A stretch of 64,000 bases of DNA, taken from positions 372,001-436,000 of the forward strand of contig NZ_CP042856.1 of NCBI RefSeq assembly GCF_008001035.1. The letters run 5' to 3'. The notes beneath the pieces were generated by a model. It was not told where the DNA came from. It saw only the letters and a list, made by a program, of their open reading frames with translations, and searched no databases. The stretch is from Salinibacterium sp. dk2585 (GTDB lineage Bacteria; Actinomycetota; Actinomycetes; Actinomycetales; Microbacteriaceae). A program made the translations under genes and the position numbers. This document shows positions 1 through 64,000 of this stretch, piece after piece. Numbering within the stretch: the first letter of the stretch is position 1; each line of letters opens with the position of its first letter.

Positions 1-140
1 AGACGCGCGTGCTCTCCGTGCTCGTCTTCGGGCAGTGGGAGAACGGCCAGTGGGACAAGGTCGCGGCAATGTCGCTCGCCTACAGCGCCATCCTTCTGGT
101 CATCACGATCATCGGCGGCAAGTGGCTCAAGCCCGCGTAA
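1..140 (+). CDS. ABC transporter permease, C-terminal end (partial)
   Basis: Only the last 45 codons are in the window, read from base 3 to the TAA at 138-140. The segment holds one strongly hydrophobic helix (SLAYSAILLVITIIGG) followed by a short basic tail ending KWLKPA. Before the helix is a VFGQWENGQWDKVAAMS stretch, a layout typical of the last helix of ferric-iron/thiamine-type ABC permeases (two fused BPD_transp_1 halves). The next gene is a solute-binding lipoprotein 46 bp downstream, so this is most likely the inner-membrane component of the same importer. The ATPase and most of the permease lie upstream of the window. The family call rests on a short fragment. Confidence 0.7.
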   Translation, partial: TRVLSVLVFGQWENGQWDKVAAMSLAYSAILLVITIIGGKWLKPA

Positions 141-186
141 CTCGCGCCCGCCAACGCACACCACAGCAATCGAAAGGAAGCAAGCA

Positions 187-1275
187 ATGAAGCGGTCTAT
201 CCCAGTTGCACTGTTCATGGGCGTTACGCTCGGCCTCACCGCGTGCGGCTCCACCGCCGGCGCCGGCAGCTCCAGTGGAGACGGAGGGGAGCTTGTCGTC
301 GATGGAGAGACAATCGCCTCGGCCGAGCTCTACGCTGCCGCCCAGGAGGAGGGCGAGTTCGTGCTCTACGACTCCTACCCGGAGGAGCAGAATCGGGCCC
401 TGCTCGACGTCTTCACCGAGGACACCGGCATTGAGGTTGAGCTGGTTCGCGCCGTCACCTCGCAGCTCTACGAGCGCGCCGTCGCCGAAGCCGGTGCGGG
501 GCGCGGCGTCGCCGACGTGCTGGGCCTCAACGACCTGACTCTCATGAACGAGGTCGCGGAACGCGGCATCCTCGCCGAGTACGAATCCCCCATGGCGCTC
601 GAAGCGCTCGAGGAAGGGCAGTACGACCCCGAGCACCGCTGGTACACGGGCTCGCAGGTCACCCTCGCGCTCGCCTTCAACGAGAAGCTCGTGGATGAGA
701 AGGACGTTCCCAAGAGTTGGGACGACCTGCTCGACCCAAAGTGGGAAGGCAAGATCGGCGTGACGCCCGTCTCGGTCGGCGGGAGCGCCTACGTGACGTA
801 CCACATGCTTCGCGAGGTGGGCGGCGAGGAGTACTGGGAGCAGCTGGCGGGGAACTCGCCCAAGATGTACCAGTCCGTCGTGCCGCTCACGCAGGACCTC
901 GTGCGTGGCGAGATCGCCCTCGGCATCTCGGGCCCGAGCGTCGTGTCGTCGCAGCGCGCCGCCGGAGCCCCGGTCAACTCGGTGCTCTTCGAAGACGGCA
1001 CGCCGTCCTGGGCCAACGCGCTCGGCGTCATGGAAGAGGCGAACAACCCCAACGCGGCCCGCCTCTACATCGAATGGGTCCTGTCGGAGCGCGGCCAGCA
1101 GGCCATCAGCGATGTCGCGGGCGAGTTCCCGGCGCGCAACGACATGTCACACGCTTACGAGGGTGCGCTCATGCCCAAGGATGGCGCAAACCTCATCTCG
1201 GTGCCGCTCGAGGAGTGGTCGGAGAGCGCCCGCACCCAGCTCGTCAAGGAGTGGGAGTCCGTCTTCCTCGGGTAG
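187..1275 (+). CDS. ABC transporter solute-binding lipoprotein, iron-type fold
   Basis: A 362-aa extracytoplasmic binding protein. The N-terminus is a lipoprotein signal (MKRSIPVALFMG... with lipobox LTAC, Cys about residue 20), so it should be anchored outside the membrane and feed the permease encoded just upstream. The start is supported by a GAAAGGAAG ribosome site about 7 bases before the ATG. The body matches the Fe3+-type binding proteins (SBP_bac_6/AfuA/FbpA-like): FNEKLV, SWDDLLDPKWEGKI, GEIALGI and a C-terminal LYIEWVLSERGQQAI segment. However, where ferric-binding proteins carry an adjacent tyrosine pair after the GEIxxG motif, this one reads SGPSVVSSQ. It is followed by gentisate-pathway genes, so I infer an organic anion substrate, possibly an aromatic acid, rather than ferric iron. 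Confidence 0.85.
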   Translation: MKRSIPVALFMGVTLGLTACGSTAGAGSSSGDGGELVVDGETIASAELYAAAQEEGEFVLYDSYPEEQNRALLDVFTEDTGIEVELVRAVTSQLYERAVAEAGAGRGVADVLGLNDLTLMNEVAERGILAEYESPMALEALEEGQYDPEHRWYTGSQVTLALAFNEKLVDEKDVPKSWDDLLDPKWEGKIGVTPVSVGGSAYVTYHMLREVGGEEYWEQLAGNSPKMYQSVVPLTQDLVRGEIALGISGPSVVSSQRAAGAPVNSVLFEDGTPSWANALGVMEEANNPNAARLYIEWVLSERGQQAISDVAGEFPARNDMSHAYEGALMPKDGANLISVPLEEWSESARTQLVKEWESVFLG

Positions 1276-1325
1276 CGCGTTTGTAGTCTGAACCTGAAGC
1301 CCACAAGCAAGAGAGAAGAGTCGTC

Positions 1326-2435
1326 ATGACCGATCCCAACAGCGAACACAACTCGCCAGAGCTCGAGCAGCTCTACCGGGACTTCGATGAGAACCACATG
1401 TCGCCACTCTGGACACAGAGGGAAGACCTGGTGCCGGTGCATCCGAAGCCCAAGGCGGTGCCGCACCTCTGGGAATGGTCGCGTCTCTACGACCTCGCCA
1501 AGCAGTCAGGTGACCTGGTGCCGGTCGGTCGAGGCGGGGAACGTCGGGCAATCGCCCTGGCGAACCCCGGCCTCGACGGCCGCCCCTATGCCACACGCAC
1601 CCTGTGGTGTGCCATCCAGTACCTCGGCGGCCACGAAACGGCCCCCGAGCACCGGCACAGCCAGAATGCCTTCCGCTTCATCATCGAGGGGGAAGGCGTG
1701 TGGACGGTGGTCAACGGCGACCCTGTCTCCATGCGTCGCGGCGACTTCCTCCTGACGCCGGGCTGGCATTTCCACGGACACCACAACGACACAGACCAGC
1801 CGATGGCCTGGCTCGATGGGCTCGACGCCCCGTTCTCGTACTACATGGACGTCGGCTTCTTCGAGTTCGGCTCCGAGCGGGTCACCGACGAGTCCTCGCC
1901 CGACGTGTCGCGCAACGAGCGGCTCTGGGGCTACCCGGGGCTGCGCCCGGTCTCCGAGCTGGCCCCCAAGGTCAACTCGCCGCTGATGGCATACCGCTGG
2001 GAATTCACGGATGCTGCGCTGCGCGAGCAGTTGGCGCTGGAGGACGAGGGCTACCCAGCCACTGTCGAGCAGGGCCACGCGGCCATCCGCTACGTCAACC
2101 CCACGACGGGCGGGGACGTGATGCCGACGCTGCGCGCCGAGTTCCACCGCCTGCGCGCAGGAGTCGAGACCCCCGTGCTGCACGAGGTCGGCTCCTCCGT
2201 CTGGCAGGTCTTTGAGGGGAGCGGCCTCTGCGAGCTCGGCGGCGTCGAGCGCAAGATCGAGCGCGGCGACGTGTTCGTCGTGCCGTCGTGGGTGCCCTGG
2301 TCGATCAAGGCCGAGAGCGACCTCGATCTCTTCCGCTTCAACGACTTCCCCATCATCGAGCGGCTCGGCTTCGACCGCAGCTTCTCGCCGGGCGAGGGCC
2401 GCGCCATGCCGGTCATGCCCGAGGGCGGGCACTGA
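1326..2435 (+). CDS. Gentisate 1,2-dioxygenase-like cupin protein
   Basis: A 369-aa bicupin protein of the usual gentisate 1,2-dioxygenase length. These Fe(II) enzymes open the ring of gentisate (2,5-dihydroxybenzoate) to maleylpyruvate in the cytoplasm. The N-terminal cupin (roughly residues 90-190) carries the metal-site pattern, with PEHRHSQNAFRF (His-x-His) and GWHFHGHHND (third His). The sequence GDFLLTPGWHFHGHHN is a family hallmark. The C-terminal cupin (about 255-350) keeps the fold but lacks the same His cluster, as in relatives. The ATG follows AGAGAAGAG. It lies 50 bp after the binding protein and 16 bp before a maleylpyruvate-isomerase-like gene, consistent with one aromatic-degradation operon. 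1-Hydroxy-2-naphthoate or salicylate dioxygenase are close alternatives. Confidence 0.88.
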   Translation: MTDPNSEHNSPELEQLYRDFDENHMSPLWTQREDLVPVHPKPKAVPHLWEWSRLYDLAKQSGDLVPVGRGGERRAIALANPGLDGRPYATRTLWCAIQYLGGHETAPEHRHSQNAFRFIIEGEGVWTVVNGDPVSMRRGDFLLTPGWHFHGHHNDTDQPMAWLDGLDAPFSYYMDVGFFEFGSERVTDESSPDVSRNERLWGYPGLRPVSELAPKVNSPLMAYRWEFTDAALREQLALEDEGYPATVEQGHAAIRYVNPTTGGDVMPTLRAEFHRLRAGVETPVLHEVGSSVWQVFEGSGLCELGGVERKIERGDVFVVPSWVPWSIKAESDLDLFRFNDFPIIERLGFDRSFSPGEGRAMPVMPEGGH

Positions 2436-2451
2436 TCAGGGGAGGCCAGAG

Positions 2452-3027
2452 ATGGTGGCGCGCGTAGACAGGGTCACCGACCCGGCAATCCAGGAGCAGC
2501 TCCTCCTGGCGCGCCGCGGCCAGGCCTACTTCAGCCGACTCCTCATGCGTCTCAGCGATGCCGACTTCGAGCAGCCGTCAGCAATCGGCGGCTGGTCGAA
2601 GGCGCACGTCATCGCCCACGTCGGCTACCACGCCCGCGAGTTGAGCATGCTCGTGCAGAGCGCCAGCGACCCGGATGAGCCGCCGCTGTTCGAGACGGAT
2701 GCCGCGTTCCTCGACCAGGTCGAGTATGGCGCCACCCTGCCGCCGTTCGCGCTCCGCAACCTCTCCGACCATGCGGCCGTGCACCTCACGGTCGAGTGGC
2801 GCGACCTCTCCGATGCCGGCTGGCGCCGCACCGTGCCCGCCCGCGAGGGCCTGACGGTCGAGATCGCTGCCACACCCGCCATGCGCGCCTGCGAGAACTG
2901 GTTCCGCGCGCTCGATCTCGATGCGGGCGGGAAGCTCGCCGACATCCCGGCGGCTGTCCTCGAGCTCGCTCGGGAGCTGCCCGCACCGGCGATTCGGCCG
3001 TATGCCTCCCTGACCGCGGAACACTAG
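2452..3027 (+). CDS. Maleylpyruvate isomerase family protein (mycothiol-type)
   Basis: A 191-aa protein of the DinB-like, mycothiol-dependent maleylpyruvate isomerase family, which converts maleylpyruvate to fumarylpyruvate after gentisate ring opening. I chose the ATG at 2452 because a GGGGAGG site lies 6 bases upstream. The family N-terminus is clear: WSKAHVIAHVGYHARELS, with the first zinc-ligand histidine in IAHV. The second metal segment reads MRACENWFRALDL. Relatives read E-x-W-x-H-A-V-D-L here, so the Glu is kept but the third ligand His is Arg (CGC). No fumarylpyruvate hydrolase is visible. The gene ends in a repeat-rich hairpin and faces purL. Function is inferred from family and neighbours; activity is uncertain because of the substitution. 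Confidence 0.8.
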   Translation: MVARVDRVTDPAIQEQLLLARRGQAYFSRLLMRLSDADFEQPSAIGGWSKAHVIAHVGYHARELSMLVQSASDPDEPPLFETDAAFLDQVEYGATLPPFALRNLSDHAAVHLTVEWRDLSDAGWRRTVPAREGLTVEIAATPAMRACENWFRALDLDAGGKLADIPAAVLELARELPAPAIRPYASLTAEH

Positions 3028-3028
3028 C

Positions 3029-3067
3029 CTTTCCTAATTCAGGAGAGTTGGATCCTGAATTCAGGAG
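3029..3067. repeat. CTTTCCYAAYTCAGGAG repeat with hairpin, between convergent genes
   Basis: Starting one base after the isomerase stop, the sequence CTTTCCTAATTCAGGAG (3029-3045) is followed by TCCTGAATTCAGGAG (3053-3067), giving direct AATTCAGGAG copies and a TTCAGGA/TCCTGAA inverted repeat. It sits between convergent genes and may work as a terminator in both directions. The same 17-mer with two C/T changes recurs three times in tandem at 56279-56338. Confidence 0.7.
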
Positions 3068-3074
3068 TGAGGGA

Positions 3075-5393
3075 CTAGCCGCCGACGACCGCGCCGAAGT
3101 GCTCGGGCAGCGTGCCCCGGTGCGTTGCGCGCAGCTCCTCGACCGAGATCGTGAACTGGTCCTGCACCTCGAGCTCGCCTGAGTCGACCGTGACACCCAC
3201 GCGCAGCACGGGGTAGCCGCGGCCCTCGCACAGCCCGACGAAGCGCACGTCGTCCTCACGCGGCACGCTCACGAGCACGCGACCGGTTGATTCCGAGAAG
3301 AGGGCGGATGTCGCATCCACGCCGTCGCGCTGCTCGATGCCGCTCGTCCAGACGCGGGCGCCGAGGCCGAAGCGAACGACCGACTCGGCGAGGGCCTGCC
3401 AGAGGCCTCCGTCGCTGAGGTCGTGCGCGGAGGAGAGCAGGCTGCCCATGGACGCTGAGTGCAGGAGTTCCGCCAGCTGCTTCTCGGTCGCGAGGTCGAC
3501 GGCCGGCGGGCGTCCGCCCAGGTGGTCGTGGATGACGCCAGCCCATGCGGAACCGTCCAACTCCTCGCGCGTGACGCCGAGCAGGTAGATGTTGTTGCCC
3601 TCGTCCTGCCAGCCGCTCGGCACGCGGCGGGCGACGTCGTCGATCACGCCGAGCACGGCGACCACGGGCGTGGGGTGAATGGGCACGTCACCCGTCTGGT
3701 TGTAGAAGGAGACGTTGCCGCCCGTGACGGGGATGCCGAGCTCGAGGCATCCGTCGGAGAGGCCCTCGACGGCCTGCGCGAACTGCCACATGACCTCGGG
3801 GTTCTCGGGGGAGCCGAAGTTCAGGCAGTCACTGACCGCGACGGGCTTCGCGCCGGTCGACGCGACGTTGCGGTATGCCTCGGCGAGGGCGAGCTTGGCG
3901 CCCTGCGCGGGGTCGAGCTGGCAGTAGCGCCCGTTGGCATCGGTCGCGACCGCGAAGCCGAGGCCGCTCTCCTCATCGATGCGCACCATGCCGCCGTCAT
4001 CCGGGAACGAGAGCGCCGTGTTGCCGCCAACGTAGCGGTCGTACTGATTGGTGACCCAGTCCTTGGCGGCGAGGTTGGGGCTGCCGAGCAGGGCGAGGGC
4101 CTGGGCCCGGAGCTCCGAAGACGAGGATGCCCGGGGCAGGCGAGCCGCGCCATCCGCCTGCAGCGCGTCGAGCCACGCCGGGTAGGCGACGGGCCGGTCG
4201 TAGACGGGGCCATCGACCGCGACGGTGGTGGGGTCGACGTTGACGATCTCCTCGCCGAAGTGGGTGATGATGAGGCGGTCGCCATCGGTGACCTCTCCCA
4301 GCACGCTCGTCTCGACGTTCCACTTGTCGACGACGGCCATGAAGGCGTCGAGCTTGTCGGGGTGCACGATCGCCATCATGCGCTCCTGGCTCTCCGACAT
4401 GAGGATCTCCTCGGCCGTGAGGGTGGGGTCGCGCAGCAGCACGTTCTCGAGCTGGATGCGCATGCCGCCGTCGCCGTTGGCTGCGAGCTCGGAGGTCGCG
4501 CACGAGATGCCGGCCGCGCCGAGGTCCTGGATGCCCTCGACGAGCTCGTTCTTGAAGAGCTCGAGGCAGCACTCGATGAGCACTTTCTCGGCGAAGGGGT
4601 CACCGACCTGCACGGCGGGCCGCTTGGTGGGGCCGCCCTCGTCGAAGGAGTCGGAGGCGAGGATGGATGCGCCGCCGATGCCATCGCCACCCGTGCGGGC
4701 GCCGAAGAGCACGACCTTGTTGCCGACGCCGCGGGCGTTGGCGAGGTGCAGGTCTTCGTGGCGGAGCACGCCGACCGCGAGGGCGTTGACGAGCGGGTTT
4801 GCCTGGTACACCGGGTCGAACCAGGTCTCGCCGCCGATGTTGGGCAGGCCGAGGCAGTTGCCGTAGAAGCTGATGCCGCTCACGACACCGTGCACGACGC
4901 GGGCCGTATCGGGATCGTCGATCTTGCCGAAGCGGAGGGCGTCCATGACGGCGACGGGGCGGGCTCCCATCGAGATGATGTCGCGCACGATGCCGCCGAC
5001 GCCGGTCGCGGCACCCTGGAACGGCTCGATGTAGCTGGGGTGGTTGTGCGACTCGATCTTGAAGGTGACCGCCCAGCCTTCGCCGACATCCACGACGCCG
5101 GCGTTCTCGCCCATGCCGACCATGAGGTTCTTCTTCATCTCGTCGGAGACCTTCTGCCCGAACTGGCGCAGGTACTTCTTGGAGGACTTGTAGGAGCAGT
5201 GCTCGCTCCACATGACCGAGTACATCGCGAGCTCGCCCGAGGTGGGGCGGCGGCCCAGGATGTCGCGGATCGCCTGGTACTCGTCGGGCTTCAGGCCGAG
5301 CGCCGCGTAGGGCTGCTCCTTCTCGGGGGTGGCCTTGGCGTTCTCGACGGTGTCGGCGACGTGGCGGCGGGCGGGGGTTGAGACGTCGGTCAC
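3075..5393 (-). CDS. purL: Phosphoribosylformylglycinamidine synthase large subunit PurL
   Basis: A 772-aa small-type PurL, the ATP-dependent synthetase that turns FGAR into FGAM in step 4 of purine synthesis, acting in the cytoplasm with PurS and PurQ. Hallmarks include [21 protein letters not shown] near residue 50, [21 protein letters not shown] (substrate and Mg site), [14 protein letters not shown] and the second-half [15 protein letters not shown] place the start at the GTG at 5393 ([11 protein letters not shown]) because AGGAG lies 7 bases upstream; an in-frame ATG at 5423 would add ten residues without a better ribosome site. PurS and PurQ are encoded on the same strand about 4.5 kb away, unusually separated by ArsR, SRPBCC and MscS genes on the other strand. 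Confidence 0.96.
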
Positions 5394-5504
5394 GAGGGAG
5401 CTCCTGGGCGAGACGGATGCCACGGCTCGCGCGGCCGGGCACCCCCGAGTCTACCGGGCCGCCGTCCCATGCCCGCGGTCCCGGTCGCGGTCCCGGCCCC
5501 GTCA

Positions 5505-5576
5505 CAGCGATGCGGTGTTTTCTGCGCGACGCGGCCGTTGTGCGGGCCGCATCGCGCAGAAAACACCGCATCACTG
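5505..5576. repeat. Long near-perfect inverted repeat (28+28 bp core)
   Basis: Arms 5509-5536 and 5545-5572 pair over 28 bp with one mismatch (C/T), around the 8-nt spacer GTTGTGCG; pairing continues outward to 5505/5576 with one more mismatch. The arm begins GATGCGGTGTTTTCTGCGCG. It lies between divergently transcribed genes (purL and arsR), so it is not placed as a terminator of either. It looks like a hairpin-type dispersed repeat. Confidence 0.85.
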
Positions 5577-5620
5577 GGGTTGCGCCGCCGCACCGGGTGC
5601 ACCGGATGCCAGGAAGAGTC

Positions 5621-5667
5621 TTGACCCACCGCGCGCACGGGTGTAACGTACAACCAAATGGTTGCAC
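5621..5667 (+). promoter_or_regulatory. arsR promoter and palindromic operator over the start codon
   Basis: TTGACC at 5621-5626 and TAACGT at 5644-5649 are separated by 17 bp, a good sigma-A type promoter. Transcription would start within a base or two of the ATG at 5658, so the message is probably leaderless. The imperfect palindrome GTACAACCA-AA-TGGTTGCAC (5648-5667, one mismatch in nine) covers the start site and start codon and is the likely ArsR operator for autoregulation. Confidence 0.75.
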
Positions 5668-6008
5668 AACGAGATGAGCGAGAAGAGCTGAGCGATGCCG
5701 AAGTCGATCGCCTGTTCCAGGCGCTCGCCGCAGCGACGCGGCGTGACATCCTGCGCCGCACGATCGACCGCGAGCAGTCGGTCTCAGACCTCGCCAGCGA
5801 ATACGACATGTCATTCGCAGCGGTGCAGAAGCATGTCGCCGTGCTCGAGGCCGCCCGTCTCATCGTCAAGCGCGCGGAGGGTCGCGAACGACTCGTCCGC
5901 GCGAACCCCGAAATGATCGCCCGCGCGCGAGCCCTCCTCGCGCACTACGAAGCACTGTGGCGTGGACGCGTCGATCGAATCGACGCGTTGCTCGCCGAGA
6001 ATCCCTAA
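5658..6008 (+). CDS. ArsR-family winged-helix transcriptional regulator
   Basis: A 116-aa DNA-binding protein with the ArsR winged helix: RLFQALAAATRRDILRRTIDREQSVSDLASEYDMSFAAVQKHVAVLEAARLIVKR contains the helix-turn-helix (SVSDLASEYDMSFAAVQKHVAVLE) and wing. No metal-binding CxC motif is seen, so this is the type that pairs with SRPBCC/AHSA1 genes rather than a metal sensor. The START-domain gene begins 10 bp after its stop with its own AAGGAGA ribosome site, so the two form an operon. A 20-bp palindrome covers the promoter and ATG and suggests autorepression. Confidence 0.92.
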   Translation: MVAQRDEREELSDAEVDRLFQALAAATRRDILRRTIDREQSVSDLASEYDMSFAAVQKHVAVLEAARLIVKRAEGRERLVRANPEMIARARALLAHYEALWRGRVDRIDALLAENP

Positions 6009-6018
6009 GGAGAACGCA

Positions 6019-6996
6019 ATGCCTGTCACGGATGTCACGACCGACCCCGAACAACTCACCATGACGCTGACCGCCGAATTCGAGGCATCCGTCGATCGCC
6101 TCTGGCAGGTCTTCACCGACCCGCGCCAGCTCGAGCGCTTCTGGGGTCCGCCGACCTGGCCGGCCACCTTCACGAGCTTCGACCCGCGCCCTGGCGGGCA
6201 CGCCGAGTACCACATGACCGGGCCGAAGGGCGAGCGCTCCTCGGGACGCTGGGAGTTCCTCTCGATCGACGCGCCCCATCGCTTCGAAGTCATCGACAGC
6301 TTCGTGGGCGACGATGGCGCGCCTCTCGAAGGGTTTCCATCCATGCGCATGACCTTCGAGTTCGAAGCGGATGGCTCGCGCGCACGCCTGCGCAATGTCA
6401 CCTACTTCGATGCCGCCGAAGCGCTGGAGCAGGTCGTCGCGATGGGCGCGACCGAGGGTTCGACGCAGGCGATGAACCAGCTCGACCGGGTGCTCGCGGG
6501 CCTTCGCGAGTACGCCCAGGGCAAGGGCACCCGCGTGGAGGAGCTGAGCGACACCCTCGTGCGCATCACGCGGTTCATCGATGGCCCGCGCGACCTCGTG
6601 TGGCAGGCCCACAACGACCCGGAGCTGCTGCGGCAGTGGATGCTCGGCCCCGACGGTTGGAGCATGACCGAGTGCACACCGAGCCAGACGGTGGGCGAGA
6701 GCTACCGATACTCCTGGGCGCCCCTCGAGGGCACGGAGGGTGAATCCTTCGGCTTCGAGGGCGAGGTGCTCGTCGTTGACCCGCCGCGCCGGGTTGTCAC
6801 GACGGAACGCATGGCGGGCACCGACGGGCCCTCGACGATCAACGACAGCGTGTTCGAGGAGGAGGATGGCGCGACCCTCGTCATCCTGCACATCGAGTAC
6901 CCCGACCGCGAGACCCGCGACATGATCCTCGCGACGGGGATGGCCGAGGGCATGGAGGCTTCGTACGCACGACTCGAGACGGTGCTCGCGCGCTAG
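6019..6996 (+). CDS. Tandem SRPBCC (AHSA1/START-like) domain protein
   Basis: A 325-aa cytoplasmic protein made of two Bet v1/START-fold domains. Domain 1 (about 15-160) has FEASVDRLWQVFTDPRQLERFWGPP and PGGHAEYHMTGP. Domain 2 (about 175-322) has FIDGPRDLVWQAHNDPELLRQWMLGPDGWSM. This helix-grip fold binds hydrophobic ligands in a pocket; the ligand cannot be read from sequence. The ATG at 6019 follows AAGGAGA by 5 bases and lies 10 bp after arsR. Single-domain versions are more usual beside such arsR genes, so the fusion of two is a mild oddity. It probably shares regulation with arsR. Confidence 0.9.
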   Translation: MPVTDVTTDPEQLTMTLTAEFEASVDRLWQVFTDPRQLERFWGPPTWPATFTSFDPRPGGHAEYHMTGPKGERSSGRWEFLSIDAPHRFEVIDSFVGDDGAPLEGFPSMRMTFEFEADGSRARLRNVTYFDAAEALEQVVAMGATEGSTQAMNQLDRVLAGLREYAQGKGTRVEELSDTLVRITRFIDGPRDLVWQAHNDPELLRQWMLGPDGWSMTECTPSQTVGESYRYSWAPLEGTEGESFGFEGEVLVVDPPRRVVTTERMAGTDGPSTINDSVFEEEDGATLVILHIEYPDRETRDMILATGMAEGMEASYARLETVLAR

Positions 6997-7104
6997 CCCC
7001 CTCGCATCCGTCAACCGCTTTGTTGGTGCGGCCGGGCATCCGTGTCCCCCTGACCTTTCGGCCGCAACGCGCCTACCGTGGGAGTCGGCCGGGAGGAGGC
7101 GCGG

Positions 7105-8325
7105 ATGTTCGAGTGGGTGTCGTGGCCTGGGTTGGCGGCCGCCGCCGCGATCGCGCTGGTGATCGCGGCCGTTGTCATCCTGTTTGTGACCGGGGTGGCT
7201 GCGGCGTTCGGGCGGCGGTACCAGTTCGTGCGCAATCTCACGCGGTGGGGTCGCATGCCGTTCCGCGTGCTTGTCGTCGTCATCGCCCTGTGGTTCGCGG
7301 TGGGGCAGACCCTGCCTGACCGGGAGCTGTGGCCGTATGTGTCGCACGGCTTCCTTATCGGCGTCATTATCGTCGCGGCCTGGCTGTTCGGCGCCCTCAT
7401 CATCCTCGCGATCGACCACGCGATCTCCCGGTACCGCAACGATCCCGAGAGTCGTTCGGCGCGCACCGCCCGCACGCAGCTCGAGATCGTGCGGCGTCTC
7501 GTCATTGCGATCGTCATCGTGCTCGCGATCGCCGGCGTCCTCCTCACCTTCGACGCGGTGCGGGCGGTCGGCACGAGCCTGCTCGCCTCCGCCGGCATCA
7601 TCAGCGTCATCGCGGGCCTCGCCGCGCAGTCGACGCTCGGCAACATGTTCGCCGGCATCCAGTTGGCCTTCAGCGAGGCGCTCCGCGTTGACGACGTCGT
7701 GATCGCGGAGGGGCAATGGGGGCGTATCGAGGAGATGACCCTCACCTATGTCGTGCTCAAGCTCTGGGATGACCGGCGCCTGGTGTTGCCGTCGACCTAC
7801 TTCACGACGACCCCGTTCGAGAACTGGACCCGTCACTCGAGCGACCTGCTGGGTGTCGTCGAATTCGACCTCGACTGGAACCTCGACCTCGACGACATGC
7901 GCACCCAGCTGGACCGCATCCTCGCGGCGACGAGCCTGTGGGACCAGCGCGAGTCGGTGCTCCAGGTGACCGAAACGACAGGCAACACGATGCGCGTGCG
8001 CATCCTCGTCTCCGCCAGCGACTCGGGGCGCCTCTTCGACCTTCGCTGCCACGTGCGCGAGGAGATGGTGCGCTGGCTCATCCGCCAGGGCTCGCCCGGG
8101 ATGCCGCGGCAGCGGGTCGTCATGCTCGACCCCTTTGACCCGTCCGAGCGTGACGCCAAGACCGTCGAAATGCCGACTGTCGACGGGGATGTGGAGCCCC
8201 TGCCGGAGCGTCCCGGCCTCTTCACGGGCAGCATCGAGGCGGAGACACGCGCGCACGAGTTCACTCAGGCGATTCCGATCATCCGCCCCGACGACGATCA
8301 CGAAGCGGAGAGGCACGATCCCTAG
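7105..8325 (+). CDS. Small-conductance mechanosensitive channel (MscS family), copy 1
   Basis: A 406-aa membrane protein. At least four hydrophobic helices precede the MscS core, where the pore-lining segment reads AVGTSLLASAGIISVIAGLAAQSTLGNMFAGIQLAFSE, followed by the beta domain (VDDVVIAEGQWGRIEEMTLTYVVLKLWDDRRLVLPSTYF) and a cytoplasmic C-terminal domain. Such channels open under membrane tension to release solutes after osmotic downshock. The ATG at 7105 has GGGAGGAGG 5 bases upstream, better than a GTG at 7078. A tail of about 60 acidic and polar residues ends the protein. A second MscS gene starts 31 bp later, so the two probably arose by duplication and are cotranscribed or overlap in control. 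Confidence 0.93.
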   Translation: MFEWVSWPGLAAAAAIALVIAAVVILFVTGVAAAFGRRYQFVRNLTRWGRMPFRVLVVVIALWFAVGQTLPDRELWPYVSHGFLIGVIIVAAWLFGALIILAIDHAISRYRNDPESRSARTARTQLEIVRRLVIAIVIVLAIAGVLLTFDAVRAVGTSLLASAGIISVIAGLAAQSTLGNMFAGIQLAFSEALRVDDVVIAEGQWGRIEEMTLTYVVLKLWDDRRLVLPSTYFTTTPFENWTRHSSDLLGVVEFDLDWNLDLDDMRTQLDRILAATSLWDQRESVLQVTETTGNTMRVRILVSASDSGRLFDLRCHVREEMVRWLIRQGSPGMPRQRVVMLDPFDPSERDAKTVEMPTVDGDVEPLPERPGLFTGSIEAETRAHEFTQAIPIIRPDDDHEAERHDP

Positions 8326-8356
8326 GCTGGGGAGTTCACAAGCGAAGGGACACTGA

Positions 8357-9403
8357 ATGATCGAGTGGAACAGCTGGGTGGGCACCCTCCTGGCAGTGGG
8401 TATCGCCCTCGTCGCGAACGTCATCGTGGCGGTCGTCGTGCGCATCATCGTCTCGAGGTCCGACGAGCAGAGCCGCTGGCTGCGGGCGCTCGTCGTGCGA
8501 CTGCACCCCCGCATCCAGTTGCTCGTCGCCCTCATCGCGTTCTGGAACGCGGCCGCACTCACCGCGCCCGCCCAATACGAGTGGTGGGATGCACTGTCGC
8601 ATGTCTTCCTCATCGCGACCGTGCTGGCGGGTGCGTGGCTGCTCTCCGGGCTGACCTCCTTCGGCATCGAGCGGCTCATGGGGCGCTACTCGACCGAGGG
8701 TGAGAGCCTTCCCGAGGTTCGACGGATGCGCACCCAGCTGCAGGTCATCCGCCGTCTCGTCAACGTGCTGATCGCGGTCATCGCGATCGGGGTGGTGCTC
8801 TTCTCGTTCCCGGAGGTGCGTGCCGTCGGCACAAGCGTGCTCGCCTCCGCGGGCATCGTCAGCATCATCGCAGGCCTCGCTGCCCAGACCACCCTCGGCA
8901 ATCTGATCGCGGGCATCCAACTCGCCTTCAGTGATTCGGTGCGCGTCGGCGATGTCGTCGTGGTGGAGGGGGAGTGGGGCACGATCGGCGAGATCACCCT
9001 CTCCTACGTCGTCGTCAACGTGTGGGACGAGCGCCGCCTCATCCTCCCGTGCACCTATTTCGCGAGCCAGCCCTACGAGAACTGGACCAGGCAGAACCCC
9101 AAGATCATGGGCACCGTCTACATGGACGTCGACTGGCGTGTTCCCATCAAGGCAGTGCGCGAGCGATTTCAGGAGCTCTTGGCGAGCACCGAGCTGTGGG
9201 ACGGCCGCGCCGGGAGTGTGCTGGTGACGGGATCCCAGGGTGGCTTCGTCACGATCCGCTTCCTGGTCTCGGCCAAGGACTCGGGCGACCAGTGGAGCCT
9301 CATGTGCCTCGTGCGCGAGGAGATGGTCACGTGGCTGCAGGAGGTGCACCCCGAGGCGCTCCCCGCCACGCGGGTGGTGATGCCGGAGGCGAAGTCCGCC
9401 TAG
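8357..9403 (+). CDS. Small-conductance mechanosensitive channel (MscS family), copy 2
   Basis: A 348-aa paralogue of the preceding gene with the same pore (AVGTSVLASAGIVSIIAGLAAQTTLGNLIAGIQLAFSD) and beta-domain segment (VGDVVVVEGEWGTIGEITLSYVVVNVWDERRLILPCTYF). Membrane helices occupy roughly residues 5-170. A possible -10 box TAGGCT (8323-8328) and AGCGAAGGGA before the ATG suggest it may have its own promoter overlapping the end of copy 1. Its TAG stop overlaps the stop of the convergent DUF3817 gene by a few bases. Confidence 0.93.
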   Translation: MIEWNSWVGTLLAVGIALVANVIVAVVVRIIVSRSDEQSRWLRALVVRLHPRIQLLVALIAFWNAAALTAPAQYEWWDALSHVFLIATVLAGAWLLSGLTSFGIERLMGRYSTEGESLPEVRRMRTQLQVIRRLVNVLIAVIAIGVVLFSFPEVRAVGTSVLASAGIVSIIAGLAAQTTLGNLIAGIQLAFSDSVRVGDVVVVEGEWGTIGEITLSYVVVNVWDERRLILPCTYFASQPYENWTRQNPKIMGTVYMDVDWRVPIKAVRERFQELLASTELWDGRAGSVLVTGSQGGFVTIRFLVSAKDSGDQWSLMCLVREEMVTWLQEVHPEALPATRVVMPEAKSA

Positions 9404-9893
9404 TGGTCGCCCCCGGGCGGGCCGATCGCGAGGGCCGCGAAGAAGACGGCCACGACGGCGACGATGAAGACCACGACAAGCAGGATCGGGCGCGCCAGGA
9501 ACCACCGCAGCAGCCGGTCGATCCAGTTCTTGTCGCGCGGGTCATCCGTCGCCTCGGTGCGCCAGTCGCCCTCGAGTCGGCCGCGGCGATCCATCGCGAC
9601 GTCGAACGGGATGGTCGCGTAGGGCACGACCGCCGTGACGACGCCGAGCGCGATGAGGGGGATGCCCCAGCGCTGGTTGAAGCCGACGATGATGACGGTC
9701 GCGGCGTAGGTGATGAACACGAAGCCGTGGATGGTGCCGCCGATGCGCACCGCCAGGTCGCCGGTCTCTCCCATCGTGAAGACGTACTTCATGAGGAGGC
9801 CTGCGATGAGCATGGTCCAGGTGATCGCCTCAGCGATCGCGACGACACGGAAGAAACGCTGCGGCGTCACCCGTGTGGTCGTGCTCGTGGCGC

Positions 9894-9897
<4 letters not shown>
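9400..9897 (-). CDS. DUF3817 membrane protein
   Basis: A 165-aa integral membrane protein of the DUF3817 family, function unknown. It starts [25 protein letters not shown] and has [19 protein letters not shown] and [24 protein letters not shown], the three helices of the family core, then a polar linker and a fourth C-terminal helix ([21 protein letters not shown]). Its ATG overlaps the purQ stop by 4 bases (ATGA), so it is translated with the purSQ operon. DUF3817 genes beside purine genes are common in actinobacteria, but no role in purine synthesis is established from the sequence. Confidence 0.88.
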
Positions 9898-10597
<700 letters not shown>

Positions 10598-10598
<1 letters not shown>

Positions 10599-10885
10599 CA
10601 GTGGGTCTCTCCTGCGGCCCCGCGGGTTGAGCCTGTCGAAACCTCGGGGACGATGATGTTCACGACATCTTCGATGACCGAGTTCGAGAACATGTCAGCC
10701 GCGAGCTGGCGAACCTCCTCGACGACCTCGTCGGTGACCTCGGCGACCGTGAGCTCGAAGCGCTTGCCGATGCGCACATCCGTGAAGTGTTCCTTGCCGA
10801 GGCGGTGGAGGGCACCGGCGACGGCCTTGCCCTGGGGGTCGAGCAGTTCGGCCTTGGGCATGACCTCGACGACGATTGTGGGCAC
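10598..10885 (-). CDS. purS: Phosphoribosylformylglycinamidine synthase subunit PurS
   Basis: A 95-aa small subunit that bridges PurL and PurQ. The core is typical ([55 protein letters not shown]). Translation starts at GTG with GGAG 8 bases upstream. The family usually ends near the VIEDV motif; here the chain continues [16 protein letters not shown], and this tail is encoded by a copy of the GGTTGAG...TCGAAACC dispersed repeat (10618-10650). The first gene of the purS-purQ-DUF3817 operon. Confidence 0.95.
10618..10650. repeat. GGTTGAG...TCGAAACC repeat inside the 3' end of purS
   Basis: CCGCGGGTTGAGCCTGTCGAAACC with outer CCCCG/CGGGG pairing. It belongs to the family also found at 12941, 35058, 44072, 49434 and 61951. 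On the minus strand it encodes the VSTGSTRG tail of PurS. Confidence 0.75.
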
Positions 10886-10945
10886 GGTGACTCCAGGGGG
10901 ATCGCGCGGATGAGTGCTCCCAGTCTACCGGGACGCGCCGCGGCA

Positions 10946-10979
10946 CTTGTTTTGAGTGATTCAAAACAAGCAATACAAT
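10946..10979 (+). promoter_or_regulatory. Fur-family operator and leaderless promoter
   Basis: A perfect 10-bp inverted repeat CTTGTTTTGA-GTGAT-TCAAAACAAG (10946-10970) overlaps a -35 region (TTTGAG, 10951-10956), followed after 17 bp by TACAAT (10974-10979). The -10 box ends 6 bases before the ATG at 10986, so the message is probably leaderless, as known for mycobacterial furA. The palindrome is the likely autoregulatory site for the regulator and controls the downstream catalase. Confidence 0.85.
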
Positions 10980-10985
10980 GGACGT

Positions 10986-11426
10986 ATGCGAACGACGTCT
11001 CCGGCAGTGCTCAGCGAGCGCATCCGCGACGCCGGACTCAAGGTCACCGAACCCCGGCTCGCCGTCATGCGGGCGCTCGAGTCCCGACCCCACGCCGACG
11101 CCGACACGGTGTTCGGTGCGGTGCGCGGCGACCTCCCCGGCACGTCGATCCAAGCCGTCTATGGCGTGCTCGCGGCCCTGGCAACGGCGGGCCTGCTGCG
11201 CAAGATCGAGCCCGCCGGCTCTCCCGCCCGCTATGAGCTCCGCACGGGCGACAACCACCATCACGTCGTCTGCAGCGGATGCGGTGCCCTCGAAGACGTG
11301 GACTGCGTCGTCGGTCACGCCCCCTGCTTGATCCCCTCGGCAGATTCGGGCTTCAGCATCCACACGGCGGAGGTCACCTTCTGGGGGCTCTGCCCCGCAT
11401 GCCAGGCCTCAACAGACTCACACTGA
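10986..11426 (+). CDS. Fur-family peroxide-type regulator controlling catalase
   Basis: A 146-aa Fur-family repressor. The winged helix ([62 protein letters not shown]) is followed by the dimer domain with a metal-site [18 protein letters not shown] and structural zinc pairs CSGC and CPAC. Being immediately upstream of a catalase gene and having a palindromic operator with a leaderless promoter, it resembles CatR/FurA/PerR-type peroxide sensors rather than an iron-uptake repressor. I chose the ATG at 10986 over an in-frame upstream ATG at 10956, which would lie inside the operator. Confidence 0.9.
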
Positions 11427-11452
11427 CCCAACACCACCAAGAAGGAGAATCC

Positions 11453-12931
11453 TTGACTAACGTCACCACCACGCAGACGGGCGCGCCAATCCCGAGCCAT
11501 GCCCACTCGCTCACGACCGGCCCGGATGGCGTCACCGCGCTGCACGACCGCTTCCTGGTCGAGAAGCTCGCCTCGTTCAACCGCGAGCGTGTCCCGGAGC
11601 GAAACCCCCACGCCAAGGGCGGCGGCGCCTTCGGTGAGTTCGTCGTCACCGAAGACGTCTCGAAGTACACGAAGGCAGCTGTCTTCCAGCCCGGCGCCTC
11701 GAGCGAGGTCCTCCTCCGCTTCTCGTCCGTCGCCGGCGAGCAGGGTTCGCCCGACACGTGGCGCGACGTGCGCGGTTTCGCGCTGCGCTTCTACACGACC
11801 GAGGGCAACTACGACGTCGTCGGCAACAACACCCCCGTCTTCTTCCTCCGTGACGGCATGAAGTTCCCCGACTTCATCCACTCGCAGAAGCGCATGGGTG
11901 CCACCGGCCTCCGCAACGCCGACGCGCAGTGGGACTTCTGGACCCTCTCGCCCGAGTCGGCCCACCAGGTGACCTACCTCATGGGTGACCGCGGCCTCTC
12001 GAAGTCGTGGCGTCACCTCAACGGCTACGGATCGCACACCTTCCAGTGGATCAACGCCGAGGGCGAGCGCTTCTGGGTCAAGTACCACTTCAAGTCCCGC
12101 CAGGGCGTGGAGCTCATGGAGGCGGAGGAGGCCGAGCGCATCGCCGGCCAGGACGCCGACTACTACCGTCGTGACCTCTACGAGGCGATCGCGCGCGGCG
12201 AGCACCCCACGTGGGACGTGTTCGTGCAGGCGGTCCCCTACGAGGAGGCCAAGACCTACCGCTACAACATCTTCGACATGACGAAGACGATCTCGCACAA
12301 GGACTACCCGCTCATCAAGGTCGGGCACTTCACGCTCAACCGCAATCCGCAGAACTTCTTCGCGGAGATCGAGCAGGCTGCCTTCTCGCCGTCGAACCTG
12401 GTTCCCGGCACCGACATCAGCCCCGACAAGATGCTCATGGCCCGCGTATTCGCCTACCCCGACGCGCAGCGCTACCGCATCGGCGCCAACTACAACCAGC
12501 TGCCGGTCAACCAGCCGCACGCGGCTGAGGTGCGCAACTACCAGCACGAGGGCCAGATGCGGTACCAGTTCAACACCGCAGAGACCCCCGTCTACACCCC
12601 GAACTCCTTCGGTGGTGCCGAGGCCGACGCGGCCGCGGCATCCGAGGGCGGCTGGGAGACGGACGGCGAGCTCATCCGCGCCGCCCAGACCCTCCACTCG
12701 GAGGACGGCGACTTCGTGCAGGCCGGCATCCTCTACCGCGAGGTGTTCAGCGAGGAGTCGAAGGAGCGCTTCCTCAAGACCCTCGTCGGCCAGTACCAGG
12801 CCCTCACGGTTCCCGTCGTCAAGGACCGCTTCATGTGGTACTGGACCTCGGTCGACTCCGACTTGGGCATGAAGCTCATCGAGGCCGTCGACCACGTGAC
12901 GTCCGCCGACCCCGTGGGCGTCGGCGCGTAA
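11453..12931 (+). CDS. katA: Monofunctional heme catalase
   Basis: A 492-aa clade-type small-subunit catalase that dismutates hydrogen peroxide. The distal heme histidine lies in [16 protein letters not shown] (about residue 53), the Asn site in [26 protein letters not shown], and the proximal heme tyrosine in [23 protein letters not shown]. The start is the TTG at 11453 with AAGGAG 5 bases upstream; the frame is open upstream but that part overlaps the regulator gene. It lies 26 bp after the Fur-family gene, so both are likely derepressed by peroxide. A UUCG-loop terminator follows. Confidence 0.96.
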
Positions 12932-12940
12932 CGACTCGGT

Positions 12941-12976
12941 GTGTTGAGTAGGCCCGCCAGGGCCGTATCGAAACCA
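12941..12976. repeat. GTTGAGTA...TATCGAAACC repeat after katA
   Basis: GTGTTGAGTAGGCCCGCCAGGGCCGTATCGAAACC, 10 bp after the catalase stop, with an internal GGCCCGCCAGGGCC hairpin. Same family and same internal variant as the copy at 44072-44110. Confidence 0.75.
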
Positions 12977-12978
12977 AG

Positions 12979-13010
12979 CGGCCGGTTCCCTTCGGGGAGC
13001 CGGCCGTTTC
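12979..13010 (+). terminator. Rho-independent-like terminator after katA
   Basis: A 12-bp stem (CGGCCGGTTCCC / GGGAGCCGGCCG, one G-U pair) closes a TTCG tetraloop and is followed by a short T stretch. It lies about 50 bp after the catalase stop. Confidence 0.8.
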
Positions 13011-13045
13011 GAGCTTTCTCACGGCTTCGGCAGTAGCGTGGGCGC

Positions 13046-14206
13046 ATGGGACTCTTCTCGCGCACGCCGTCGACGCCACCCGTCGACCCGAACCTGACCG
13101 CGTCGGAACGCGCCGAGCTGATCGACTCACCCCGCCCGCTGTGGACGGACTCCCTCGGTCGTCTTTCGATCCGCAGCGGCCAGACGCTCCTCGTGCTCGC
13201 CCTCGTGAGTCTGGTGGTCCTTGCGACCATTCAGCTCAAGATCATCGTCATCCCAGTCTTTATTGCCCTCATCCTCGCGTCCGCGTTGTATCCGCTCGTG
13301 CGCTGGCTGGTGAAGCACCGCTTCCCGCGACCGCTCGCAACCCTCGGCACGCTGTTGGCAGGAGTGGTCGTGCTGGGTGGCATCATCACACTCGTCGTCA
13401 CGGGCGTTCGCAGCCAGTGGGAGGATCTGTCCGACGCCGTCACCCGGGCTATCGACACCATCCAGGACTACCTGCAGTCCGGCGCGTTTCCGATTGACAC
13501 CTCCCAGCTGGAGGAGGTCCGTAAGAGCATCGGCGACTTCCTCACGAGTGCGCAGTTTGGGTCGACGGCCCTCGCCGGGGCAGGTACCGTCGTCGAACTG
13601 CTCACTGGTGCGGTCCTCACTGTCGTGCTGCTCTTCTTTTTCTTGCAGGACGGCCCCGAGATGTGGGAGTTTCTCCTGCGTCCCTTGCGGCCGAACCGCA
13701 AGCGGCGAGCCCGCCGAGTCGGCAGTCGCGCGACAGGAGTGCTCGGCGGCTATATCCGCGGCACCGCGATCGTGGCACTCGTCGACACCATCTTCATCGG
13801 TCTTGCGCTCTGGATTCTCCAGGTGCCCCTGGCCCTGCCGCTGGCCCTCCTGGTCTTCGTGGGCGCGTTCATCCCGATCGTCGGCGCGACGGTCGCGGGC
13901 ACGCTCGCTGCACTGGTCGCCCTCGTCACCAACGACCTCGTGACTGCCCTGATCGTCGCTGGCGTCGTGATCCTCGTCAACCAGCTCGAGGGCAACCTTC
14001 TCGCCCCTGTGGTGCTCGGCAACGCCCTCAAGCTGCACGCCCTCGTCATCCTGCTCGCGCTGTCGGCAGGCACGATCCTCGGCGGAATCATCGGCACCTT
14101 CCTCGCAGTGCCGCTCGCCGCGGTCGCGTGGGCGGCCATCAAGGCGTGGAACGAGCCGGATGCCACGAGGCTCGAGCCCGCGACATCCGCTCGTCTCCGC
14201 AGCTGA
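13046..14206 (+). CDS. AI-2E family transporter (PF01594 type)
   Basis: A 386-aa membrane protein with the family layout: N-terminal helix pairs (TLLVLALVSLVVLATIQ, IIVIPVFIALILASALYPLVRWL, LATLGTLLAGVVVLGGIITLVV), a soluble segment of about 80 residues, then helices including LTGAVLTVVLLFFFLQDGP, GTAIVALVDTIFIGLALWILQVP, VGAFIPIVGATVAGTLAALVAL and the conserved NQLEGNLLAPVVLGNALKLHALVILLALSAG. Members export varied small solutes; AI-2 itself is not implied. A TAGCGT -10 box ends 6 bases before the ATG, so it is probably leaderless. Confidence 0.92.
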   Translation: MGLFSRTPSTPPVDPNLTASERAELIDSPRPLWTDSLGRLSIRSGQTLLVLALVSLVVLATIQLKIIVIPVFIALILASALYPLVRWLVKHRFPRPLATLGTLLAGVVVLGGIITLVVTGVRSQWEDLSDAVTRAIDTIQDYLQSGAFPIDTSQLEEVRKSIGDFLTSAQFGSTALAGAGTVVELLTGAVLTVVLLFFFLQDGPEMWEFLLRPLRPNRKRRARRVGSRATGVLGGYIRGTAIVALVDTIFIGLALWILQVPLALPLALLVFVGAFIPIVGATVAGTLAALVALVTNDLVTALIVAGVVILVNQLEGNLLAPVVLGNALKLHALVILLALSAGTILGGIIGTFLAVPLAAVAWAAIKAWNEPDATRLEPATSARLRS

Positions 14207-14284
14207 CCCGGGCGTGCGCACAGAACTTCCGATTGGGGAGTTGGCTCCCTAGGCGCGAGCGGGCGCATCCACTGTGCTGGTGGC

Positions 14285-15946
14285 ATGCGTCTTTCTCGAT
14301 TCCTCGCCGACACCGAACTCGCGCACGCGCGTGCACGAACGCGGTTCGTCGCGGCCACACTCGTCGCAATCCTGGCGTTCGCGGGCAGCGTCAGCGGTGC
14401 CGCTTCACCTGCCGCCGCCGCTACGCCGGTCACGAGTCACGCTGAGCTTCAGGCGGGCCTGGATGCTGGTGGCACGGTGACCCTCGGCGACAACATCACC
14501 GGGGCGGGCCTGCGCATTCCCGCCCCCAATGACGTCGTTCTCGAGCTGAACGGTTTCAGCCTCACCGTCCAAGGTGCTGGATCGGCAGGAAGCCCGGACG
14601 GCAAAGCCGGTATCGAGGTGCCGGTGGGGGCATCGCTGACCGTCAACGGTCCCGGAATCCTGAGGGCGACTGGCGGTGGCGGCGGCGCGGGCATCGGTGG
14701 CAGCGACCGGGGGGCCAATGGGGCGATCACCATCAACGGCGGAACCATCGAAGCGATTGGCGGCTACCGCGGTGCTGGCATCGGCACGGGCGACAGCGCG
14801 CCCGCAGGCGCTGAGCTGGTCACCATCAATGGCGGCACGGTGACGGCGCTGGGTGGGTACATCGCGGCCGCGCTGGGCAGCGGAGCAATGGCGGTCGCGC
14901 CTCCCATCACGATTAATGGTGGCACGGTGAGAGCAGGAGCCGAGCTGCCGTACCAAGGCATGGGAATCGGCGCAGGGGAACAGGGAATAGCGTCGACGAT
15001 CAGGATCAACAGCGGAGAGGTGTGGGCGGCCGGACGCCTGTGGTGTGGAGGAACACTCGGGGCGTGGGCGAGTGACATCGGCGGCGTCTGCGTTCCCAAT
15101 GCCCCCGTCGACATCACCATCGGCGCGACCGCGGTCGTTCACCTTCTCGCGGCGCACGACTATGGCGCCATCACATCCGTGGTGCAGTTCTCGCGTGAGG
15201 GTGAGGGCAGTTTCCGCAACGCGGGCACCATCAATGTACTCAACGCGAGGCTCACCTTCCCCGCCGGTTCGACCGCGAGCAATAGCGGAACCATCAACGG
15301 CCCGATCGTGGGGCCCCTCTCCGGCAACAACTATGTTCTGAGTTTCAATGACGCGGGCGGCTCCGGCGGCCCTGGCAGTGTGCGGGTCCTCGCCGCCACG
15401 CTCTCGGCGGGCAGGCATGGCCGTCCCTGCCGCACCCACCAGGGCGGGGTTCACCTTCGCGGGCTGGTGGTCGGCGGCGACGGGCGGAAGCCAACTCACG
15501 ACCACGACGGCGCTGAGCACCAGCACGTCGCATGCCCGCTGGCAGGCGCCGGAGCATCCGGTCACCTTCGACTCGGTGGGGGGAAGCGCCGTCGCGGCGA
15601 TCGCGGTCGAGGAGGGTTCGACATTCGTCCTCCCCACCCCGCCGACGAAGTTGAATCACACGTTCGCCGGCTGGTTCACGGCCGTCTCGGGCGGCACGGA
15701 GTGGACATCGTCGACCCCCGTCACGGCTGCGATGACCTTGTACGCGCGCTGGACGCTCAATACCTACACGGTGTCGTTCGCCACAGGCACGGGGGCCAGT
15801 GCGGTGCCTTCGCAGACGATCGCTCATGGCGGCACGGCGGCAGTGCCCTCGGTGGCGCCCACTCGCACCGGGCACACCTTCGGCGGATGGGTGACGACGG
15901 CCGGCGGCTCGACGGTGTGGGATGCGACAGCCGCGGTGACCTCTGA
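14285..15946 (+). CDS. Surface protein, N-terminal part (frame-disrupted gene)
   Basis: The open frame is 553 codons, but only about the first 375 (to base 15411) look like real coding sequence. A signal peptide (FVAATLVAILAFAGSVSGAASPAAAA) is followed by a glycine-rich beta-helix-like region with repeated units such as ITINGGTIEAIGGYRGAGIGTG and VTINGGTVTALGGYIAAALGSG, as seen in surface proteins of Gram-positive bacteria. After GSVRVLAATLSA the frame turns into an arginine-rich shadow, while the frame one base later continues as InlB-type repeats and an LPXTG anchor (next entry). One extra G in the run at 15409-15411 would explain the break. It may be a sequencing error, a pseudogene, or a phase or programmed frameshift. 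Confidence 0.75.
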   Translation: MRLSRFLADTELAHARARTRFVAATLVAILAFAGSVSGAASPAAAATPVTSHAELQAGLDAGGTVTLGDNITGAGLRIPAPNDVVLELNGFSLTVQGAGSAGSPDGKAGIEVPVGASLTVNGPGILRATGGGGGAGIGGSDRGANGAITINGGTIEAIGGYRGAGIGTGDSAPAGAELVTINGGTVTALGGYIAAALGSGAMAVAPPITINGGTVRAGAELPYQGMGIGAGEQGIASTIRINSGEVWAAGRLWCGGTLGAWASDIGGVCVPNAPVDITIGATAVVHLLAAHDYGAITSVVQFSREGEGSFRNAGTINVLNARLTFPAGSTASNSGTINGPIVGPLSGNNYVLSFNDAGGSGGPGSVRVLAATLSAGRHGRPCRTHQGGVHLRGLVVGGDGRKPTHDHDGAEHQHVACPLAGAGASGHLRLGGGKRRRGDRGRGGFDIRPPHPADEVESHVRRLVHGRLGRHGVDIVDPRHGCDDLVRALDAQYLHGVVRHRHGGQCGAFADDRSWRHGGSALGGAHSHRAHLRRMGDDGRRLDGVGCDSRGDL

Positions 15947-16778
15947 TATCACGGTCTACGCACGCTGGACGGTCAACACCTACACGGTGACTTTCGACAC
16001 GGGCGCCGGCGGCAGCTTCGAGCCGTCGCAGACGATCGACCATGGGCAGGCCGCGGCGGTTCCGGCCGGCCGCAGCGTCACGATCTTCGGCGAGGTGAGC
16101 CCGGCGACGGCGATCGGCACGATCGAGCTGTTTCAGGATGGCGTCTCGATCGGTTCCGGCCCGGCCGGCGACGGAAAGTACCAGATCAACACCTTCGCGC
16201 TGGCCGGGGGCACCTACGTCTACACGGCCGTGTTCACCCCTGGCGAGGCGCGTTTCCTGGCCTCGACGTCGACACCGCTCGCGCTGGTCGTGAATGGGCT
16301 GGCTCCCCGTGTGCCCGCCCCGGCTGCCGACACGCAGGGTCTATTCGATGAGATCGAGGCCAACGGATGGCCCGTGCATCCCCTGGCCGGAGGCGTCGAC
16401 AGCGTGCTCGGCAAGAATGTGTCGTGGTCGAACCCGCTCGACAGCTTCGTCGATGTGTACGTCTACAGCACCGCGCAGTGGCTCGGGACCTACGCGATCG
16501 TCGGCGGCAGGGTCGACCCCTCGTACTGGAACTTCATGCCGGTGCTCTCGCCTGGGCCGCACCACCTGGTGTTCGTCGGGCAGACGACGGGGGATGTGAG
16601 CGTGTACGAGTTCAGCGTGACGGCACCTCCTGGGGCTGTGGTGACGGGTTCGCCCGTAGTCGATGGCCTGCCGGTAACGGGTTCGAACCCGAGTCCCTGG
16701 GCATCGCTGGGGCTGCTGCTTCTGGTGCTCGGCTTGGGCATGCTCGTGCGGAGACGGCGTCTGCTCGCACGAGGTTAG
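15417..16778 (+). CDS. Surface protein, C-terminal part with InlB repeats and LPXTG anchor
   Basis: Continuation of the preceding gene in a frame shifted by one base; the open frame runs from 15348 but meaningful sequence starts near 15412. It contains three or four Listeria-Bacteroides (InlB B/Flg_new) repeats, for example APTRAGFTFAGWWSAATGGS, KLNHTFAGWFTAVSGGTEW and APTRTGHTFGGWVTTAGGSTVWD, each followed by TVYARW-type strands. An Ig-like domain (VTIFGEVSPATAIGTIELFQDG), a further domain of about 110 residues, then the sortase signal LPVTG, a hydrophobic helix and the tail RRRRLLARG follow. As a stand-alone product it would have no signal peptide, so the two parts almost certainly form one cell-wall-anchored protein of about 830 residues. 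Confidence 0.75.
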   Translation: MAVPAAPTRAGFTFAGWWSAATGGSQLTTTTALSTSTSHARWQAPEHPVTFDSVGGSAVAAIAVEEGSTFVLPTPPTKLNHTFAGWFTAVSGGTEWTSSTPVTAAMTLYARWTLNTYTVSFATGTGASAVPSQTIAHGGTAAVPSVAPTRTGHTFGGWVTTAGGSTVWDATAAVTSDITVYARWTVNTYTVTFDTGAGGSFEPSQTIDHGQAAAVPAGRSVTIFGEVSPATAIGTIELFQDGVSIGSGPAGDGKYQINTFALAGGTYVYTAVFTPGEARFLASTSTPLALVVNGLAPRVPAPAADTQGLFDEIEANGWPVHPLAGGVDSVLGKNVSWSNPLDSFVDVYVYSTAQWLGTYAIVGGRVDPSYWNFMPVLSPGPHHLVFVGQTTGDVSVYEFSVTAPPGAVVTGSPVVDGLPVTGSNPSPWASLGLLLLVLGLGMLVRRRRLLARG

Positions 16779-16826
16779 GCCGCCGTTGCCGCCCGCTCGA
16801 GGAGGCCGGGCGGGCGGCAACGCTGC

Positions 16827-17690
16827 CTACGACGCGACCGTGACGCGGATGAGGTTGGCCCAGGGGTCGTCGAACTCCAGCACGCGGCCGTCGTTGGCCT
16901 GCTGCACGCCGCGGGCGCTGAGTCGCTCGGCGAGGGCGCCGAGCTCGTCGGTGCTCGGCACCTCGATCGCGACCTGGCCCAGGCCGAGTGCGGGCGTGCG
17001 GGTGCCTGCGCCGGCGCTCTGCCAGGTGTTCATGCCGAGGTGGTGGTGGTAGCCGCCGGCTGCGACGAAGAGTGCCTGCGTGCCATATTCGATCGTGAGC
17101 TCAAAGCCGACCGTGTCGACATAGAACTGCTTGGCGGTCTGGATGTCGCCCACCTTGAGGTGCACATGGCCGATGGAGGTCATGCCGCCGGCCGCGGCGG
17201 TGAGGCCGGCTTCCGTCAGGTTCTCTTGTAGAAAGCGGTTGGGGTCGAGGTAGACGGTGCCCATCTTGACCTCGCCGTTGCTCCACTCCCAGGAGTCGCG
17301 CGGGCGGTCCCAGTAGAGCTCCACCCCATTGCCCTCGGGGTCGTCGAAGTAGAAGGCTTCACTCACGAAGTGGTCACTCGAGCCCGTGAAGCTCTGCGGG
17401 TAGGCGCGGGCCGTGGAGTACACCGATGATGCGAGGTCGCTCTTCTCGGCGAAGAGGAAGGCGGTGTGGAACAGCCCTGCCGAGTTCGAGGGTGCGTGCT
17501 TGAGCTCTGGGGCGACCTCGAGTACGAGGGTGGATGTCGCACCGCGGCCGAGCACGGCGCTCGAGCCTTCCTGTGCGATGAGGTCGAGGCCGACGCCGTC
17601 GCGGTAGAACGCGATCATGCGGTCGAGGTCGGCGACCTTGAGGGTCACGGCGGCCATGGCGGTTTCTGGGGCGAGGATGTCGGCAGTCAT
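16827..17690 (-). CDS. VOC-family dioxygenase/glyoxalase-like protein (CatE type)
   Basis: A 287-aa protein with two vicinal-oxygen-chelate modules. The first (about 10-125) has VTLKVADLDRMIAFYRDGVGL, DPEGNGVELYWDRPRDSW; the second (about 155-285) has IGHVHLKVGDIQTAKQFYVDTVGFEL, GGYHHHLGMNTW. These match the catechol-2,3-dioxygenase-like CatE group found in many soil bacteria, linked to quinone or catechol resistance in Bacillus. The His residues in HVHLKV and YHHHLGMN are the expected metal ligands. The start could be the ATG at 17690 or one at 17708 (six more residues). A palindrome covers the start region and suggests control by a MarR-type repressor not seen nearby. Confidence 0.85.
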   Translation of the reverse strand: MTADILAPETAMAAVTLKVADLDRMIAFYRDGVGLDLIAQEGSSAVLGRGATSTLVLEVAPELKHAPSNSAGLFHTAFLFAEKSDLASSVYSTARAYPQSFTGSSDHFVSEAFYFDDPEGNGVELYWDRPRDSWEWSNGEVKMGTVYLDPNRFLQENLTEAGLTAAAGGMTSIGHVHLKVGDIQTAKQFYVDTVGFELTIEYGTQALFVAAGGYHHHLGMNTWQSAGAGTRTPALGLGQVAIEVPSTDELGALAERLSARGVQQANDGRVLEFDDPWANLIRVTVAS

Positions 17691-17708
17691 AGTTGTAGCA
17701 ACAACCAT
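17689..17708 (-). promoter_or_regulatory. Candidate operator at the start of the VOC gene
   Basis: ATAGTTG-TAGCAA-CAACCAT is an inverted repeat with one mismatch in seven and overlaps both possible start codons. Its style (GTTGTAGCAAC core) resembles sites of MarR-family repressors controlling catechol dioxygenase-like genes. No regulator is adjacent. Confidence 0.45.
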
Positions 17709-17762
17709 ACCACTCGCATATTCCCCCTATCCAAGACGGCGGCGGGGAACTAGTCTCCCGCC

Positions 17763-19142
17763 ATGCCCACGCGCTTCGATCCGGATGAGGTCGCCGCCCT
17801 CGCCACATCACTGGCAGGGCCCGTGCTGCTCCCCGGCGACGCCGACTACGGCATCGAGACAAGGGGACAGAACCTCGCCTACGCCCACACGCCCGAGATC
17901 GTCGTGGGCGCCGCCAACCCTGACGATGTCGTGAACGCCGTGCGCTTTGCGGCGCAGCACGACCTGCCCGTGCGAATGCTCGCGACCGGCCACGGCTCCC
18001 ACTCCGCAGTCACGGACGGCATGATCATCACGACCCGAAGGCTGAGAGGCGTGAGTGTGGAAGCGGATGCCCACACCGCGACCGTCGGCGCGGGCGTCAC
18101 CTGGGGCGAAGTGCAGCAGGCGGCCGCATCCCTTGGCCTGTCCACCGTGCCGGGTGCCGCCCCCACTGTGGGCGTCGTCGGCTATCTGCTCGGGGGAGGC
18201 CTCGGACCGCTCGCCCGCAGCCACGGCTTCAGCTCGGACCACGTGCGCGCCATGCACGTCGTGACGGCGTCCGGCGAGCTTGTCCACGCAAGTGCCCTCG
18301 AGAACCAGGAACTCTTCTGGGCGCTCCGCGGCGGCAAGGGCGGGCTCGGGATTGTCACCACGGTCGAGCTCAGCCTCGTCGAACTCGCGACGCTCTACGG
18401 TGGCTCACTGTTCTTCGATGCTGCCGACATCGCGACGGTCCTGCGCGGCTGGGTGGCGTGGGCGCGGAATGCGCCCGCGGCCGTGACGACCTCGGTTGCG
18501 ATCGTCAATATGCCTCCGCTCGACGCCGTGCCGCGGCCTCTGCGGGGCCGCACCGTCATGGCCCTGCGGTTCGCCTACCCGGGCGACGGAGCGGAGGGCG
18601 AGAAATTTGCGGCTCCGTTGGCTGCACTGGCGACGCCGCTCATGGGCGAGCTCGGGGTGTTGCCCGCCGCGCAGATCGGCCGCATCCACGACGACCCTCA
18701 GGAACCGATGCCCGCCTGGAGTGACGGCCTCCTCCTCGACGAGATCGATGACGACTTCGTCTCGACCCTGCTCGCACTCGTGGGCCCGGGTTCCCAGGCA
18801 CCGCTCATCGCGGTTGAGGTGCGGCACCTGGGCGGCGCGACGGCGCGGGATGTGCCAGAGGGCTCAGCGGTCGGCGGCCGCACGGCCCTCCACGCGCTGA
18901 CGGCGGTCGGTGCGCCAGACCCTTCGCTCTTCGAGACCGTGCTTCCCCAGTTCATGGGCGCGCTGAGGGAGGCCGTGCAGCCGTGGACCTCAGCGGAGAC
19001 GACGATCAACTTCGTCGGCAACCCCCAGAACGTCGAGGACTACGGCAGGGCGTGGCCGGCCGCGACCGCCGAGAGACTGCGGGAGGTGCGGCGTCGCTGG
19101 GACCCGAAGGGCCTCTTCGCGTTCGGCCCGCTCGCTCACTGA
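17763..19142 (+). CDS. FAD-linked oxidoreductase (BBE-like, PCMH-type FAD domain)
   Basis: A 459-aa flavoprotein. The PCMH FAD-binding domain spans about residues 30-205, with IVVGAANPDDVVNAVRFAAQHDLPVRMLATGHGSHS, containing the His usually bound covalently to the FAD 8-methyl group. It continues with VGAGVTWGEVQQAAASLGLSTVPGAAPTVGVVGYLLGGGLG and LFWALRGGKGGLGIVTTVELSL. The BBE C-terminal motif ENFVGN-like appears as TTINFVGNPQNVEDYGRAWPAATAERLREVRRRWDP. In bicovalent relatives a Cys sits in the GxCxxVGVxG motif; here it is Ala, so I infer single attachment. Substrate unknown. TAGTCT ends 6 bases before the ATG, suggesting a leaderless message. Confidence 0.87.
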   Translation: MPTRFDPDEVAALATSLAGPVLLPGDADYGIETRGQNLAYAHTPEIVVGAANPDDVVNAVRFAAQHDLPVRMLATGHGSHSAVTDGMIITTRRLRGVSVEADAHTATVGAGVTWGEVQQAAASLGLSTVPGAAPTVGVVGYLLGGGLGPLARSHGFSSDHVRAMHVVTASGELVHASALENQELFWALRGGKGGLGIVTTVELSLVELATLYGGSLFFDAADIATVLRGWVAWARNAPAAVTTSVAIVNMPPLDAVPRPLRGRTVMALRFAYPGDGAEGEKFAAPLAALATPLMGELGVLPAAQIGRIHDDPQEPMPAWSDGLLLDEIDDDFVSTLLALVGPGSQAPLIAVEVRHLGGATARDVPEGSAVGGRTALHALTAVGAPDPSLFETVLPQFMGALREAVQPWTSAETTINFVGNPQNVEDYGRAWPAATAERLREVRRRWDPKGLFAFGPLAH

Positions 19143-19151
19143 ACCGGAGGG

Positions 19152-19622
19152 TCAGAGTTGCTTGGCGTAGCAGACGCTCGTCACGACACCCGCGTAGGGA
19201 CCGAAGTTCTCGATGCGGCTATAGCCTTCGCGCTCATAGAAGCGGATGGCAGCAGGCAGCCGGTCGCCCGTCTCCAATACGAGGCGGCGAACGCCACGAT
19301 CGCGGGCGATCCCCTCAAGTGCCGCGAGCACCGCCGTCGAGACCCCGGTGCCGCGGTGGGCGGGCGTGACATACATGCGCTTGACCTCGAACTCGTCGTC
19401 GGCCACGGCACGGAGGCCGCCGCATCCCGCAGGCATGCCATCGGTGTAGGCGACGACGAACGCCGTCACGTTCTCCGAGGTCGTCGGCTCGCTCGGGTCG
19501 GAGTCCACGTTGCCGTAGGCGGCCGAGATCTCGGCTCGCTGGGCCGAGTGCAGCATGGTCGAGTCGGCGTGCTCGTAGGGCAGCTCGCGGATCTCAATCT
19601 CATCGAAGTCGATCTGGGTCAT
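19152..19622 (-). CDS. GNAT-family N-acetyltransferase
   Basis: A 156-aa acetyltransferase with the acetyl-CoA binding motif A FEVKRMYVTPAHRGTGVSTAVLAALEG (R-x-x-G-x-G pattern HRGTGV) and motif B RLPAAIRFYEREGYSRIENFGPY. The acceptor substrate cannot be read. The ATG overlaps the purC stop by 4 bases (ATGA), so it is the last gene of a purD-purC-GNAT operon. Confidence 0.88.
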   Translation of the reverse strand: MTQIDFDEIEIRELPYEHADSTMLHSAQRAEISAAYGNVDSDPSEPTTSENVTAFVVAYTDGMPAGCGGLRAVADDEFEVKRMYVTPAHRGTGVSTAVLAALEGIARDRGVRRLVLETGDRLPAAIRFYEREGYSRIENFGPYAGVVTSVCYAKQL

Positions 19623-20473
19623 GCGGTCAGCCTTTCGATGAGCTCGCGGTAGCGGGCGGAGGTGCGCTCGACGATCTCCTGCGGCAACTCGGGCGGAGCG
19701 CCCTCTCCTGCCCAGTTGGCGCTGAGCCAGTCGCGCACGATCTGCTTGTCGAAGCTTGATGCGCGGTCGCCGGCGGCATAGCGCTCGGCGTCCCAGTACC
19801 GGCTGCTGTCAGACGTGAGCACCTCGTCGGCGAGGGTGATGACGCCGTGCGAGTCGATGCCGAACTCGAACTTCGTGTCGGCGAGGATGACACCACGCGA
19901 AAGGGCATAGGTCGCCGCACGCGTGAAGATCGAGAGTGAGAGGTCGCGGAGGGCAGCGGCGGTGGAATCGCCGACGAGGGCGGCTGACTGCTCGAAGGTG
20001 ATGTTCTCATCGTGCTCGCCAGCTGCTGCTTTGAAGGCGGGCGTGTAGATCGGCTCCGGCAGGCGGTCACCGTCGGAGAGGCCGGACGGCAGAGGGATGC
20101 CGCACACGGTCTGCTTCTGCTGGTATTCCTTCCAGCCGCTGCCGGTGAGGTAACCGCGGACGACGCACTCGACCGGGAACATCTCGAGCTCCTGCACGAA
20201 CATTGCCCGGTGCGAGACCGCCTCGGGGATGTCGCCCGTCGCGAGATGGTTGGGAACGTCGGCGAGTTCCTCGAACCAGAAGAGGCTCAGGGCAGTCAGG
20301 AGTTCACCCTTGCCGGGGATCTCGGGCTCGAGCACGTGGTCGAAGGCACTCACACGGTCGGAGGCGACGACCAGCATGCGGCCCGGCATCTCCTCGGAAC
20401 GATAGAGGTCACGCACCTTGCCGGAGTGGGCGAGGTGCCACCCCCGTTTGGCCAGTGGTTCTGTATAGGTCAT
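19619..20473 (-). CDS. purC: SAICAR synthetase PurC
   Basis: A 284-aa phosphoribosylaminoimidazole-succinocarboxamide synthase, which joins CAIR and aspartate using ATP. Family marks are HSGKVRDLYR near the start, VVASDRVSAFDHVLEPEIPGKG, VVRGYLTGSGWKEYQ, LADTKFEFGID and LTSDSSRYWDAERY. It is the longer, actinobacterial/eukaryote-like form. Its start overlaps the purD stop by 4 bases and its stop overlaps the GNAT gene. Confidence 0.96.
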   Translation of the reverse strand: MTYTEPLAKRGWHLAHSGKVRDLYRSEEMPGRMLVVASDRVSAFDHVLEPEIPGKGELLTALSLFWFEELADVPNHLATGDIPEAVSHRAMFVQELEMFPVECVVRGYLTGSGWKEYQQKQTVCGIPLPSGLSDGDRLPEPIYTPAFKAAAGEHDENITFEQSAALVGDSTAAALRDLSLSIFTRAATYALSRGVILADTKFEFGIDSHGVITLADEVLTSDSSRYWDAERYAAGDRASSFDKQIVRDWLSANWAGEGAPPELPQEIVERTSARYRELIERLTA

Positions 20474-21723
20474 TGCCCAACCACCCCCTGTGCGATGTCG
20501 TGGCGGAACTGTCCGCCGTCCAGATGGATTGTGCCCATGGCCCTGTACGCGCGCTCCCGCGCCTGGGCGAAGTTCGCTCCCCGCGCGACGACGCTCAGCA
20601 CGCGCCCTCCCGAGGAGACGAAGCCGCCCTCGGATGCTGCTGTCGCAGCATGCGCGATCGTCACGCCCTCAATTGCGAGAGCATCCGCGATGCCCGTGAC
20701 GGGACGGCCCGTGATGGGCGTCTCCGGGTAGCCCTCGCTTGCGAGCACGACCGTGACGCACGCGTCGCTCGAGAACTCGGGGCGAGGCAGGGAGCCGAGG
20801 CCGCCCACCGCTGCGGCGAGCAGCAGCCCGCTCAACGGGGTCAGGAGGCGCGGCAGCACGACCTGCGTCTCGGGGTCGCCGAAACGCGCGTTGAACTCGA
20901 TGACCCGGATGCCGCGCTCCGTCACGATGAGTCCGCAGTAAAGGAGGCCAATGAAGGGCGTCTGCTCCTCGGCGAGCTGGCGCACGGTTGGGAGGGCGAT
21001 CGTGTCGATGACCTCATCGACGAAGGAGTCGGGCAGCCAGGGGAGGGGCGAGTAGGCGCCCATTCCGCCCGTGTTGGGCCCGGCATCCGCGTCGAGGAGG
21101 CGCTTGTAGTCCTGGGCGGGGGAGAGCGGGAGCACGTTGTGCCCGTCGGAGAGCAGGAAGAGCGAGACCTCCTGTCCGTCGAGGAACTCCTCGACCAGCA
21201 CGCTGCCCTGCTTGAGGTAGAACTCGGCGTGGGCGACGGCGGCGTCGCGGTCGCCAGTGACGAGCACGCCCTTGCCCGCCGCGAGTCCGTCGGCCTTGAT
21301 CACGTGGGGAGCGCCATACTCGTCCATTGCCGCGATCGCCTCATCGAGCGTGCCGGCGCGTGTGGCGCGGCCGGTCGGAACGCCGGCGGCCTCCATGATC
21401 CGTTTCGCAAAGGTCTTGCTGCCCTCGAGCTGCGCAGCCGCCTTGCCGGGGCCGAAGACGGGGATGCCCGAGCGGCGGATGCGGTCGGCCACGCCCTCGA
21501 CGAGGGGGGCCTCCGGCCCGATCACCACGAGTTCGATGTCGTTGTCGACCGCGAAGTCGGTCACGACGGTCGGGTTCGTGGGGTCGAGGTGGATGACGGG
21601 AACCTCGGCCGCGATGCCCGCGTTTCCCGGGGCGGCGATGATCTCGTGGCTCGCCTCTTCCGCGAGAAGTGCGGTAATGATGGCGTGCTCGCGGGCACCG
21701 GAACCGAGGACCAGGATCTTCAC
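20470..21723 (-). CDS. purD: Phosphoribosylamine-glycine ligase PurD
   Basis: A 417-aa ATP-grasp enzyme for step 2 of purine synthesis (GAR formation). It begins VKILVLGSGAREHAI at a GTG; the frame stays open far upstream but without family sequence. Key segments are VVIGPEAPLVEGVADRIR, GPGKAAAQLEGSKTFAKRIM, HVIKADGLAAGKGVLV, EEFLDGQEVSLFLLSDG, DAGPNTGGMGAYSP and VIEFNARFGDPETQVVLPRL. First gene of the purD-purC-GNAT overlap chain on the minus strand. Confidence 0.96.
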   Translation of the reverse strand: MKILVLGSGAREHAIITALLAEEASHEIIAAPGNAGIAAEVPVIHLDPTNPTVVTDFAVDNDIELVVIGPEAPLVEGVADRIRRSGIPVFGPGKAAAQLEGSKTFAKRIMEAAGVPTGRATRAGTLDEAIAAMDEYGAPHVIKADGLAAGKGVLVTGDRDAAVAHAEFYLKQGSVLVEEFLDGQEVSLFLLSDGHNVLPLSPAQDYKRLLDADAGPNTGGMGAYSPLPWLPDSFVDEVIDTIALPTVRQLAEEQTPFIGLLYCGLIVTERGIRVIEFNARFGDPETQVVLPRLLTPLSGLLLAAAVGGLGSLPRPEFSSDACVTVVLASEGYPETPITGRPVTGIADALAIEGVTIAHAATAASEGGFVSSGGRVLSVVARGANFAQARERAYRAMGTIHLDGGQFRHDIAQGVVGQ

Positions 21724-21769
21724 GTCTGCAAGAGTAGCGGTCGCGTGAGAGGTCTCGCCAAGGCGGTCG

Positions 21770-22048
21770 TCATTCGAGGCGCCACTCCGCAAAGAACTCG
21801 TCGACAGTCTTCGTTTCGAGGTCCTCCCGCACCTGCTCGAGTAGGAAATCAGGCGAGCCCGAGTCTGCAGCGGTGCGCATGACCTCGCGCCCGTTGTCGA
21901 TGCGACGGATGACGAGATCCATGGGACCGTGTGCGCCCATTCCGAAGGCGGCTTCCACGAGCGCCCAGAGCCAGGCAAGGGCCCGCTTCCACATGGGCCC
22001 CCGCCGCTCTTCCAGATCGGCCGTGAGGTGATTGGCGGCGACATCCAT
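21770..22048 (-). CDS. Conserved-looking hypothetical protein
   Basis: A 92-aa protein I do not recognise. It begins MDVAANHLTADLEERRGPMWKRALAWLW and ends acidic (EDLETKTVDEFFAEWRLE). The middle (WKRALAWLWALVEAAFGMGAHGPMDLVIRRIDNGREVMRTAA) is amphipathic and not a clear membrane helix. It lies just upstream of purD on the same strand and may be its first operon partner. Codon use is like its neighbours, so I take it as a real gene. Confidence 0.65.
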   Translation of the reverse strand: MDVAANHLTADLEERRGPMWKRALAWLWALVEAAFGMGAHGPMDLVIRRIDNGREVMRTAADSGSPDFLLEQVREDLETKTVDEFFAEWRLE

Positions 22049-22085
22049 AGCTCAATCCTGCCAGCGCGCGGGTAGCGTGGAGGGC

Positions 22086-22487
22086 ATGGGCAAGTCGAGG
22101 ATCGTTCCCCAGGTCGGCGAGGCGGCCGTGCGTCAGGTGCTCGCGGGCGCCGACGACCGCCAGGTGGAGGCAATGGCGGTGCGCTACCTGCTGCAACTGC
22201 TCGCCGATGTCGCCCCGGGCACCACGCTCGAGGTGCGCATCCCGCCGCACGGGGCCGTGCAGTGCGTCGAGGGCCCGAATCACACCCGGGGCACGCCGCC
22301 CAATGTGGTTGAGACGGATGCCGCAACCTGGATCGCCCTCGCGATCGGCAGCCTCACGTGGGCTGACGCGCTTGCGGCCGGCCGGGTCTCCGCGTCGGGT
22401 GCCCGCGCCGACCTCTCGGACCTCCTGCCCATCAAGTGGGACCGCGAGGCGCTCGCCGACACCCCGCCGCCCGCGCCTGAGGTCTGA
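22086..22487 (+). CDS. Sterol-carrier family (SCP-like) protein
   Basis: A 133-aa protein like the short sterol-carrier-fold proteins often encoded beside purF in actinobacteria. The segment LEVRIPPHGAVQCVEGPNHTRGTPPNVVETDAATWIALAIGSLTWADALAAGRVSASGARADLSDLLP matches the SCP pattern of a buried pocket followed by the G-x-v-x-a-SG-x-ra-DLs end. Its ligand and role are unknown. TAGCGT ends 7 bases before the ATG at 22086, suggesting a leaderless message, so I prefer this start to an in-frame ATG at 22032. Confidence 0.8.
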   Translation: MGKSRIVPQVGEAAVRQVLAGADDRQVEAMAVRYLLQLLADVAPGTTLEVRIPPHGAVQCVEGPNHTRGTPPNVVETDAATWIALAIGSLTWADALAAGRVSASGARADLSDLLPIKWDREALADTPPPAPEV

Positions 22488-22540
22488 GTCGTCGGGCCCT
22501 CCCTGTGTCCCTCCCGGGTCGCATGCGGGAGAATGGAGGC

Positions 22541-22861
22541 ATGAGCGACATGAACCAGCCCCCGGCCGACGCACAGCAGGTCAGCATCCGCCGCGCCCCC
22601 AAGGTGCCGGTGTTCCTGCTGCTGGGCGCGCTGCTCGGTCTCCTCGTGGCGCTCGTGGCGACGGCGGCGTTCCCAGTCGACCCGCTCGTGGGTTTCGCGG
22701 CGACCTTTGGCTACCTGTGCGTGTACTTCATCCCGGCGGGGCTCGTGCTCGGCGCGCTCGTCGCCCTCATCCTCGATGCTCGCTCCCGCCGCCGCGCCCG
22801 CACGGTCACGGTGGACCACGAGTCGGTGCGCGACGAAGGCGACACCCCCGGCGCTAACTGA
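22541..22861 (+). CDS. Small membrane protein with two helices
   Basis: A 106-aa protein with a polar N-terminus (MSDMNQPPADAQQVSIRRAP), two membrane helices (VPVFLLLGALLGLLVALVATAAF and FAATFGYLCVYFIPAGLVLGALVALILDA) and a charged tail of about 25 residues. The ATG at 22541 follows GGAGG closely. It overlaps the end of the convergent purF gene by 8 bp. Proteins of this shape sit beside purF in related actinobacteria; function unknown. Confidence 0.78.
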   Translation: MSDMNQPPADAQQVSIRRAPKVPVFLLLGALLGLLVALVATAAFPVDPLVGFAATFGYLCVYFIPAGLVLGALVALILDARSRRRARTVTVDHESVRDEGDTPGAN

Positions 22862-24311
22862 GCTGGGTCTGCTCCACCCAGCGCAGGTACTCCTCGCTGA
22901 CGGTGCCGGTCACGTACTCACCCGTGAAGCAGCTCATTTCGAGGGACGTGACATTCGAGCCCTCAAGGATTGCCGCCTGGAGGTCTTCGACCTCCTGGTA
23001 GATGAGGTTGTCGGCGCCGAGCTCCATGCCGATTTCGGGGATCTTGCGGCCGTGGGCAACGAGCTCATGGCGTGACGGCATGTTGATGCCGTAGACGTGC
23101 GGGTAGCGCACGGGCGGCGCGGCAGAGGTGAAGGTCACCTTGTTGGCACCCGCCTGGCGAGCCATCTCGACGATCTCCTTCGAGGTCGTGCCGCGCACGA
23201 TCGAGTCATCGACGATCAGGATGTTCTTGCCACGGAACTCCGTGCCCATCGCGTTGAGCTTCTGCTTGACGCTCTTCTTGCGCTGCGCCTGTCCCGGCAT
23301 GATGAAGGTGCGGCCAACGTAGCGGTTCTTGTAGAAGCCCTCGCGGTATTCGACGCCCAGCTTCTGGGCGACCTGCATGGCTGCGGGGCGCGAAGAGTCG
23401 GGAATCGGCATGACGACGTCGATGTCGCCCATTGGGGTGTGCTTCGCGATCGTGTCGGCAAGGCGGTTGCCCATGCGAAGGCGGGCCTCGTAGACCGAGA
23501 TGCCGTTCATGATCGAGTCGGGCCGCGCGAGGTAGACGTACTCGAAGGAGCAGGGCACGAGGCGCGGGTTGGGTGCACACTGGCGCGAAGTCATCGAGCC
23601 GTCGAGGCCGATGAAGATCGCCTCCCCCGGAGCGACTTCGCGCACGATCTCGTAGCCGCCGCTCTCGAGCACGAGCGATTCGGATGCCACGACCCACTCT
23701 GTGCCGACGAGTCCGGCAGCGCGGCGCCCCAGCACGAGCGGGCGGATGCCGAAGGGGTCGCGGAATGCGAGCAGCCCGTGCCCGGCGACAAGTGCGATCG
23801 CGGCGTAGGAGCCCTCGACCCTCTCGTGCACGCGGCTGACAGCGTTGAAGAGCTGGTCGGGGTCGAGATCTGCGCCGCTGACCTGCTCCTGCAGTTCGTG
23901 CGCCAGCACGTTGACGAGGAGCTCGGTGTCTGAGGTCGTGTTGAGGTGACGCCGGTCGATGCGGAAGAGCTCGTCGGTCAGCTCACGCGTGTTGGTGAGG
24001 TTGCCGTTGTGCACGAGCATGATGCCGTAGGGCGCATTGACGTAGAACGGCTGCGACTCCTGCTCATTGCTCGCCTCGCCCTTGGTGGCGTAGCGCACGT
24101 GGCCGAGCCCCATCGTGCCGAGGAGGGCCCGCATGTCGCGGGTGCGGAACGCCTCCCGCACCTGGCCCTTGGCCCTATGCATGTGGAACATGGCGCCGTC
24201 GGCGGTGACGATGCCAGTCGAGTCCTGCCCGCGATGCTGCAGCAGGAGGAGTGCGTCGTAGACGAGTTGGTTCGCGGGTTCATTCGAGACGATGCCGACA
24301 ATGCCGCACAT
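22854..24311 (-). CDS. purF: Amidophosphoribosyltransferase PurF
   Basis: A 485-aa enzyme for the first committed step of purine synthesis (PRPP plus glutamine to phosphoribosylamine). The mature N-terminus MCGIVGIVS exposes the nucleophile Cys2; LLLQHRGQDSTGI, GLGHVRYATKG and VHNGNLTN form the glutaminase site, and ILIVDDSIVRGTTSKEIV is the PRPP motif. The Bacillus-type enzyme binds an iron-sulfur cluster through cysteines including a CxxCFTG pair; here that reads EMSCFTG and the PPVRYPHVYGIN segment has His for Cys, so no cluster is expected. Divergent from purM, with the SCP and small membrane genes pointing toward it. Confidence 0.96.
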   Translation of the reverse strand: MCGIVGIVSNEPANQLVYDALLLLQHRGQDSTGIVTADGAMFHMHRAKGQVREAFRTRDMRALLGTMGLGHVRYATKGEASNEQESQPFYVNAPYGIMLVHNGNLTNTRELTDELFRIDRRHLNTTSDTELLVNVLAHELQEQVSGADLDPDQLFNAVSRVHERVEGSYAAIALVAGHGLLAFRDPFGIRPLVLGRRAAGLVGTEWVVASESLVLESGGYEIVREVAPGEAIFIGLDGSMTSRQCAPNPRLVPCSFEYVYLARPDSIMNGISVYEARLRMGNRLADTIAKHTPMGDIDVVMPIPDSSRPAAMQVAQKLGVEYREGFYKNRYVGRTFIMPGQAQRKKSVKQKLNAMGTEFRGKNILIVDDSIVRGTTSKEIVEMARQAGANKVTFTSAAPPVRYPHVYGINMPSRHELVAHGRKIPEIGMELGADNLIYQEVEDLQAAILEGSNVTSLEMSCFTGEYVTGTVSEEYLRWVEQTQLS

Positions 24312-24398
24312 TCGGTGCAGACTCCAGACCGTAGAGTTGATGGTGGGTCTATTCTCCCATGTCGCACGACCGCCTCGTCACGCCCTGAAAGGGGTCCC

Positions 24399-25493
24399 AT
24401 GTCAGACAGCTACGCCGCCGCTGGCGTCGACACCGCTGCCGGAGACCTCGCGGTCGAACTCATGAAGTCGGCCGTCGCCGCCACTCACGGGCCCCAGGTG
24501 ATCGGGGGCGTGGGCGGCTTCGCCGGGCTCTTCGACGTGTCGTTCCTCACGGCCTACAAGAAGCCCCTGCTCGCGACGAGCACCGACGGTGTCGGCACCA
24601 AGGTCGCGATCGCGCAGGCCATCGACAAGCACGACACCATCGGGCAGGACCTCGTGGGCATGGTCGTCGACGACATCATCGTCGTGGGCGCAAAGCCCAT
24701 GTTCATGACCGACTACATCGCGTGCGGCAAGGTGTTCCCCCACCGCATCGCGGCGATTGTCGAGGGCGTCGCGAAGGCCTGCGCCGCGACGGGTACGGCG
24801 CTCGTGGGCGGCGAGACGGCCGAGCATCCGGGGCTCCTCGGCGTCGACGACTACGACGTCGCGGGTGCCGCGGTCGGCGCGGTCGAGGCGGAGGACCTGC
24901 TCGGCCCGCAGCGTGTCGAGCACGGCGACATCGTGATCGGCATGGAGTCGTCCGGCTTCCACAGCAACGGCTACTCGCTCGTGCGCCACATCCTCGCGAG
25001 CGCCGACATGGGCTTCACTGACCACTCGGATGACCTCGGCGGCATGGTCGGTGAGGTGCTGCTCGAGCCGACCCGCCTCTACACGGGCCCGCTCGTCGAA
25101 CTTCTCGCGGCCCACCCCGGCGCGGTGCACGCGCTCAGCCACGTGACGGGCGGCGGTATCGCCGCGAACCTCGCACGCGTGCTGCCGCAGGGTGCGTGGG
25201 TTGAGGTCGACCGGTCCTCGTGGTCGCCGCAGCCGGTGTTCCGCACCCTCGCCGAGATCGGCGGGCTCAGCCTCGGCGAGACCGAGGGCACCTGGAACCT
25301 GGGTGTGGGCATGTTCGCCGTCGTGAAGGCGGATGCCGCAGCATCCGTCATCGACTTCATCACCGCGGCGGGCATCCCGTCGTGGGTCGCCGGCGAGGTC
25401 TCGACCGCGGCGCGCGACTTCGAGGGCTTCGAACAGGGTGCGAAGGGTGTCGACGGCGGTGCCGTGCGCCTCGTGGGTGCATTCAGCAACTAG
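24399..25493 (+). CDS. purM: AIR synthetase PurM
   Basis: A 364-aa phosphoribosylformylglycinamidine cyclo-ligase (FGAM to AIR). Family marks: AAGVDTAAGDLAVELMK, LLATSTDGVGTKVAIAQ, DLVGMVVDDIIVVGAKPMFMTDYIACGKV, ALVGGETAEHPG, GMESSGFHSNGYSLVR and SHVTGGGIAANLARVLP. I chose the ATG at 24399, which has GAAAGGGG upstream; the frame is open further up but overlaps purF. It is the only pur gene in the window on the plus strand and ends in a stem-loop facing DUF3073. Confidence 0.96.
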   Translation: MSDSYAAAGVDTAAGDLAVELMKSAVAATHGPQVIGGVGGFAGLFDVSFLTAYKKPLLATSTDGVGTKVAIAQAIDKHDTIGQDLVGMVVDDIIVVGAKPMFMTDYIACGKVFPHRIAAIVEGVAKACAATGTALVGGETAEHPGLLGVDDYDVAGAAVGAVEAEDLLGPQRVEHGDIVIGMESSGFHSNGYSLVRHILASADMGFTDHSDDLGGMVGEVLLEPTRLYTGPLVELLAAHPGAVHALSHVTGGGIAANLARVLPQGAWVEVDRSSWSPQPVFRTLAEIGGLSLGETEGTWNLGVGMFAVVKADAAASVIDFITAAGIPSWVAGEVSTAARDFEGFEQGAKGVDGGAVRLVGAFSN

Positions 25494-25532
25494 GCGGGTT
25501 AAGTGGCCCCGCAGCGTGCGAGCATACGGAAA

Positions 25533-25562
25533 GCCGGGGCTCGGACAATGCCCGGCCCCGGC
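25533..25562. terminator. Bidirectional terminator between purM and DUF3073
   Basis: Stem GCCGGGGCTCGG / CCCGGCCCCGGC (10 of 12 paired) with a 6-nt loop, located between convergent genes, 39 bp after the purM stop. Confidence 0.7.
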
Positions 25563-25579
25563 CTACACGCTCAGACTCG

Positions 25580-25777
25580 CTAGGAGCGGCGCTCCGTGTC
25601 GTCGCCCGCGAACTCGGGCCACTTCTGCAGGTCTTCTTCGAGGCGCTCCTCGTCGATCGCCTGCTTCTCGGCGCTGGTCAGCTCGCGTGCGAGCGCGTCG
25701 TAGTTCGTCTCCGGGCTGAAGTACTTCAACTCCCGGGCGACCTTGGTGTGCTTTGCTTTTTGACGGCCGCGCCCCAT
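25580..25777 (-). CDS. DUF3073 protein
   Basis: A 65-aa highly charged protein matching the actinobacterial DUF3073 family: MGRGRQKAKHTKVARELKYFSPETNYDALARELT, then an acidic helix (SAEKQAIDEERLEEDLQKWPEFAGDD). The ATG at 25777 follows AGGGGG and is the family start, although the frame is open upstream. Function unknown; the basic head and acidic tail suggest nucleic-acid or ribosome contacts, which is inference only. Confidence 0.9.
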   Translation of the reverse strand: MGRGRQKAKHTKVARELKYFSPETNYDALARELTSAEKQAIDEERLEEDLQKWPEFAGDDTERRS

Positions 25778-25941
25778 GGGCTTGACCCCCTTACGATTCC
25801 AGCCCGACGCCTGTGACTGATGCTCGGGATTGACCAACAAGGAACTACAAAAACTAAGTTCCGAGTTTAGCATGCCGATGCCCGGCCCCCGGCGGGCTCG
25901 ACGGGCGAGGTGAGCGACCATCGCGCCAGTATTCTGGCCGC

Positions 25942-26160
25942 ATGGGGGAACAACGGGGCGTGCGGCCCTCGCCTGCCGTACGGTCGCTGCGAGTCGCGCT
26001 CGTCGTGATCGCTGCGCTCGGTGTGCTCCTTGCGCCGACACTGCTCCTCATCGATACGGAGGCAGACGCTCGAGGCGCGATGGCGCTCTACGTGCTTGTC
26101 GTGCTTGTGTACCTCGGCGCGGGCATCCTCGCGTGGCGCCCGACGACCATCGCCGTGTGA
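25942..26160 (+). CDS. Small two-helix membrane protein
   Basis: A 72-aa protein with a basic head (MGEQRGVRPSPAVRSLR) and two membrane helices (VALVVIAALGVLLAPTLLLI and AMALYVLVVLVYLGAGILAW). No family recognised. TATTCT ends exactly 6 bases before the ATG, fitting a leaderless message, which supports it as a real gene. Confidence 0.65.
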   Translation: MGEQRGVRPSPAVRSLRVALVVIAALGVLLAPTLLLIDTEADARGAMALYVLVVLVYLGAGILAWRPTTIAV

Positions 26161-26278
26161 TCGCCGCCATGCGATACCTGGCGCGGTAGCCGCACGTGGG
26201 AAGAGCAGGATGCGCCGGGGCAAGAGCCGTGCAGCCTGTGACAAGCGCGCGCACAGGCTCAGCCGATAGCCTTGCCGC

Positions 26279-27373
26279 GTGACCGCCGTGCCCTCCCGAA
26301 CCTCCGTTGTCGTCGTCGGCGCCGGTCAGGCGGGCCTCTCGGTGTCGTACTACCTGCAGCGCCTCGGCCTGGAGGTCGGCCCCGGATTCGTCGTGCTCGA
26401 CCGCGGGCCCGGCACGGGTGGCGCCTGGCAGGACCGGTGGGAAGCCCTCAAGATCGGCACCGCCCACCGCATCAACGACCTGCCCGGGCTCGACGAGCTC
26501 GGCCTCAGCTTCGAGACCGCCGATCGGCAGCGACCAGCCCGCGAGGTCGTCGCCGAGTACTACGCGGTCTACGAGCAGCACTACGAGCTGCAGGTCGTGC
26601 GACCCGCGACCGTGCGCCGGGTGTTCAACCGTGGCATCGACCTCGTCGTCGAATACACGGATGCCGCGGGGCCGCACGAGGTCGAGACGCAGGTGCTCGT
26701 CAACGCGACCGGCACCTGGGGTTCGCCGTTCCGTCCGTGGTATCCCGGCCGCGACTCCTTCGCAGGCGAACAGGTCGACACGACCACCTACCGCGCGGCG
26801 GCGGACTTCGCTGGCAAACGGGTCGTCGTGGTCGGCGGCGGCACGTCGGCGATCGGCTTCATGCTGGAGCTCGAGCACGTGGCATCCGCCCTCACCTGGG
26901 TCAGCCGGCGCGGGCTTGAGTTCCGCGAGGAGGGTGAACTCAACCTGGAGGACAGGCGGCACGCCGTCGCGGTGCAGGATGCCGCGGCTCGCGAAGGTCG
27001 CGCCTTGCCGAGTGTCGTGAGCGGCACGGGTGTGCCCCGCACGCGTCGCATCCAGTCCGCGATCGATCGCGGGCTGCTGGTTCCCAAGCCCATGTTCTCA
27101 AGCATCGAGCCCGGCGGCGTGCGCTGGGACGACGGCGACTTCGTCGAGGCCGATGTGATCCTCTGGGCGACAGGCTTCCGCCCCGAACTTCGCCACCTCG
27201 CGCCGCTCAAGCTTCGGGAGAAGGAGGGCGGCGTCACGGTCGGCAACGGCTCCTCGTGGAAGGACCCGCGCATCTTCTTCGCCGGCTACGGCCCGCAGGC
27301 CTCGACGATCGGGGCGAACCGTGCAGGCCGCACGATCGCGCGCCAGGTCATGCGCCAACTCGCTGAGTCCTGA
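26279..27373 (+). CDS. FAD-dependent oxidoreductase, flavin-monooxygenase-like
   Basis: A 364-aa flavoprotein with an N-terminal FAD Rossmann motif (VVVVGAGQAGLSVSYYLQRLG), the PGTGGAWQDRWEALKIGTAHRINDLPG segment typical of CzcO/FMO-like enzymes, an NAD(P)H Rossmann motif (RVVVVGGGTSAIGFMLEL) and the ATG motif LWATGFRPELRHL. It ends with GYGPQASTIGANRAGRTIA. Likely an NADPH-dependent monooxygenase or oxidoreductase; substrate unknown. GTG start; TAGCCT ends 6 bases before it, giving a probable leaderless message. Confidence 0.85.
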   Translation: MTAVPSRTSVVVVGAGQAGLSVSYYLQRLGLEVGPGFVVLDRGPGTGGAWQDRWEALKIGTAHRINDLPGLDELGLSFETADRQRPAREVVAEYYAVYEQHYELQVVRPATVRRVFNRGIDLVVEYTDAAGPHEVETQVLVNATGTWGSPFRPWYPGRDSFAGEQVDTTTYRAAADFAGKRVVVVGGGTSAIGFMLELEHVASALTWVSRRGLEFREEGELNLEDRRHAVAVQDAAAREGRALPSVVSGTGVPRTRRIQSAIDRGLLVPKPMFSSIEPGGVRWDDGDFVEADVILWATGFRPELRHLAPLKLREKEGGVTVGNGSSWKDPRIFFAGYGPQASTIGANRAGRTIARQVMRQLAES

Positions 27374-27390
27374 CGCCTCCGCGCCCGCTG

Positions 27391-27449
27391 CTGAGATCGG
27401 GCAAGTGCACCTCCAAGACCCGCGGGAACGTGTATCTCCCCGATCTCAG
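27391..27449. repeat. Inverted repeat CTGAGATCGGG...CCCGATCTCAG
   Basis: Perfect 11-bp outer arms (27391-27401, 27439-27449) with further weak pairing inside (GTGCAC/GTGTA region) and a GC-rich loop. It lies 18 bp after the monooxygenase stop, between convergent genes. It could be a terminator, but its size (59 nt) resembles the other hairpin repeats in the window. Confidence 0.7.
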
Positions 27450-27503
27450 GCACGCTCCGGCCGGGGCCTGCCCGTGATGTCACGGGCGTGACCGCCGCCC
27501 CAC

Positions 27504-28061
27504 TCAGGCAACGACGGCGCGCAGCGCCTCCACCGCCATGTCGCGCAACTCGTCGCGCGTCATCGTGGTGTTGTCATCCGCATCGACGTCGAGCTCTGCC
27601 AGGGCATCGCCCGTGCACACGCGCAGCTCGCCGCTCACATCGTTGTCGTCATCCGTGACCCACCACGCCTGTTCGCCGATGTCGTCGACTGCTGTGACGG
27701 TGTCGCCGGCACCCGACGGCTCGACGCACTCGACCGTTCCGCCCGCGAAGTCCGCTGCGGCCGAGTAGTCGAAGTCGATGTCGAGCTTGCCGTCAACGGA
27801 CTCCCAGTCGCATCCGTGCACCGTGCGCTCGACGCCGTCGTCGTCGGAGCTGTCCGACTCCTCGTCGGGTCCGCGCAGCTCGACGCCGAAGACGTCCTGC
27901 AGGTGCTCGGTCGTGAGCCCCGAGCAGTCGAGCTCGGCCGGCGCCGAGGCCGGCGGCGTCGAGTCATCATTCTGGGGAGACTCCTCCGGGCCGACCGTGG
28001 AGGTGCAGCCGGCCAGCAGCACAGCGAGGAGTGCCGCACCGGCGAGAGAGAGGTGTCGCAT
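27504..28061 (-). CDS. Lipoprotein of DUF3558-like type
   Basis: A 185-aa exported lipoprotein: MRHLSLAGAALLAVLLAGCTS has the lipobox LAGC, then a low-complexity acidic linker and a globular part with four cysteines (DCSGLT, HGCDW, VECVE, RVCTG) that could form two disulfides. The DCSxLTxEhLqdVFG start resembles DUF3558 proteins of actinobacteria. The ATG at 28061 follows AAAGGAAG. Function unknown. Confidence 0.72.
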   Translation of the reverse strand: MRHLSLAGAALLAVLLAGCTSTVGPEESPQNDDSTPPASAPAELDCSGLTTEHLQDVFGVELRGPDEESDSSDDDGVERTVHGCDWESVDGKLDIDFDYSAAADFAGGTVECVEPSGAGDTVTAVDDIGEQAWWVTDDDNDVSGELRVCTGDALAELDVDADDNTTMTRDELRDMAVEALRAVVA

Positions 28062-28162
28062 CGTTGCTTCCTTTCGTCGCTCACGCTGCCGAAACCGTGC
28101 CACGCGGCAGTCGACTTCGCTCCCAGCGGGCGCACACTCCCAGCGAGCCATAGGATTCGGGC

Positions 28163-28795
28163 GTGGGGAACACGCGCAAGGTCTGGTTGTGGGCGGTGCT
28201 CGGCGTCGTCGTGCTCGCGCTCGCCTTCATCGCCGTGCTGCTCGTGCCGGTGCTCACCCACCAGGACCAGGGCGGCTCGCACCTCGTCGAGAGCGAGGAG
28301 GAGTGGCCGCTGGATGCCACGGCGGTCGGTGACGACGGCCGCACCCGCACGATCGACCTCCACCCCGCCGAGCCCGGCGGCGACCTCGCCACCTCCGCAC
28401 TGCGCGAGGGCGACCGGCTCGTCGTGAGTGGCTCGGGGTTCGACGCGGGCCACGGCATCTATGTGGCGATCTGCAGGATTCCGGATGCCGGCGAGAAGCC
28501 GGGACCGTGCCTCGGTGGTGTTCCCTCCACGGAGGGGGAGGAACAGGTCGAGGGCAGCGTGCAGTTCGCCCCCAGCAACTGGATCAACGACGACTGGGCG
28601 TGGCGACTCTTCGGAGCCCGGGGCTACGACGACCGCGAGAGCGGCACCTTCACCGCCTACCTCGAGGTGCCGTCACCCGTCGGAGAGGGCGTCGACTGCC
28701 GGGTGGACGACTGCGCCGTCACGACCCGCAACGATCACACGGCGCTGGGCGACCGTGTGCAGGACGTGTTGATCCCCGTCGACTTCGCTGGCTAG
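28163..28795 (+). CDS. Membrane-anchored neocarzinostatin-like domain protein
   Basis: A 210-aa protein with one N-terminal membrane helix (VWLWAVLGVVVLALAFIAVLLVPVL) and an extracytoplasmic domain. The domain pattern DRLVVSGSGFDAGHGIYVAICRIPD ... GTFTAYLEVPS ... VDCRVDDCAVTTRNDHTALGDRVQDVLIPVDF is like the Ig-type neocarzinostatin-fold domains common in actinobacterial surface proteins. Cysteines (VDCRVDDCAV, AICRIP, GPCLGG) suggest disulfides. GTG start with TAGGAT ending 6 bases before it. Function unknown. Confidence 0.68.
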   Translation: MGNTRKVWLWAVLGVVVLALAFIAVLLVPVLTHQDQGGSHLVESEEEWPLDATAVGDDGRTRTIDLHPAEPGGDLATSALREGDRLVVSGSGFDAGHGIYVAICRIPDAGEKPGPCLGGVPSTEGEEQVEGSVQFAPSNWINDDWAWRLFGARGYDDRESGTFTAYLEVPSPVGEGVDCRVDDCAVTTRNDHTALGDRVQDVLIPVDFAG

Positions 28796-28809
28796 CACTG
28801 GGTGTCGCC

Positions 28810-29502
28810 TCACCCGAGGATCCGCGCGCGGACCTCGCTAAGTTCGGCTTCGAGGCGGGCAGCGGTTCCCCTCGGCAGGATGTCCCGGCCCGCACGGGAC
28901 CGCAGCTCCACTCGCAATTCGTTCCTGAAGTCGGCGAGCACCTGCTCGACCCTGGCCATTTCGCGCCGGCTGAAGGCGCGGGCGTCGGGCTCGGCGTCCG
29001 ACTCGCGATCGGGCATGGCCTCGGCTTGCGGCTCGGGCTCGTCGACGGTCGCGTCCTGCGTGGCGGGAGGCGGGGCATCCGTCACCGTGTCTTCGCGCGC
29101 CTTGCGCTCCGGCGCGGAGGTCTCGCCCGCGACCGCCGCGAGGTCGGCGCGCAGTGTGCGCATGGCATCCGAGACGCTGGCCCGCACCTCGTCGGCGAGG
29201 CTGCGCACGGTCGTCGTGACGCCGCGCTCGATCTCGTCGAGTTCAGCCTGGCGGGCGGCGAGTTCGGCGATGCCGGCATCCGTGATCGAGTACACGGTCT
29301 TGCGGCCGTCGGCCTCGCGGCTGACGAGTCCTTCCTCGCCGAGCTTCGACAGGCGGGGGTAGATCGTGCCAGCGCTCGGGATGTAGGTGCCACCGAAGCG
29401 ATCGCTGAGCGCCTGCATGAGTTCGTAGCCGTGCATGGGTCGCTCCGAGAGCAGGCTCAGCAGGTAGAGGCGCAAGTGGCCGTGGCCAAAGACGGGGGTC
29501 AC
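28810..29502 (-). CDS. PadR-family transcriptional regulator
   Basis: A 230-aa regulator. Residues 1-100 form the PadR winged helix (HLRLYLLSLLSERPMHGYELMQALSDRFGGTYIPSAGTIYPRLSKLGEEGLVSRE). The rest is long and charged with a Pro/Glu/Asp-rich linker and ends in a helix. I chose the GTG at 29502 (VTPVFGHGHLRL), whose GTGA overlaps the stop of the DUF4097 gene, showing translational coupling. The two genes on the minus strand likely form an operon repressed by this PadR protein, possibly through the TATATCGCGTTTGC sites upstream. Confidence 0.88.
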   Translation of the reverse strand: MTPVFGHGHLRLYLLSLLSERPMHGYELMQALSDRFGGTYIPSAGTIYPRLSKLGEEGLVSREADGRKTVYSITDAGIAELAARQAELDEIERGVTTTVRSLADEVRASVSDAMRTLRADLAAVAGETSAPERKAREDTVTDAPPPATQDATVDEPEPQAEAMPDRESDAEPDARAFSRREMARVEQVLADFRNELRVELRSRAGRDILPRGTAARLEAELSEVRARILG

Positions 29503-30326
29503 TGTGCCGCCACCGCGTGATGGACCGTGACGTCGCCCGTCACCGAGTTGACGCTGAACTCGAGCCACTTGCCCGAGAGCTCGCCGAAGCTTCCGTTGTA
29601 GGTACCGTGCACGATCGAGACGCTGGAGTCGTTGAGCTGCACGCGACCGGATGCCGTGGAGATCTTGTACGACGCCGCGACGCCGGGCGCGAGCCGCATC
29701 GACACGTCTCCCGACACGGTGTTGACCTTGACGCGGTCTGGCGTTCCCGCGAGGTCGAGGAAGACGTCGCCCGAGACGCTGTCGTGCGAGACGCGGGAGA
29801 TGTTGCCGCTCGCCATGAGCTCGCCGCTGACCGTGTTGGCCGAGATGTCGCCGGTGTGCTCGCGCACGGCGATCTCACCGGACACCGAGTTGAGGTCGAG
29901 CTCGCCGATCACGCGGTCGATCACGACCTCGCCGGAAACGGTGCTGATGCGCGCGACGGCGTCCCGGCCCGTCTTGCGGCTGAAGTCGAGGCCGCTGATG
30001 AGGGCGCTCGCCGTCACCACACCGAACTTGAGGGCGATCGAGCGGGGGACCATGATGCTCACCTCGGCGGTCGCCTCGTTCTTGAAGAAGGAGAACACTT
30101 GCAGGAAGTTGTCCCAGGCGAGCTGTGGGTGGTCGATCTCAAGCACGCCCTCGTCGAGCGAGACCTTGAGCGGCTTGCCGGAGACGGAGTGCACCTCGAC
30201 ACGGGCGCCCGGCTCGTCGTGCGCCACGATGTCGACCTGGCCACCGATCAGGCCGACCTTCAGGGTGTGGATGCTGTCGAAGTCGATGGTCTTCGGGCCT
30301 TCCAGCATCCATTTCTCGCGTGCCAT
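29499..30326 (-). CDS. DUF4097 beta-strand repeat protein
   Basis: A 275-aa protein whose second half is a series of short repeated beta turns: ISTVSGEVVIDR, LNSVSGEIAVREHTGD, ANTVSGELMASGNIS, HDSVSGDVFLDL, VNTVSGDVSMRL, ISTASGRVQL and VNSVTGDVTVH. This is the DUF4097 (putative adhesin) signature; no signal peptide is seen, so it is probably cytoplasmic despite the family name. The ATG at 30326 follows GAGGAGA. It is coupled to the PadR regulator, a common pairing in actinobacteria. Confidence 0.88.
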   Translation of the reverse strand: MAREKWMLEGPKTIDFDSIHTLKVGLIGGQVDIVAHDEPGARVEVHSVSGKPLKVSLDEGVLEIDHPQLAWDNFLQVFSFFKNEATAEVSIMVPRSIALKFGVVTASALISGLDFSRKTGRDAVARISTVSGEVVIDRVIGELDLNSVSGEIAVREHTGDISANTVSGELMASGNISRVSHDSVSGDVFLDLAGTPDRVKVNTVSGDVSMRLAPGVAASYKISTASGRVQLNDSSVSIVHGTYNGSFGELSGKWLEFSVNSVTGDVTVHHAVAAQ

Positions 30327-30346
30327 GGTGTCTCCTCGAGTCGAGT

Positions 30347-30385
30347 TATATCGCGTTTGCAAAACTCACGCTATATCGCGTTTGC
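30347..30385. promoter_or_regulatory. Direct repeats TATATCGCGTTTGC, candidate PadR sites
   Basis: Two identical 14-mers at 30347-30360 and 30372-30385, 25 bp apart, lie just upstream of the DUF4097-padR operon (minus strand). Position suggests repressor binding over the promoter; the 25-bp spacing is not a whole number of B-DNA turns for one face but fits a side-by-side arrangement. Confidence 0.6.
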
Positions 30386-30406
30386 CCCGAGCGCAATACG
30401 AGTTTC

Positions 30407-30437
30407 TTGACATTGACGTTGCGTCAAGCTCTAGCGT
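30407..30437 (+). promoter_or_regulatory. MerR-type promoter with 19-bp spacer
   Basis: TTGACA (30407-30412) and TAGCGT (30432-30437) are 19 bp apart, the stretched spacing typical of MerR-activated promoters. Inside the spacer is the palindrome TTGACG-TTG-CGTCAA. The -10 box ends 7 bases before the ATG at 30445, so the message is probably leaderless and autoregulated. Confidence 0.85.
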
Positions 30438-30444
30438 CGTCGAC

Positions 30445-31188
30445 ATGGATTGGTCGATACAGCAGGTTGCCTCGCTCGCGGGCACAACCAGCCGCACCTT
30501 GCGGCACTACGCAGACATCGGGCTGCTCACGCCGAGCCGCGTCGGCACCAACGGTTACCGCTACTACGACGCCGCCGCCCTCACCCGCCTGCAGCGCATC
30601 CTGCTGCTGCGCGAACTCGGCCTCGGGCTGCCCGCAATCGCCGAGGTGCTCAAGCGCGAGACATCCGCCCCCACAGCCCTCGCGACCCACCTGCAGCTGC
30701 TGCGCGACGAGCAGCAGCGCCTCGACCGGCAGATCGCCGCAGTCGAGAAGACCATCACGAAACTGAGAGAAGGCGAGCCACTCATGGCAGACGAGATGTT
30801 CGACGGATTCGATCACACGCAATACAAGGAGGAGGTCTCACAGCGCTGGGGGGCCGAGGCATATGCGTCCGGCGACCGCTGGTGGAAGACGCTGACGGAT
30901 GCCGACAGGTCGGCATTCATGCAACGGCAGAAGCAGATCCAGGCCGACTACGCCTCAGCCCTCGCGGCAGGCGAGCCGGCCGACGGCGACGTCGCGCAGG
31001 AGATCACCGCGAGACAGGTCGAGTGGATCGCGATCGGCTGGCAGGGGCGCCCGGTCACGGCGGAGGCGATCCGCGGGCTCGGGCAGATGTACGTGGACGA
31101 TCCCCGCTTCGGCGCGAACTACGGCGGGCCAGATGGCGCGGCCTACGTGCGCGACGCGATGGAGGTATACGCGTCCCGCCTCCCGTGA
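30445..31188 (+). CDS. MerR-family regulator with TipAS ligand domain
   Basis: A 247-aa TipA-like activator. The MerR helix-turn-helix occupies about residues 1-70 (IQQVASLAGTTSRTLRHYADIGLLTPSRVGTNGYRYYDAAALTRLQRILLLRELGL), a coiled-coil dimer helix follows (THLQLLRDEQQRLDRQIAAVEKTITKLREG), and residues about 115-247 form the TipAS domain (MFDGFDHTQYKEEVSQRWGAEAYASGDRWWKTLT). TipAS domains bind thiopeptides and diverse small molecules. The promoter has the 19-bp MerR spacer and a palindrome, so it most likely activates its own gene. Confidence 0.93.
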   Translation: MDWSIQQVASLAGTTSRTLRHYADIGLLTPSRVGTNGYRYYDAAALTRLQRILLLRELGLGLPAIAEVLKRETSAPTALATHLQLLRDEQQRLDRQIAAVEKTITKLREGEPLMADEMFDGFDHTQYKEEVSQRWGAEAYASGDRWWKTLTDADRSAFMQRQKQIQADYASALAAGEPADGDVAQEITARQVEWIAIGWQGRPVTAEAIRGLGQMYVDDPRFGANYGGPDGAAYVRDAMEVYASRLP

Positions 31189-31222
31189 CCCGTTGTCGTA
31201 CCTGGGTGCCTGCACGCCCGGT

Positions 31223-31276
31223 GAGTGGCCAAAGTTTCACCTTCCCCGCGCTCGGTGGGCGAAACTTTGGCCACTC
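31223..31276. repeat. 54-nt hairpin repeat, GAGTGGCC family, copy 1
   Basis: Perfect 16-bp arms GAGTGGCCAAAGTTTC (31223-31238) and GAAACTTTGGCCACTC (31261-31276) around a 22-nt loop. It ends 14 bp beyond the stop codon of the DUF559 gene. Copies 2 and 3 lie on the other side of that gene; copy 4 is at 45152. Confidence 0.93.
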
Positions 31277-31290
31277 GAGCCGGCGACCAA

Positions 31291-32334
31291 TCACGGGCGC
31301 GCGTTTCGGCACGCGAATGCGGCAGCGCGCGCTTCCGGTCCGAGTGGTGGGAGTTGCATCCCCCGCGCACGCAGGAGTCTGTGCACACCGACTACGAACT
31401 CGAATGGGCGCTCGTCCAGATCCTCCGCCGTCACACGTTTGACCCGCCACCCTGCGTCTTCGAAGCGCTCGCGACGCGCGATATCGCTTCGAAACCGCAG
31501 CTTGTCGGTACGGTGGTCGTCGCCTTCGTACTCGAGCACCGTCCTGGCTTGGTCGTACTTGAGGTCTGGCGTTCCGACCTTGCGGCCCGTGGCATCCCTC
31601 ACGACCCCGTTGATGACCGGTTCTGGCAGACCGGACCGCACAAGTAGCATCCGCAACTTCGTCTCGCGCGGAGAATCGACCCCGACGCGGGTGTTGCAGA
31701 GTGCCTCCCGCAGGAGACGGCTGCCCCGGATGCCTGGATTGTGATCGAACGCCGCGCGCAGCTGCTCGATGGTCGCGAGGGGTGGGTTCCGCATCCACTC
31801 GTTGCGGCGTCCAGGAACTTTGATGACGCGACCGGAGACCAGGAAGTCGCTGGCGGCGATGAGTTCGTCGATCGTCAGCTCGGTGGCGAGGTCGAGCCAC
31901 GTCGATACCGGATCGGATGCGGGCACACCGCCGGGGCGCGATATCGTGATGCTTCTCTTCGGGCGATGGCCGACGACGCCAGTAGTCCGGATGCGATTGC
32001 CGGGTGCGCGTGTCGATACGTGGAGGCCAGGTGCGCGTTGCAGCACCAGGGGGAGCGGAATCCCGTGCAGGGCGGCGGCGGTCGAGTGGCTGAAGAAGTC
32101 GCCAGCGCGCAGCCTCGGTGACAGAGCCTGGCATCGCCCGAGCGTCGTGGACGTGTCGAGCGCGACGGAGCGAACCCCATAAAACAGGCGCTGCACGTCG
32201 GAACCGTGCAATCTCGCGTAAGTCAGACCCGCGGCGCGTTGGTCGCTCGGTGTGAACGCCTGGCCAACGAGCCGCGAGGGCAGCGGGACGGGTCGAGGCA
32301 TCCAGAGAGTCTGAGCGGATCTTCGCGCCCGCAC
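31291..32334 (-). CDS. AbiEi/DUF559-type nuclease-like protein, locus 1
   Basis: A 347-aa protein (GTG start; an ATG at 32301 would give 336 aa; neither has a clear ribosome site). The N-terminal part looks like the AbiEi-type winged-helix and substrate-like module found in stand-alone actinobacterial proteins (FTPSDQRAAGLTYARLHGSDVQRLFYGVRSV, GDFFSHSTAAALHGIPLP, VSTWLDLATELTIDELIAASDFLV). The C-terminal part is DUF559/Vsr-like, with GTPDLKYDQARTVLEYEGDDHRTDKLRFRSDIARRERFEDAGW fitting a PD-(D/E)XK nuclease core (PD, ExEGDDHR). No partner toxin gene is adjacent. It is bracketed by 54-nt hairpins, 14 bp after its stop and 101 bp before its start. Activity is inferred. Confidence 0.8.
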   Translation of the reverse strand: MRARRSAQTLWMPRPVPLPSRLVGQAFTPSDQRAAGLTYARLHGSDVQRLFYGVRSVALDTSTTLGRCQALSPRLRAGDFFSHSTAAALHGIPLPLVLQRAPGLHVSTRAPGNRIRTTGVVGHRPKRSITISRPGGVPASDPVSTWLDLATELTIDELIAASDFLVSGRVIKVPGRRNEWMRNPPLATIEQLRAAFDHNPGIRGSRLLREALCNTRVGVDSPRETKLRMLLVRSGLPEPVINGVVRDATGRKVGTPDLKYDQARTVLEYEGDDHRTDKLRFRSDIARRERFEDAGWRVKRVTAEDLDERPFEFVVGVHRLLRARGMQLPPLGPEARAAAFACRNARP

Positions 32335-32435
32335 CGTGTCTGACCGACGCTTCCGTGGAGGCGTGCTGAGCGCTCGCCCTGTGGAGGGGCGTCGACATGA
32401 TCAGTGGCCGCCTGCGCGAATGACGCGGGCTTGGC

Positions 32436-32489
32436 GAGTGGCCAAACTTTCGGCTTCCGCGCGCTCGGTGGGCGAAACTTTGGCCACTC
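32436..32489. repeat. 54-nt hairpin repeat, GAGTGGCC family, copy 2
   Basis: Arms GAGTGGCCAAACTTTC (32436-32451) and GAAACTTTGGCCACTC (32474-32489), one mismatch in 16, loop exactly 22 nt. The loop matches copy 1 at 19 of 22 positions in the same orientation. It lies 101 bp upstream of the DUF559 start. Confidence 0.93.
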
Positions 32490-32528
32490 ACAAGAGAAGG
32501 CACGAGGCACGAGATACCCGCCCTGCGT

Positions 32529-32582
32529 GAGTGGCCAAACTTTTGCCTTCCCCTCCGTGGGTGACCGAATGTTTGGCCACTC
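32529..32582. repeat. 54-nt hairpin repeat, GAGTGGCC family, copy 3
   Basis: Arms GAGTGGCCAAACTTTT (32529-32544) and GAATGTTTGGCCACTC (32567-32582), two mismatches in 16, loop 22 nt (15 of 22 identical to copy 1). Starts 39 bp after copy 2. Confidence 0.92.
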
Positions 32583-32590
32583 GCGGAGGG

Positions 32591-32646
32591 GAGTGGGGGA
32601 GCGGGGGAGTGGGGGAGTGGGGGAGTGGGGGAGTGCGGGAGTGGGG
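32591..32646. repeat. Tandem 8-mer repeat GAGTGGGG, seven units
   Basis: Seven consecutive 8-nt units: GAGTGGGG, GAGCGGGG, three GAGTGGGG, GAGTGCGG, GAGTGGGG. It starts 8 bp after hairpin copy 3. The unit begins with the same GAGTGG as the hairpin arm. Non-coding in context; the 330 bp between the DUF559 start and the small gene at 32668 hold only this repeat and the two hairpins. Confidence 0.9.
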
Positions 32647-32667
32647 GAGCCGCGAGAATCGAGGAAG

Positions 32668-32808
32668 CTACGGCAGCGGGGAGTACACGACCGCGAGATT
32701 CGGCAGGCGGCCGTAGCCGTCTCGCGCGACCGTCTCCAAGGTCGCAATCGCGCTCCAGGCGGCGATCGCCGCGAGGGCCAGCGCAAGGGTGAGGGCGGAT
32801 GCGATCAT
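32668..32808 (-). CDS. 46-aa single-helix membrane peptide
   Basis: MIASALTLALALAAIAAWSAIATLETVARDGYGRLPN plus a short tail ending VVYSPLP. One membrane helix is followed by a VARDGYGRLP motif that I recall from short actinobacterial membrane proteins. The ATG overlaps the stop of the upstream YczE-like gene by 4 bases (ATGA), and AGGAG lies 7 bases upstream, so it is translationally coupled. It is below usual size cut-offs and easily missed. Function unknown. Confidence 0.7.
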   Translation of the reverse strand: MIASALTLALALAAIAAWSAIATLETVARDGYGRLPNLAVVYSPLP

Positions 32809-33548
32809 GACGGCGCTCCTAACGGTGTCGGGCTGGTCGGGGTCGGGTCGATGACCGGCGCCGCGCCGTCGGCGATGCGCTCAGCGAGCACGGCAGTGTT
32901 CGGGATGCCGGCGGTGTCGACGGGGGCCTCGGCGTGAGGTTGCGGGGAGGAGGGCCCCGTGGCATCCGCTCGCCGTTCCGGCGCCGTGAGGAGCGGGATC
33001 GTGACGCCGACCATGGGCCCGATGAGGAGGGCGAAGGCGAGCGTGCCGAAGCCGACGACGCCGCCGAGCAGCCAGCCGATGAGGAGCACGCTGCCCTCGA
33101 GTCCCGTGCGCACCGCCCAGATGGGCCATCCGGTGCGGGCGTGAATGCCGGTCATGAGTCCGTCGCGCGGGCCGGGGCCGAAGCGGGCCCCGATGTAGAG
33201 GCCGGTAGCCAGGGCGAGGAGGCACAGGCCGCCCGCGAAGAGGAGCACCTGCGCCCACAGCTGCTCGGGCGTCGCAATCATGAGCAGGCCGAGGTCGGCG
33301 GAGGGGCCGACGAGCACGGCGTTGAGCACGGTGCCGATGCCGGGCTTCTGGCGGATCGGGATCCAGAGCAGGAGCACGACGCCCGAGATGAGCACCGTCA
33401 CGAGGCCGAATTGGATGCCCGTCTGGCCGGAGGTGCCCTGCGAGAGCACGTCCCACGGCGTCGCCCCGAGGCCGGCCCGCAGCATCATCGCGATGGCGAT
33501 GCCGTAGAAGAAGAGGCCGAGGAGCAGCTGGACAATGCGGCGAGTCAT
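32805..33548 (-). CDS. YczE-like membrane protein, copy 1
   Basis: A 247-aa integral membrane protein of the YczE/YitT-like group: RRIVQLLLGLFFYGIAIAMMLRAGLGATPWDVLSQG, LVTVLISGVVLLLWIPIRQKPGIGTVLNAVLVGP and GLYIGARFGPGPRDGLMTGIHARTGWPIWAVRTGLEG are family marks. Five helices are followed by a cytosolic tail of about 60 residues rich in Pro and Ala. The ATG at 33548 is the family start. It is divergent from a MocR regulator; MocR genes paired with yczE are known, so it is probably the regulated partner. A second copy lies on the other side of the regulator. Confidence 0.87.
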   Translation of the reverse strand: MTRRIVQLLLGLFFYGIAIAMMLRAGLGATPWDVLSQGTSGQTGIQFGLVTVLISGVVLLLWIPIRQKPGIGTVLNAVLVGPSADLGLLMIATPEQLWAQVLLFAGGLCLLALATGLYIGARFGPGPRDGLMTGIHARTGWPIWAVRTGLEGSVLLIGWLLGGVVGFGTLAFALLIGPMVGVTIPLLTAPERRADATGPSSPQPHAEAPVDTAGIPNTAVLAERIADGAAPVIDPTPTSPTPLGAPS

Positions 33549-33569
33549 ACCGGTATCCAATTGGCTGAG

Positions 33570-33608
33570 TGGCCTTAACTCAAGAGGCCAATATGAGTAG
33601 TGTGGCCT
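33570..33608. promoter_or_regulatory. MocR operator and leaderless promoter
   Basis: Inverted repeat TGGCCT-TAACTCAAG-AGGCCA (33570-33590) plus a third GTGGCCT at 33602-33608, giving one inverted and one direct arrangement as in MocR/PdxR sites. TTAACT (33575-33580) and TAGTGT (33598-33603) are 17 bp apart, and the -10 box ends 6 bases before the ATG at 33610. Confidence 0.7.
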
Positions 33609-33609
33609 C

Positions 33610-35025
33610 ATGGCTTCCCTTACAGCCCGAGCTTTGGCCTCGCTTCTCGGCGATTGGCGCTCTTCGAGCATGCCAGCGTATGCCTCGCTCGCCGACCGCA
33701 TCCGCCTGCTCATGCTCGATGGCCGCGTCGTCTCGGGCACCCGCCTGCCTGCCGAGCGCGACCTGGCACAGCACCTCGGCATCAGCCGCACGACCGTGAC
33801 AGCGGCGTACTCCGAGGTGCGCGAGGCGGGCTACCTCGAGAGCGTGCGGGGCTCGGGCAGCATTGCGCGCCTCCCCGGGCGCGGCCCGCTCATGTCGGAG
33901 CAGGGCGAAAGCGCGCTCTTCGATTTCACCAAGGCGGCCATGCCGGCGATCTCCGGGATCGCGGATGCCGCGTCCCACGCGATCGAAGACCTGCCCCGCT
34001 ACCTCGGCGAGCACGGCTACGACCTCATCGGCATCCCGCCACTGCGGGAGGCGATTGCCGAGCAGTACCGCAGGCGCGGGCTCGCGACATCCGCCGAGCA
34101 GATCATGGTGACGATCGGGGCGCAGCATGCGATTGCCCTGCTGGCCCGCACCCTGATCGGGCGGGGCGACAGCGCGGTCATCGAGGTTCCCACGTACCCG
34201 CACGCCTTCGAGGCAATGCGCGGTGCGGGGGCGCGAATCCTGCCGGTGAGCGTCACTGTGGAGGACGGATGGGACGAACCCGCCCTCGAGCAGGCGATCC
34301 GCCGCAGCAGCCCGGCGATGGGCTACCTGATGCCGGACTTCCACAACCCGACGGGCCGCACGATGCCGCCGGAGCAGCGGGAGCGGGTCGCCCGCCTTGC
34401 CGCGCAGCATGGCACGCAGTTGCTCATCGACGAGACGATGGCCGAGCTCGTGATCGACGACATCGAACCCGTCGCCCCGTTTGCGGCCTTCGGTGAGGCG
34501 ATCACGGTCGGTTCGGTCGGCAAGACGGTCTGGGGTGGCATCCGCATCGGCTGGATCCGAGCTGAGGCCCCGCTCATCCAACGACTGTTCCGCAACCGGC
34601 ACGCCGGCGACCTCGGAACGCCAATCATCGAGCAGCTGGTCGTGCTGCACCTGCTGGCCGATCACGATCGCATCATCGAGACGCGGCGGCGCCAGCTCCG
34701 CACGGGCCGTGACCATCTCGTGGGGTTACTGCGGGCGCGGTTCCCGCAGTGGTCCGTTCCGGATGTCGCGGGCGGGCTGACCACGTGGGTCAACCTTGGA
34801 GCCCCAGTCAGTTCCCAACTGACACTTGCCGCCCGCGCGGAGGGCCTGCTCATCACGGCGGGCCCGCGCTTTGGGATCGACGGTGCCTTCGAGCGGCACC
34901 TGCGCATCCCCTTCGGCTACACGCCAGAGGAGATGGATGCTGCGGTCGACGCGCTCGACCGCGCGTGGCGCTCGCTCGCGCACGACGTGCCCGCCCCAGT
35001 GGACGAGCTCTCCGTCGTCGTATAG
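33610..35025 (+). CDS. MocR-type GntR/aminotransferase transcriptional regulator
   Basis: A 471-aa regulator fusing a GntR winged helix (about 20-90: YASLADRIRLLMLDGRVVSGTRLPAERDLAQHLGISRTTVTAAYSEVREAGYLES) to a fold-type I aminotransferase domain. The PLP-binding pattern is complete: MPDFHNPTGRTMP, LLIDETMAEL and the lysine in TVGSVGKTVWGGIRIGWI. Such proteins sense PLP or amino-compound adducts. YczE-like genes flank it on both sides. It probably controls the divergent yczE-like gene and itself through the TGGCCT sites. Confidence 0.93.
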   Translation: MASLTARALASLLGDWRSSSMPAYASLADRIRLLMLDGRVVSGTRLPAERDLAQHLGISRTTVTAAYSEVREAGYLESVRGSGSIARLPGRGPLMSEQGESALFDFTKAAMPAISGIADAASHAIEDLPRYLGEHGYDLIGIPPLREAIAEQYRRRGLATSAEQIMVTIGAQHAIALLARTLIGRGDSAVIEVPTYPHAFEAMRGAGARILPVSVTVEDGWDEPALEQAIRRSSPAMGYLMPDFHNPTGRTMPPEQRERVARLAAQHGTQLLIDETMAELVIDDIEPVAPFAAFGEAITVGSVGKTVWGGIRIGWIRAEAPLIQRLFRNRHAGDLGTPIIEQLVVLHLLADHDRIIETRRRQLRTGRDHLVGLLRARFPQWSVPDVAGGLTTWVNLGAPVSSQLTLAARAEGLLITAGPRFGIDGAFERHLRIPFGYTPEEMDAAVDALDRAWRSLAHDVPAPVDELSVVV

Positions 35026-35057
35026 GCGGGATGAGCAGCGCAGCGCTCGAAGAGGAC

Positions 35058-35110
35058 GGGTTGAGTAGCGCAGCGTATCGATACGTTCGCTGGCGCTCCC
35101 TGCTCAACCC
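35058..35110. repeat. GGTTGAGTAGCGCAGCGTATCGATA repeat with CTCAACCC partner
   Basis: GGGTTGAG (35058-35065) pairs with CTCAACCC (35103-35110); inside lie AGCG/CGCT pairs and the palindrome CGTATCGATACG. It sits 33 bp after the MocR stop between convergent genes, so it may act as a terminator. A related, decayed copy (GAGCAGCGCAGCGCTCGAAG) precedes it at 35033-35052. Confidence 0.75.
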
Positions 35111-35121
35111 ACGGGGAGCGC

Positions 35122-35751
35122 TCAGCGGGCGCGCGGGCCGGTCGGGTCATCCTCGACGGTCGGCGTCGGCAGCGGCCCGCCCGGCACGAGTAGCTTCGGC
35201 ATGAAGAAGCCGACGAGTGGCCCGATGAGGAGGGCGAAGGCGAGGGTCCCGACGCCGACGTTGCCCCCCAGCATCCACCCGATCGCCAGCACGACCGCCT
35301 CGATGCCCGTGCGGACCATCCAGATGGGCCGGCCCGTGACACGGTGCAGGCCCGTCATGAGCCCGTCGCGGGGGCCGGGTCCGAAGCGCGCGCCAACGTA
35401 GAGGCCCGTGGCGAATCCGTTGAGCACGAGCCCCACGGCGAAGTACACGACGCGCACCCACAGTTCGTCGGGTGAGGGAAACAGCCACAGGCCCAGCTCG
35501 ATGAACGGCCCGACGAGCAGTGCATTGGCGACCGTGCCGATGCCCGGCCTCTGGCGAAGCGGAATCCACAGGAGGAGGAGCGCGACGCTGATGATGACCG
35601 TGAACACCCCGAACGGGAGGCCGAAGACGTTCACTAGGCCCTGCGTGAAGACGTCCCAGGGCGGCACGCCCACGGCGGCGCGCAGCATGAGGGAGAGGCT
35701 AAGCCCGAAGAGCAGCAGCCCCACAGCGAGCTGGAGCACGCGGCGGAGCAT
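35122..35751 (-). CDS. YczE-like membrane protein, copy 2
   Basis: A 209-aa paralogue of the gene at 32805: RRVLQLAVGLLLFGLSLSLMLRAAVGVPPWDVFTQG, PLRQRPGIGTVANALLVGP and GLYVGARFGPGPRDGLMTGLHRVTGRPIWMVRTGIEAVV. Five membrane helices with a short C-terminal tail. The start at the ATG 35751 fits the family; no strong ribosome site is seen and an ATG at 35787 is an alternative. Convergent with the MocR gene. Confidence 0.87.
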   Translation of the reverse strand: MLRRVLQLAVGLLLFGLSLSLMLRAAVGVPPWDVFTQGLVNVFGLPFGVFTVIISVALLLLWIPLRQRPGIGTVANALLVGPFIELGLWLFPSPDELWVRVVYFAVGLVLNGFATGLYVGARFGPGPRDGLMTGLHRVTGRPIWMVRTGIEAVVLAIGWMLGGNVGVGTLAFALLIGPLVGFFMPKLLVPGGPLPTPTVEDDPTGPRAR

Positions 35752-35850
35752 GCTGATTCTGAAAGGCACACCCCATTGTGCGCACATGTCAGCGAGTGGC
35801 GGCGCAGACCTGAAATACTGAACGTCCGTCGCCACCCAGGGAGAGTGCCC

Positions 35851-38800
35851 GTGCACCTGCTTTCCGTCTTCAGCCTGCGTAATCGGGCCCTGATCGCCCT
35901 CGTCACGATTGTGGTGGGCATTTTTGGCACGATCTCGCTGACGAGCCTCAAGCAGGAACTGATCCCGTCGATCTCCTTCCCGCAGCTCGCCGTCATCACC
36001 GCCTACCCCGGCGCGGCGCCCGAGGTCGTGAACGAAGACGTCAGCACCCCAATCGAGATTGCGATCCAGGGGGTCGCGGGCCTTGAGGGCACGACCGCGA
36101 CATCCCGCACCAACATCTCGATCATCTCGGCATCCTTCGAATACGGCACCGACCTGGCGACGGCGGAGCAGAAGGTCACGCAGGCAATCAACCGCATTTC
36201 CTCGACCCTGCCAGAAGACATCGATCCGCAGGTCATCTCTGGTTCGGTCGACGACCTGCCCGTCATCCAGATCGCCGTGACGAGTGACCTGGATGTGCGC
36301 GACCTCAGCGTCGCGCTCGAGGCCTCGACCTTGACCGACATCCAGGCCTTGGAGGGCGTGCGCGAGGCGAGCCTGCTCGGCACGGTCGGCCAGCGCGTCA
36401 CCATCACCCCCGACCCGGCGGCGCTCGCCGCGGCCGGCGCCAGCAACGCTGACATCACGGATGCGCTCGAGGCCAATGGCACGCTCCTGCCTGCGGGTGA
36501 GATCACGGAGGGCGAGTCGACACTCTCGGTGCAGGCCGGCTCCCGCATCAACTCGGTCGACCAGATCTCCGCGCTCCCTCTCTCCGGAGTGCTCGACCCC
36601 GCCGGCGCACCCCTCACGATCGCCGACGTCGCGGATGTCGCGATCACCGACAATCCCGTCGAGGGCATCTCGCGCGTCAATGGCGAACCGGCGCTCACGA
36701 TCGCCGTCACGAAGACGCCCGCGGGCAACACCGTTGCGGTCTCGGAGGCCGTGCAGGAGGCCATTCCCGAGCTCGAGGCGGCGATCGGCGAGGGCACCGA
36801 GTTCACGGTCGTCTTCGACCAGGCGCCGTTCATCCAGCAGTCGATCGAGAGCCTCACGACCGAGGGCCTGCTCGGCCTCATCTTCGCCGTGATCGTGATC
36901 CTCGTCTTCCTGATGTCGATCAGGTCGACCCTCGTCACCGCGATCTCGATCCCGGCATCCGTGCTCATCACTTTCATCGGCATGCAGGCCTCGGGCTACA
37001 CGCTCAACATCATCACCCTCGGAGCCCTCACGATCTCGATCGGTCGCGTCGTCGACGACTCGATCGTCGTGATCGAGAACATCAAGCGGCACATCGGCCT
37101 CGGCGAGGGCAAGCTCGAGGCGATCCAGACGGCCGTCAAGGAGGTCGCCGTCGCGGTGACCTCAGCGACGGTGACGACCGTTGCGGTGTTCCTGCCGCTG
37201 GCACTCGTCGGCGACATCACGGGTGAGTTGTTCCGGCCCTTCGCCCTCACGGTGACGATCGCGCTCGCCGCGTCGCTCTTCGTCTCGCTCACGATCGTGC
37301 CGGTGCTCGCGTACTGGTTCCTCGGCAACGAGAGTGAGGCGGCCCGCCGCGAGCGCAAGGAGCGCAAGAAGGCGGCGAAGTCGGGCGTTGCATCGGCGGA
37401 TGCTGCGCCGACGGATGCCCCGCCCGCCGTCGAGTACGTCGACACCAGCACGGCGGCGCTCCAGGCCCTCAACCCGGGCACTCCCGTGCCGTCGCGTCGC
37501 GCCCGGCGCGAGGCAGCGGCCGCGGACGCCGAGGAGCGCGAGAAGCCCTCACGACTGCAGAAGGCCTACCTTCCGGTCATCCACTACACGCTCAAGCGCC
37601 CCGCGATCACGATCGGTGCCGCCGTGCTCGTGCTGCTGCTCACGGTCGCGATGCTGCCGTTCATGAAGACCAACTTCATCGGCGACAGCGGCCAGAACAC
37701 CCTCACGGTGACGCAGACCCTCCCGCTCGGCTCGAGCCTGGAGGCACAGGATGAGGCGGCCGGCGCGGTGGAGGAAGCCCTTCGCGGCGTCGACGGCGTC
37801 GAGACGGTGCAGCTCTCGCTCGGCTCCTCCGGCGGCTCGATCCTCGGGGCCTTCGGTGGGGGCGGCGACGCGACCTTCTCCATCACGACCGATCCGGATG
37901 CCGACCAGGAGCGCGTGCAGTCCGACGTGCGGGCGGCCATCGCGGAACTCGACGAGGTCGGCGAGGTTTCGCTGGCGACGGCCGGCTCGGGCTTCGCATC
38001 GACCGATATCGACATCGACATCGAGGCGCCCGGCCGAGCCGCGCTCGAGGAGGCGGCCCAGGCCGTGCTCGAGGAGGTGCGCAGCCTGGATGTCACGGCT
38101 GAGGCCAGCAGCAACCTGTCCGTCTCCCAGCCCTACATCGGCGTCATCGTTGACCGTGAGGCGGCCGCCGCGATCGGCCTCAGCGAGATCGCGGTGGGCG
38201 GGATCGTGTCCCAGGCGATGCTGCCCCGTTCCGTCGGCACGGTCGTGATCGACGACAAGTCACTCTCGATCTACATCGAGAACGAGACGGCGCCCGAGAC
38301 GCTGGCCGAGCTGCGGGCGTTCCGCATCCCGAGTGCGGATGGCCTCGTGCGCCTCGACTCGATCGCCTCCGTCGAGGAGGTCGACGGGCCGGCGAGCGTC
38401 ACGACCATCAAGGGGGTCCGCTCCGCGACGGTGAGCGTCACGCCCAACGGCGATGACGTGGGAACCGCCTCGGCCGAGATCCAGGCGGCGATCGACGCGC
38501 TCGACCTGCCCGCCGGCGCGGAGGCGGAACTCGGCGGTGTCACGGCGCAGCAGAGCGACGCCTTCCGGCAGCTCGGCATCGCGCTGCTCGTCGCCATCCT
38601 GATCGTCTACGTCGTCATGGTGGCGACCTTCAAGAGCATGCGGCAGCCGCTGCTGCTGCTCGTGTCGGTGCCGTTCGCAGCAACGGGCGCGATCGCGCTG
38701 CAGGTCGTGACGGGCATCCCGCTCGGCGTGCCGTCGCTCATCGGCGTGCTCATGCTCATCGGCATCGTCGTCACGAACGCGATCGTGTTGGTCGACCTCG

Positions 38801-39129
38801 TCAACCAGTACCGGGCCAAGGGCATGACGGCCTACGACGCGGTCGTGAAGGGATCGAGCCGACGACTCCGCCCGATCCTCATGACGGCGCTCGCGACGAT
38901 CTTCGCCCTGCTCCCGCTCGGCATCGGCCTCACTGGTCACGGCGGCTTCATCTCGCAGCCGCTCGCGATCGTCGTGATCGGCGGGCTCGTCTCGTCGACG
39001 GTGCTCACGCTCGTCGTGCTGCCGTCGCTCTACTACCTCGTCGAGGGGGCGAAGGAGCGCCGCGAGCAGAAGCGTGCCGACGCGAAGCTGGTCGCGGAGG
39101 GCGACACGAGAGAAGTCCCCACCCCGTAG
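35851..39129 (+). CDS. RND-superfamily efflux transporter (AcrB/HAE-type)
   Basis: A 1092-aa inner-membrane exporter. The N-terminus SVFSLRNRALIALVTIVVGIFGTISLTSLKQELIPSISFPQLAVITAYPGAAPEVVNEDVSTPIE is the AcrB-type pattern. The proton-relay region in TM4 reads TISIGRVVDDSIVVIENIKRHIG (Asp pair). A cytoplasmic insert of about 90 residues rich in Ala, Arg and Lys lies before the second half (LKRPAITIGAAVLVLLLTVAMLPFMKTNFIG). The second half has IALLVAILIVYVVMVATFKS and GIVVTNAIVLVDLVNQYRAKGMTAYDAVV. GTG start with AGGGAGA upstream. No adaptor gene is adjacent; substrate unknown. An AcrB-type rather than MmpL-type pump in a Gram-positive is of the HAE2-like kind. Confidence 0.92.
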   Translation: MHLLSVFSLRNRALIALVTIVVGIFGTISLTSLKQELIPSISFPQLAVITAYPGAAPEVVNEDVSTPIEIAIQGVAGLEGTTATSRTNISIISASFEYGTDLATAEQKVTQAINRISSTLPEDIDPQVISGSVDDLPVIQIAVTSDLDVRDLSVALEASTLTDIQALEGVREASLLGTVGQRVTITPDPAALAAAGASNADITDALEANGTLLPAGEITEGESTLSVQAGSRINSVDQISALPLSGVLDPAGAPLTIADVADVAITDNPVEGISRVNGEPALTIAVTKTPAGNTVAVSEAVQEAIPELEAAIGEGTEFTVVFDQAPFIQQSIESLTTEGLLGLIFAVIVILVFLMSIRSTLVTAISIPASVLITFIGMQASGYTLNIITLGALTISIGRVVDDSIVVIENIKRHIGLGEGKLEAIQTAVKEVAVAVTSATVTTVAVFLPLALVGDITGELFRPFALTVTIALAASLFVSLTIVPVLAYWFLGNESEAARRERKERKKAAKSGVASADAAPTDAPPAVEYVDTSTAALQALNPGTPVPSRRARREAAAADAEEREKPSRLQKAYLPVIHYTLKRPAITIGAAVLVLLLTVAMLPFMKTNFIGDSGQNTLTVTQTLPLGSSLEAQDEAAGAVEEALRGVDGVETVQLSLGSSGGSILGAFGGGGDATFSITTDPDADQERVQSDVRAAIAELDEVGEVSLATAGSGFASTDIDIDIEAPGRAALEEAAQAVLEEVRSLDVTAEASSNLSVSQPYIGVIVDREAAAAIGLSEIAVGGIVSQAMLPRSVGTVVIDDKSLSIYIENETAPETLAELRAFRIPSADGLVRLDSIASVEEVDGPASVTTIKGVRSATVSVTPNGDDVGTASAEIQAAIDALDLPAGAEAELGGVTAQQSDAFRQLGIALLVAILIVYVVMVATFKSMRQPLLLLVSVPFAATGAIALQVVTGIPLGVPSLIGVLMLIGIVVTNAIVLVDLVNQYRAKGMTAYDAVVKGSSRRLRPILMTALATIFALLPLGIGLTGHGGFISQPLAIVVIGGLVSSTVLTLVVLPSLYYLVEGAKERREQKRADAKLVAEGDTREVPTP

Positions 39130-39138
39130 CGTTCAGAA

Positions 39139-39174
39139 CTCCGGAAGGTACACGCATGATCTGCGCTTCTGGAG
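39139..39174. terminator. Candidate bidirectional terminator
   Basis: CTCCGGAAG (39139-39147) pairs with CTTCTGGAG (39166-39174) with one mismatch, between the convergent RND and esterase genes. Confidence 0.45.
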
Positions 39175-39184
39175 ATCTTGCGGA

Positions 39185-40150
39185 TCAGGGGAGCTCGTCG
39201 CGCAGGAATTCGACGATCTCCTCCCGCAGGGGCGTCGCTTCGCTCGTGCCGAGCAGTGCGATCGAGTGGGCGATGCCCGGTACCTCGACGAGCGTGACGG
39301 GCGCGCCCGCCTCGGTGAGCGCATCCGCGAGCGAGTGTGCGTGCCCGATCGGGATGTACTCGTCGACCGAGTGGGCGATGAAGAAGGGCGGGTCCGTCTG
39401 GTCGGCGTGTGACTGGGGTGAGGCCTCGGCAGCGACGGCGCAGGAACGGTAGCTCGAGCATCCGAGGTATTCGAGCTGGATGCGGTCGAAGCCCTCAGGC
39501 AGCGCGCCCAGGTCGAGGCCGTCGCGGGTCAGGTCGGTGGGGGCACTGAGCTCGACGACGGCGGCGACGCGCGATCCGATGTCCCATGGCCCTTCGCCCG
39601 CGGTGCCGAGCAGCGACACGAGGTTGCCGCCGGCTGAGCCGCCGACGGCGCCGATGAGTGCCGGGTCGTAGCCGTAGGCCGCGACCTGTGCGGGCTGCCG
39701 CACCCACTCGACGGCGGCGCGCACATCACTGATGGCGGCGGGGTATGGATGCTGCGGCGCGAGCCGGTAGTTCAGGTTGAAGACGACGAAGCCCTCCGAT
39801 GCGAGCCATTCGCAGGTGCTGCGCCACCAGGTCGAGGCTTTGTCGCCCTCACGCCAGCTGCCGCCGTGCACGAGCACGAGCGCACGGCGGGGGCCGTTGT
39901 TGATCGTGCTGGCGGTGACATCCGCAAGGTGACAGACGTCGAGGAGTTGCGTGCCGCCATCGCCGGCGGGGTAGGGCACGTCGGCGGTGACCATCACGTC
40001 GGCGTAGATGGGGACCGTGTCGACGACGGATGCCGGTGCGAGCGCGGCATCTGCGGCGGGGGTGCACGCCGCGAGGCCGAGCATGGCGGGCACCATGAGG
40101 GCGGCGCTAAGCGCGGTCGTGTGGCGTGCGCGCCGTCGGGTTCGGTGCAT
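39185..40150 (-). CDS. Secreted alpha/beta-hydrolase (esterase/lipase-like lipoprotein)
   Basis: A 321-aa hydrolase with a lipoprotein signal (ALMVPAMLGLAACTP, lipobox LAAC). The catalytic frame is that of the hormone-sensitive-lipase/BD-FAE type: VLVHGGSWREGDK (oxyanion), NLNYRLAPQHPYPAAISDVRAAVEWVR, nucleophile in GAVGGSAGGNLVSL, and the acid/His segment near IAHSVDEYIPIGHA and VEVPGIAHS. Probably anchored outside the cell; natural ester unknown. Confidence 0.88.
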   Translation of the reverse strand: MHRTRRRARHTTALSAALMVPAMLGLAACTPAADAALAPASVVDTVPIYADVMVTADVPYPAGDGGTQLLDVCHLADVTASTINNGPRRALVLVHGGSWREGDKASTWWRSTCEWLASEGFVVFNLNYRLAPQHPYPAAISDVRAAVEWVRQPAQVAAYGYDPALIGAVGGSAGGNLVSLLGTAGEGPWDIGSRVAAVVELSAPTDLTRDGLDLGALPEGFDRIQLEYLGCSSYRSCAVAAEASPQSHADQTDPPFFIAHSVDEYIPIGHAHSLADALTEAGAPVTLVEVPGIAHSIALLGTSEATPLREEIVEFLRDELP

Positions 40151-40209
40151 TGTGCGGATACTCTACGTGACGCGCGAGCGGTCGCCGCACACCCGTTCGG
40201 GGCGCAGGC

Positions 40210-41562
40210 TCACTGCGCCAGCAGGACCGCAACCGGCGTGAGGATCGCGAGGATGATTCCGTTGGCTGCGAGCAGCACGAGGGCGGCGTAGCGCACGTCG
40301 GCAGCGGGGGTTCCCTCGGGGCGGTTGTCGTCGGCCATGGCGGCGGCGAGGGCGATGCGGGGAGGCGAGGCCCCCACCGCGGGCCCCACCGCAGCGTTCT
40401 GCGCGCCAAGCGCAACGATGGGCGAGGCGTCGAGGGCGGTCGCGACGTGGGCGACGCCCGCCGAGAACATCGAGGCGACGGCTGTGTTGGAGGTCGTCGC
40501 GTAGCCGCCGATGAAACCGAGCAGCGGCACGACGAAGAGGAAGCCCGGTCCGAGCATCGCGGCACCCTCCGACAGCGCTGCGGCCATGCCGTTCGCGGCG
40601 AGCAGTGCACCGAAGGTGATGAAGAGCACGGTCACGAACCAGAGCGGCCAGAAGGTGCGCATCCCCTTGCCGAACCCGACGCGGGTGGTCGCCCGGTCGA
40701 GACCGAGCAGCAGGGGAGTGACCGCCGCCGTGATGACGAGCCACAGTGCGGGGCTCGCGAGCACTCCCGATGCCGCGCCCAGGGGTACGAAGGAGGTGAG
40801 GGCGGTCATGCCCAGCAGTCCCGTGACGAGTACCCCGTAGGGGAGGAGAGAGCGCGCGGTCGCGCGGTCCATGCGGGGGAACCGTCCGCCACCGATGCGC
40901 GCGCAGAGGAGGAGCCACAGGGCACCGGCGAGGGCGCTGAGCACACCGCCGAGGGGAACGCTCACCCAGAGGTTGGTGGCCGTCAGCACGACCCACATGA
41001 TGGCGACCATCGCGAGGAGTTCGCCCGAGCGGCGCACGGCCGCGCGCCATCCGGAGCCCACGATCGCGACCGCGGCACCCATCACGAGCAGCACGGGAAG
41101 GCTGAAGATCGCGGCCCACGTGCCGACATCGCGGAGGGTTTCCCCGCCAAGCCCTGCCGAGACGAGCAGGCCGGGGCCGAGCGAACCCCACGGCGAGATG
41201 ACCATGCCGAGGAGGGCGATCGTGGCCGCCTTCGTCGCCGAGAGGCCCAACTGGACGAGGAGCGGAACCGCGATCACGATGCCGATGCCCCAGCCGATGA
41301 GCGACTCGCCGAGGGGCGCGACCGCGAGGCCGATGAGCAGCACCGAGCGGTCATGGTCCCGTGCCGCCGCCCGCAACCACGAGCCGATGCGGGTCTGCGC
41401 CCCCGCGACCGCGAGGGTCTCGTTGAGGAGCACGCCACCGAGGATGATGAGCGACACCGCAACCAAGACGGGCACGAGCCGGTCGAGGCCGGAGGCAAGG
41501 GCATCCGTCGTCAGGGGGAACCGGAACGACAGCGCGAGGGTCACCGCGAGGGCGCCGAGCAC
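40210..41562 (-). CDS. LctP/LldP-type lactate permease family transporter
   Basis: A 450-aa polytopic membrane protein with about 12 helices. Segments such as GESLIGWGIGIVIAVPLLVQLGLSATKAATIALLGM, PWGSLGPGLLVSAGL, LFITFGALLAANGMAAAL, GFIGGYATTSNTAVASMFS and LGAQNAAVGPAVGASPPRI are typical of L-lactate/glycolate permeases. The GTG at 41562 is the first start codon, yet clear hydrophobic sequence (ISPIDVALAALPIALVATLLAFRLKPIPV) is encoded in frame upstream, where no ATG, GTG or TTG occurs after the preceding stop. Upstream is a TAGCCT-TG-AGGTTA inverted repeat that could be an operator. Lactate is only one of several possible substrates. Confidence 0.82.
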   Translation of the reverse strand: MLGALAVTLALSFRFPLTTDALASGLDRLVPVLVAVSLIILGGVLLNETLAVAGAQTRIGSWLRAAARDHDRSVLLIGLAVAPLGESLIGWGIGIVIAVPLLVQLGLSATKAATIALLGMVISPWGSLGPGLLVSAGLGGETLRDVGTWAAIFSLPVLLVMGAAVAIVGSGWRAAVRRSGELLAMVAIMWVVLTATNLWVSVPLGGVLSALAGALWLLLCARIGGGRFPRMDRATARSLLPYGVLVTGLLGMTALTSFVPLGAASGVLASPALWLVITAAVTPLLLGLDRATTRVGFGKGMRTFWPLWFVTVLFITFGALLAANGMAAALSEGAAMLGPGFLFVVPLLGFIGGYATTSNTAVASMFSAGVAHVATALDASPIVALGAQNAAVGPAVGASPPRIALAAAMADDNRPEGTPAADVRYAALVLLAANGIILAILTPVAVLLAQ

Positions 41563-41720
41563 GACCGGGATCGGCTTGAGTCGGAAGGCCAGCAGGGTCG
41601 CGACAAGCGCGATGGGCAGCGCCGCGAGGGCGACGTCGATGGGGGAGATGGTGCGTGCCTTGTCTTCAGGAGGGTGGAGCTAACCTCAAGGCTATCCTCG
41701 CTTTTCCGGCTTCGCTCCTG

Positions 41721-41931
41721 TACCGTAGATGGGTCGGCTCTAGACAGCGCGAGTTCTCGCGTATGGGTTTGTAAGTCTTTCGGGCCGGTTTCCACACACC
41801 ATCTACTCCATGGTGTCCTCGGAAAAATCACGTATGTGAACGGTCCTGGCCAAAGATTGCCCGGGTTTCCTCAGTAGTACAGCTAAAGGTGCTGTGCCCT
41901 GCCATGCATTGAGTACAACCCGGAAAGCACC
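41721..41931 (+). promoter_or_regulatory. Promoter and long 5' leader of the DEAD-box helicase gene
   Basis: A TACCGT -10 candidate (41721-41726) predicts a leader of about 200 nt. It contains the hairpins CGCGAG-TT-CTCGCG (near 41748-41761) and ACACCAT-CTACTCC-ATGGTGT (41796-41816). There are several start-stop mini frames (for example MVSSEKSRM from 41810). No known riboswitch is recognised. Cold-shock or autogenous control of RNA helicases through long leaders is known in other bacteria; here it is inference. Confidence 0.55.
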
Positions 41932-44064
41932 ATGCCCAATTCAAAGAAACTCTCTGCGCCCCGCACCGGCGGCGCCAAGTTCGGCGCGCGCAGCGCATCC
42001 GGCTCCAAGGCCGGTAGCCGCAGCCCTGGACACCGCGGTTACAAGGCTGACGCCCCCGCCGCCGCCGCGCCGAAGAAGCGGTGGACAGCGGATGATCGTG
42101 CCGCCCGCACCGGCGACCGCCGCCCTTCCGGCGACCGCCGCCCCGACTGGACGCCCCGCGAGGAGCGCCCCACAACGGGCCGCGCACCCTACGGTGACCG
42201 CGCCCAGCGCACCGAGCGCCCCTCCTACGGTCGCACCGAGCGTCCCAGCTACAACGACCGCCCGGCTCGCGGCGAGCGACCCGCCTACAACCGCGGCGAG
42301 AACCGCAGCGAGCGTCCCTCGTACGGCGACCGTCCGGCTCGTGGTGAGCGTCCCTCGTACGGTGACCGTCCGAACCGCACCGAGCGTCCGTCCTACGGCG
42401 ACCGCACTGAGCGTCCGTCCTACGGCGACCGTCCGCAGCGCGGCTCCTACGACCGCCCGCAGCGCAACTCGGATGACCGCCCCAAGCGTTCCTTCGACGA
42501 CCGCGCCCCCCGTCGTGACTTCGACGACCGCGCGCCGCGCAGTGAGCGTCCCTCCTACGGCGACCGGCCGACCCGTGGCGAGCGCCCCGCATACAACCGC
42601 GGCGAGCGCCCCGCGTACGGTGACCGTCCGCAGCGCAGCTTCGACGACCGCCCCAAGCGCTCGTTCGACGACCGCGCGCCGCGTCGTGACTTCGACGACC
42701 GTGCGCCGCGTCGTGACTTCAGCGACCGTGCACCGCGTCGTGACGTCGACGACCGCGCCCCGCGCCGCTCCTACGATGAGCGCCCGCCGCGTCGCGACAG
42801 CGACCTCTACCCGAAGCGCGAGACCCGCTCCTTCACCCCGCACGACGATGTCGTGCTCGAGAAGCTCGAGGCCAAGGTCGTGACGGCCGGCGAGGTCGAG
42901 GGCAAGACCTTCGGTGACCTCGGCATCGGCGACAACATCACGCGCCAGCTCGCGGCGATGGGCGCCGAGGCTCCCTTCCCGATCCAGGCGGCGACGATCC
43001 CCGACGTGCTCGCGGGTCGTGACGTGCTCGGCCGCGGCAAGACCGGCTCCGGCAAGACGATCGCCTTCGGCGCGCCTCTCGTGGAGCGCCTCATGGAGAA
43101 CAACGGCGGCAAGGGTCGCAAGCCGGGCCGCAAGCCCCGCGCCCTCATCCTCGCCCCCACCCGTGAGCTCGCGATGCAGATCGACCGCACGGTGCAGCCC
43201 ATCGCGCGCAGCGTCGGCCTCTTCACGACCACGATCGTGGGCGGCGTGCCGCAGCACAAGCAGGTCATGTCGCTCCAGCGCGGTGTCGACATCGTCATCG
43301 CGACGCCCGGCCGCGTGGAAGACCTCGTCGACCAGGGCCGCCTCGACCTCAGCGAGGTCAAGGTCACTGTCCTCGACGAGGCCGACCACATGTGCGACCT
43401 CGGCTTCCTCGAGCCTGTGCAGCGCATCCTGCGCGAGACGATGGATGGCGGGCAGAAGCTCCTCTTCTCCGCGACCCTCGACAAGGGTGTTGCCCAGCTG
43501 GTCAACGAGTTCCTCGTCGACCCGGCCGTGCACGAGGTCGCTGGCGAAGACCAGGCGTCGAGCACGATCGACCACAAGGTGCTCCTCATCGAGCAGCGCG
43601 ACAAGCGTGCCGTCATCGAGCAGCTCGCGGGCGGCGAGGGCAAGAAGCTCGTCTTCGCCCGCACCCGCGCCTTCGCGGAGGAACTCGCCGACATGCTCGA
43701 GGACGCCGGCATCCCCGCGACCTCGCTGCACGGCGACCTCAACCAGGGCCGGCGCACGCGCAACCTGCAGCTGCTCACCAGCGGTCGCGTGAACGTGCTG
43801 GTGGCGACGGATGTCGCGGCCCGCGGCATCCACGTCGACGACATCTCGCTCGTGATCCAGGCCGACGCACCCGACGAGTACAAGACGTACCTGCACCGCG
43901 CCGGCCGCACCGGTCGTGCCGGCAAGGTCGGAACGGTCGTCACGCTGACGACCCGCAACCGCCAGCGCCGCATCGATGAGCTGCTGGGTCGCGCGGAGAT
44001 CGACGCGACCATGCACCACGTCGCGCCGGGCGATGAGCTGCTCGACCAGCTCGCCGGGCTGTAA
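41932..44064 (+). CDS. DEAD-box ATP-dependent RNA helicase with Arg-rich N-terminal repeats
   Basis: A 710-aa helicase. Residues 1 to about 300 are a basic low-complexity region built of units such as [15 protein letters not shown], then [20 protein letters not shown]. The helicase core begins near residue 320: [32 protein letters not shown] (Q motif), GKTGSGKT (motif I), PTRELAMQ (Ia), [16 protein letters not shown] (II), FSATL (III), and [41 protein letters not shown] (IV-VI). It likely remodels structured RNA or helps ribosome assembly; the Arg-rich extension is an RNA-binding tail placed at the N-terminus rather than the more usual C-terminus. The ATG follows CCGGAAAG and a long leader. 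Confidence 0.95.
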
Positions 44065-44071
44065 CTGCTCC

Positions 44072-44110
44072 CGCGGGTTGAGTAAGCCCGCCAGGGCTGT
44101 ATCGAAACCC
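44072..44110. repeat. GGTTGAGTA...TATCGAAACC repeat after the helicase gene
   Basis: CGCGGGTTGAGTAAGCCCGCCAGGGCTGTATCGAAACC starts 8 bp after the helicase stop. Same internal GCCCGCCAGGGC variant as the copy after katA. Confidence 0.75.
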
Positions 44111-44115
44111 CAACG

Positions 44116-44151
44116 CGAAGGCGCCTCATCCGACAGGGTGGGGCGCCTTCG
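44116..44151 (+). terminator. Terminator between helicase and DMT transporter genes
   Basis: Perfect 10-bp stem CGAAGGCGCC / GGCGCCTTCG with a 16-nt loop, between convergent genes. Confidence 0.8.
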
Positions 44152-44197
44152 TCGTTCCGGTGCCCTCGTGACGGGCCGATCTTTCCTGCAAGCCGCT

Positions 44198-45106
44198 CTA
44201 CGCGACTGACAGCATGCCCGCCGCCGCGACCGCCAGCGCCAGCCCCACCCACTGCGCGCGCGTGAGCCGCTCCCGCAGCACGATCGCCGCGAGGATGATC
44301 GTGCCCGCCGGGTACATCGCGGTCAGCACAGCCATGACGCTGAGGTCGCCGAGCCGGAGTCCCACGAGGAGGAGCGTGTTGGCCGTCGCGTCGAGCACGC
44401 CGCACGAGGCTGCAAAGAGGAGTCCGGCTTTCCATGGGTGACGTGAGTGGGCTGCGGCGACCACGTCGGAGGGGTCGGTGATGGGGGCGTCTGCCCGTTG
44501 CATCCGTCGCCGAGCGATGAGGGCGAGCACGATGACCGCGCTGAAGAGCAGCACCGTGTTGGTGGCACGGTTGGCGACGAGAGGCACGAGGCCGGAGTCG
44601 TCCGGCGTGAGGTCGATCAAGACGAGGAACATGCCGATGAGGGTCCCGGATGCGACGGCCATGGCGACCGCCCGAAGGCTGGGCCGCACGGCATCCTTCT
44701 CCGGCACGAAACCGACGAGCACGACCGCGACGAGCGCGAGTCCGAGCGCGGCATAGCCGATGGGGGCGAGGCGTTCGCCGCCCGCGAGGCCGACCGACAT
44801 GGGGACGACGGCCGACATGAGCGCGGTCGTCGGCGAGAGGATGCTCATGGGCCCGATCGCCAGGCATGCGTACAGCAGCACGAGGCCGAGAGCGCCCGTG
44901 ACGCCCGAGAGTGCCCCGAAGAGCACAGCCTCGAATGACCACCTCCCGCCGATGACGGGAAGGGCGAGGCACAGCGCGACGAGCCCGACGAAGCCCGCGA
45001 TCGCGGTCGCGCGGATGCTGCTGATGCGTCGTGAGGCGAGTCCGCCGAGGAAGTCGGCGGAGCCATAGAACAGTGCGCCGGCGAGTCCGATGAGCACTGT
45101 GAGCAC
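44198..45106 (-). CDS. EamA/DMT-superfamily transporter
   Basis: A 302-aa membrane protein with ten predicted helices in two EamA halves: LTVLIGLAGALFYGSADFLGGLASRRIS, ALSGVTGALGLVLLYACLAIGPMSILSPTTALMSAVVP, and second half ASCGVLDATANTLLLVGLRLGDLSVMAVLTAMYPAGTIILAAIVLRERLTRAQWVGLALAVAAAGML. Such proteins export or import metabolites; substrate unknown. GTG start. Forty-five bp upstream of it is solo hairpin copy 4. Confidence 0.92.
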   Translation of the reverse strand: MLTVLIGLAGALFYGSADFLGGLASRRISSIRATAIAGFVGLVALCLALPVIGGRWSFEAVLFGALSGVTGALGLVLLYACLAIGPMSILSPTTALMSAVVPMSVGLAGGERLAPIGYAALGLALVAVVLVGFVPEKDAVRPSLRAVAMAVASGTLIGMFLVLIDLTPDDSGLVPLVANRATNTVLLFSAVIVLALIARRRMQRADAPITDPSDVVAAAHSRHPWKAGLLFAASCGVLDATANTLLLVGLRLGDLSVMAVLTAMYPAGTIILAAIVLRERLTRAQWVGLALAVAAAGMLSVA

Positions 45107-45151
45107 GGCACAACGTTAGTGGTCCAGCGCGTGCCCTTCGCCCCGTCTCCT

Positions 45152-45205
45152 GAGTGGCCAGAGTTTCGGGATCCATGGCTCCCTTGGCGCAAAGTTTGGC
45201 CACTC
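45152..45205. repeat. 54-nt hairpin repeat, GAGTGGCC family, copy 4 (solo)
   Basis: Arms GAGTGGCCAGAGTTTC (45152-45167) and CAAAGTTTGGCCACTC (45190-45205), three mismatches in 16, loop 22 nt with unrelated sequence. The total length is exactly 54 nt as in copies 1-3, but no DUF559 gene is nearby. It lies between divergent genes. Confidence 0.9.
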
Positions 45206-45270
45206 ACGTGCCCGCGTCGGCGATACACGTGTCGCCCGGGTGAACTCTCCGTGACGCAACATATGAGCAC

Positions 45271-45299
45271 TTGTCCACGTCCATGCCCTGCGTTAGCGT
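45271..45299 (+). promoter_or_regulatory. Promoter candidate of the secreted nuclease gene
   Basis: TTGTCC (45271-45276) and TAGCGT (45294-45299) with a 17-bp spacer. The predicted leader is about 85 nt and holds a CCCC-rich stem near 45307-45345. The upstream 283 bp otherwise hold only hairpin copy 4. Confidence 0.55.
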
Positions 45300-45389
45300 C
45301 ACCTTGTCCCCCACTCGGGGAACCCCCATACGGGGGGAGAGAGCTTGCGCGTCCCACCGTCGTGACGCGCGTGACATGGAGACGCACAC

Positions 45390-48300
45390 ATGCAGAAGCC
45401 CGCCGATTCGGCCCCCACGCATCGCTCAGCACGGAGGGGCCGGCTCGCGGCCCTCGCATCCGCCAGCGCACTCACACTGCTCTTCTCCGGCCTGGGAGCG
45501 ACGAGCGCCACCGCCGCCGAGGTCACGCACTCGATCGCCGAGGTACAGGGCGCGGGGGCGAGCAGCCCACTGGTCGGCCAGCCCGTCACGGTCGAGGGTG
45601 TCGTCACGGCCGACTATCGCGGCGCATCCGGCTACCGTGGCATGGTCATCCAGACCCAGGGCTCCGGTGGAGCGACGGATGCTACCCCCGGCGTCTCCGA
45701 CGGAATCTTCGTCTTCCTCTCTAACGCGAACCCGGCGGTCGCGATCGGGGATCTCGTGCGGGTGACGGGCCCCGTCAGTGAGTACTTCGGGCTCACCCAG
45801 GTCAGCGCGACCTCGGCGGCCGCAACCGAGCTTGTCGAAGCGGGCGCCGGCGTGCCAGAGGCGACGCCGCTCCCCGACACGGTCGTCGGCGATGCGCGCG
45901 AGGCCTATGAGAGCCAACTGGTCGCTCCCACGGGGGACTACCTCGTCAGCTCGAGCCACCAGCTCTACAACTACGGCACGCTCTGGCTCAATGTCGGTGA
46001 GCTCGCCGTCAAGAGCACCGAGGCCACGGATGCCGGGCCCGCCGCAGACGCGGTCGCCGCCGCCAACAGGGCCAACCGCATCCTGCTCGACGATGGCTAC
46101 AGCATTCAGGTGAACAACAACGCCCACCAGGGTGACCAGCCCTACTTCACGGCAGGCGAGGTGGTGCGCAATGGCGACACCGTGAACTTCGGGCAGTCGT
46201 TCATCCTCTCCTACGGCTTCGACGACTGGCGCCTGCAGCCGACGACGCCGCTGACCGACGCCAGCCCGGCGGAGGCGAAGCCCACCTTCACGAGCACGAA
46301 CCTGCGGCCCGCTGAGGCGCCCGCGGTGGGCGGCGACTTCCAGGTCGGCAGTTTCAACGTCTACAACTACTTCACGACGCTGCGCTCCGAGAACTCGGAT
46401 GCCCGTGGCGCGAACACGGCGGAAGCCTTCGAGATCCAGAAGGGCAAGATCGTCGCGGCGATCAACGGGCTCGGTGCCGAGGTCGTTGCACTGCAGGAGA
46501 TTGAGAACTCGGTCAAGCTGGGCGAACCGCTCGACGAGGCGCTCGCCGATCTGGTCGGCGGGCTGAACGCCGCTGCCGGCGCGGGAACGTGGGATTACGT
46601 GCGCACGCCCGCAGCGCTTGCGGACCCTGCGACCACCGACTTCATTTCCAACGCGATCATCTACCAGCCGGCAGCGGTCACCCCGGTCGGTGACTCCTTC
46701 ACTGACCTCGACCCCGTGTGGGACATCGCGCGTAAGCCGGTCTCGCAGACCTTCGAGTCGGTCGACACCGGCAAGGTCTTCACGGTCATCGCGAACCACT
46801 TCAAGTCGAAGGGGGGCGACGGTGAGGAGCCCGCCGACGGACAAGGCCAGTTCACTGCGGAGCGCGTGGCGATGTCTGAGCGCCTCGCGGCGATCGTCGA
46901 TGGCATCGCCGCCGACCCGGAGAAGTCCGAGGACGTCTTCCTGATCGGTGACTTCAACGCCTACTCGGAGGAAGACCCCATCCAGGTGCTCACGGGCGCC
47001 GGCTATGTCGACCTCGTCGCGGCGCGCACCGACGGCCAGTACACCTATACCTTCGATGGCGAGCTCGGATCGCTCGACCACATCCTCGCCACCCCGTCGC
47101 TCGCTGAGTATGTGACGGGCGCGGGTGTCTGGTCGATCAACGCTCCCGAATGGTCCGACCGTGGCTACTCCTTCGGCGCCGCCGAGGTGGGCACGGTCTA
47201 CCGGTCGAGCGACCACGACCCCATCACCGTGGGCGTCAGCGCTGAGCTTGCCCCCGTCGAGATCGACATCCTCTCGATCAGTGACTTCCATGGTCGTCTC
47301 GGGGCGGCGGCCCAGCTAGGTGGCATGGTCAACGCCTTCCGCGCGCAGAACCCCAACACCTCCTTCGTGAGCGGCGGTGACAACATCGGCGCCTCGACCT
47401 TCGACTCCTTCATCCAGCAGGACCAGCCGACGATCGATGTGCTGGGCGAGATCGGCCTCGACGTGAGTGCCCTGGGCAACCACGAGTTCGACCAGGGGCG
47501 CGCCGACGTCGACGACCGGGTGCTCCCCGCGGTCGACTGGCCGTACCTCGCGGCGAACCTCTACGACACCGCGACAGGCGAGCCCGCCTACGAGGAGTTC
47601 TTCGTGCAGGAGTTCGACGGCGTGCGTGTCGGCTACATCGGCGCCATGACGGAGGACCTGCCGGAGCTCGTGAGCCCCAGCGGCATCGACACCCTCGAGG
47701 TGCGCCCCATCATCAGTGAGGTAAACCGGGTCGCCGGCGACCTCACGGATGGCGATGACGGCAATGGTGAAGCCGACGTGCTCGTGCTCCTTGTGCACGA
47801 GGGTGCGGCTTCGGTCGACATCACCGCGTCGACGGATGACTCGGACTTCGGTCAGATCGTCACCGACCTCAGCCCCGAGGTCGACGCCATCGTTGCCGGC
47901 CACACGCACCTCGTCTACGACCACGAGATTGAGGTCGAGGGCATGGACCGCCCGCGTCTCGTCGTCGGCTCCGGCCAGTACGGCGAGAACTTCGGCCACT
48001 TCGACCTCACGGTCGCCCCGGAGACCGGCGAGGTCATCGAGTTCACTGCCGAGGTGCTGCCGCTCACCGGCTTCGAGCCCGACCCCGAGGTTGCGGCGAT
48101 TGTCGCCGAGGCTGAGGCCATCGCCGACGAGCTCGGTTCGGTCAGCGTTGGGCAGATTGAGGAGTCGCTGACCCGCGCAGTGCAGTCGAGCGGTTCCGAG
48201 AACCGGGGTGGCGAGTCCACCCTCGGCAACTTCGTCGCCGACGTGCAGCTGTGGGCCGCGACAGAGCTGGGTGCCGAGATCGCCTTCATGAACCCGGGCG

Positions 48301-49430
48301 GCCTGCGCGCCGATCTCGTCTATGAGTCGAGCGGCGAGGGTGACCCAGACGGCAACGTCACCTACGCGGAGGCCGCAGCCGTGCAGCCCTTCGCCAACAC
48401 CCTGACGACACTGACCCTCACGGGTGAGCAGATCCGCCAGGTGCTCGAGGAGCAGTGGCAGCCGGAGGGTGCCGCGCGCCCGTTCCTCAAGCTCGGTGTC
48501 TCGGCTGGGCTCGTCTACAGTTACGACCCGACGGCAGCGCAGGGTGAGCGCGTCACGTCGATCACCCTCAACGGCGAGCCGCTCGACCCGGCTGCCAGCT
48601 ACCGGGTCGTGGCGAACTCCTTCCTTGCGGCCGGCGGCGACAACTTCGCCACCCTTGCCGAGGGCACCGACACGGCAGACTCTGGTCGCATCGACCTGCA
48701 GGCGATGGTCGACTACTTCGAGCAGAACGAGCTCATCGGGGTCGACTACGAGCAGCGCGCCGTCGGCGTCGCTTTCTCCGCCCCCGGCCCCTATGCGGCC
48801 GGCGAGCAGGTCACCCTCGACCTGAGTTCCCTGATCTTCAGCCAGGGCGGGCCCGCGGATGCCACGGTCGAGGTGTCGCTCGACGGGGAGGTGCTCGCCA
48901 CCGCGCCTATCGACGCGACGATCGTTGACACGACCGACGAGCAGGGCCGGGCATCCGTCACCATCACGATCCCGGCCGGACTCTCCGGAGCCCAGTCGCT
49001 CGTCGTGTCGGTGCCGGAGGTCGGCACGAGCGTCGCGGTGCCGATCGAGCTCGCGGACGACCCGGCCGAGGAGGCCATCGAGTCACTCAAGGAGCCCCGC
49101 GTCACGGGGGCTGTGCGAGTCGGCAAGACGGTCAGTGTCAACGAGGGTCGCTGGAGCGTGCCCGGTGTTGAGTTCAGCTACCAGTGGAACCGCGACGGCG
49201 AGCCCATCCAGGGCGCGACGAGTGAGCGCTACCGGATCGTGGCGGCGGATGCCAGCAGCGACCTGAGCGTCACTGTCACGGCCAGCGCGGAGGGCTACAG
49301 CGATGGCTCGGCCACCTCGGGTGAGCGCGAGGTGAAGCCCGCGCCGCGCGGCATCTTCGGTGCCATCGCGGCGGCGATCGAGGACGCCCTTGCCGAGCTC
49401 GCCGACCTCCTGGAGTGGCTCTTCGGCTGA
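45390..49430 (+). CDS. Secreted bifunctional nuclease/5'-nucleotidase (ExeM/NucH type)
   Basis: A 1346-aa exported protein with a signal peptide ending ATSATAA. An OB-like/LTD-type N-terminal region (about 45-300) is followed by an endonuclease/exonuclease/phosphatase domain (about 320-620: VGSFNVYNYF, VVALQEIEN, VIANHFKSKG, LIGDFNAYSEEDP, SSDHDPITV). Then comes a metallophosphatase/5'-nucleotidase unit (about 625-1120: ILSISDFHGRLG, VSGGDNIGAS, LGNHEFDQG, AGHTHLVYDH, then MNPGGLRADL of the C-terminal nucleotidase domain). Two Ig-like domains end it. No LPXTG motif is present. It probably degrades external DNA and releases nucleosides and phosphate. Confidence 0.94.
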   Translation: MQKPADSAPTHRSARRGRLAALASASALTLLFSGLGATSATAAEVTHSIAEVQGAGASSPLVGQPVTVEGVVTADYRGASGYRGMVIQTQGSGGATDATPGVSDGIFVFLSNANPAVAIGDLVRVTGPVSEYFGLTQVSATSAAATELVEAGAGVPEATPLPDTVVGDAREAYESQLVAPTGDYLVSSSHQLYNYGTLWLNVGELAVKSTEATDAGPAADAVAAANRANRILLDDGYSIQVNNNAHQGDQPYFTAGEVVRNGDTVNFGQSFILSYGFDDWRLQPTTPLTDASPAEAKPTFTSTNLRPAEAPAVGGDFQVGSFNVYNYFTTLRSENSDARGANTAEAFEIQKGKIVAAINGLGAEVVALQEIENSVKLGEPLDEALADLVGGLNAAAGAGTWDYVRTPAALADPATTDFISNAIIYQPAAVTPVGDSFTDLDPVWDIARKPVSQTFESVDTGKVFTVIANHFKSKGGDGEEPADGQGQFTAERVAMSERLAAIVDGIAADPEKSEDVFLIGDFNAYSEEDPIQVLTGAGYVDLVAARTDGQYTYTFDGELGSLDHILATPSLAEYVTGAGVWSINAPEWSDRGYSFGAAEVGTVYRSSDHDPITVGVSAELAPVEIDILSISDFHGRLGAAAQLGGMVNAFRAQNPNTSFVSGGDNIGASTFDSFIQQDQPTIDVLGEIGLDVSALGNHEFDQGRADVDDRVLPAVDWPYLAANLYDTATGEPAYEEFFVQEFDGVRVGYIGAMTEDLPELVSPSGIDTLEVRPIISEVNRVAGDLTDGDDGNGEADVLVLLVHEGAASVDITASTDDSDFGQIVTDLSPEVDAIVAGHTHLVYDHEIEVEGMDRPRLVVGSGQYGENFGHFDLTVAPETGEVIEFTAEVLPLTGFEPDPEVAAIVAEAEAIADELGSVSVGQIEESLTRAVQSSGSENRGGESTLGNFVADVQLWAATELGAEIAFMNPGGLRADLVYESSGEGDPDGNVTYAEAAAVQPFANTLTTLTLTGEQIRQVLEEQWQPEGAARPFLKLGVSAGLVYSYDPTAAQGERVTSITLNGEPLDPAASYRVVANSFLAAGGDNFATLAEGTDTADSGRIDLQAMVDYFEQNELIGVDYEQRAVGVAFSAPGPYAAGEQVTLDLSSLIFSQGGPADATVEVSLDGEVLATAPIDATIVDTTDEQGRASVTITIPAGLSGAQSLVVSVPEVGTSVAVPIELADDPAEEAIESLKEPRVTGAVRVGKTVSVNEGRWSVPGVEFSYQWNRDGEPIQGATSERYRIVAADASSDLSVTVTASAEGYSDGSATSGEREVKPAPRGIFGAIAAAIEDALAELADLLEWLFG

Positions 49431-49433
49431 CCC

Positions 49434-49464
49434 GTGGGTTGAGTAGCGAAGCGTATCGAAACCC
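49434..49464. repeat. GGTTGAGTAGCGAAGCGTATCGAAACC repeat after the nuclease gene
   Basis: GTGGGTTGAGTAGCGAAGCGTATCGAAACCC begins 4 bp after the stop codon, followed by a second partial ATCGAAACCCC at 49471-49481. Confidence 0.8.
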
Positions 49465-49486
49465 AGCCGCATCGAAACCCCGGCAG

Positions 49487-49515
49487 TGGCCGGCTTCCCG
49501 TGGGGGGGCCGGCCA
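49487..49515. terminator. Terminator after the nuclease gene
   Basis: Stem TGGCCGGCTTCCC / GGGGGGCCGGCCA with two G-U pairs and a 3-nt loop, between the nuclease gene and the convergent XRE gene. Confidence 0.75.
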
Positions 49516-49555
49516 TCGCCGTGTCGCGCTGCGCCGTTCGCGGAGCGTGTAGCCC

Positions 49556-49915
49556 CTAGCGGGACTCGCGCTCGCGGCGGATGGCATCCGCCTTCGACTC
49601 GCGCTTGCGCTCCTCTGGCAGGTCGTCGGGCGTGATGCCGGCGACGAGCACACCGGGATCCGTGTCAAGCGCGGCGGCGAGGCGGATGAGATTGTGCAGG
49701 GTGAGGTTGCGCTGGCCGCGCTCGACCTGGCCGATGAGGGTCCAGTGCACGCCGGCGAGTTCGGCGATGGTCTCCTGGCTGGCGCCGAGGGCGAGCCTCA
49801 ATTGCCGCACCCGCTCGCCGAGCGTCTCGGTCGCGCTCGAACGGCCCGAGCGCGGGCGTGCCGCGGAGGTCGGGGGCTCGGGCGCCGGTTCAGGTGCCGC
49901 GTCGGGTGCAGCCAT
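49556..49915 (-). CDS. XRE-family regulator, copy 1
   Basis: A 119-aa DNA-binding protein. A Pro/Ala-rich head of 30 residues precedes an HTH_3 domain: LGERVRQLRLALGASQETIAELAGVHWTLIGQVERGQRNLTLHNLIRLAAALDTDPGVLVAGI. A basic/acidic tail ends it. Its target is unknown. It shares the LGERxRxxR start and the DPGxLxxGxTxD end with the next gene upstream, so the two are duplicates. Start ATG at 49915 lacks a clear ribosome site. Confidence 0.85.
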   Translation of the reverse strand: MAAPDAAPEPAPEPPTSAARPRSGRSSATETLGERVRQLRLALGASQETIAELAGVHWTLIGQVERGQRNLTLHNLIRLAAALDTDPGVLVAGITPDDLPEERKRESKADAIRRERESR

Positions 49916-49938
49916 GAATGCACTCTAGAGGATCGCGC

Positions 49939-50205
49939 CTAGTGGTCGTGGGTGACTCCACCGATGAGTATTCCCGGGTCGGTGCGCAACGCGTAAGCGA
50001 GTCGGATGAGCACCTTGAACTCGATGTCGACGAGGCCCGCTTCGATCTGTTGCAGCTGCTCGGGGCTGAGCCCACTCGCGTCCGCGACATCCGTTCTCGT
50101 CAGGCGGTCGCGGGCACGGATGTCGCGGATTCGCTCGCCCAGCGTCTGGGCAGCGGCGGCCGGCGCGCTTCGTTGCGGTGTTCCGCGGTGTGGGGCGGGG
50201 GTCAC
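49939..50205 (-). CDS. XRE-family regulator, copy 2
   Basis: An 88-aa protein: LGERIRDIRARDRLTRTDVADASGLSPEQLQQIEAGLVDIEFKVLIRLAYALRTDPGILIGGVTHDH, again an HTH_3 domain with little else. GTG start. It is divergent from the large LPXTG gene at 50380 and lies 23 bp upstream of XRE copy 1 on the same strand; the pair may regulate the divergent surface-protein gene (inference from position). Confidence 0.83.
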   Translation of the reverse strand: MTPAPHRGTPQRSAPAAAAQTLGERIRDIRARDRLTRTDVADASGLSPEQLQQIEAGLVDIEFKVLIRLAYALRTDPGILIGGVTHDH

Positions 50206-50379
50206 TTTTTCAACCTACGTCAGGCCCCAGGTAGAAGCAACGTTCTGTACAGTTTTCAGCACTCGCCCCTTGTATATATGCCCTGTGCATGTATACCTTG
50301 AGCGCACACGCAGGGTTGACGCTGAGGTCATTCGGGGACGTCAGCGGCCTGGCCAGTCCACGAAAGAGGAGCTGCACGG

Positions 50380-53300
50380 ATGCACACACGTTCTCGATCT
50401 TCCGGGCGACTGAGGTCGCCGTTACTCACGAAGGGCGCCGCCGCAACGGGCGTGGCGGCCCTTCTGCTGCTGGGGGCAGTGCCACCGGGATACGCGCTCG
50501 CGACCGACACGACAGAGGCGGAGGGTCGCGTGCTGAGCGGGGGAGGGGCGGTCAACCTCAACGGCGTCGCGTCGTTGGCCCCGGCGTATACGGCGAGCCC
50601 GAGCCAGCCCGGCGCGGAGACGGCGCCGCTTGACCTCACGGTGCTCGACGCCGTGGGCATCGAGATCGGCGGTGTCTCGCTGCTCGGCACCGATGGTGTG
50701 GTGGGTGTCGGCGCCCTGCAGCAGTACGCGTCGACGACGCCGACGGTCGCAAGCGCGGCCTCGGGTGCGGTGCTGAGCGACGGCACCATCGACGTCGGCG
50801 GCAGCGGTGTGCAGGACAACGCCTTCGTGGATCTCGGCGCCCTGCTCGGGGGCGTCCCCGCGGCCGACGGCCTGATCGACGACCTCAGGGTCGAACTGGG
50901 AGCGGTCTCTGGTACGGCCACCAATTCGGGTGGCGTACTGACAAGCGACTACCAGATCGCGGGTGGCGACCTGGTGCTCACGAGTCCGGCGCTCGGCGCA
51001 CTGGTGGGCGAACTCGAGGGCGACCTTGCCGAGGTGTCGACCCTGGTCGACGCGATCGCTGCGGAGGGCGGCGCCCTCGACACGGCGCTCGACGGGCTCG
51101 ACCTCGGCGGCGGCCTGGATGCCATCCTCGAGCTTGCGCTCGGCGGCCTCGTCGACATCGACGGCCTCGCCCTGAATGCAACACTCGACACCGACCTCTC
51201 GGCGGCGGTCTCGAGCCTTCCCCCGCTGGTCTCGGCTGACGGCGCAGCCACGATCAACGTCGCGGCGGGCACGATCACGCTCGACCTGGCAACCTTGCTC
51301 GGTGCGCCAGGCGGCACGCTGAACGACCTCGCGCCCAACACCGAGCTCATCGACTCCGCCGTCCTGGCCGGGCTCGTCGCTCCTGGCGGCGCCATCACCT
51401 CGGCGCTGAGCCAGCTACCCGCGGCCCTCGTGACCACGACGCAGGAAACGCTCAACGCCCAGGTGCTCGACATCGCGATCACGGGCACGGTCGCCGCGTT
51501 CGGTGAGGATGTCGTCGCCCTCGATGTGACGCTCGCGGGCACGGTCGGGGACTTCCTCGGCGTGGCAGGCTCTGAGGCGCCGGATGTCCTCGATGAGTCG
51601 ACGGCGCTTGGCGACCTTGTGCCGATCGGCGACGTGACGGGTCCCGTGCTCGGATACCTGACGGGCACCTTCCTTCCCGCGATCGTCGGCCCCCTGGGCG
51701 CGGCCATCACGGGCGTCGGCATCGGAGATGGTCTCTTCGAGCCTGCCGTCGCGACCGCGGTGACGGCGCTCGGCCCTGTCGTCGGCCTCGTGAGCCAGCT
51801 GGTCTCGATCACGGCCAACGTGCAGGAGACGCCGGGTGAGTTCACGGCGGAGGGCGCGTTCGTCACGCCCGACACCTTCACGCAGCGTGCCGCGACGGTG
51901 TCGGTGCTGCCGATCCTCGGCACGCTTGCGGAGGTCAATCTGGCCTCGGCGACGGTCCGCGCTCCCGTGCTTCCGACCATCACCGCCATCGCACCAGATG
52001 AGGGTCCCGAGACGGGTGGCACGGTCGTGACGATGACCGGCACGGACTTCGCGGATGCCACGGGCGTGACCTTCGACGGAATCCCCGGCACCGGCTTCGC
52101 CGTCGTCAACCCCACGACGATCACGGTGACGACTCCCGCCCACGCGCCGGGCCCGGTAGATGTCGTGGTGACGGAACCACTCGGTGGGTCACTCCCCGCG
52201 ACGTTCACGTACCTGAACGTCCCCGGCATCACCGACATCGATCCGCGCTTCGGTCCTGAGGCAGGGGGCACGCCCGTCACGCTGACGGGTGAGGGCTTCA
52301 CGGGCGCCACCGACGTGACCTTCGACGGTGTTCCGGCGATCGACGTGACGGTCGTCGATGACGGGACGATCACGGCGACCACGCCCGCGGGTGCCGGCAC
52401 GGTCGACGTTGTGGTCGAGCATCCGGTCGCTGGTTCGGCCCCGCTCGACTTCACCTACGTCGCTCCGGGGGCTCCCGCGGTCACGGGCATCACGCCCGAC
52501 CGCGGCCCTGAGACGGGTGGCACCCCGGTGACAATCTCGGGCACTGACCTGGCGGAGGTCACGGCGGTGACCTTCAACGGCGTTCCCGCAACGGATGTGG
52601 ATGTCGTGAGCGACACGGAGGTGACGGCGGTCTCGCCCGCTGGCACGCCGGGCGACGCGGGTGTCGTGCTGACGAATGACGTGGGTGCATCTGGCCCGCT
52701 CGACTTCGAGTACTTCGCAGTGACCTCGGTCGACACGGTCACGCCCGGCACTGGTCCCGAGGACGGCGGCAACGTCGTCACGATCATCGGTGACTGCTTC
52801 ACAGGTGCGACGGATGTCACCTTCGCTGGCGTCTCCTCGCCCGACTTCGAGGTCGTGAGTGATACGACGATCACGGCCGAGGTGCCTGCGGGTGCCCCCG
52901 GCGTCGTGGATGTCGTCGTGGTGGGCACCGGCGACTGCGGCCCGGGCACGCTGCCTGACGCCTACGAGTACCTGGACGAGCCCGTGATCACGGCGATCGC
53001 CCCCGAGGAGGGTCCCGAGACGGGCGGCACCGAGGTGACCCTGACGGGCACCGACTTCACGGCTGCCACCTCCGTCGCCTTCGATGGTGTGCCCGCGACC
53101 GCATTCGTCGTCGTGGACGACGAGACGATTACGGCGACCTCGCCCGCGGGGGCTCCCGGCGTCGCGGACGTCGTCGTGACGGGTCCCGGAGGCAGCTCCG
53201 ACCCCGTCGACTTCACGTACGTCAACGTGCCGTCGATCACCTCGGTGACCCCCGACTCAGGTCCTGTGGACGGCGGCACCGAGGTCACGATCATCGGTGA

Positions 53301-54378
53301 GGGCTTCACGGATGCCACGGACGTCACCTTCGATGGCGTTCCGGGCACCGACTTTGAGGTCGTCGACGACTCGACCGTGACGGTGACCACGCCCGAGGGC
53401 GAGGGTGTCGTGGAGGTCGTGGTCGAGCATCCGGTCGCCGACTCGGCACCCGCCGAGTTCGTGTACCTGGCCCCTGGCGCCGCGACGGTCACGTCGATCG
53501 CGCCTGATCGCGGCCCCGAGACGGGCGGCACGACGGTCACGATCACGGGTGCCGGCTTCGAGGCCGGTGATGGGGTGACGGGAGTGACGTTCGCTGGAAT
53601 GCCCGCGACCGACGTCACGATCGTCAGTGACACGGAGCTCACGGCGGTGTCGCCCGCGAACGCGGCCGGCGTCGCGACGGTCGTCGTGCTCAACGAGGCG
53701 GGCCCGAGCGCGCCGCTCGGCTTCACGTACTTCGCGGTGATGTCGATCAATGCTGTCGACCCTGGCGTCGGCCCTGAGGATGGCGGCAACACCGTCACGA
53801 TCGTGGGCGCCTGCTTCACGGGTGCGACCGCTGTGACATTCGGCGGGGTGCCGGCGGCCGAGTTCACGGTCGTCAGCGACACGGTCATCACGGCCGTCGT
53901 TCCGGCCGGCACGAGTGGCACGGTCGACGTCGTGGTCGTCGGCGCCGGTGACTGCGGCGCCGCCACCGTCGAGGAGAGCTACGAGTACACGGATGACGCG
54001 ATCATCTGGAGTCTCAGCCCGACCGAGGGTCCCGAGTCTGGCGGCACCGTGGTCACGATCGATGGTGCAAACCTGGGCGGTGCCACGGGTGTGACCATCG
54101 GCGGGGTACCCGCCGAGGAGTTCACGGTCGTGACCGACGGGCGCATCCTCGCGACGACTCCGGCGGGTGCTCCCGGCGTGGTCGACGTCGTGGTGCTCGC
54201 GCCGTCCGGTGACTCGGCTGCTGCGGCCTTCACCTACCTCGCAGTGGCGGGCACGGGTGCCGGCGGGGGTCTCCCGATCACGGGTGCCGAGGCGGGCTCC
54301 CTGGGCCTGCTCGGAGCGGGCCTGCTCGCACTGGGAGCCGCGGTGGTGGGCCTGAGCCGCCGCCCGGGCACCGAGTAA
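50380..54378 (+). CDS. Large LPXTG surface protein: choice-of-anchor-G-like head, nine IPT/TIG repeats
   Basis: A 1332-aa wall-anchored protein. Signal peptide (GVAALLLLGAVPPGYALA), then a head of about 490 residues (VLSGGGAVNLNGVASL, ALQQYASTTPTVASAASGAVLSDGTI, QRAATVSVLPILGTLAEVNLASATVRAP) like the choice-of-anchor G region of actinobacterial surface proteins. Nine IPT/TIG domains of about 80-85 residues follow, each starting like ITAIAPDEGPETGGTVVT. Repeats 1-4 and 5-8 correspond one to one; repeats 4 and 8 alone carry a Cys pair (GDCFTG/GDCG, GACFTG/GDCG). The end is LPITG, a hydrophobic helix and SRRPGTE. AGGAG precedes the ATG. No sortase is visible in the window. Confidence 0.93.
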   Translation: MHTRSRSSGRLRSPLLTKGAAATGVAALLLLGAVPPGYALATDTTEAEGRVLSGGGAVNLNGVASLAPAYTASPSQPGAETAPLDLTVLDAVGIEIGGVSLLGTDGVVGVGALQQYASTTPTVASAASGAVLSDGTIDVGGSGVQDNAFVDLGALLGGVPAADGLIDDLRVELGAVSGTATNSGGVLTSDYQIAGGDLVLTSPALGALVGELEGDLAEVSTLVDAIAAEGGALDTALDGLDLGGGLDAILELALGGLVDIDGLALNATLDTDLSAAVSSLPPLVSADGAATINVAAGTITLDLATLLGAPGGTLNDLAPNTELIDSAVLAGLVAPGGAITSALSQLPAALVTTTQETLNAQVLDIAITGTVAAFGEDVVALDVTLAGTVGDFLGVAGSEAPDVLDESTALGDLVPIGDVTGPVLGYLTGTFLPAIVGPLGAAITGVGIGDGLFEPAVATAVTALGPVVGLVSQLVSITANVQETPGEFTAEGAFVTPDTFTQRAATVSVLPILGTLAEVNLASATVRAPVLPTITAIAPDEGPETGGTVVTMTGTDFADATGVTFDGIPGTGFAVVNPTTITVTTPAHAPGPVDVVVTEPLGGSLPATFTYLNVPGITDIDPRFGPEAGGTPVTLTGEGFTGATDVTFDGVPAIDVTVVDDGTITATTPAGAGTVDVVVEHPVAGSAPLDFTYVAPGAPAVTGITPDRGPETGGTPVTISGTDLAEVTAVTFNGVPATDVDVVSDTEVTAVSPAGTPGDAGVVLTNDVGASGPLDFEYFAVTSVDTVTPGTGPEDGGNVVTIIGDCFTGATDVTFAGVSSPDFEVVSDTTITAEVPAGAPGVVDVVVVGTGDCGPGTLPDAYEYLDEPVITAIAPEEGPETGGTEVTLTGTDFTAATSVAFDGVPATAFVVVDDETITATSPAGAPGVADVVVTGPGGSSDPVDFTYVNVPSITSVTPDSGPVDGGTEVTIIGEGFTDATDVTFDGVPGTDFEVVDDSTVTVTTPEGEGVVEVVVEHPVADSAPAEFVYLAPGAATVTSIAPDRGPETGGTTVTITGAGFEAGDGVTGVTFAGMPATDVTIVSDTELTAVSPANAAGVATVVVLNEAGPSAPLGFTYFAVMSINAVDPGVGPEDGGNTVTIVGACFTGATAVTFGGVPAAEFTVVSDTVITAVVPAGTSGTVDVVVVGAGDCGAATVEESYEYTDDAIIWSLSPTEGPESGGTVVTIDGANLGGATGVTIGGVPAEEFTVVTDGRILATTPAGAPGVVDVVVLAPSGDSAAAAFTYLAVAGTGAGGGLPITGAEAGSLGLLGAGLLALGAAVVGLSRRPGTE

Positions 54379-54393
54379 GGAAATGACGGAAGC

Positions 54394-54421
54394 GACCCCC
54401 GGGGCCTCGGCCCCGGGGGTC
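54394..54421 (+). terminator. Strong stem-loop after the IPT-repeat gene
   Basis: Perfect 13-bp stem GACCCCCGGGGCC / GGCCCCGGGGGTC with a 2-nt loop, 15 bp after the stop. Confidence 0.85.
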
Positions 54422-54539
54422 ACTTGTCTGCCTACCGCGCTTCCCAAGCCCGCGCAGCTCAGTCCGTAACCTTTTGCCGCTGCACAGCATGCAAAGTTAT
54501 GGTGATTACCTACCCACCCCCTCGACGGAAGCAGCTCAC

Positions 54540-55475
54540 ATGGCACGCATCTACGACAACGTCACCGACCTCATCGGCAACACCCCTCTCGTGCGCCTCA
54601 ACCGGGTGACGGATGGTGCGGAGGCGACCGTGCTCGCCAAGCTCGAGTTCTACAACCCCGCCAACAGCGTCAAGGACCGCATCGGTGCTGCGATCATCGA
54701 TGCCGCCGAGGCATCCGGAGCCCTCAAGCCCGGTGGGACGATCGTCGAGGGGACCAGCGGCAACACTGGCATCGCTCTCGCCATGGTGGGTGCGGCACGT
54801 GGTTACAAGGTCATCATCACGATGCCGGAGACGATGTCGAAGGAGCGCCGCGGCGTCATCCGCGCCTTCGGTGCAGAGATCATCCTCACCCCCGGTTCGG
54901 AAGGGATGAAGGGCGCGGTCGCGAAGGCGCAGGAGATCGTCGCCAACACCCCGAACTCGGTGTGGGCCGACCAGTTCGGCAACCAGGCCAACGCGCAGAT
55001 CCACCGCAAGACGACCGGTGAGGAGATCTGGGCCGACACCGAGGGTGGCATCGACATCCTCGTCTCGGGCATCGGCACGGGCGGCACCATCACGGGTGCC
55101 GGTGGCCTGCTCAAAGAGCGCAAGCCAGAGCTGAAGGTCGTCGCCGTCGAGCCCGTCGACTCGCCGTTGCTCACGGAGGGCAAGGCTGGCCCCCACAAGA
55201 TCCAGGGCCTCGGCGCCAACTTCGTGCCCGACGTGCTCAACCGTGAGATCTACGACGAGGTCATCGACGTGACCCTCGACGAGTCACTCGACTTCGCCCG
55301 CCGCCTCGCCGCAGAGGAGGGCATCTTCGTCGGCATCTCCTCCGGTGCCGCCGTGAGCGCCGCCGTGCAGGTCGCGAAGCGCCCCGAGAACGCGGGCAAG
55401 ACGATCGTCGTCGTGGTTCCCGACTTTGGAGAGCGCTACCTCTCGACGGTGCTCTTCGAGCACCTGCAGGACTAA
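54540..55475 (+). CDS. cysK: Cysteine synthase CysK
   Basis: A 311-aa O-acetylserine sulfhydrylase. The PLP lysine is in [38 protein letters not shown] binds substrate, and [13 protein letters not shown] binds the PLP phosphate. It uses O-acetylserine and sulfide to make cysteine. The ATG at 54540 follows GGAAG and matches the family start ([17 protein letters not shown]). An imperfect TAAC-TTTTGC/GCAAA-GTTA inverted repeat at about 54468-54500 may be regulatory. Followed by cysE, which supplies its substrate. Confidence 0.97.
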
Positions 55476-55500
55476 GTGCCGACACCAGGCGTCACACGCG

Positions 55501-55532
55501 AGGCCGGGTCCCGGATGCTGCGGGCCCGGCCT
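55501..55532 (+). terminator. Stem-loop after cysK
   Basis: AGGCCGGGTCCCG / CGGGCCCGGCCT stem with one bulge, then a short T stretch, 26 bp after the cysK stop. It should reduce, but perhaps not abolish, read-through to cysE. Confidence 0.7.
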
Positions 55533-55636
55533 TTCGCGCGGGCGCAGGGTGAGGCATCCGCCCCCGCGCTCGCCCCTCGGCGTCGTGCCTGCGCTCACGC
55601 CGCGCTCGCTTTTCGGCGGGATGCTCGCCCCGTTTC

Positions 55637-55663
55637 GCGCTCAGGCTCCCGGAACCTGAGCGC
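55637..55663. repeat. Hairpin GCGCTCAGG...CCTGAGCGC between cysK and cysE
   Basis: Perfect 9-bp stem with a 9-nt loop, about 40 bp before the cysE start. It could shape read-through or be a relic of the hairpin repeats seen elsewhere. Confidence 0.5.
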
Positions 55664-55702
55664 CGTGCCCGGGTCCAGCGTCGCGCTTGTGAGGGATGCC
55701 GC

Positions 55703-56278
55703 GTGAGCGTCTTCTCCCGCATCCGGGAGGACCTCGCGACCGCGCGCCTGCGCGACCCCGCCGCCCGCAGCAACGCGGAGGTGTTCTGGCTGTACTCGGG
55801 TGTGCACGCGATCTGGTGGTACCGCGTCGCCAATCGCCTGTGGCGCTGGCGTCGCTATTTCCTGGGCCGCGCCGTGTCGCAGTTCGCGCGCTTCATTACG
55901 GGCGTCGAGATCCACCCGGGGGCGACGATCGGCCGCCGCTTCTTCATCGACCACGGCATGGGTGTCGTGATCGGCGAGACAGCCGAGATCGGCGACGACG
56001 TCATGCTCTATCACGGGGTCACCCTGGGCGGGCGGTCCTCAAGGCGGGCGAAGCGGCATCCGACCCTCGGCAACAACGTCACGGTGGGGGCGGGCGCCGC
56101 CGTGCTCGGACCCATCACCCTGGGCGATGGCTGCGTCGTCGGCGCGCACTCCGTCGTGTTGACGGATGCCCCGCCCCGCACCGTGCTGGTCGGCAGCCCC
56201 GCCGTGCCCAAGGTGCCCAAGCCCGTGCACGAGTTCGACGCCCAGTTCTTCGACGACAGCGGCAGTTACTCGATCTAG
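55703..56278 (+). CDS. cysE: Serine O-acetyltransferase CysE
   Basis: A 191-aa left-handed beta-helix (hexapeptide) acetyltransferase. [54 protein letters not shown] contains the catalytic His-Asp region, followed by [37 protein letters not shown]. It makes O-acetylserine for CysK. It is the short form without the long N-terminal helical region of enterobacterial CysE. GTG start with GAGGG upstream. Confidence 0.95.
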
Positions 56279-56347
56279 CTTTCCCAACTCAGGAGATCCC
56301 TTTCCCAACTCAGGAGATCCCTTTCCCAACTCAGGAGCTCCTGAATT
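56279..56347. repeat. Triplicated CTTTCCCAACTCAGGAG repeat ending in a hairpin
   Basis: Two full 21-nt units (56279-56299, 56300-56320) and a third 17-nt unit (56321-56337) start one base after the cysE stop. The third unit runs into AACTCAGGAG-CTCCTGAATT, a near-perfect palindrome (56328-56347) that can serve as the cysE terminator. The same unit occurs at 3029. Confidence 0.85.
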
Positions 56348-56378
56348 GTGAAGGCGGCCCATTCACTACGATCAGGGG

Positions 56379-56801
56379 ATGTCTCGGAGCTCCACCATCA
56401 CCGTGCCCATCCGCTGGTCTGACCTCGACCTCAACGGCCACGTCAACCACGCCCGCATCGCGACCCTCCTGGAGGAGTCCCGCCTGGCGTGGCGCCGCAG
56501 CGCGGTCGCGAACGACGGAATCGACACCTTCGAGCGGGGGCAGATCGTGGCATCCCTCACCATCGACTATCGCCGCCAGGTGGAGTGCGGTCCCGATTTC
56601 GACGTCACCATCACGATTGGGCGCATCGGCACCAAGTCGTACGAGATGCTCTTCACCGCGACGCAGAATGATCGTGTGGTCGTCGAGTCGCGCGCGACGA
56701 TGGTGGTGATGGATGCTGCGGGCGTGAGCCGCCCCCTCACCGAGGCCGAGCGCAACTACCTGGCCCTCTGGCAGGCAGAGCCAGCGCACCCCGCAAGCTG
56801 A
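56379..56801 (+). CDS. Acyl-CoA thioesterase (4HBT hot-dog family)
   Basis: A 140-aa hot-dog thioesterase: ITVPIRWSDLDLNGHVNHARIATLLEESRLAWRR is the 4-hydroxybenzoyl-CoA-thioesterase motif with the catalytic Asp and the N-H-V-N turn. IVASLTIDYRRQVECGPDFDVTITIGRIGTKSYEM supplies the second strand set. Acyl group unknown. TACGAT ends 6 bases before the ATG, so the message is probably leaderless. Confidence 0.9.
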   Translation: MSRSSTITVPIRWSDLDLNGHVNHARIATLLEESRLAWRRSAVANDGIDTFERGQIVASLTIDYRRQVECGPDFDVTITIGRIGTKSYEMLFTATQNDRVVVESRATMVVMDAAGVSRPLTEAERNYLALWQAEPAHPAS

Positions 56802-56834
56802 GGCTACGCGGATGCCCAGGCCCCAGTGACTGCC

Positions 56835-56896
56835 GCGCGCACATTTGTGCGGCACGCGCCTGTTCAGACATGCGCGCCGCGCACAAAGGTGCGCGC
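56835..56896. repeat. 62-nt hairpin repeat, GCGCGCAC family, copy A
   Basis: Arms GCGCGCACATTTGTGCG (56835-56851) and CGCACAAAGGTGCGCGC (56880-56896), one mismatch in 17, loop 28 nt. It ends 49 bp beyond the stop of the second DUF559 gene. Confidence 0.92.
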
Positions 56897-56945
56897 CCCG
56901 CAAAAACCGTTGAGCCCCGCACCCAGAACACCGCCCGCGGCCCTG

Positions 56946-57908
56946 TCACCCCGGTAGCAGGCCGTGCTTGCGCATCTTGGCGGCGAAGCGGTGCCGGGAG
57001 ATCGCGGTGTTCCAGTCCCACCGCATGAATCCGCTCGTCACGGCACGCATCCGGTCCTCGCGTTGCTTCTCTTCCCACAGAACTTGCTCGGCGCTCTTGC
57101 CCGAGGGCGACGCCTCCCGGCCGGCGTACTTCGTTCTCCCGTCGCTTTCGCCGATGAGGTCGAGGTGCTGCCAATAGAAGTCGGCATCGCCGATGTGTCC
57201 GTCTTCGTCGGAGAAGGCCACTTGGAGTTCTGGCTTGGGGACACCAAGCAGATGTATCTGCACTCGGCTGACTGATTCGAGCGCCGAGCCGCTGAGCCCG
57301 TCGCCGAACTCGATTGCCCTGAATGCCTTTGCTGACCCGGGGTACGGCAGCATCCTGTTGAGGAGGACCCGAAGCTCGTCTTTGGTGGTGTGTGCGCGGC
57401 CGAGGTTCCAGCGGGTCTCGCCGCTGCGTGGCATCCGGAGACCACTGTCGATCATGGCGACGGCGCGCATGAAGGTTGACGTGCAGGCGACATCCACGAT
57501 TGTGCGCGCGAGCGACGTCACTCTGACCCCGTCGATCACGACAGCATGCGGGTCGTCTCCGAGGCAGTGACGGTGGATGTCCCCGTGTGAGCGCCCGCCG
57601 GTGTCGCGTGGCGCCAGCACGTGCACTCTGGGCGGCCACTCGCCGACGCACGGCAGGCCCCACATGTTCGCGGCCGAGTCGTGCGAGAACACGAGTGGGC
57701 GCCGAGCGGATGCCGCAGCCGCGAGTGTTCGCTGTCGGTACAGCTCATCGTCGCTCGCCCCTTCGCGGTCTTCCCGTGCGACGTAGGCGCCGGGTCGCAC
57801 GCGCACATACGCACCCGATCGGATTCCGCTGCGCAGCAGGTTCGCGGAGCCGGTCGCGAGCGCGTTGCGGTTGAGCATGATGCTCGGGATGCTTCGGCCT
57901 GAGTCCAT
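56946..57908 (-). CDS. AbiEi/DUF559-type nuclease-like protein, locus 2
   Basis: A 320-aa protein. The N-terminal part resembles AbiEi-type stand-alone proteins (MLNRNALATGSANLLRSGIRSGAYVRVRPGAYVARE, PLVFSHDSAANMWGLP, RVTSLARTIVDVACTSTFMRAVAMIDSGLR). The C-terminal part is DUF559/Vsr-like, with IGDADFYWQHLDLIGESDGRTKYAG giving a D...E-x-D-G-x-x-K nuclease pattern and WEEKQREDRMRAVTSGFMRWDWNT after it. Start at the ATG 57908, without a clear ribosome site. Bracketed by 62-nt hairpins 49 bp after the stop and 91 bp before the start. The ORF stays open upstream to 58007, through the copy B region. Similar in layout to the gene at 31291 but well diverged. Confidence 0.8.
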   Translation of the reverse strand: MDSGRSIPSIMLNRNALATGSANLLRSGIRSGAYVRVRPGAYVAREDREGASDDELYRQRTLAAAASARRPLVFSHDSAANMWGLPCVGEWPPRVHVLAPRDTGGRSHGDIHRHCLGDDPHAVVIDGVRVTSLARTIVDVACTSTFMRAVAMIDSGLRMPRSGETRWNLGRAHTTKDELRVLLNRMLPYPGSAKAFRAIEFGDGLSGSALESVSRVQIHLLGVPKPELQVAFSDEDGHIGDADFYWQHLDLIGESDGRTKYAGREASPSGKSAEQVLWEEKQREDRMRAVTSGFMRWDWNTAISRHRFAAKMRKHGLLPG

Positions 57909-57999
57909 GAGGTGAGTGTTGCGTTCGGGTCGCGCGCGGGGGTGGGGGAAGCGGTCGTCCTGTGGAGCCTGGCCGCGTCGGCGGCGCTGTGGAGTAGGC

Positions 58000-58061
58000 G
58001 CGCGCACTTCTGTGCGCCGCGCGCACGCCTAAACTTCAGCGTCGCGCACAGAAATGCGCGC
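58000..58061. repeat. 62-nt hairpin repeat, GCGCGCAC family, copy B
   Basis: Arms GCGCGCACTTCTGTGCG (58000-58016) and CGCACAGAAATGCGCGC (58045-58061), one mismatch in 17, loop 28 nt; pairing extends one base on each side. The loop resembles the reverse complement of the copy A loop (18 of 28), so the two copies are inverted around the gene. Confidence 0.92.
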
Positions 58062-58141
58062 GGCGGGGCCTCGGGCCGACTCGCGGCGCGGTGGGGTGCC
58101 CGACTGGACTCCGCAACATCGGCCCCCCGTAGGATCGACCC

Positions 58142-59062
58142 GTGACCTACGACTACCACCGCCTCCCCAAGTCCTGGCCGCGCTCGAGCTGGTGGAAGCC
58201 GCTCGTCACGGGGCTCATTGCCCTCGCCATCTACATCATCTTCACGGTGGTCATCGCGGTGCCTGTGGTGATCTACGCGTTCTTCGCGGCGGAGCCGGGC
58301 AGCGCATTCGAGCGCCTCATCAATGAGGGCACGATCGACATGTCTGACCCCTGGATGCTGGCGTTCGCTCTCGCATCCGTGGCCCTCATGCTGCCCGCGA
58401 TCATTCTCGCGACGCTCATCATGGGCCCACGCCCCGTCGGCCTGCTCTCGTCGGTCGTCGGGCGTCTGCGCTGGGGGTGGATGCTTCGGCTCGCCCTTCC
58501 GGCGCTCGCGGTGTTCCTCGTCGTCTTCGCCGTTTACGTCTTCGTGCTGCCGCTCGTCTTCGGTGAACCGGTGGCAATGCCGGAGTGGGGTGCCGACTCG
58601 GCGCTGCTGATCGCGTTCACACTGCTGCTCGTGCCGGTGCAGGCGACGGCGGAGGAGTACGTGTTCCGCGGTTACCTCATGCAGACGATCGGCACGTGGC
58701 TGAAGCATCCGGCATGGGCGATCCTGCTGCCCGTGCCGCTCTTCGTTGCGGGTCACATCTATGACGTGTGGGGTTCGCTCGACGTCGCCGTCTTCGCCGT
58801 CTTCGCGGGCTGGATTACGTGGCGCACGGGCGGCCTTGAGGCGGCAATCGTGGCGCACGTGATCAACAACGGGCTCATCTTCATCCTGGGGGCGGTCGGC
58901 CTCATGGACACCTCGTCGACGGAGGGCAGCCCCATCGGTGTCGCCGTGACGGCCGTGACGCTGGGCGTGTATGGCTGGTGGGTCGTGCGGCTGCACGAGC
59001 GTCGCGGTGAGGCGCGCACGCGTGACGTTGCTCCAGAGCCCCTTGTCGATGCGCAACCGTAA
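58142..59062 (+). CDS. CPBP-family intramembrane metalloprotease (Rce1/Abi type)
   Basis: A 306-aa membrane protein with about eight helices. The active-site motifs are QATAEEYVFRGYLMQTIG (EExxxR), PLFVAGHIYDVW (FxxxH) and AIVAHVINNGLIFI (HxxxN/D). Such proteins cleave or process membrane proteins or peptides; some protect against bacteriocins. GTG start with TAGGAT ending 6 bases before it, so probably leaderless. It begins 80 bp after hairpin copy B and points away from the DUF559 gene. Confidence 0.92.
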   Translation: MTYDYHRLPKSWPRSSWWKPLVTGLIALAIYIIFTVVIAVPVVIYAFFAAEPGSAFERLINEGTIDMSDPWMLAFALASVALMLPAIILATLIMGPRPVGLLSSVVGRLRWGWMLRLALPALAVFLVVFAVYVFVLPLVFGEPVAMPEWGADSALLIAFTLLLVPVQATAEEYVFRGYLMQTIGTWLKHPAWAILLPVPLFVAGHIYDVWGSLDVAVFAVFAGWITWRTGGLEAAIVAHVINNGLIFILGAVGLMDTSSTEGSPIGVAVTAVTLGVYGWWVVRLHERRGEARTRDVAPEPLVDAQP

Positions 59063-59112
59063 ACACCCTGTGAGTTTGTAGAGCTCCCACAGCGGGGCAC
59101 GGGATGCCGCCG

Positions 59113-59131
59113 CCCGCCTTTGGAGGGCGGG
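59113..59131 (+). terminator. Stem-loop after the CPBP gene
   Basis: CCCGCC-TTTGGAG-GGCGGG, a short GC stem about 50 bp after the stop. Confidence 0.55.
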
Positions 59132-59141
59132 AACCGCAGAA

Positions 59142-59170
59142 TTCACCTCCCCCGTGGTCGTGCATAGCGT
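59142..59170 (+). promoter_or_regulatory. Promoter of the acyl-CoA dehydrogenase gene
   Basis: TTCACC (59142-59147) and TAGCGT (59165-59170), spacer 17 bp; the predicted leader is about 33 nt and carries CAGGAGG before the ATG. Confidence 0.65.
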
Positions 59171-59209
59171 GGAGAAACGCACGCCCCACGGTTCCAGGAG
59201 GTCCACGTC

Positions 59210-61333
59210 ATGGTCGACATCGCCAACAGCACGTCTGCAGTCCCGCCCGCAGTCAAGGATGAGGCCGAGCTCGAGCGCCACGTTGATGAGCAACTCGACA
59301 ACAGCTCGGAGACGGCATCCGTCGATGTCGAGAAGCTCGGGCGCCTGCTGCTCGGCACGTGGGCGGAGGAGCGCATCGAGTCGCGTGCCGCGATGGAGGA
59401 CCCGCAGTTCCACCGCATCGACAACCTCACCAAGGAGGACCACCGTGAGCGGGCCCTCGGGCAGCTGAAGGCGCTCGCCGACAGTGGCCGGGTGCTGAAG
59501 GCGTTCCCGAAGTCGCTGGGTGGCAAAGAGAACCACGGCGGCAACATCGCGTCGTTCGAAGACCTCGTCTTGGGTGACCCGTCGATGCAGATCAAAGCCG
59601 GCGTGCAGTGGGGTCTCTTCGGTGCGGCCGTGCTCCACCTGGGCACCGAGTACCACCACCGCACCTTCCTCCCGGGCATCATGACGATGGAGGTGCCGGG
59701 CATCTACGCCATGACGGAGACGGGCCACGGTTCGGATGTCGACTCGGTCGGCACGACGGCGACCTACGACGAGCAGACCGAGGAGTGGGTCATCAACACC
59801 CCCTTCCGCGGCGCCTGGAAGGACTACCTCGGCAACGCCGCCAAGCACGGCATCGCGGCCGTCGTCTTCGCCCAGCTCATCACGAAGGGCGTCAACCACG
59901 GTGTGCACGCCTTCTACGTGCCGGTGCGCGGCGAGGACGGCGAGTTCCTGCCCGGCATCGGCGGCGAGGACGACGGCTACAAGGGCGGCCTGAACGGCAT
60001 CGACAACGGCCGCCTGCACTTCACGGATGTGCGCATTCCGCGCACCAACCTGCTGAACCGCTACGGGGATGTCGCGGCCGACGGCACTTACACGTCGCCG
60101 ATCGAGAGCCCCGGCCGCCGCTTCTTCACGATGCTCGGCACGCTGGTGCAGGGTCGCGTCTCGCTCGATGGTGCGGCGACCACCGCATCCGGTATGGCCC
60201 TCACGATCGCGGTCACCTACGCCAACCAGCGCCGCCAGTTCGCGGGCGGCGACGGCGAGGAGCAGGTGCTGCTCGACTACGGTCGTCACCAGCGCCGCCT
60301 GCTGACGCGCCTCGCGACGGCCTACGCGCAGTACTTCGCTCATGACGAGCTGCTGGTGCAGTTCGACCAGGTGTTCAGCGGCAAGGGCGACACCCCGGAG
60401 GCGCGGGAAGATCTCGAAACCCTCGCGGCCGCCCTCAAGTCGCTCTCCACCTGGAACGCACTCGACATCCTGCAGGAGGCCCGCGAGGCTACGGGTGGTG
60501 CCGGGTACCTCGCCGAGAACCGCCTCACCGGCCTGCGCAGCGACCTCGACATCTACGCCACCTTCGAGGGTGACAACACGGTGCTGCTCCAGCTGGTGGC
60601 CAAGCGCCTGCTGGGTGACTACGCCGCCCAGTTCAAGGGGGCGGATGCCGGCACCCTGGCCAAGTACGCCGTCGGCCAGGCGGCCGAGCGGGTCTATCAC
60701 TTCGGCCTGCGGACGCTCGGCCAGCGCGTGAAGGACCTCGGCTCGACCCGGCGTGCCGTGACCGAGGTGCGCGACACCGACGTGCAGCGCGAACTGCTCA
60801 CCGACCGGGTCGAGACCATGGTGGCGGAGGTCGCGCAGAAGCTGCGTCCGGCATCCAAGCTTCCGCCGGCCGAGGCGCAGGCGCTCTTCAACCAGCACCA
60901 GAACGCGCTCATCGAGGCGGCTCGCGCGCACGCCGAGCTGCTGCAGTGGGAAGCCTTCACGACCGCGGTCGAGAAGCTCGAGGATGCAGGCACCCGTCAG
61001 GTGCTCACGTGGCTGCACGATGTCTTCGGCCTGGGGCTGATCGAGAAGCACCTCGCCTGGTACCTCATGAACGGCCGTCTCTCGCCGCAGCGCGCGCAGG
61101 CCGTCACGGCGTACATCGACCGGCTGCTTGCGCGGCTCCGCCCCCACGCGCAGGACCTCGTCGACGCCTTCGGCTTCAAGCAGGTGCACCTGCGCGCGAA
61201 GATCGCGTCGGGCGCCGAGCAGGAGCGTCAGGACGAGGCACGCAACTACTACGTGAAGCTCCGTGCCTCGGGCAACGCTCCCGTGCACGAGAAGGACCTG
61301 CGCAAGAAGGAGAAGGCGGCGAAGAAGAAGTAG
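59210..61333 (+). CDS. Acyl-CoA dehydrogenase/oxidase family protein
   Basis: A 707-aa flavoenzyme of acyl-CoA oxidase size and layout. The ACAD middle domain has GIYAMTETGHGSDVDSVGTTATYD (FAD/substrate), RLHFTDVRIPRTNLLNRYGDV, then the helical domain with ANQRRQFAGGDGEEQVLLDYGRHQRRLL, EAREATGGAGYLAENRLTGLRSDLDIYATFEGDNTVLLQLVAKRLL (catalytic Glu in ATFEGDN) and an ACOX-like C-terminal domain. It probably performs the first oxidation of fatty-acyl-CoA beta-oxidation. The C-terminus is lysine-rich (KDLRKKEKAAKKK). CAGGAGG precedes the ATG. Confidence 0.9.
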   Translation: MVDIANSTSAVPPAVKDEAELERHVDEQLDNSSETASVDVEKLGRLLLGTWAEERIESRAAMEDPQFHRIDNLTKEDHRERALGQLKALADSGRVLKAFPKSLGGKENHGGNIASFEDLVLGDPSMQIKAGVQWGLFGAAVLHLGTEYHHRTFLPGIMTMEVPGIYAMTETGHGSDVDSVGTTATYDEQTEEWVINTPFRGAWKDYLGNAAKHGIAAVVFAQLITKGVNHGVHAFYVPVRGEDGEFLPGIGGEDDGYKGGLNGIDNGRLHFTDVRIPRTNLLNRYGDVAADGTYTSPIESPGRRFFTMLGTLVQGRVSLDGAATTASGMALTIAVTYANQRRQFAGGDGEEQVLLDYGRHQRRLLTRLATAYAQYFAHDELLVQFDQVFSGKGDTPEAREDLETLAAALKSLSTWNALDILQEAREATGGAGYLAENRLTGLRSDLDIYATFEGDNTVLLQLVAKRLLGDYAAQFKGADAGTLAKYAVGQAAERVYHFGLRTLGQRVKDLGSTRRAVTEVRDTDVQRELLTDRVETMVAEVAQKLRPASKLPPAEAQALFNQHQNALIEAARAHAELLQWEAFTTAVEKLEDAGTRQVLTWLHDVFGLGLIEKHLAWYLMNGRLSPQRAQAVTAYIDRLLARLRPHAQDLVDAFGFKQVHLRAKIASGAEQERQDEARNYYVKLRASGNAPVHEKDLRKKEKAAKKK

Positions 61334-61391
61334 CGCGACTGCCTCCCTTCTTCGAGGGGCGGATGTCGGCTGTGCGCAGTAACGTCGGCGC

Positions 61392-61964
61392 ATGGAGACC
61401 AAGGGACGCATCCTCTTCGACACCGCCACGACGATCAACGGCTTCATCGCCGATGAGCAGAACTCGCTCGACTGGCTCTTCGCGGTGGAGGGCGGGGACC
61501 ACCCGGATGAGGGGCTCTTCCCCTCCGGTGCCGCTGTGCTGGTGGAGGGCTCGACCACGTACGAGTGGATCCTGAGCCACGATGCAGTGATCGAGCATCC
61601 GGAGAAGTGGGCCGAATTCCACGGTGATCGGCCCGTCTACGTCATGACGACGCGGGAGTTGCCCGTGCCAGAGGGGGCTGACGTGCGATTCCGCTCGGGT
61701 GCGATCACGGAGCTGCTGCCGGAGCTGCTGGGGATCGCAGCGGGCGGCGACATCTGGGTCGTCGGAGGCGGCGACCTTGCGGGGCAGTTCCTCGACGCTG
61801 GAGTGCTCGACGAGATCGCGCTCTCGGTCGCACCAGTCGCGCTCACGGGCGGGGCGCCGGTGTTCCCCCGCCGTATCGAGTCCGACCGGCTGCGCCTCAC
61901 GAGCGCCGAGAAGTACGGCCAGTTCGCGCGCCTCGTCTACAAGGTCTCCCCGCGGGTTGAGTAG
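61392..61964 (+). CDS. Dihydrofolate-reductase-like protein (RibD C-terminal fold)
   Basis: A 190-aa protein of the RibD_C/DHFR-like family: GRILFDTATTINGFIADEQNSLDWLF, VEGSTTYEWIL, PVYVMTTRELPVP, GDIWVVGGGDLAGQFLDAGVLDEIALSVAPVALTGGAPVFP. Likely NADPH-dependent; substrate unknown. The last codons and stop (SPRVE, TAG) are provided by the GGTTGAGTAG repeat that follows. TAACGT ends 6 bases before the ATG. Confidence 0.88.
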   Translation: METKGRILFDTATTINGFIADEQNSLDWLFAVEGGDHPDEGLFPSGAAVLVEGSTTYEWILSHDAVIEHPEKWAEFHGDRPVYVMTTRELPVPEGADVRFRSGAITELLPELLGIAAGGDIWVVGGGDLAGQFLDAGVLDEIALSVAPVALTGGAPVFPRRIESDRLRLTSAEKYGQFARLVYKVSPRVE

Positions 61965-62016
61965 CGCGAATCGCTTGGGAGCAATCGCGCCAGCGATTGC
62001 GCGCTACTCAACCCGC
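61951..62016. repeat. GGTTGAGTAGCGCG inverted repeat overlapping a stop codon
   Basis: GCGGGTTGAGTAGCGCG-AATCGCT (from 61952) pairs with AGCGATT-GCGCGCTACTCAACCCGC (to 62016), a stem of about 24 bp with one bulged base. It is the most palindromic member of the GGTTGAGTA family and contains the TAG stop of the DHFR-like gene; it may terminate transcription. Confidence 0.85.
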
Positions 62017-62096
62017 AGATCCTGCACAGGCTCGGGCGCGGCCGCTTGTCCAGAGCGTAGGCGCAGTCGTCGGATGGCACAGCTAGCCTTGAACGC

Positions 62097-63917
62097 ATGA
62101 CCCAGGTGAGTTCACCCGACGCCGCCCTCGAGGTGCTTGGCCGTGTCTTCGGCTACGAGTCGTTCCGCGGCGACCAGGCGGAGATCATCCGTCACGTCGT
62201 CGACGGCGGCGATGCCCTCGTGCTCATGCCGACGGGAGGCGGCAAGTCCCTCTGCTACCAGGTGCCCGCGCTCGTCCGTGAGGGCACAGGGGTTGTCATC
62301 TCGCCGCTCATCGCGCTCATGCAGGACCAGGTGGATGCCCTCGCAGCCAACGGGGTGCGGGCCGAGTTCCTCAATTCGACGCAGAGCCTCGACGAGCGCC
62401 GCCGGGTCGAAGCTGCCTTCGTCGCGGGCGAGGTCGACCTCCTCTATCTTGCGCCCGAACGGCTCGCGCTCGAGTCGACCGTCGCTCTCTTCGATCGCGC
62501 TCCGATCGCGCTCTTCGCAATCGACGAGGCGCACTGTGTCGCGCAGTGGGGGCACGACTTCCGCCCTGACTACCTGCGGCTGTCGATGCTGCACGAGCGC
62601 TGGCCGAACATCCCCCGCATCGCCCTCACGGCAACGGCGACACGGCAGACCCACGCCGAGATCGCCCACCGCCTGCAGCTGGACGACGCCCGGCACTTCG
62701 TGGCGAGCTTCGACCGCCCCAACATCCAGTACCGCATCGTGCCCAAGGAGCAGCCCGCCAAGCAGCTGCTCGACCTGATTCGTAGCGAGCATCCGGATGC
62801 CGCGGGCATCGTCTACTGCCTTTCGCGCGCCTCGGTCGAGAAGACCGCTGAGCTGCTCGTCGCCAACGGCATCCCCGCGCTGCCGTACCACGCCGGCCTC
62901 CCGGCGGAGGTGCGGGCCGCGAACCAGGCGCGCTTCCTGCGCGAGGACGGCCTCGTCATGGTTGCCACGATCGCCTTCGGCATGGGCATCGACAAGCCGG
63001 ACGTGCGTTTCGTCGCCCATCTCGACCTGCCCAAGTCGGTTGAGGGCTACTACCAGGAGACCGGCCGTGCGGGTCGCGACGGACTGCCCTCGACCGCCTG
63101 GCTCGCCTATGGCCTGCAGGATGTCGTGCAGCAGCGGCGGATGATCGACCAATCAGAGGGCGACCTCGCGCACCGCCGTCGCCTGAGCGCCCACCTCGAC
63201 GCCATGCTGGCCCTCTGCGAGACGGTCGAGTGTCGACGGATGCAACTGCTCGCCTACTTCGGACAGCCGAGCGAGCCCTGCGGCAACTGCGACACCTGCA
63301 TCACGCCGCCGGAGTCGTGGGACGGCACGATTCCAGCCCAAAAGCTCCTCTCGACTATCGTGCGCCTGCAGCGCGAACGCAACCAGACCTTCGGCGCCGG
63401 CCAGATCATCGACATCCTCCGCGGCAAGGAGACCCCGCGCACCCGGCAGCACGGCCATGAACAGCTCGCCACCTGGGGCATCGGGGCTGACCTCAGTGAC
63501 CAGCAGTGGCGCGGTGTCGTTCGGCAGCTGCTCGCCCAGGGCCTGCTCGCGACGCAGGGCGACTACGGCATCCTGGCGCTGACGGATGCTTCGGCCTCCG
63601 TGCTCTCTGGCACCCGCCCCGTCTCCCTCCGCACCGAGCCGGAACGAGCCGCTCGGCGGGCACCCAAGACTCGCGCCGTTCTGGCGGACCTCGAGCCCAT
63701 TCAGCTGGAGCTCTTCGAGGCGCTGCGCGCGTGGCGTGCGGCGACAGCGAAAGAGCAGGGCGTGCCCGCGTATGTCGTCTTCGGAGACGCAACGCTGCGA
63801 GCGATCGCCACGGCTCGACCCGAAACGCTCGCCGGTCTCTCCAGGCTGAGCGGAGTCGGGCAGAAGAAACTCGACACCTACGGCGAACAGGTGCTCGCCG
63901 TCGTCGCGGCAGCATGA
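62097..63917 (+). CDS. recQ: ATP-dependent DNA helicase RecQ
   Basis: A 606-aa RecQ helicase: FGYESFRGDQAEIIRHVVDGGDALVLMPTGGGKSLCYQVPAL (motifs 0 and I), FAIDEAHCVAQWGHDFRPDYLRL (DEAH box and aromatic-rich loop), LTATAT (III), VMVATIAFGMGIDKPDVRFVAH and YYQETGRAGRDG (V, VI). An RQC zinc site (CRRMQLLAYFGQPSEPCGNCDTC) and winged helix follow, then a C-terminal HRDC domain (LFEALRAWRAATAKEQGVPAYVVFGDATLRAIA). Works in recombination and replication repair. TAGCCT ends 7 bases before the ATG, so the message may be leaderless. Confidence 0.96.
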   Translation: MTQVSSPDAALEVLGRVFGYESFRGDQAEIIRHVVDGGDALVLMPTGGGKSLCYQVPALVREGTGVVISPLIALMQDQVDALAANGVRAEFLNSTQSLDERRRVEAAFVAGEVDLLYLAPERLALESTVALFDRAPIALFAIDEAHCVAQWGHDFRPDYLRLSMLHERWPNIPRIALTATATRQTHAEIAHRLQLDDARHFVASFDRPNIQYRIVPKEQPAKQLLDLIRSEHPDAAGIVYCLSRASVEKTAELLVANGIPALPYHAGLPAEVRAANQARFLREDGLVMVATIAFGMGIDKPDVRFVAHLDLPKSVEGYYQETGRAGRDGLPSTAWLAYGLQDVVQQRRMIDQSEGDLAHRRRLSAHLDAMLALCETVECRRMQLLAYFGQPSEPCGNCDTCITPPESWDGTIPAQKLLSTIVRLQRERNQTFGAGQIIDILRGKETPRTRQHGHEQLATWGIGADLSDQQWRGVVRQLLAQGLLATQGDYGILALTDASASVLSGTRPVSLRTEPERAARRAPKTRAVLADLEPIQLELFEALRAWRAATAKEQGVPAYVVFGDATLRAIATARPETLAGLSRLSGVGQKKLDTYGEQVLAVVAAA

Positions 63918-63928
63918 AGGGAACGACC

Positions 63929-64000
63929 ATGAACGGCATCACTCCCGAGGCGCTCGCCGAGGTCGACCGCGTATTCACGCGCCAGCAGGCAGGCGGTGCC
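63929..64000 (+). CDS. Unidentified protein, N-terminal end (partial)
   Basis: Twenty-four codons are visible: MNGITPEALAEVDRVFTRQQ and four more residues, cut by the window end. The ATG follows AAGGGA by 8 bases. An in-frame ATG at 63914 that overlaps the recQ stop (ATGA) would add five residues. It probably forms an operon with recQ. Too short to classify. Confidence 0.6.
   Translation, partial: MNGITPEALAEVDRVFTRQQAGGA

Follow-up and report, generated by a model that had tools for sequence, protein, structure and literature searches.

The window, a stretch of 64,000 nucleotides from Salinibacterium sp. dk2585 (of the Microbacteriaceae, a family name taken from the record titles), contains two genes of one family that are each enclosed by palindromic sequences, referred to here as dyads. 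The first gene is at 31291–32301 on the minus strand and encodes 336 amino acids, counted from the ATG at 32301 that is the conserved start among homologues (alignment A1, 63 proteins). An earlier note on this DNA had started the gene at a GTG at 32334. A simple codon-usage gene finder of our own did not call it; the gene was accepted as real because of its open frame and its conservation in many homologues.

Three palindromes of 54 bp adjoin this gene, as the earlier note had described: a downstream dyad at 31223–31276, an upstream dyad at 32436–32489 that is a candidate operator, and a second upstream dyad at 32529–32582. The central loops of the downstream and the first upstream copy agree at 19 of 22 positions, as had been reported. 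Of the 16-nt arms given for all three, only those of the downstream copy are perfect; the two upstream copies have one and two mismatches, respectively. The distances given earlier (14 bp past the stop, 101 and 194 bp upstream) hold for a start at 32334, and the upstream gaps become 134 and 227 bp when measured from the conserved ATG. A tandem array with an 8-bp unit (GGGGAGTG) adjoins the third dyad at 32580–32657.

These palindromes belong to a dispersed family. The half-site AGTGGCCAAANTTT, with up to two mismatches, occurs 9 times in the window versus 0.17 expected, and a control pattern has no occurrence in the window's genome, which bears out the view that the arrangement is not due to chance. 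A solo copy at 45152–45205, missed in the earlier note, is within the window. In the 2.84-Mb genome there are 19 copies, three at the 31291 gene and 16 solo; 17 came from the first genome search, and copies at 518350 and 2776864 complete the set. The length is 54 nt in 17 of the 19 and 55 nt in the other two. For 14 of the solo sites, with gene contexts read by our own gene finder, 8 were between convergent genes, versus a background of 22% (P 0.005). Further solo palindromes of 49–65 nt are found in the window at 5509–5572, 50081–50129 and 61952–62016, the last of the GTTGAGTAGC type, and these may be members of further dyad families.

The second gene, at 56946–58007 on the minus strand, encodes a divergent member of the same protein family (profile E 3e-20). 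A separate alignment of this member stops before the positions of H263 and D273 and covers the nuclease residues in part. The gene has a downstream dyad of 62 bp at 56835–56896, unrelated in sequence to those of the first unit, and an upstream dyad of 64 bp at 57999–58062 (62-bp core 58000–58061). The recurrence of the design at 56835–58061, pointed out in the earlier note, is thus real and involves a gene of the same family.

The product of the first gene is predicted to be an AbiEi-like DNA-binding module (approximately residues 1–207) fused to a nuclease domain (approximately 208–315). The AF2 model of the protein has a pLDDT of 95.3. Its N-terminal part matches an AbiEi antitoxin and its C-terminal domain has the Vsr/I-Bth0305I (EDxHD) fold as its best match, assignments that rest on VIA-align re-alignment of Foldseek candidates; with Foldseek by itself, nothing matched at E ≤0.001. 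The E, D, H and D residues, assigned by alignment order rather than superposition, are invariant in alignment A1. The window protein has no Pfam match at E 0.01 (MTES_1575 is reached at 0.016), while 56 of the 63 aligned family members match MTES_1575 and 43 match DUF559 at that threshold. The AbiEi part of the earlier designation, an AbiEi/DUF559 protein with a PD-(D/E)XK core, is therefore retained, and the C-terminal part is reassigned.

Palindromes around related genes

Homologues of the window protein were found in at least 209 of 299 genomes of the family at E 1e-5, and at least 279 of 394 genomes of the class match a 63-protein profile at 1e-10, though a match need not be a full-length relative; both searches score only first-look candidates. 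The wider genome set is one which we take to be actinobacterial. The bracketed gene is common and little studied in actinobacteria, and its product is likely a DNA-cutting protein. The window protein matches only 6 of 72,556 plasmid records and 1 of 50,697 phage records (E 1e-5), and the family looks chromosomal, like RAYT genes.

The flanks were compared in 76 Microbacteriaceae loci (L033–L035, L053–L056 and L069–L137), of which 75 are distinct, L053 and L071 being one contig. L069–L137 are the top of the homologue ranking in list order, with one contig-end row skipped, and L056 was chosen for its dyads. The proximal flanks contain 87 palindromes of 44–82 nt in 40.8 kb, versus 3 in 125.4 kb beyond 400 bp, and over 20 rounds of dinucleotide shuffling the proximal flanks yielded 0.25 palindromes on average and never more than 1. 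By the strict finder, 16 of the 76 loci have no palindrome and 60 have one or more, placed upstream in 46, downstream in 38 and on both sides in 24, so that flanking palindromes, which the earlier note had proposed to look for in relatives, are indeed present there.

The two sides of a unit resemble each other. A local score of at least 16 between left and right flank was reached by 53 of 75 units versus 1.4% of 3000 cross pairs, and 46 of 75 scored above the 99th percentile of the cross pairs; the sequence of a dyad is therefore specific to its unit, as had been suspected. Dyad sequences vary between units, even where paralogues share a genome, as with the window's second unit and the units at 2767857 and 791047, each of which has dyads of its own. 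As a check on specificity, a pair finder run on 558 kb of the window's genome (G000) and a sister genome (G195) picked up two matching palindrome pairs 0.5–2.5 kb apart, both around genes of the family. It misses the first unit of the window, where it joins arms that belong to adjacent copies.

Bracketing is also found outside the window's family. Of 15 such loci fetched, 8 of which belong to one family, dyads bracket the gene on both sides in 10, stand on a single side in 3 and are lacking in 2. One unit (L238, genome G615) is flanked by a pair of dyads on one side and a trio on the other, all five of them similar. A separate palindrome family of 69–71 nt with GTGAGGGGTC ends was seen in two genomes of one genus (L057 1350–1420 and L058 893–961).

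Form of the dyad and its candidate reader

The length of the dyad is nearly constant within a family. Among copies in the fetched stretches, it is 60 nt in 17 of 18 (the other is 41), 62 in 11 of 11, 57 in 8 of 9, 54 in 6 of 6, 57 in 6 of 6 and 56 in 8 of 10; the cores in genome G429 are 59 nt in 43 of 46. The outer half-sites, approximately 15–22 nt each, are conserved, including in solo copies and in G429, and the centre is variable.

Whether the arms covary was assessed by comparing pairing at variable positions with that of re-dealt 3' halves in seven families. Six had no significant excess of pairing (P 0.82 in F10, 0.24 in F11, 0.42 in F8, 0.45 in F5 and 0.78 in F12, with F3 borderline at P 0.064), nor did the dyads of G429 (P 0.18). 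The exception is F6, in which the arms covary (P 0.0145). The earlier note had described the palindromes as hairpins, and a selected hairpin is disfavoured because compensation would then be expected more widely. Near-fixed length and little arm covariation suggest the duplex site of a dimer with a spacer more than a selected fold.

The same results bear on the proposal, a most improbable one, that the palindromes terminate transcription or were selected as RNA hairpins at the ends of genes. The frequent position of solo copies between convergent genes and the weak arm covariation in F6 would suit such a role, but in the other six families and G429 the arms are not significantly more complementary than expected at variable positions, copies are also found upstream of the gene, and an Rfam match is absent from the window.

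Two comparisons bear on which part of the protein might read the dyad. Genome G357 has two units 1.07 Mb apart whose dyads differ in the inner half-sites. From column 61 of the protein alignment on, 10 of 12 blocks of twenty columns show 100% identity between the two proteins, against 68, 55 and 80% in the first three blocks. Among 10 units of one genus, including one (L318) with a mis-set arm frame, similarity of half-sites was correlated with protein similarity over columns 1–50 (rho 0.56, Mantel P 0.012), less so over columns 51–100 (rho 0.35, P 0.071), and not significantly over columns 101–200 (0.15, P 0.27) or 201–300 (0.21, P 0.18). Together, these comparisons of sequence point to the winged helix as the putative dyad reader. 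An alternative for the G357 pair is that the body of the gene was converted between older paralogues. Over 48 units of the Microbacteriaceae the correlation of protein and dyad is weak (rho 0.18 for the N-terminal part, 0.12 for the C-terminal part), perhaps because half-sites share little below approximately 60% identity. The covariation of repeat and protein proposed in the earlier note is thus faint across the family and clearer within one genus, over columns 1–50.

Dispersal and differences between genomes

Twelve dyads, one from each of twelve units, were searched against 12 genomes. Each of the 12 dyad families was dispersed in its own genome, with 1–20 unique places listed, and no cross-genus match was found among the matches listed. 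The places listed number at least 20 in G136, 11 in G028, 6 in G050, 6 in G026, 4 in G143, 3 in G271, 3 in G068 and 1 in G195. Several genomes contain more than one family: at least 3 plus at least 2 places in G063; at least 11 of its own family plus at least 2 of another in G129; at least 4 of its own plus at least 1 and at least 1 of two sister-species families in G182; and, in G000, at least 3 of one family and at least 6 of the other. In G129, the places of the other dyad family enclose a frameshifted relative (L286), a gene of the protein family that falls into two pieces in different frames by tblastn, and the dyads still adjoin it.

In one further genus, strict dyad counts in 12 genomes ranged from 1 to 52, with 0 for controls, among the matches listed. 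Nine of these genomes have a close homologue (at least 67% identity). Among the matches listed, six of the nine have 10 (G339), 33 (G357), 40 (G438), 8 (G409), 8 (G483) and 8 (G505) dyads; G373 has 13 with the gene in pieces, G447 has 4 with the gene as one open frame containing a gap of approximately 28 residues, and G466 has a close gene, yet only 1 strict copy. G419 and G523 have 3 and 4 dyads and homologues of only 44% and 41%, also among the matches listed. In G429, which has 52 dyads, the matches listed include only distant profile matches (best 1.6e-19) and no homologue at 1e-30, and tblastn found no gene remnant in 42 loci holding 46 of its dyads. The sister genome G195 has at least 5 dyads, with a best homologue of 41% among the matches listed.

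Dispersal in genomes that hold the gene, as the earlier note had envisaged, is supported. On its further question, whether solo repeats exist only alongside the cognate gene, G429 indicates that dyads can persist without a close gene, although a distant family member may read them, and the link between copy number and gene is not strict. That a close gene is required for dyads to persist is contradicted by G429 and G195.

Dyads without a close gene are what would be expected if some other machinery (Y1/RAYT, an insertion sequence transposase or repeat recombination) spread the palindromes and the AbiEi-nuclease genes merely settled between them. This is quite unlikely, as dyad sequences are unit-specific and match on both sides, each paralogue within a genome goes with dyads of its own, and both bracketed genes picked up in the 558 kb are of this one family. 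In addition, the GT[AG]G foot was found within 6 nt outside only 2 of 142 dyad ends (seven families).

The sister genome G195, in which the flanks are 94% identical, lacks the unit of the window's first gene. It has 126 bp versus 1494 bp in G000, and the slot (C8:1177186–1177311) is occupied by unrelated filler with a different palindrome. At two other slots (L188 and L194), G000 has this dyad or the unit and G195 has other sequence, in places with other palindromes. In G080, a relative, the syntenic slot of the unit (C9:1487344–1488287) is filled by approximately 0.9 kb of other sequence. In G143 and G241, a homologue of 53–56% identity occupies a different nearby slot.

Ten of the 16 solo sites of G000 could be compared with G195, and six could not. 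Four dyads are common to both genomes (69531, 87900, 689750 and, in decayed form, 2776864); four are absent from G195 (245739, 2249798, 2429745 and 2777028), and at two sites (185418 and 2699940) G195 has other sequence in place of the dyad. Where a dyad is missing, tens of bp of further sequence are missing too. None of the compared sites had a clean 54-bp insertion or a clear target duplication.

An all-against-all comparison of 117 non-redundant loci gave 34 syntenic pairs and 139 pairs that are homologous only within the unit. Among informative ends of homology in matches of at least 70% identity, 28 of 43 on the left and 16 of 39 on the right were within 10 nt of the outer edge of a dyad, counting the smallest distance to any dyad of either locus and with ends that come from 25 loci and are not independent; 15 of 43 and 23 of 39 were farther off. 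With edge positions placed at random (500 draws), the left side averaged 6.2 such ends and reached at most 20, and the right side averaged 4.8 and reached at most 16, so that the left ends are clear of chance and the right ends only just. Related units at unrelated sites therefore share homology that often ends at the outer edges of their dyads.

In a rival reading, the protein is a self-regulating DNA-binding protein of the AbiEi type with its operators in the dyads beside the gene. Dyads elsewhere in the genome would then form a host regulon or serve as boundary sites, and the nuclease would act elsewhere, in repair or defence. The AbiEi geometry, the near-fixed spacing with conserved half-sites and little covariation, the conservation of half-sites in solo copies (also in G429) and the few plasmid and phage matches all suit it. 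It is nonetheless doubtful: in 38 of 76 loci a dyad coincides with the stop codon or follows it closely, sister species do not have the same set of solo sites, units are found at unrelated places with homology often ending at dyads, and the 8 of 14 solo sites between convergent genes are poor operator positions.

Comparison with known systems and a proposed mechanism

In a REPtron, cognate palindromes stand on either side of a gene and are also scattered through its genome, there may be several families of repeats with one gene apiece, and the genes behave more like housekeeping genes than transposases (PMC6006769, PMC8266576); for REP systems, too, it is suspected that repeats stay behind after loss of the gene (PMC6006769). 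The units described here resemble this in having a palindrome-flanked gene, cognate palindromes dispersed in the genome, several repeat families with their own genes, repeats remaining after suspected gene loss, and genes of housekeeping-like rather than transposase-like behaviour. They differ in carrying AbiEi and Vsr-like folds, whereas the REPtron nuclease is Y1 HUH, and in having dyads that are longer, near-fixed in length and with little sign of selected folding. Because of the different nuclease and the near absence of the GT[AG]G foot, the unit is not a REPtron, though it looks as if it works like one. The bracketing in relatives, the match between left and right dyads and the dispersal support the REPtron-like arrangement first proposed from the window.

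With the AbiEi/Rv2827c type IV antitoxins, the window protein shares the AbiEi fold and the presence of inverted repeats upstream (44–82-nt palindromes in 46 of 76 loci). It differs in the fused nuclease domain, the downstream dyad and the dispersed copies. No AbiEii-like toxin was found by Pfam among six window neighbours, which match DUF4097, MerR/TipAS, PadR, 4HBT and Rce1-like models, with none for 32805–33548; given no toxin gene among these neighbours, the unit in this window is not a type IV toxin-antitoxin system. With the EDxHD homing endonuclease I-Bth0305I and Vsr it shares the nuclease fold and the invariant E, D, H and D. I-Bth0305I has a dimeric target of approximately 60 bp, according to a review available in part. 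The difference is that no intron was seen and intact dyads flank the window gene on both sides, so that the presumed site, if the dyad is the site, is not interrupted. Finally, while members of the family match both the DUF559 and the REase_MTES_1575 models, accounts of DUF559/MTES_1575 do not mention repeats in the portions available (PMC3710099, PMC12907096). No link of DUF559 or AbiEi genes with palindromes was found in full-text searches of open-licence literature, in line with the earlier note, which knew of no such system; this is no proof of novelty.

The preferred explanation, with a probability of roughly 0.6, is a chromosomal REPtron-like unit of nuclease and dyads built from unrelated parts. 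It takes in the anatomy of the units, the matching of gene and dyad, the dispersal, the recurrence in other families and the presence of units at unrelated sites; N-terminal dyad binding, autoregulation, nicking and nuclease-driven spread would be its mechanism. The AbiEi-type winged-helix N-terminus, as a dimer, would recognise two inverted half-sites of approximately 20 bp at a set distance, in dyads of approximately 44–78 bp whose length is nearly constant within each family. As with AbiEi antitoxins, the upstream dyad probably doubles as an operator through which the gene regulates itself. The fused EDxHD-type nuclease may nick or cut in or beside the dyad, limited to a permissive state. 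Cleavage would have to be limited because the dyads are intact and a freely active double-strand nuclease would harm the host. Repair or recombination might then carry copies to other intergenic places, mostly of dyads and less often of the complete dyad-gene-dyad unit. Nicking and repair-driven copying are the most tentative of these steps.

Several observations count against the nuclease-dyad model. Dyads are found without a close gene in G429, G195, G419 and G523, and a close gene with a single strict copy in G466, among the matches listed. No clean insertion was seen in G195, many homology ends are off the dyad edge, and, by the strict finder, only 24 of 76 units have both dyads and 16 have none. 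The correlation over 48 units is weak, and the arms covary in F6 and, at the borderline, in F3.

A broader proposal, which has slightly better than even odds, is that these units are a large undescribed actinobacterial class of mobile or repeat-spreading elements. In this class the winged helix would read a private dyad of fixed spacing, the EDxHD nuclease would process it, and dyads and units would colonise intergenic sites. Specificity would shift when the first ~60 residues and both dyads change in concert, with the body of the protein unchanged.

If true, this would give a testable role to many genes of actinobacteria annotated as DUF559 or AbiEi and would explain part of the anonymous intergenic palindromes of these genomes. 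It would also suggest a second origin of REP-like dispersal, out of unrelated parts. Because every unit provides a reader domain together with its candidate site, the units form a natural series from which winged-helix recognition could be decoded, and the domain joined to the reader may be a long-target nuclease.
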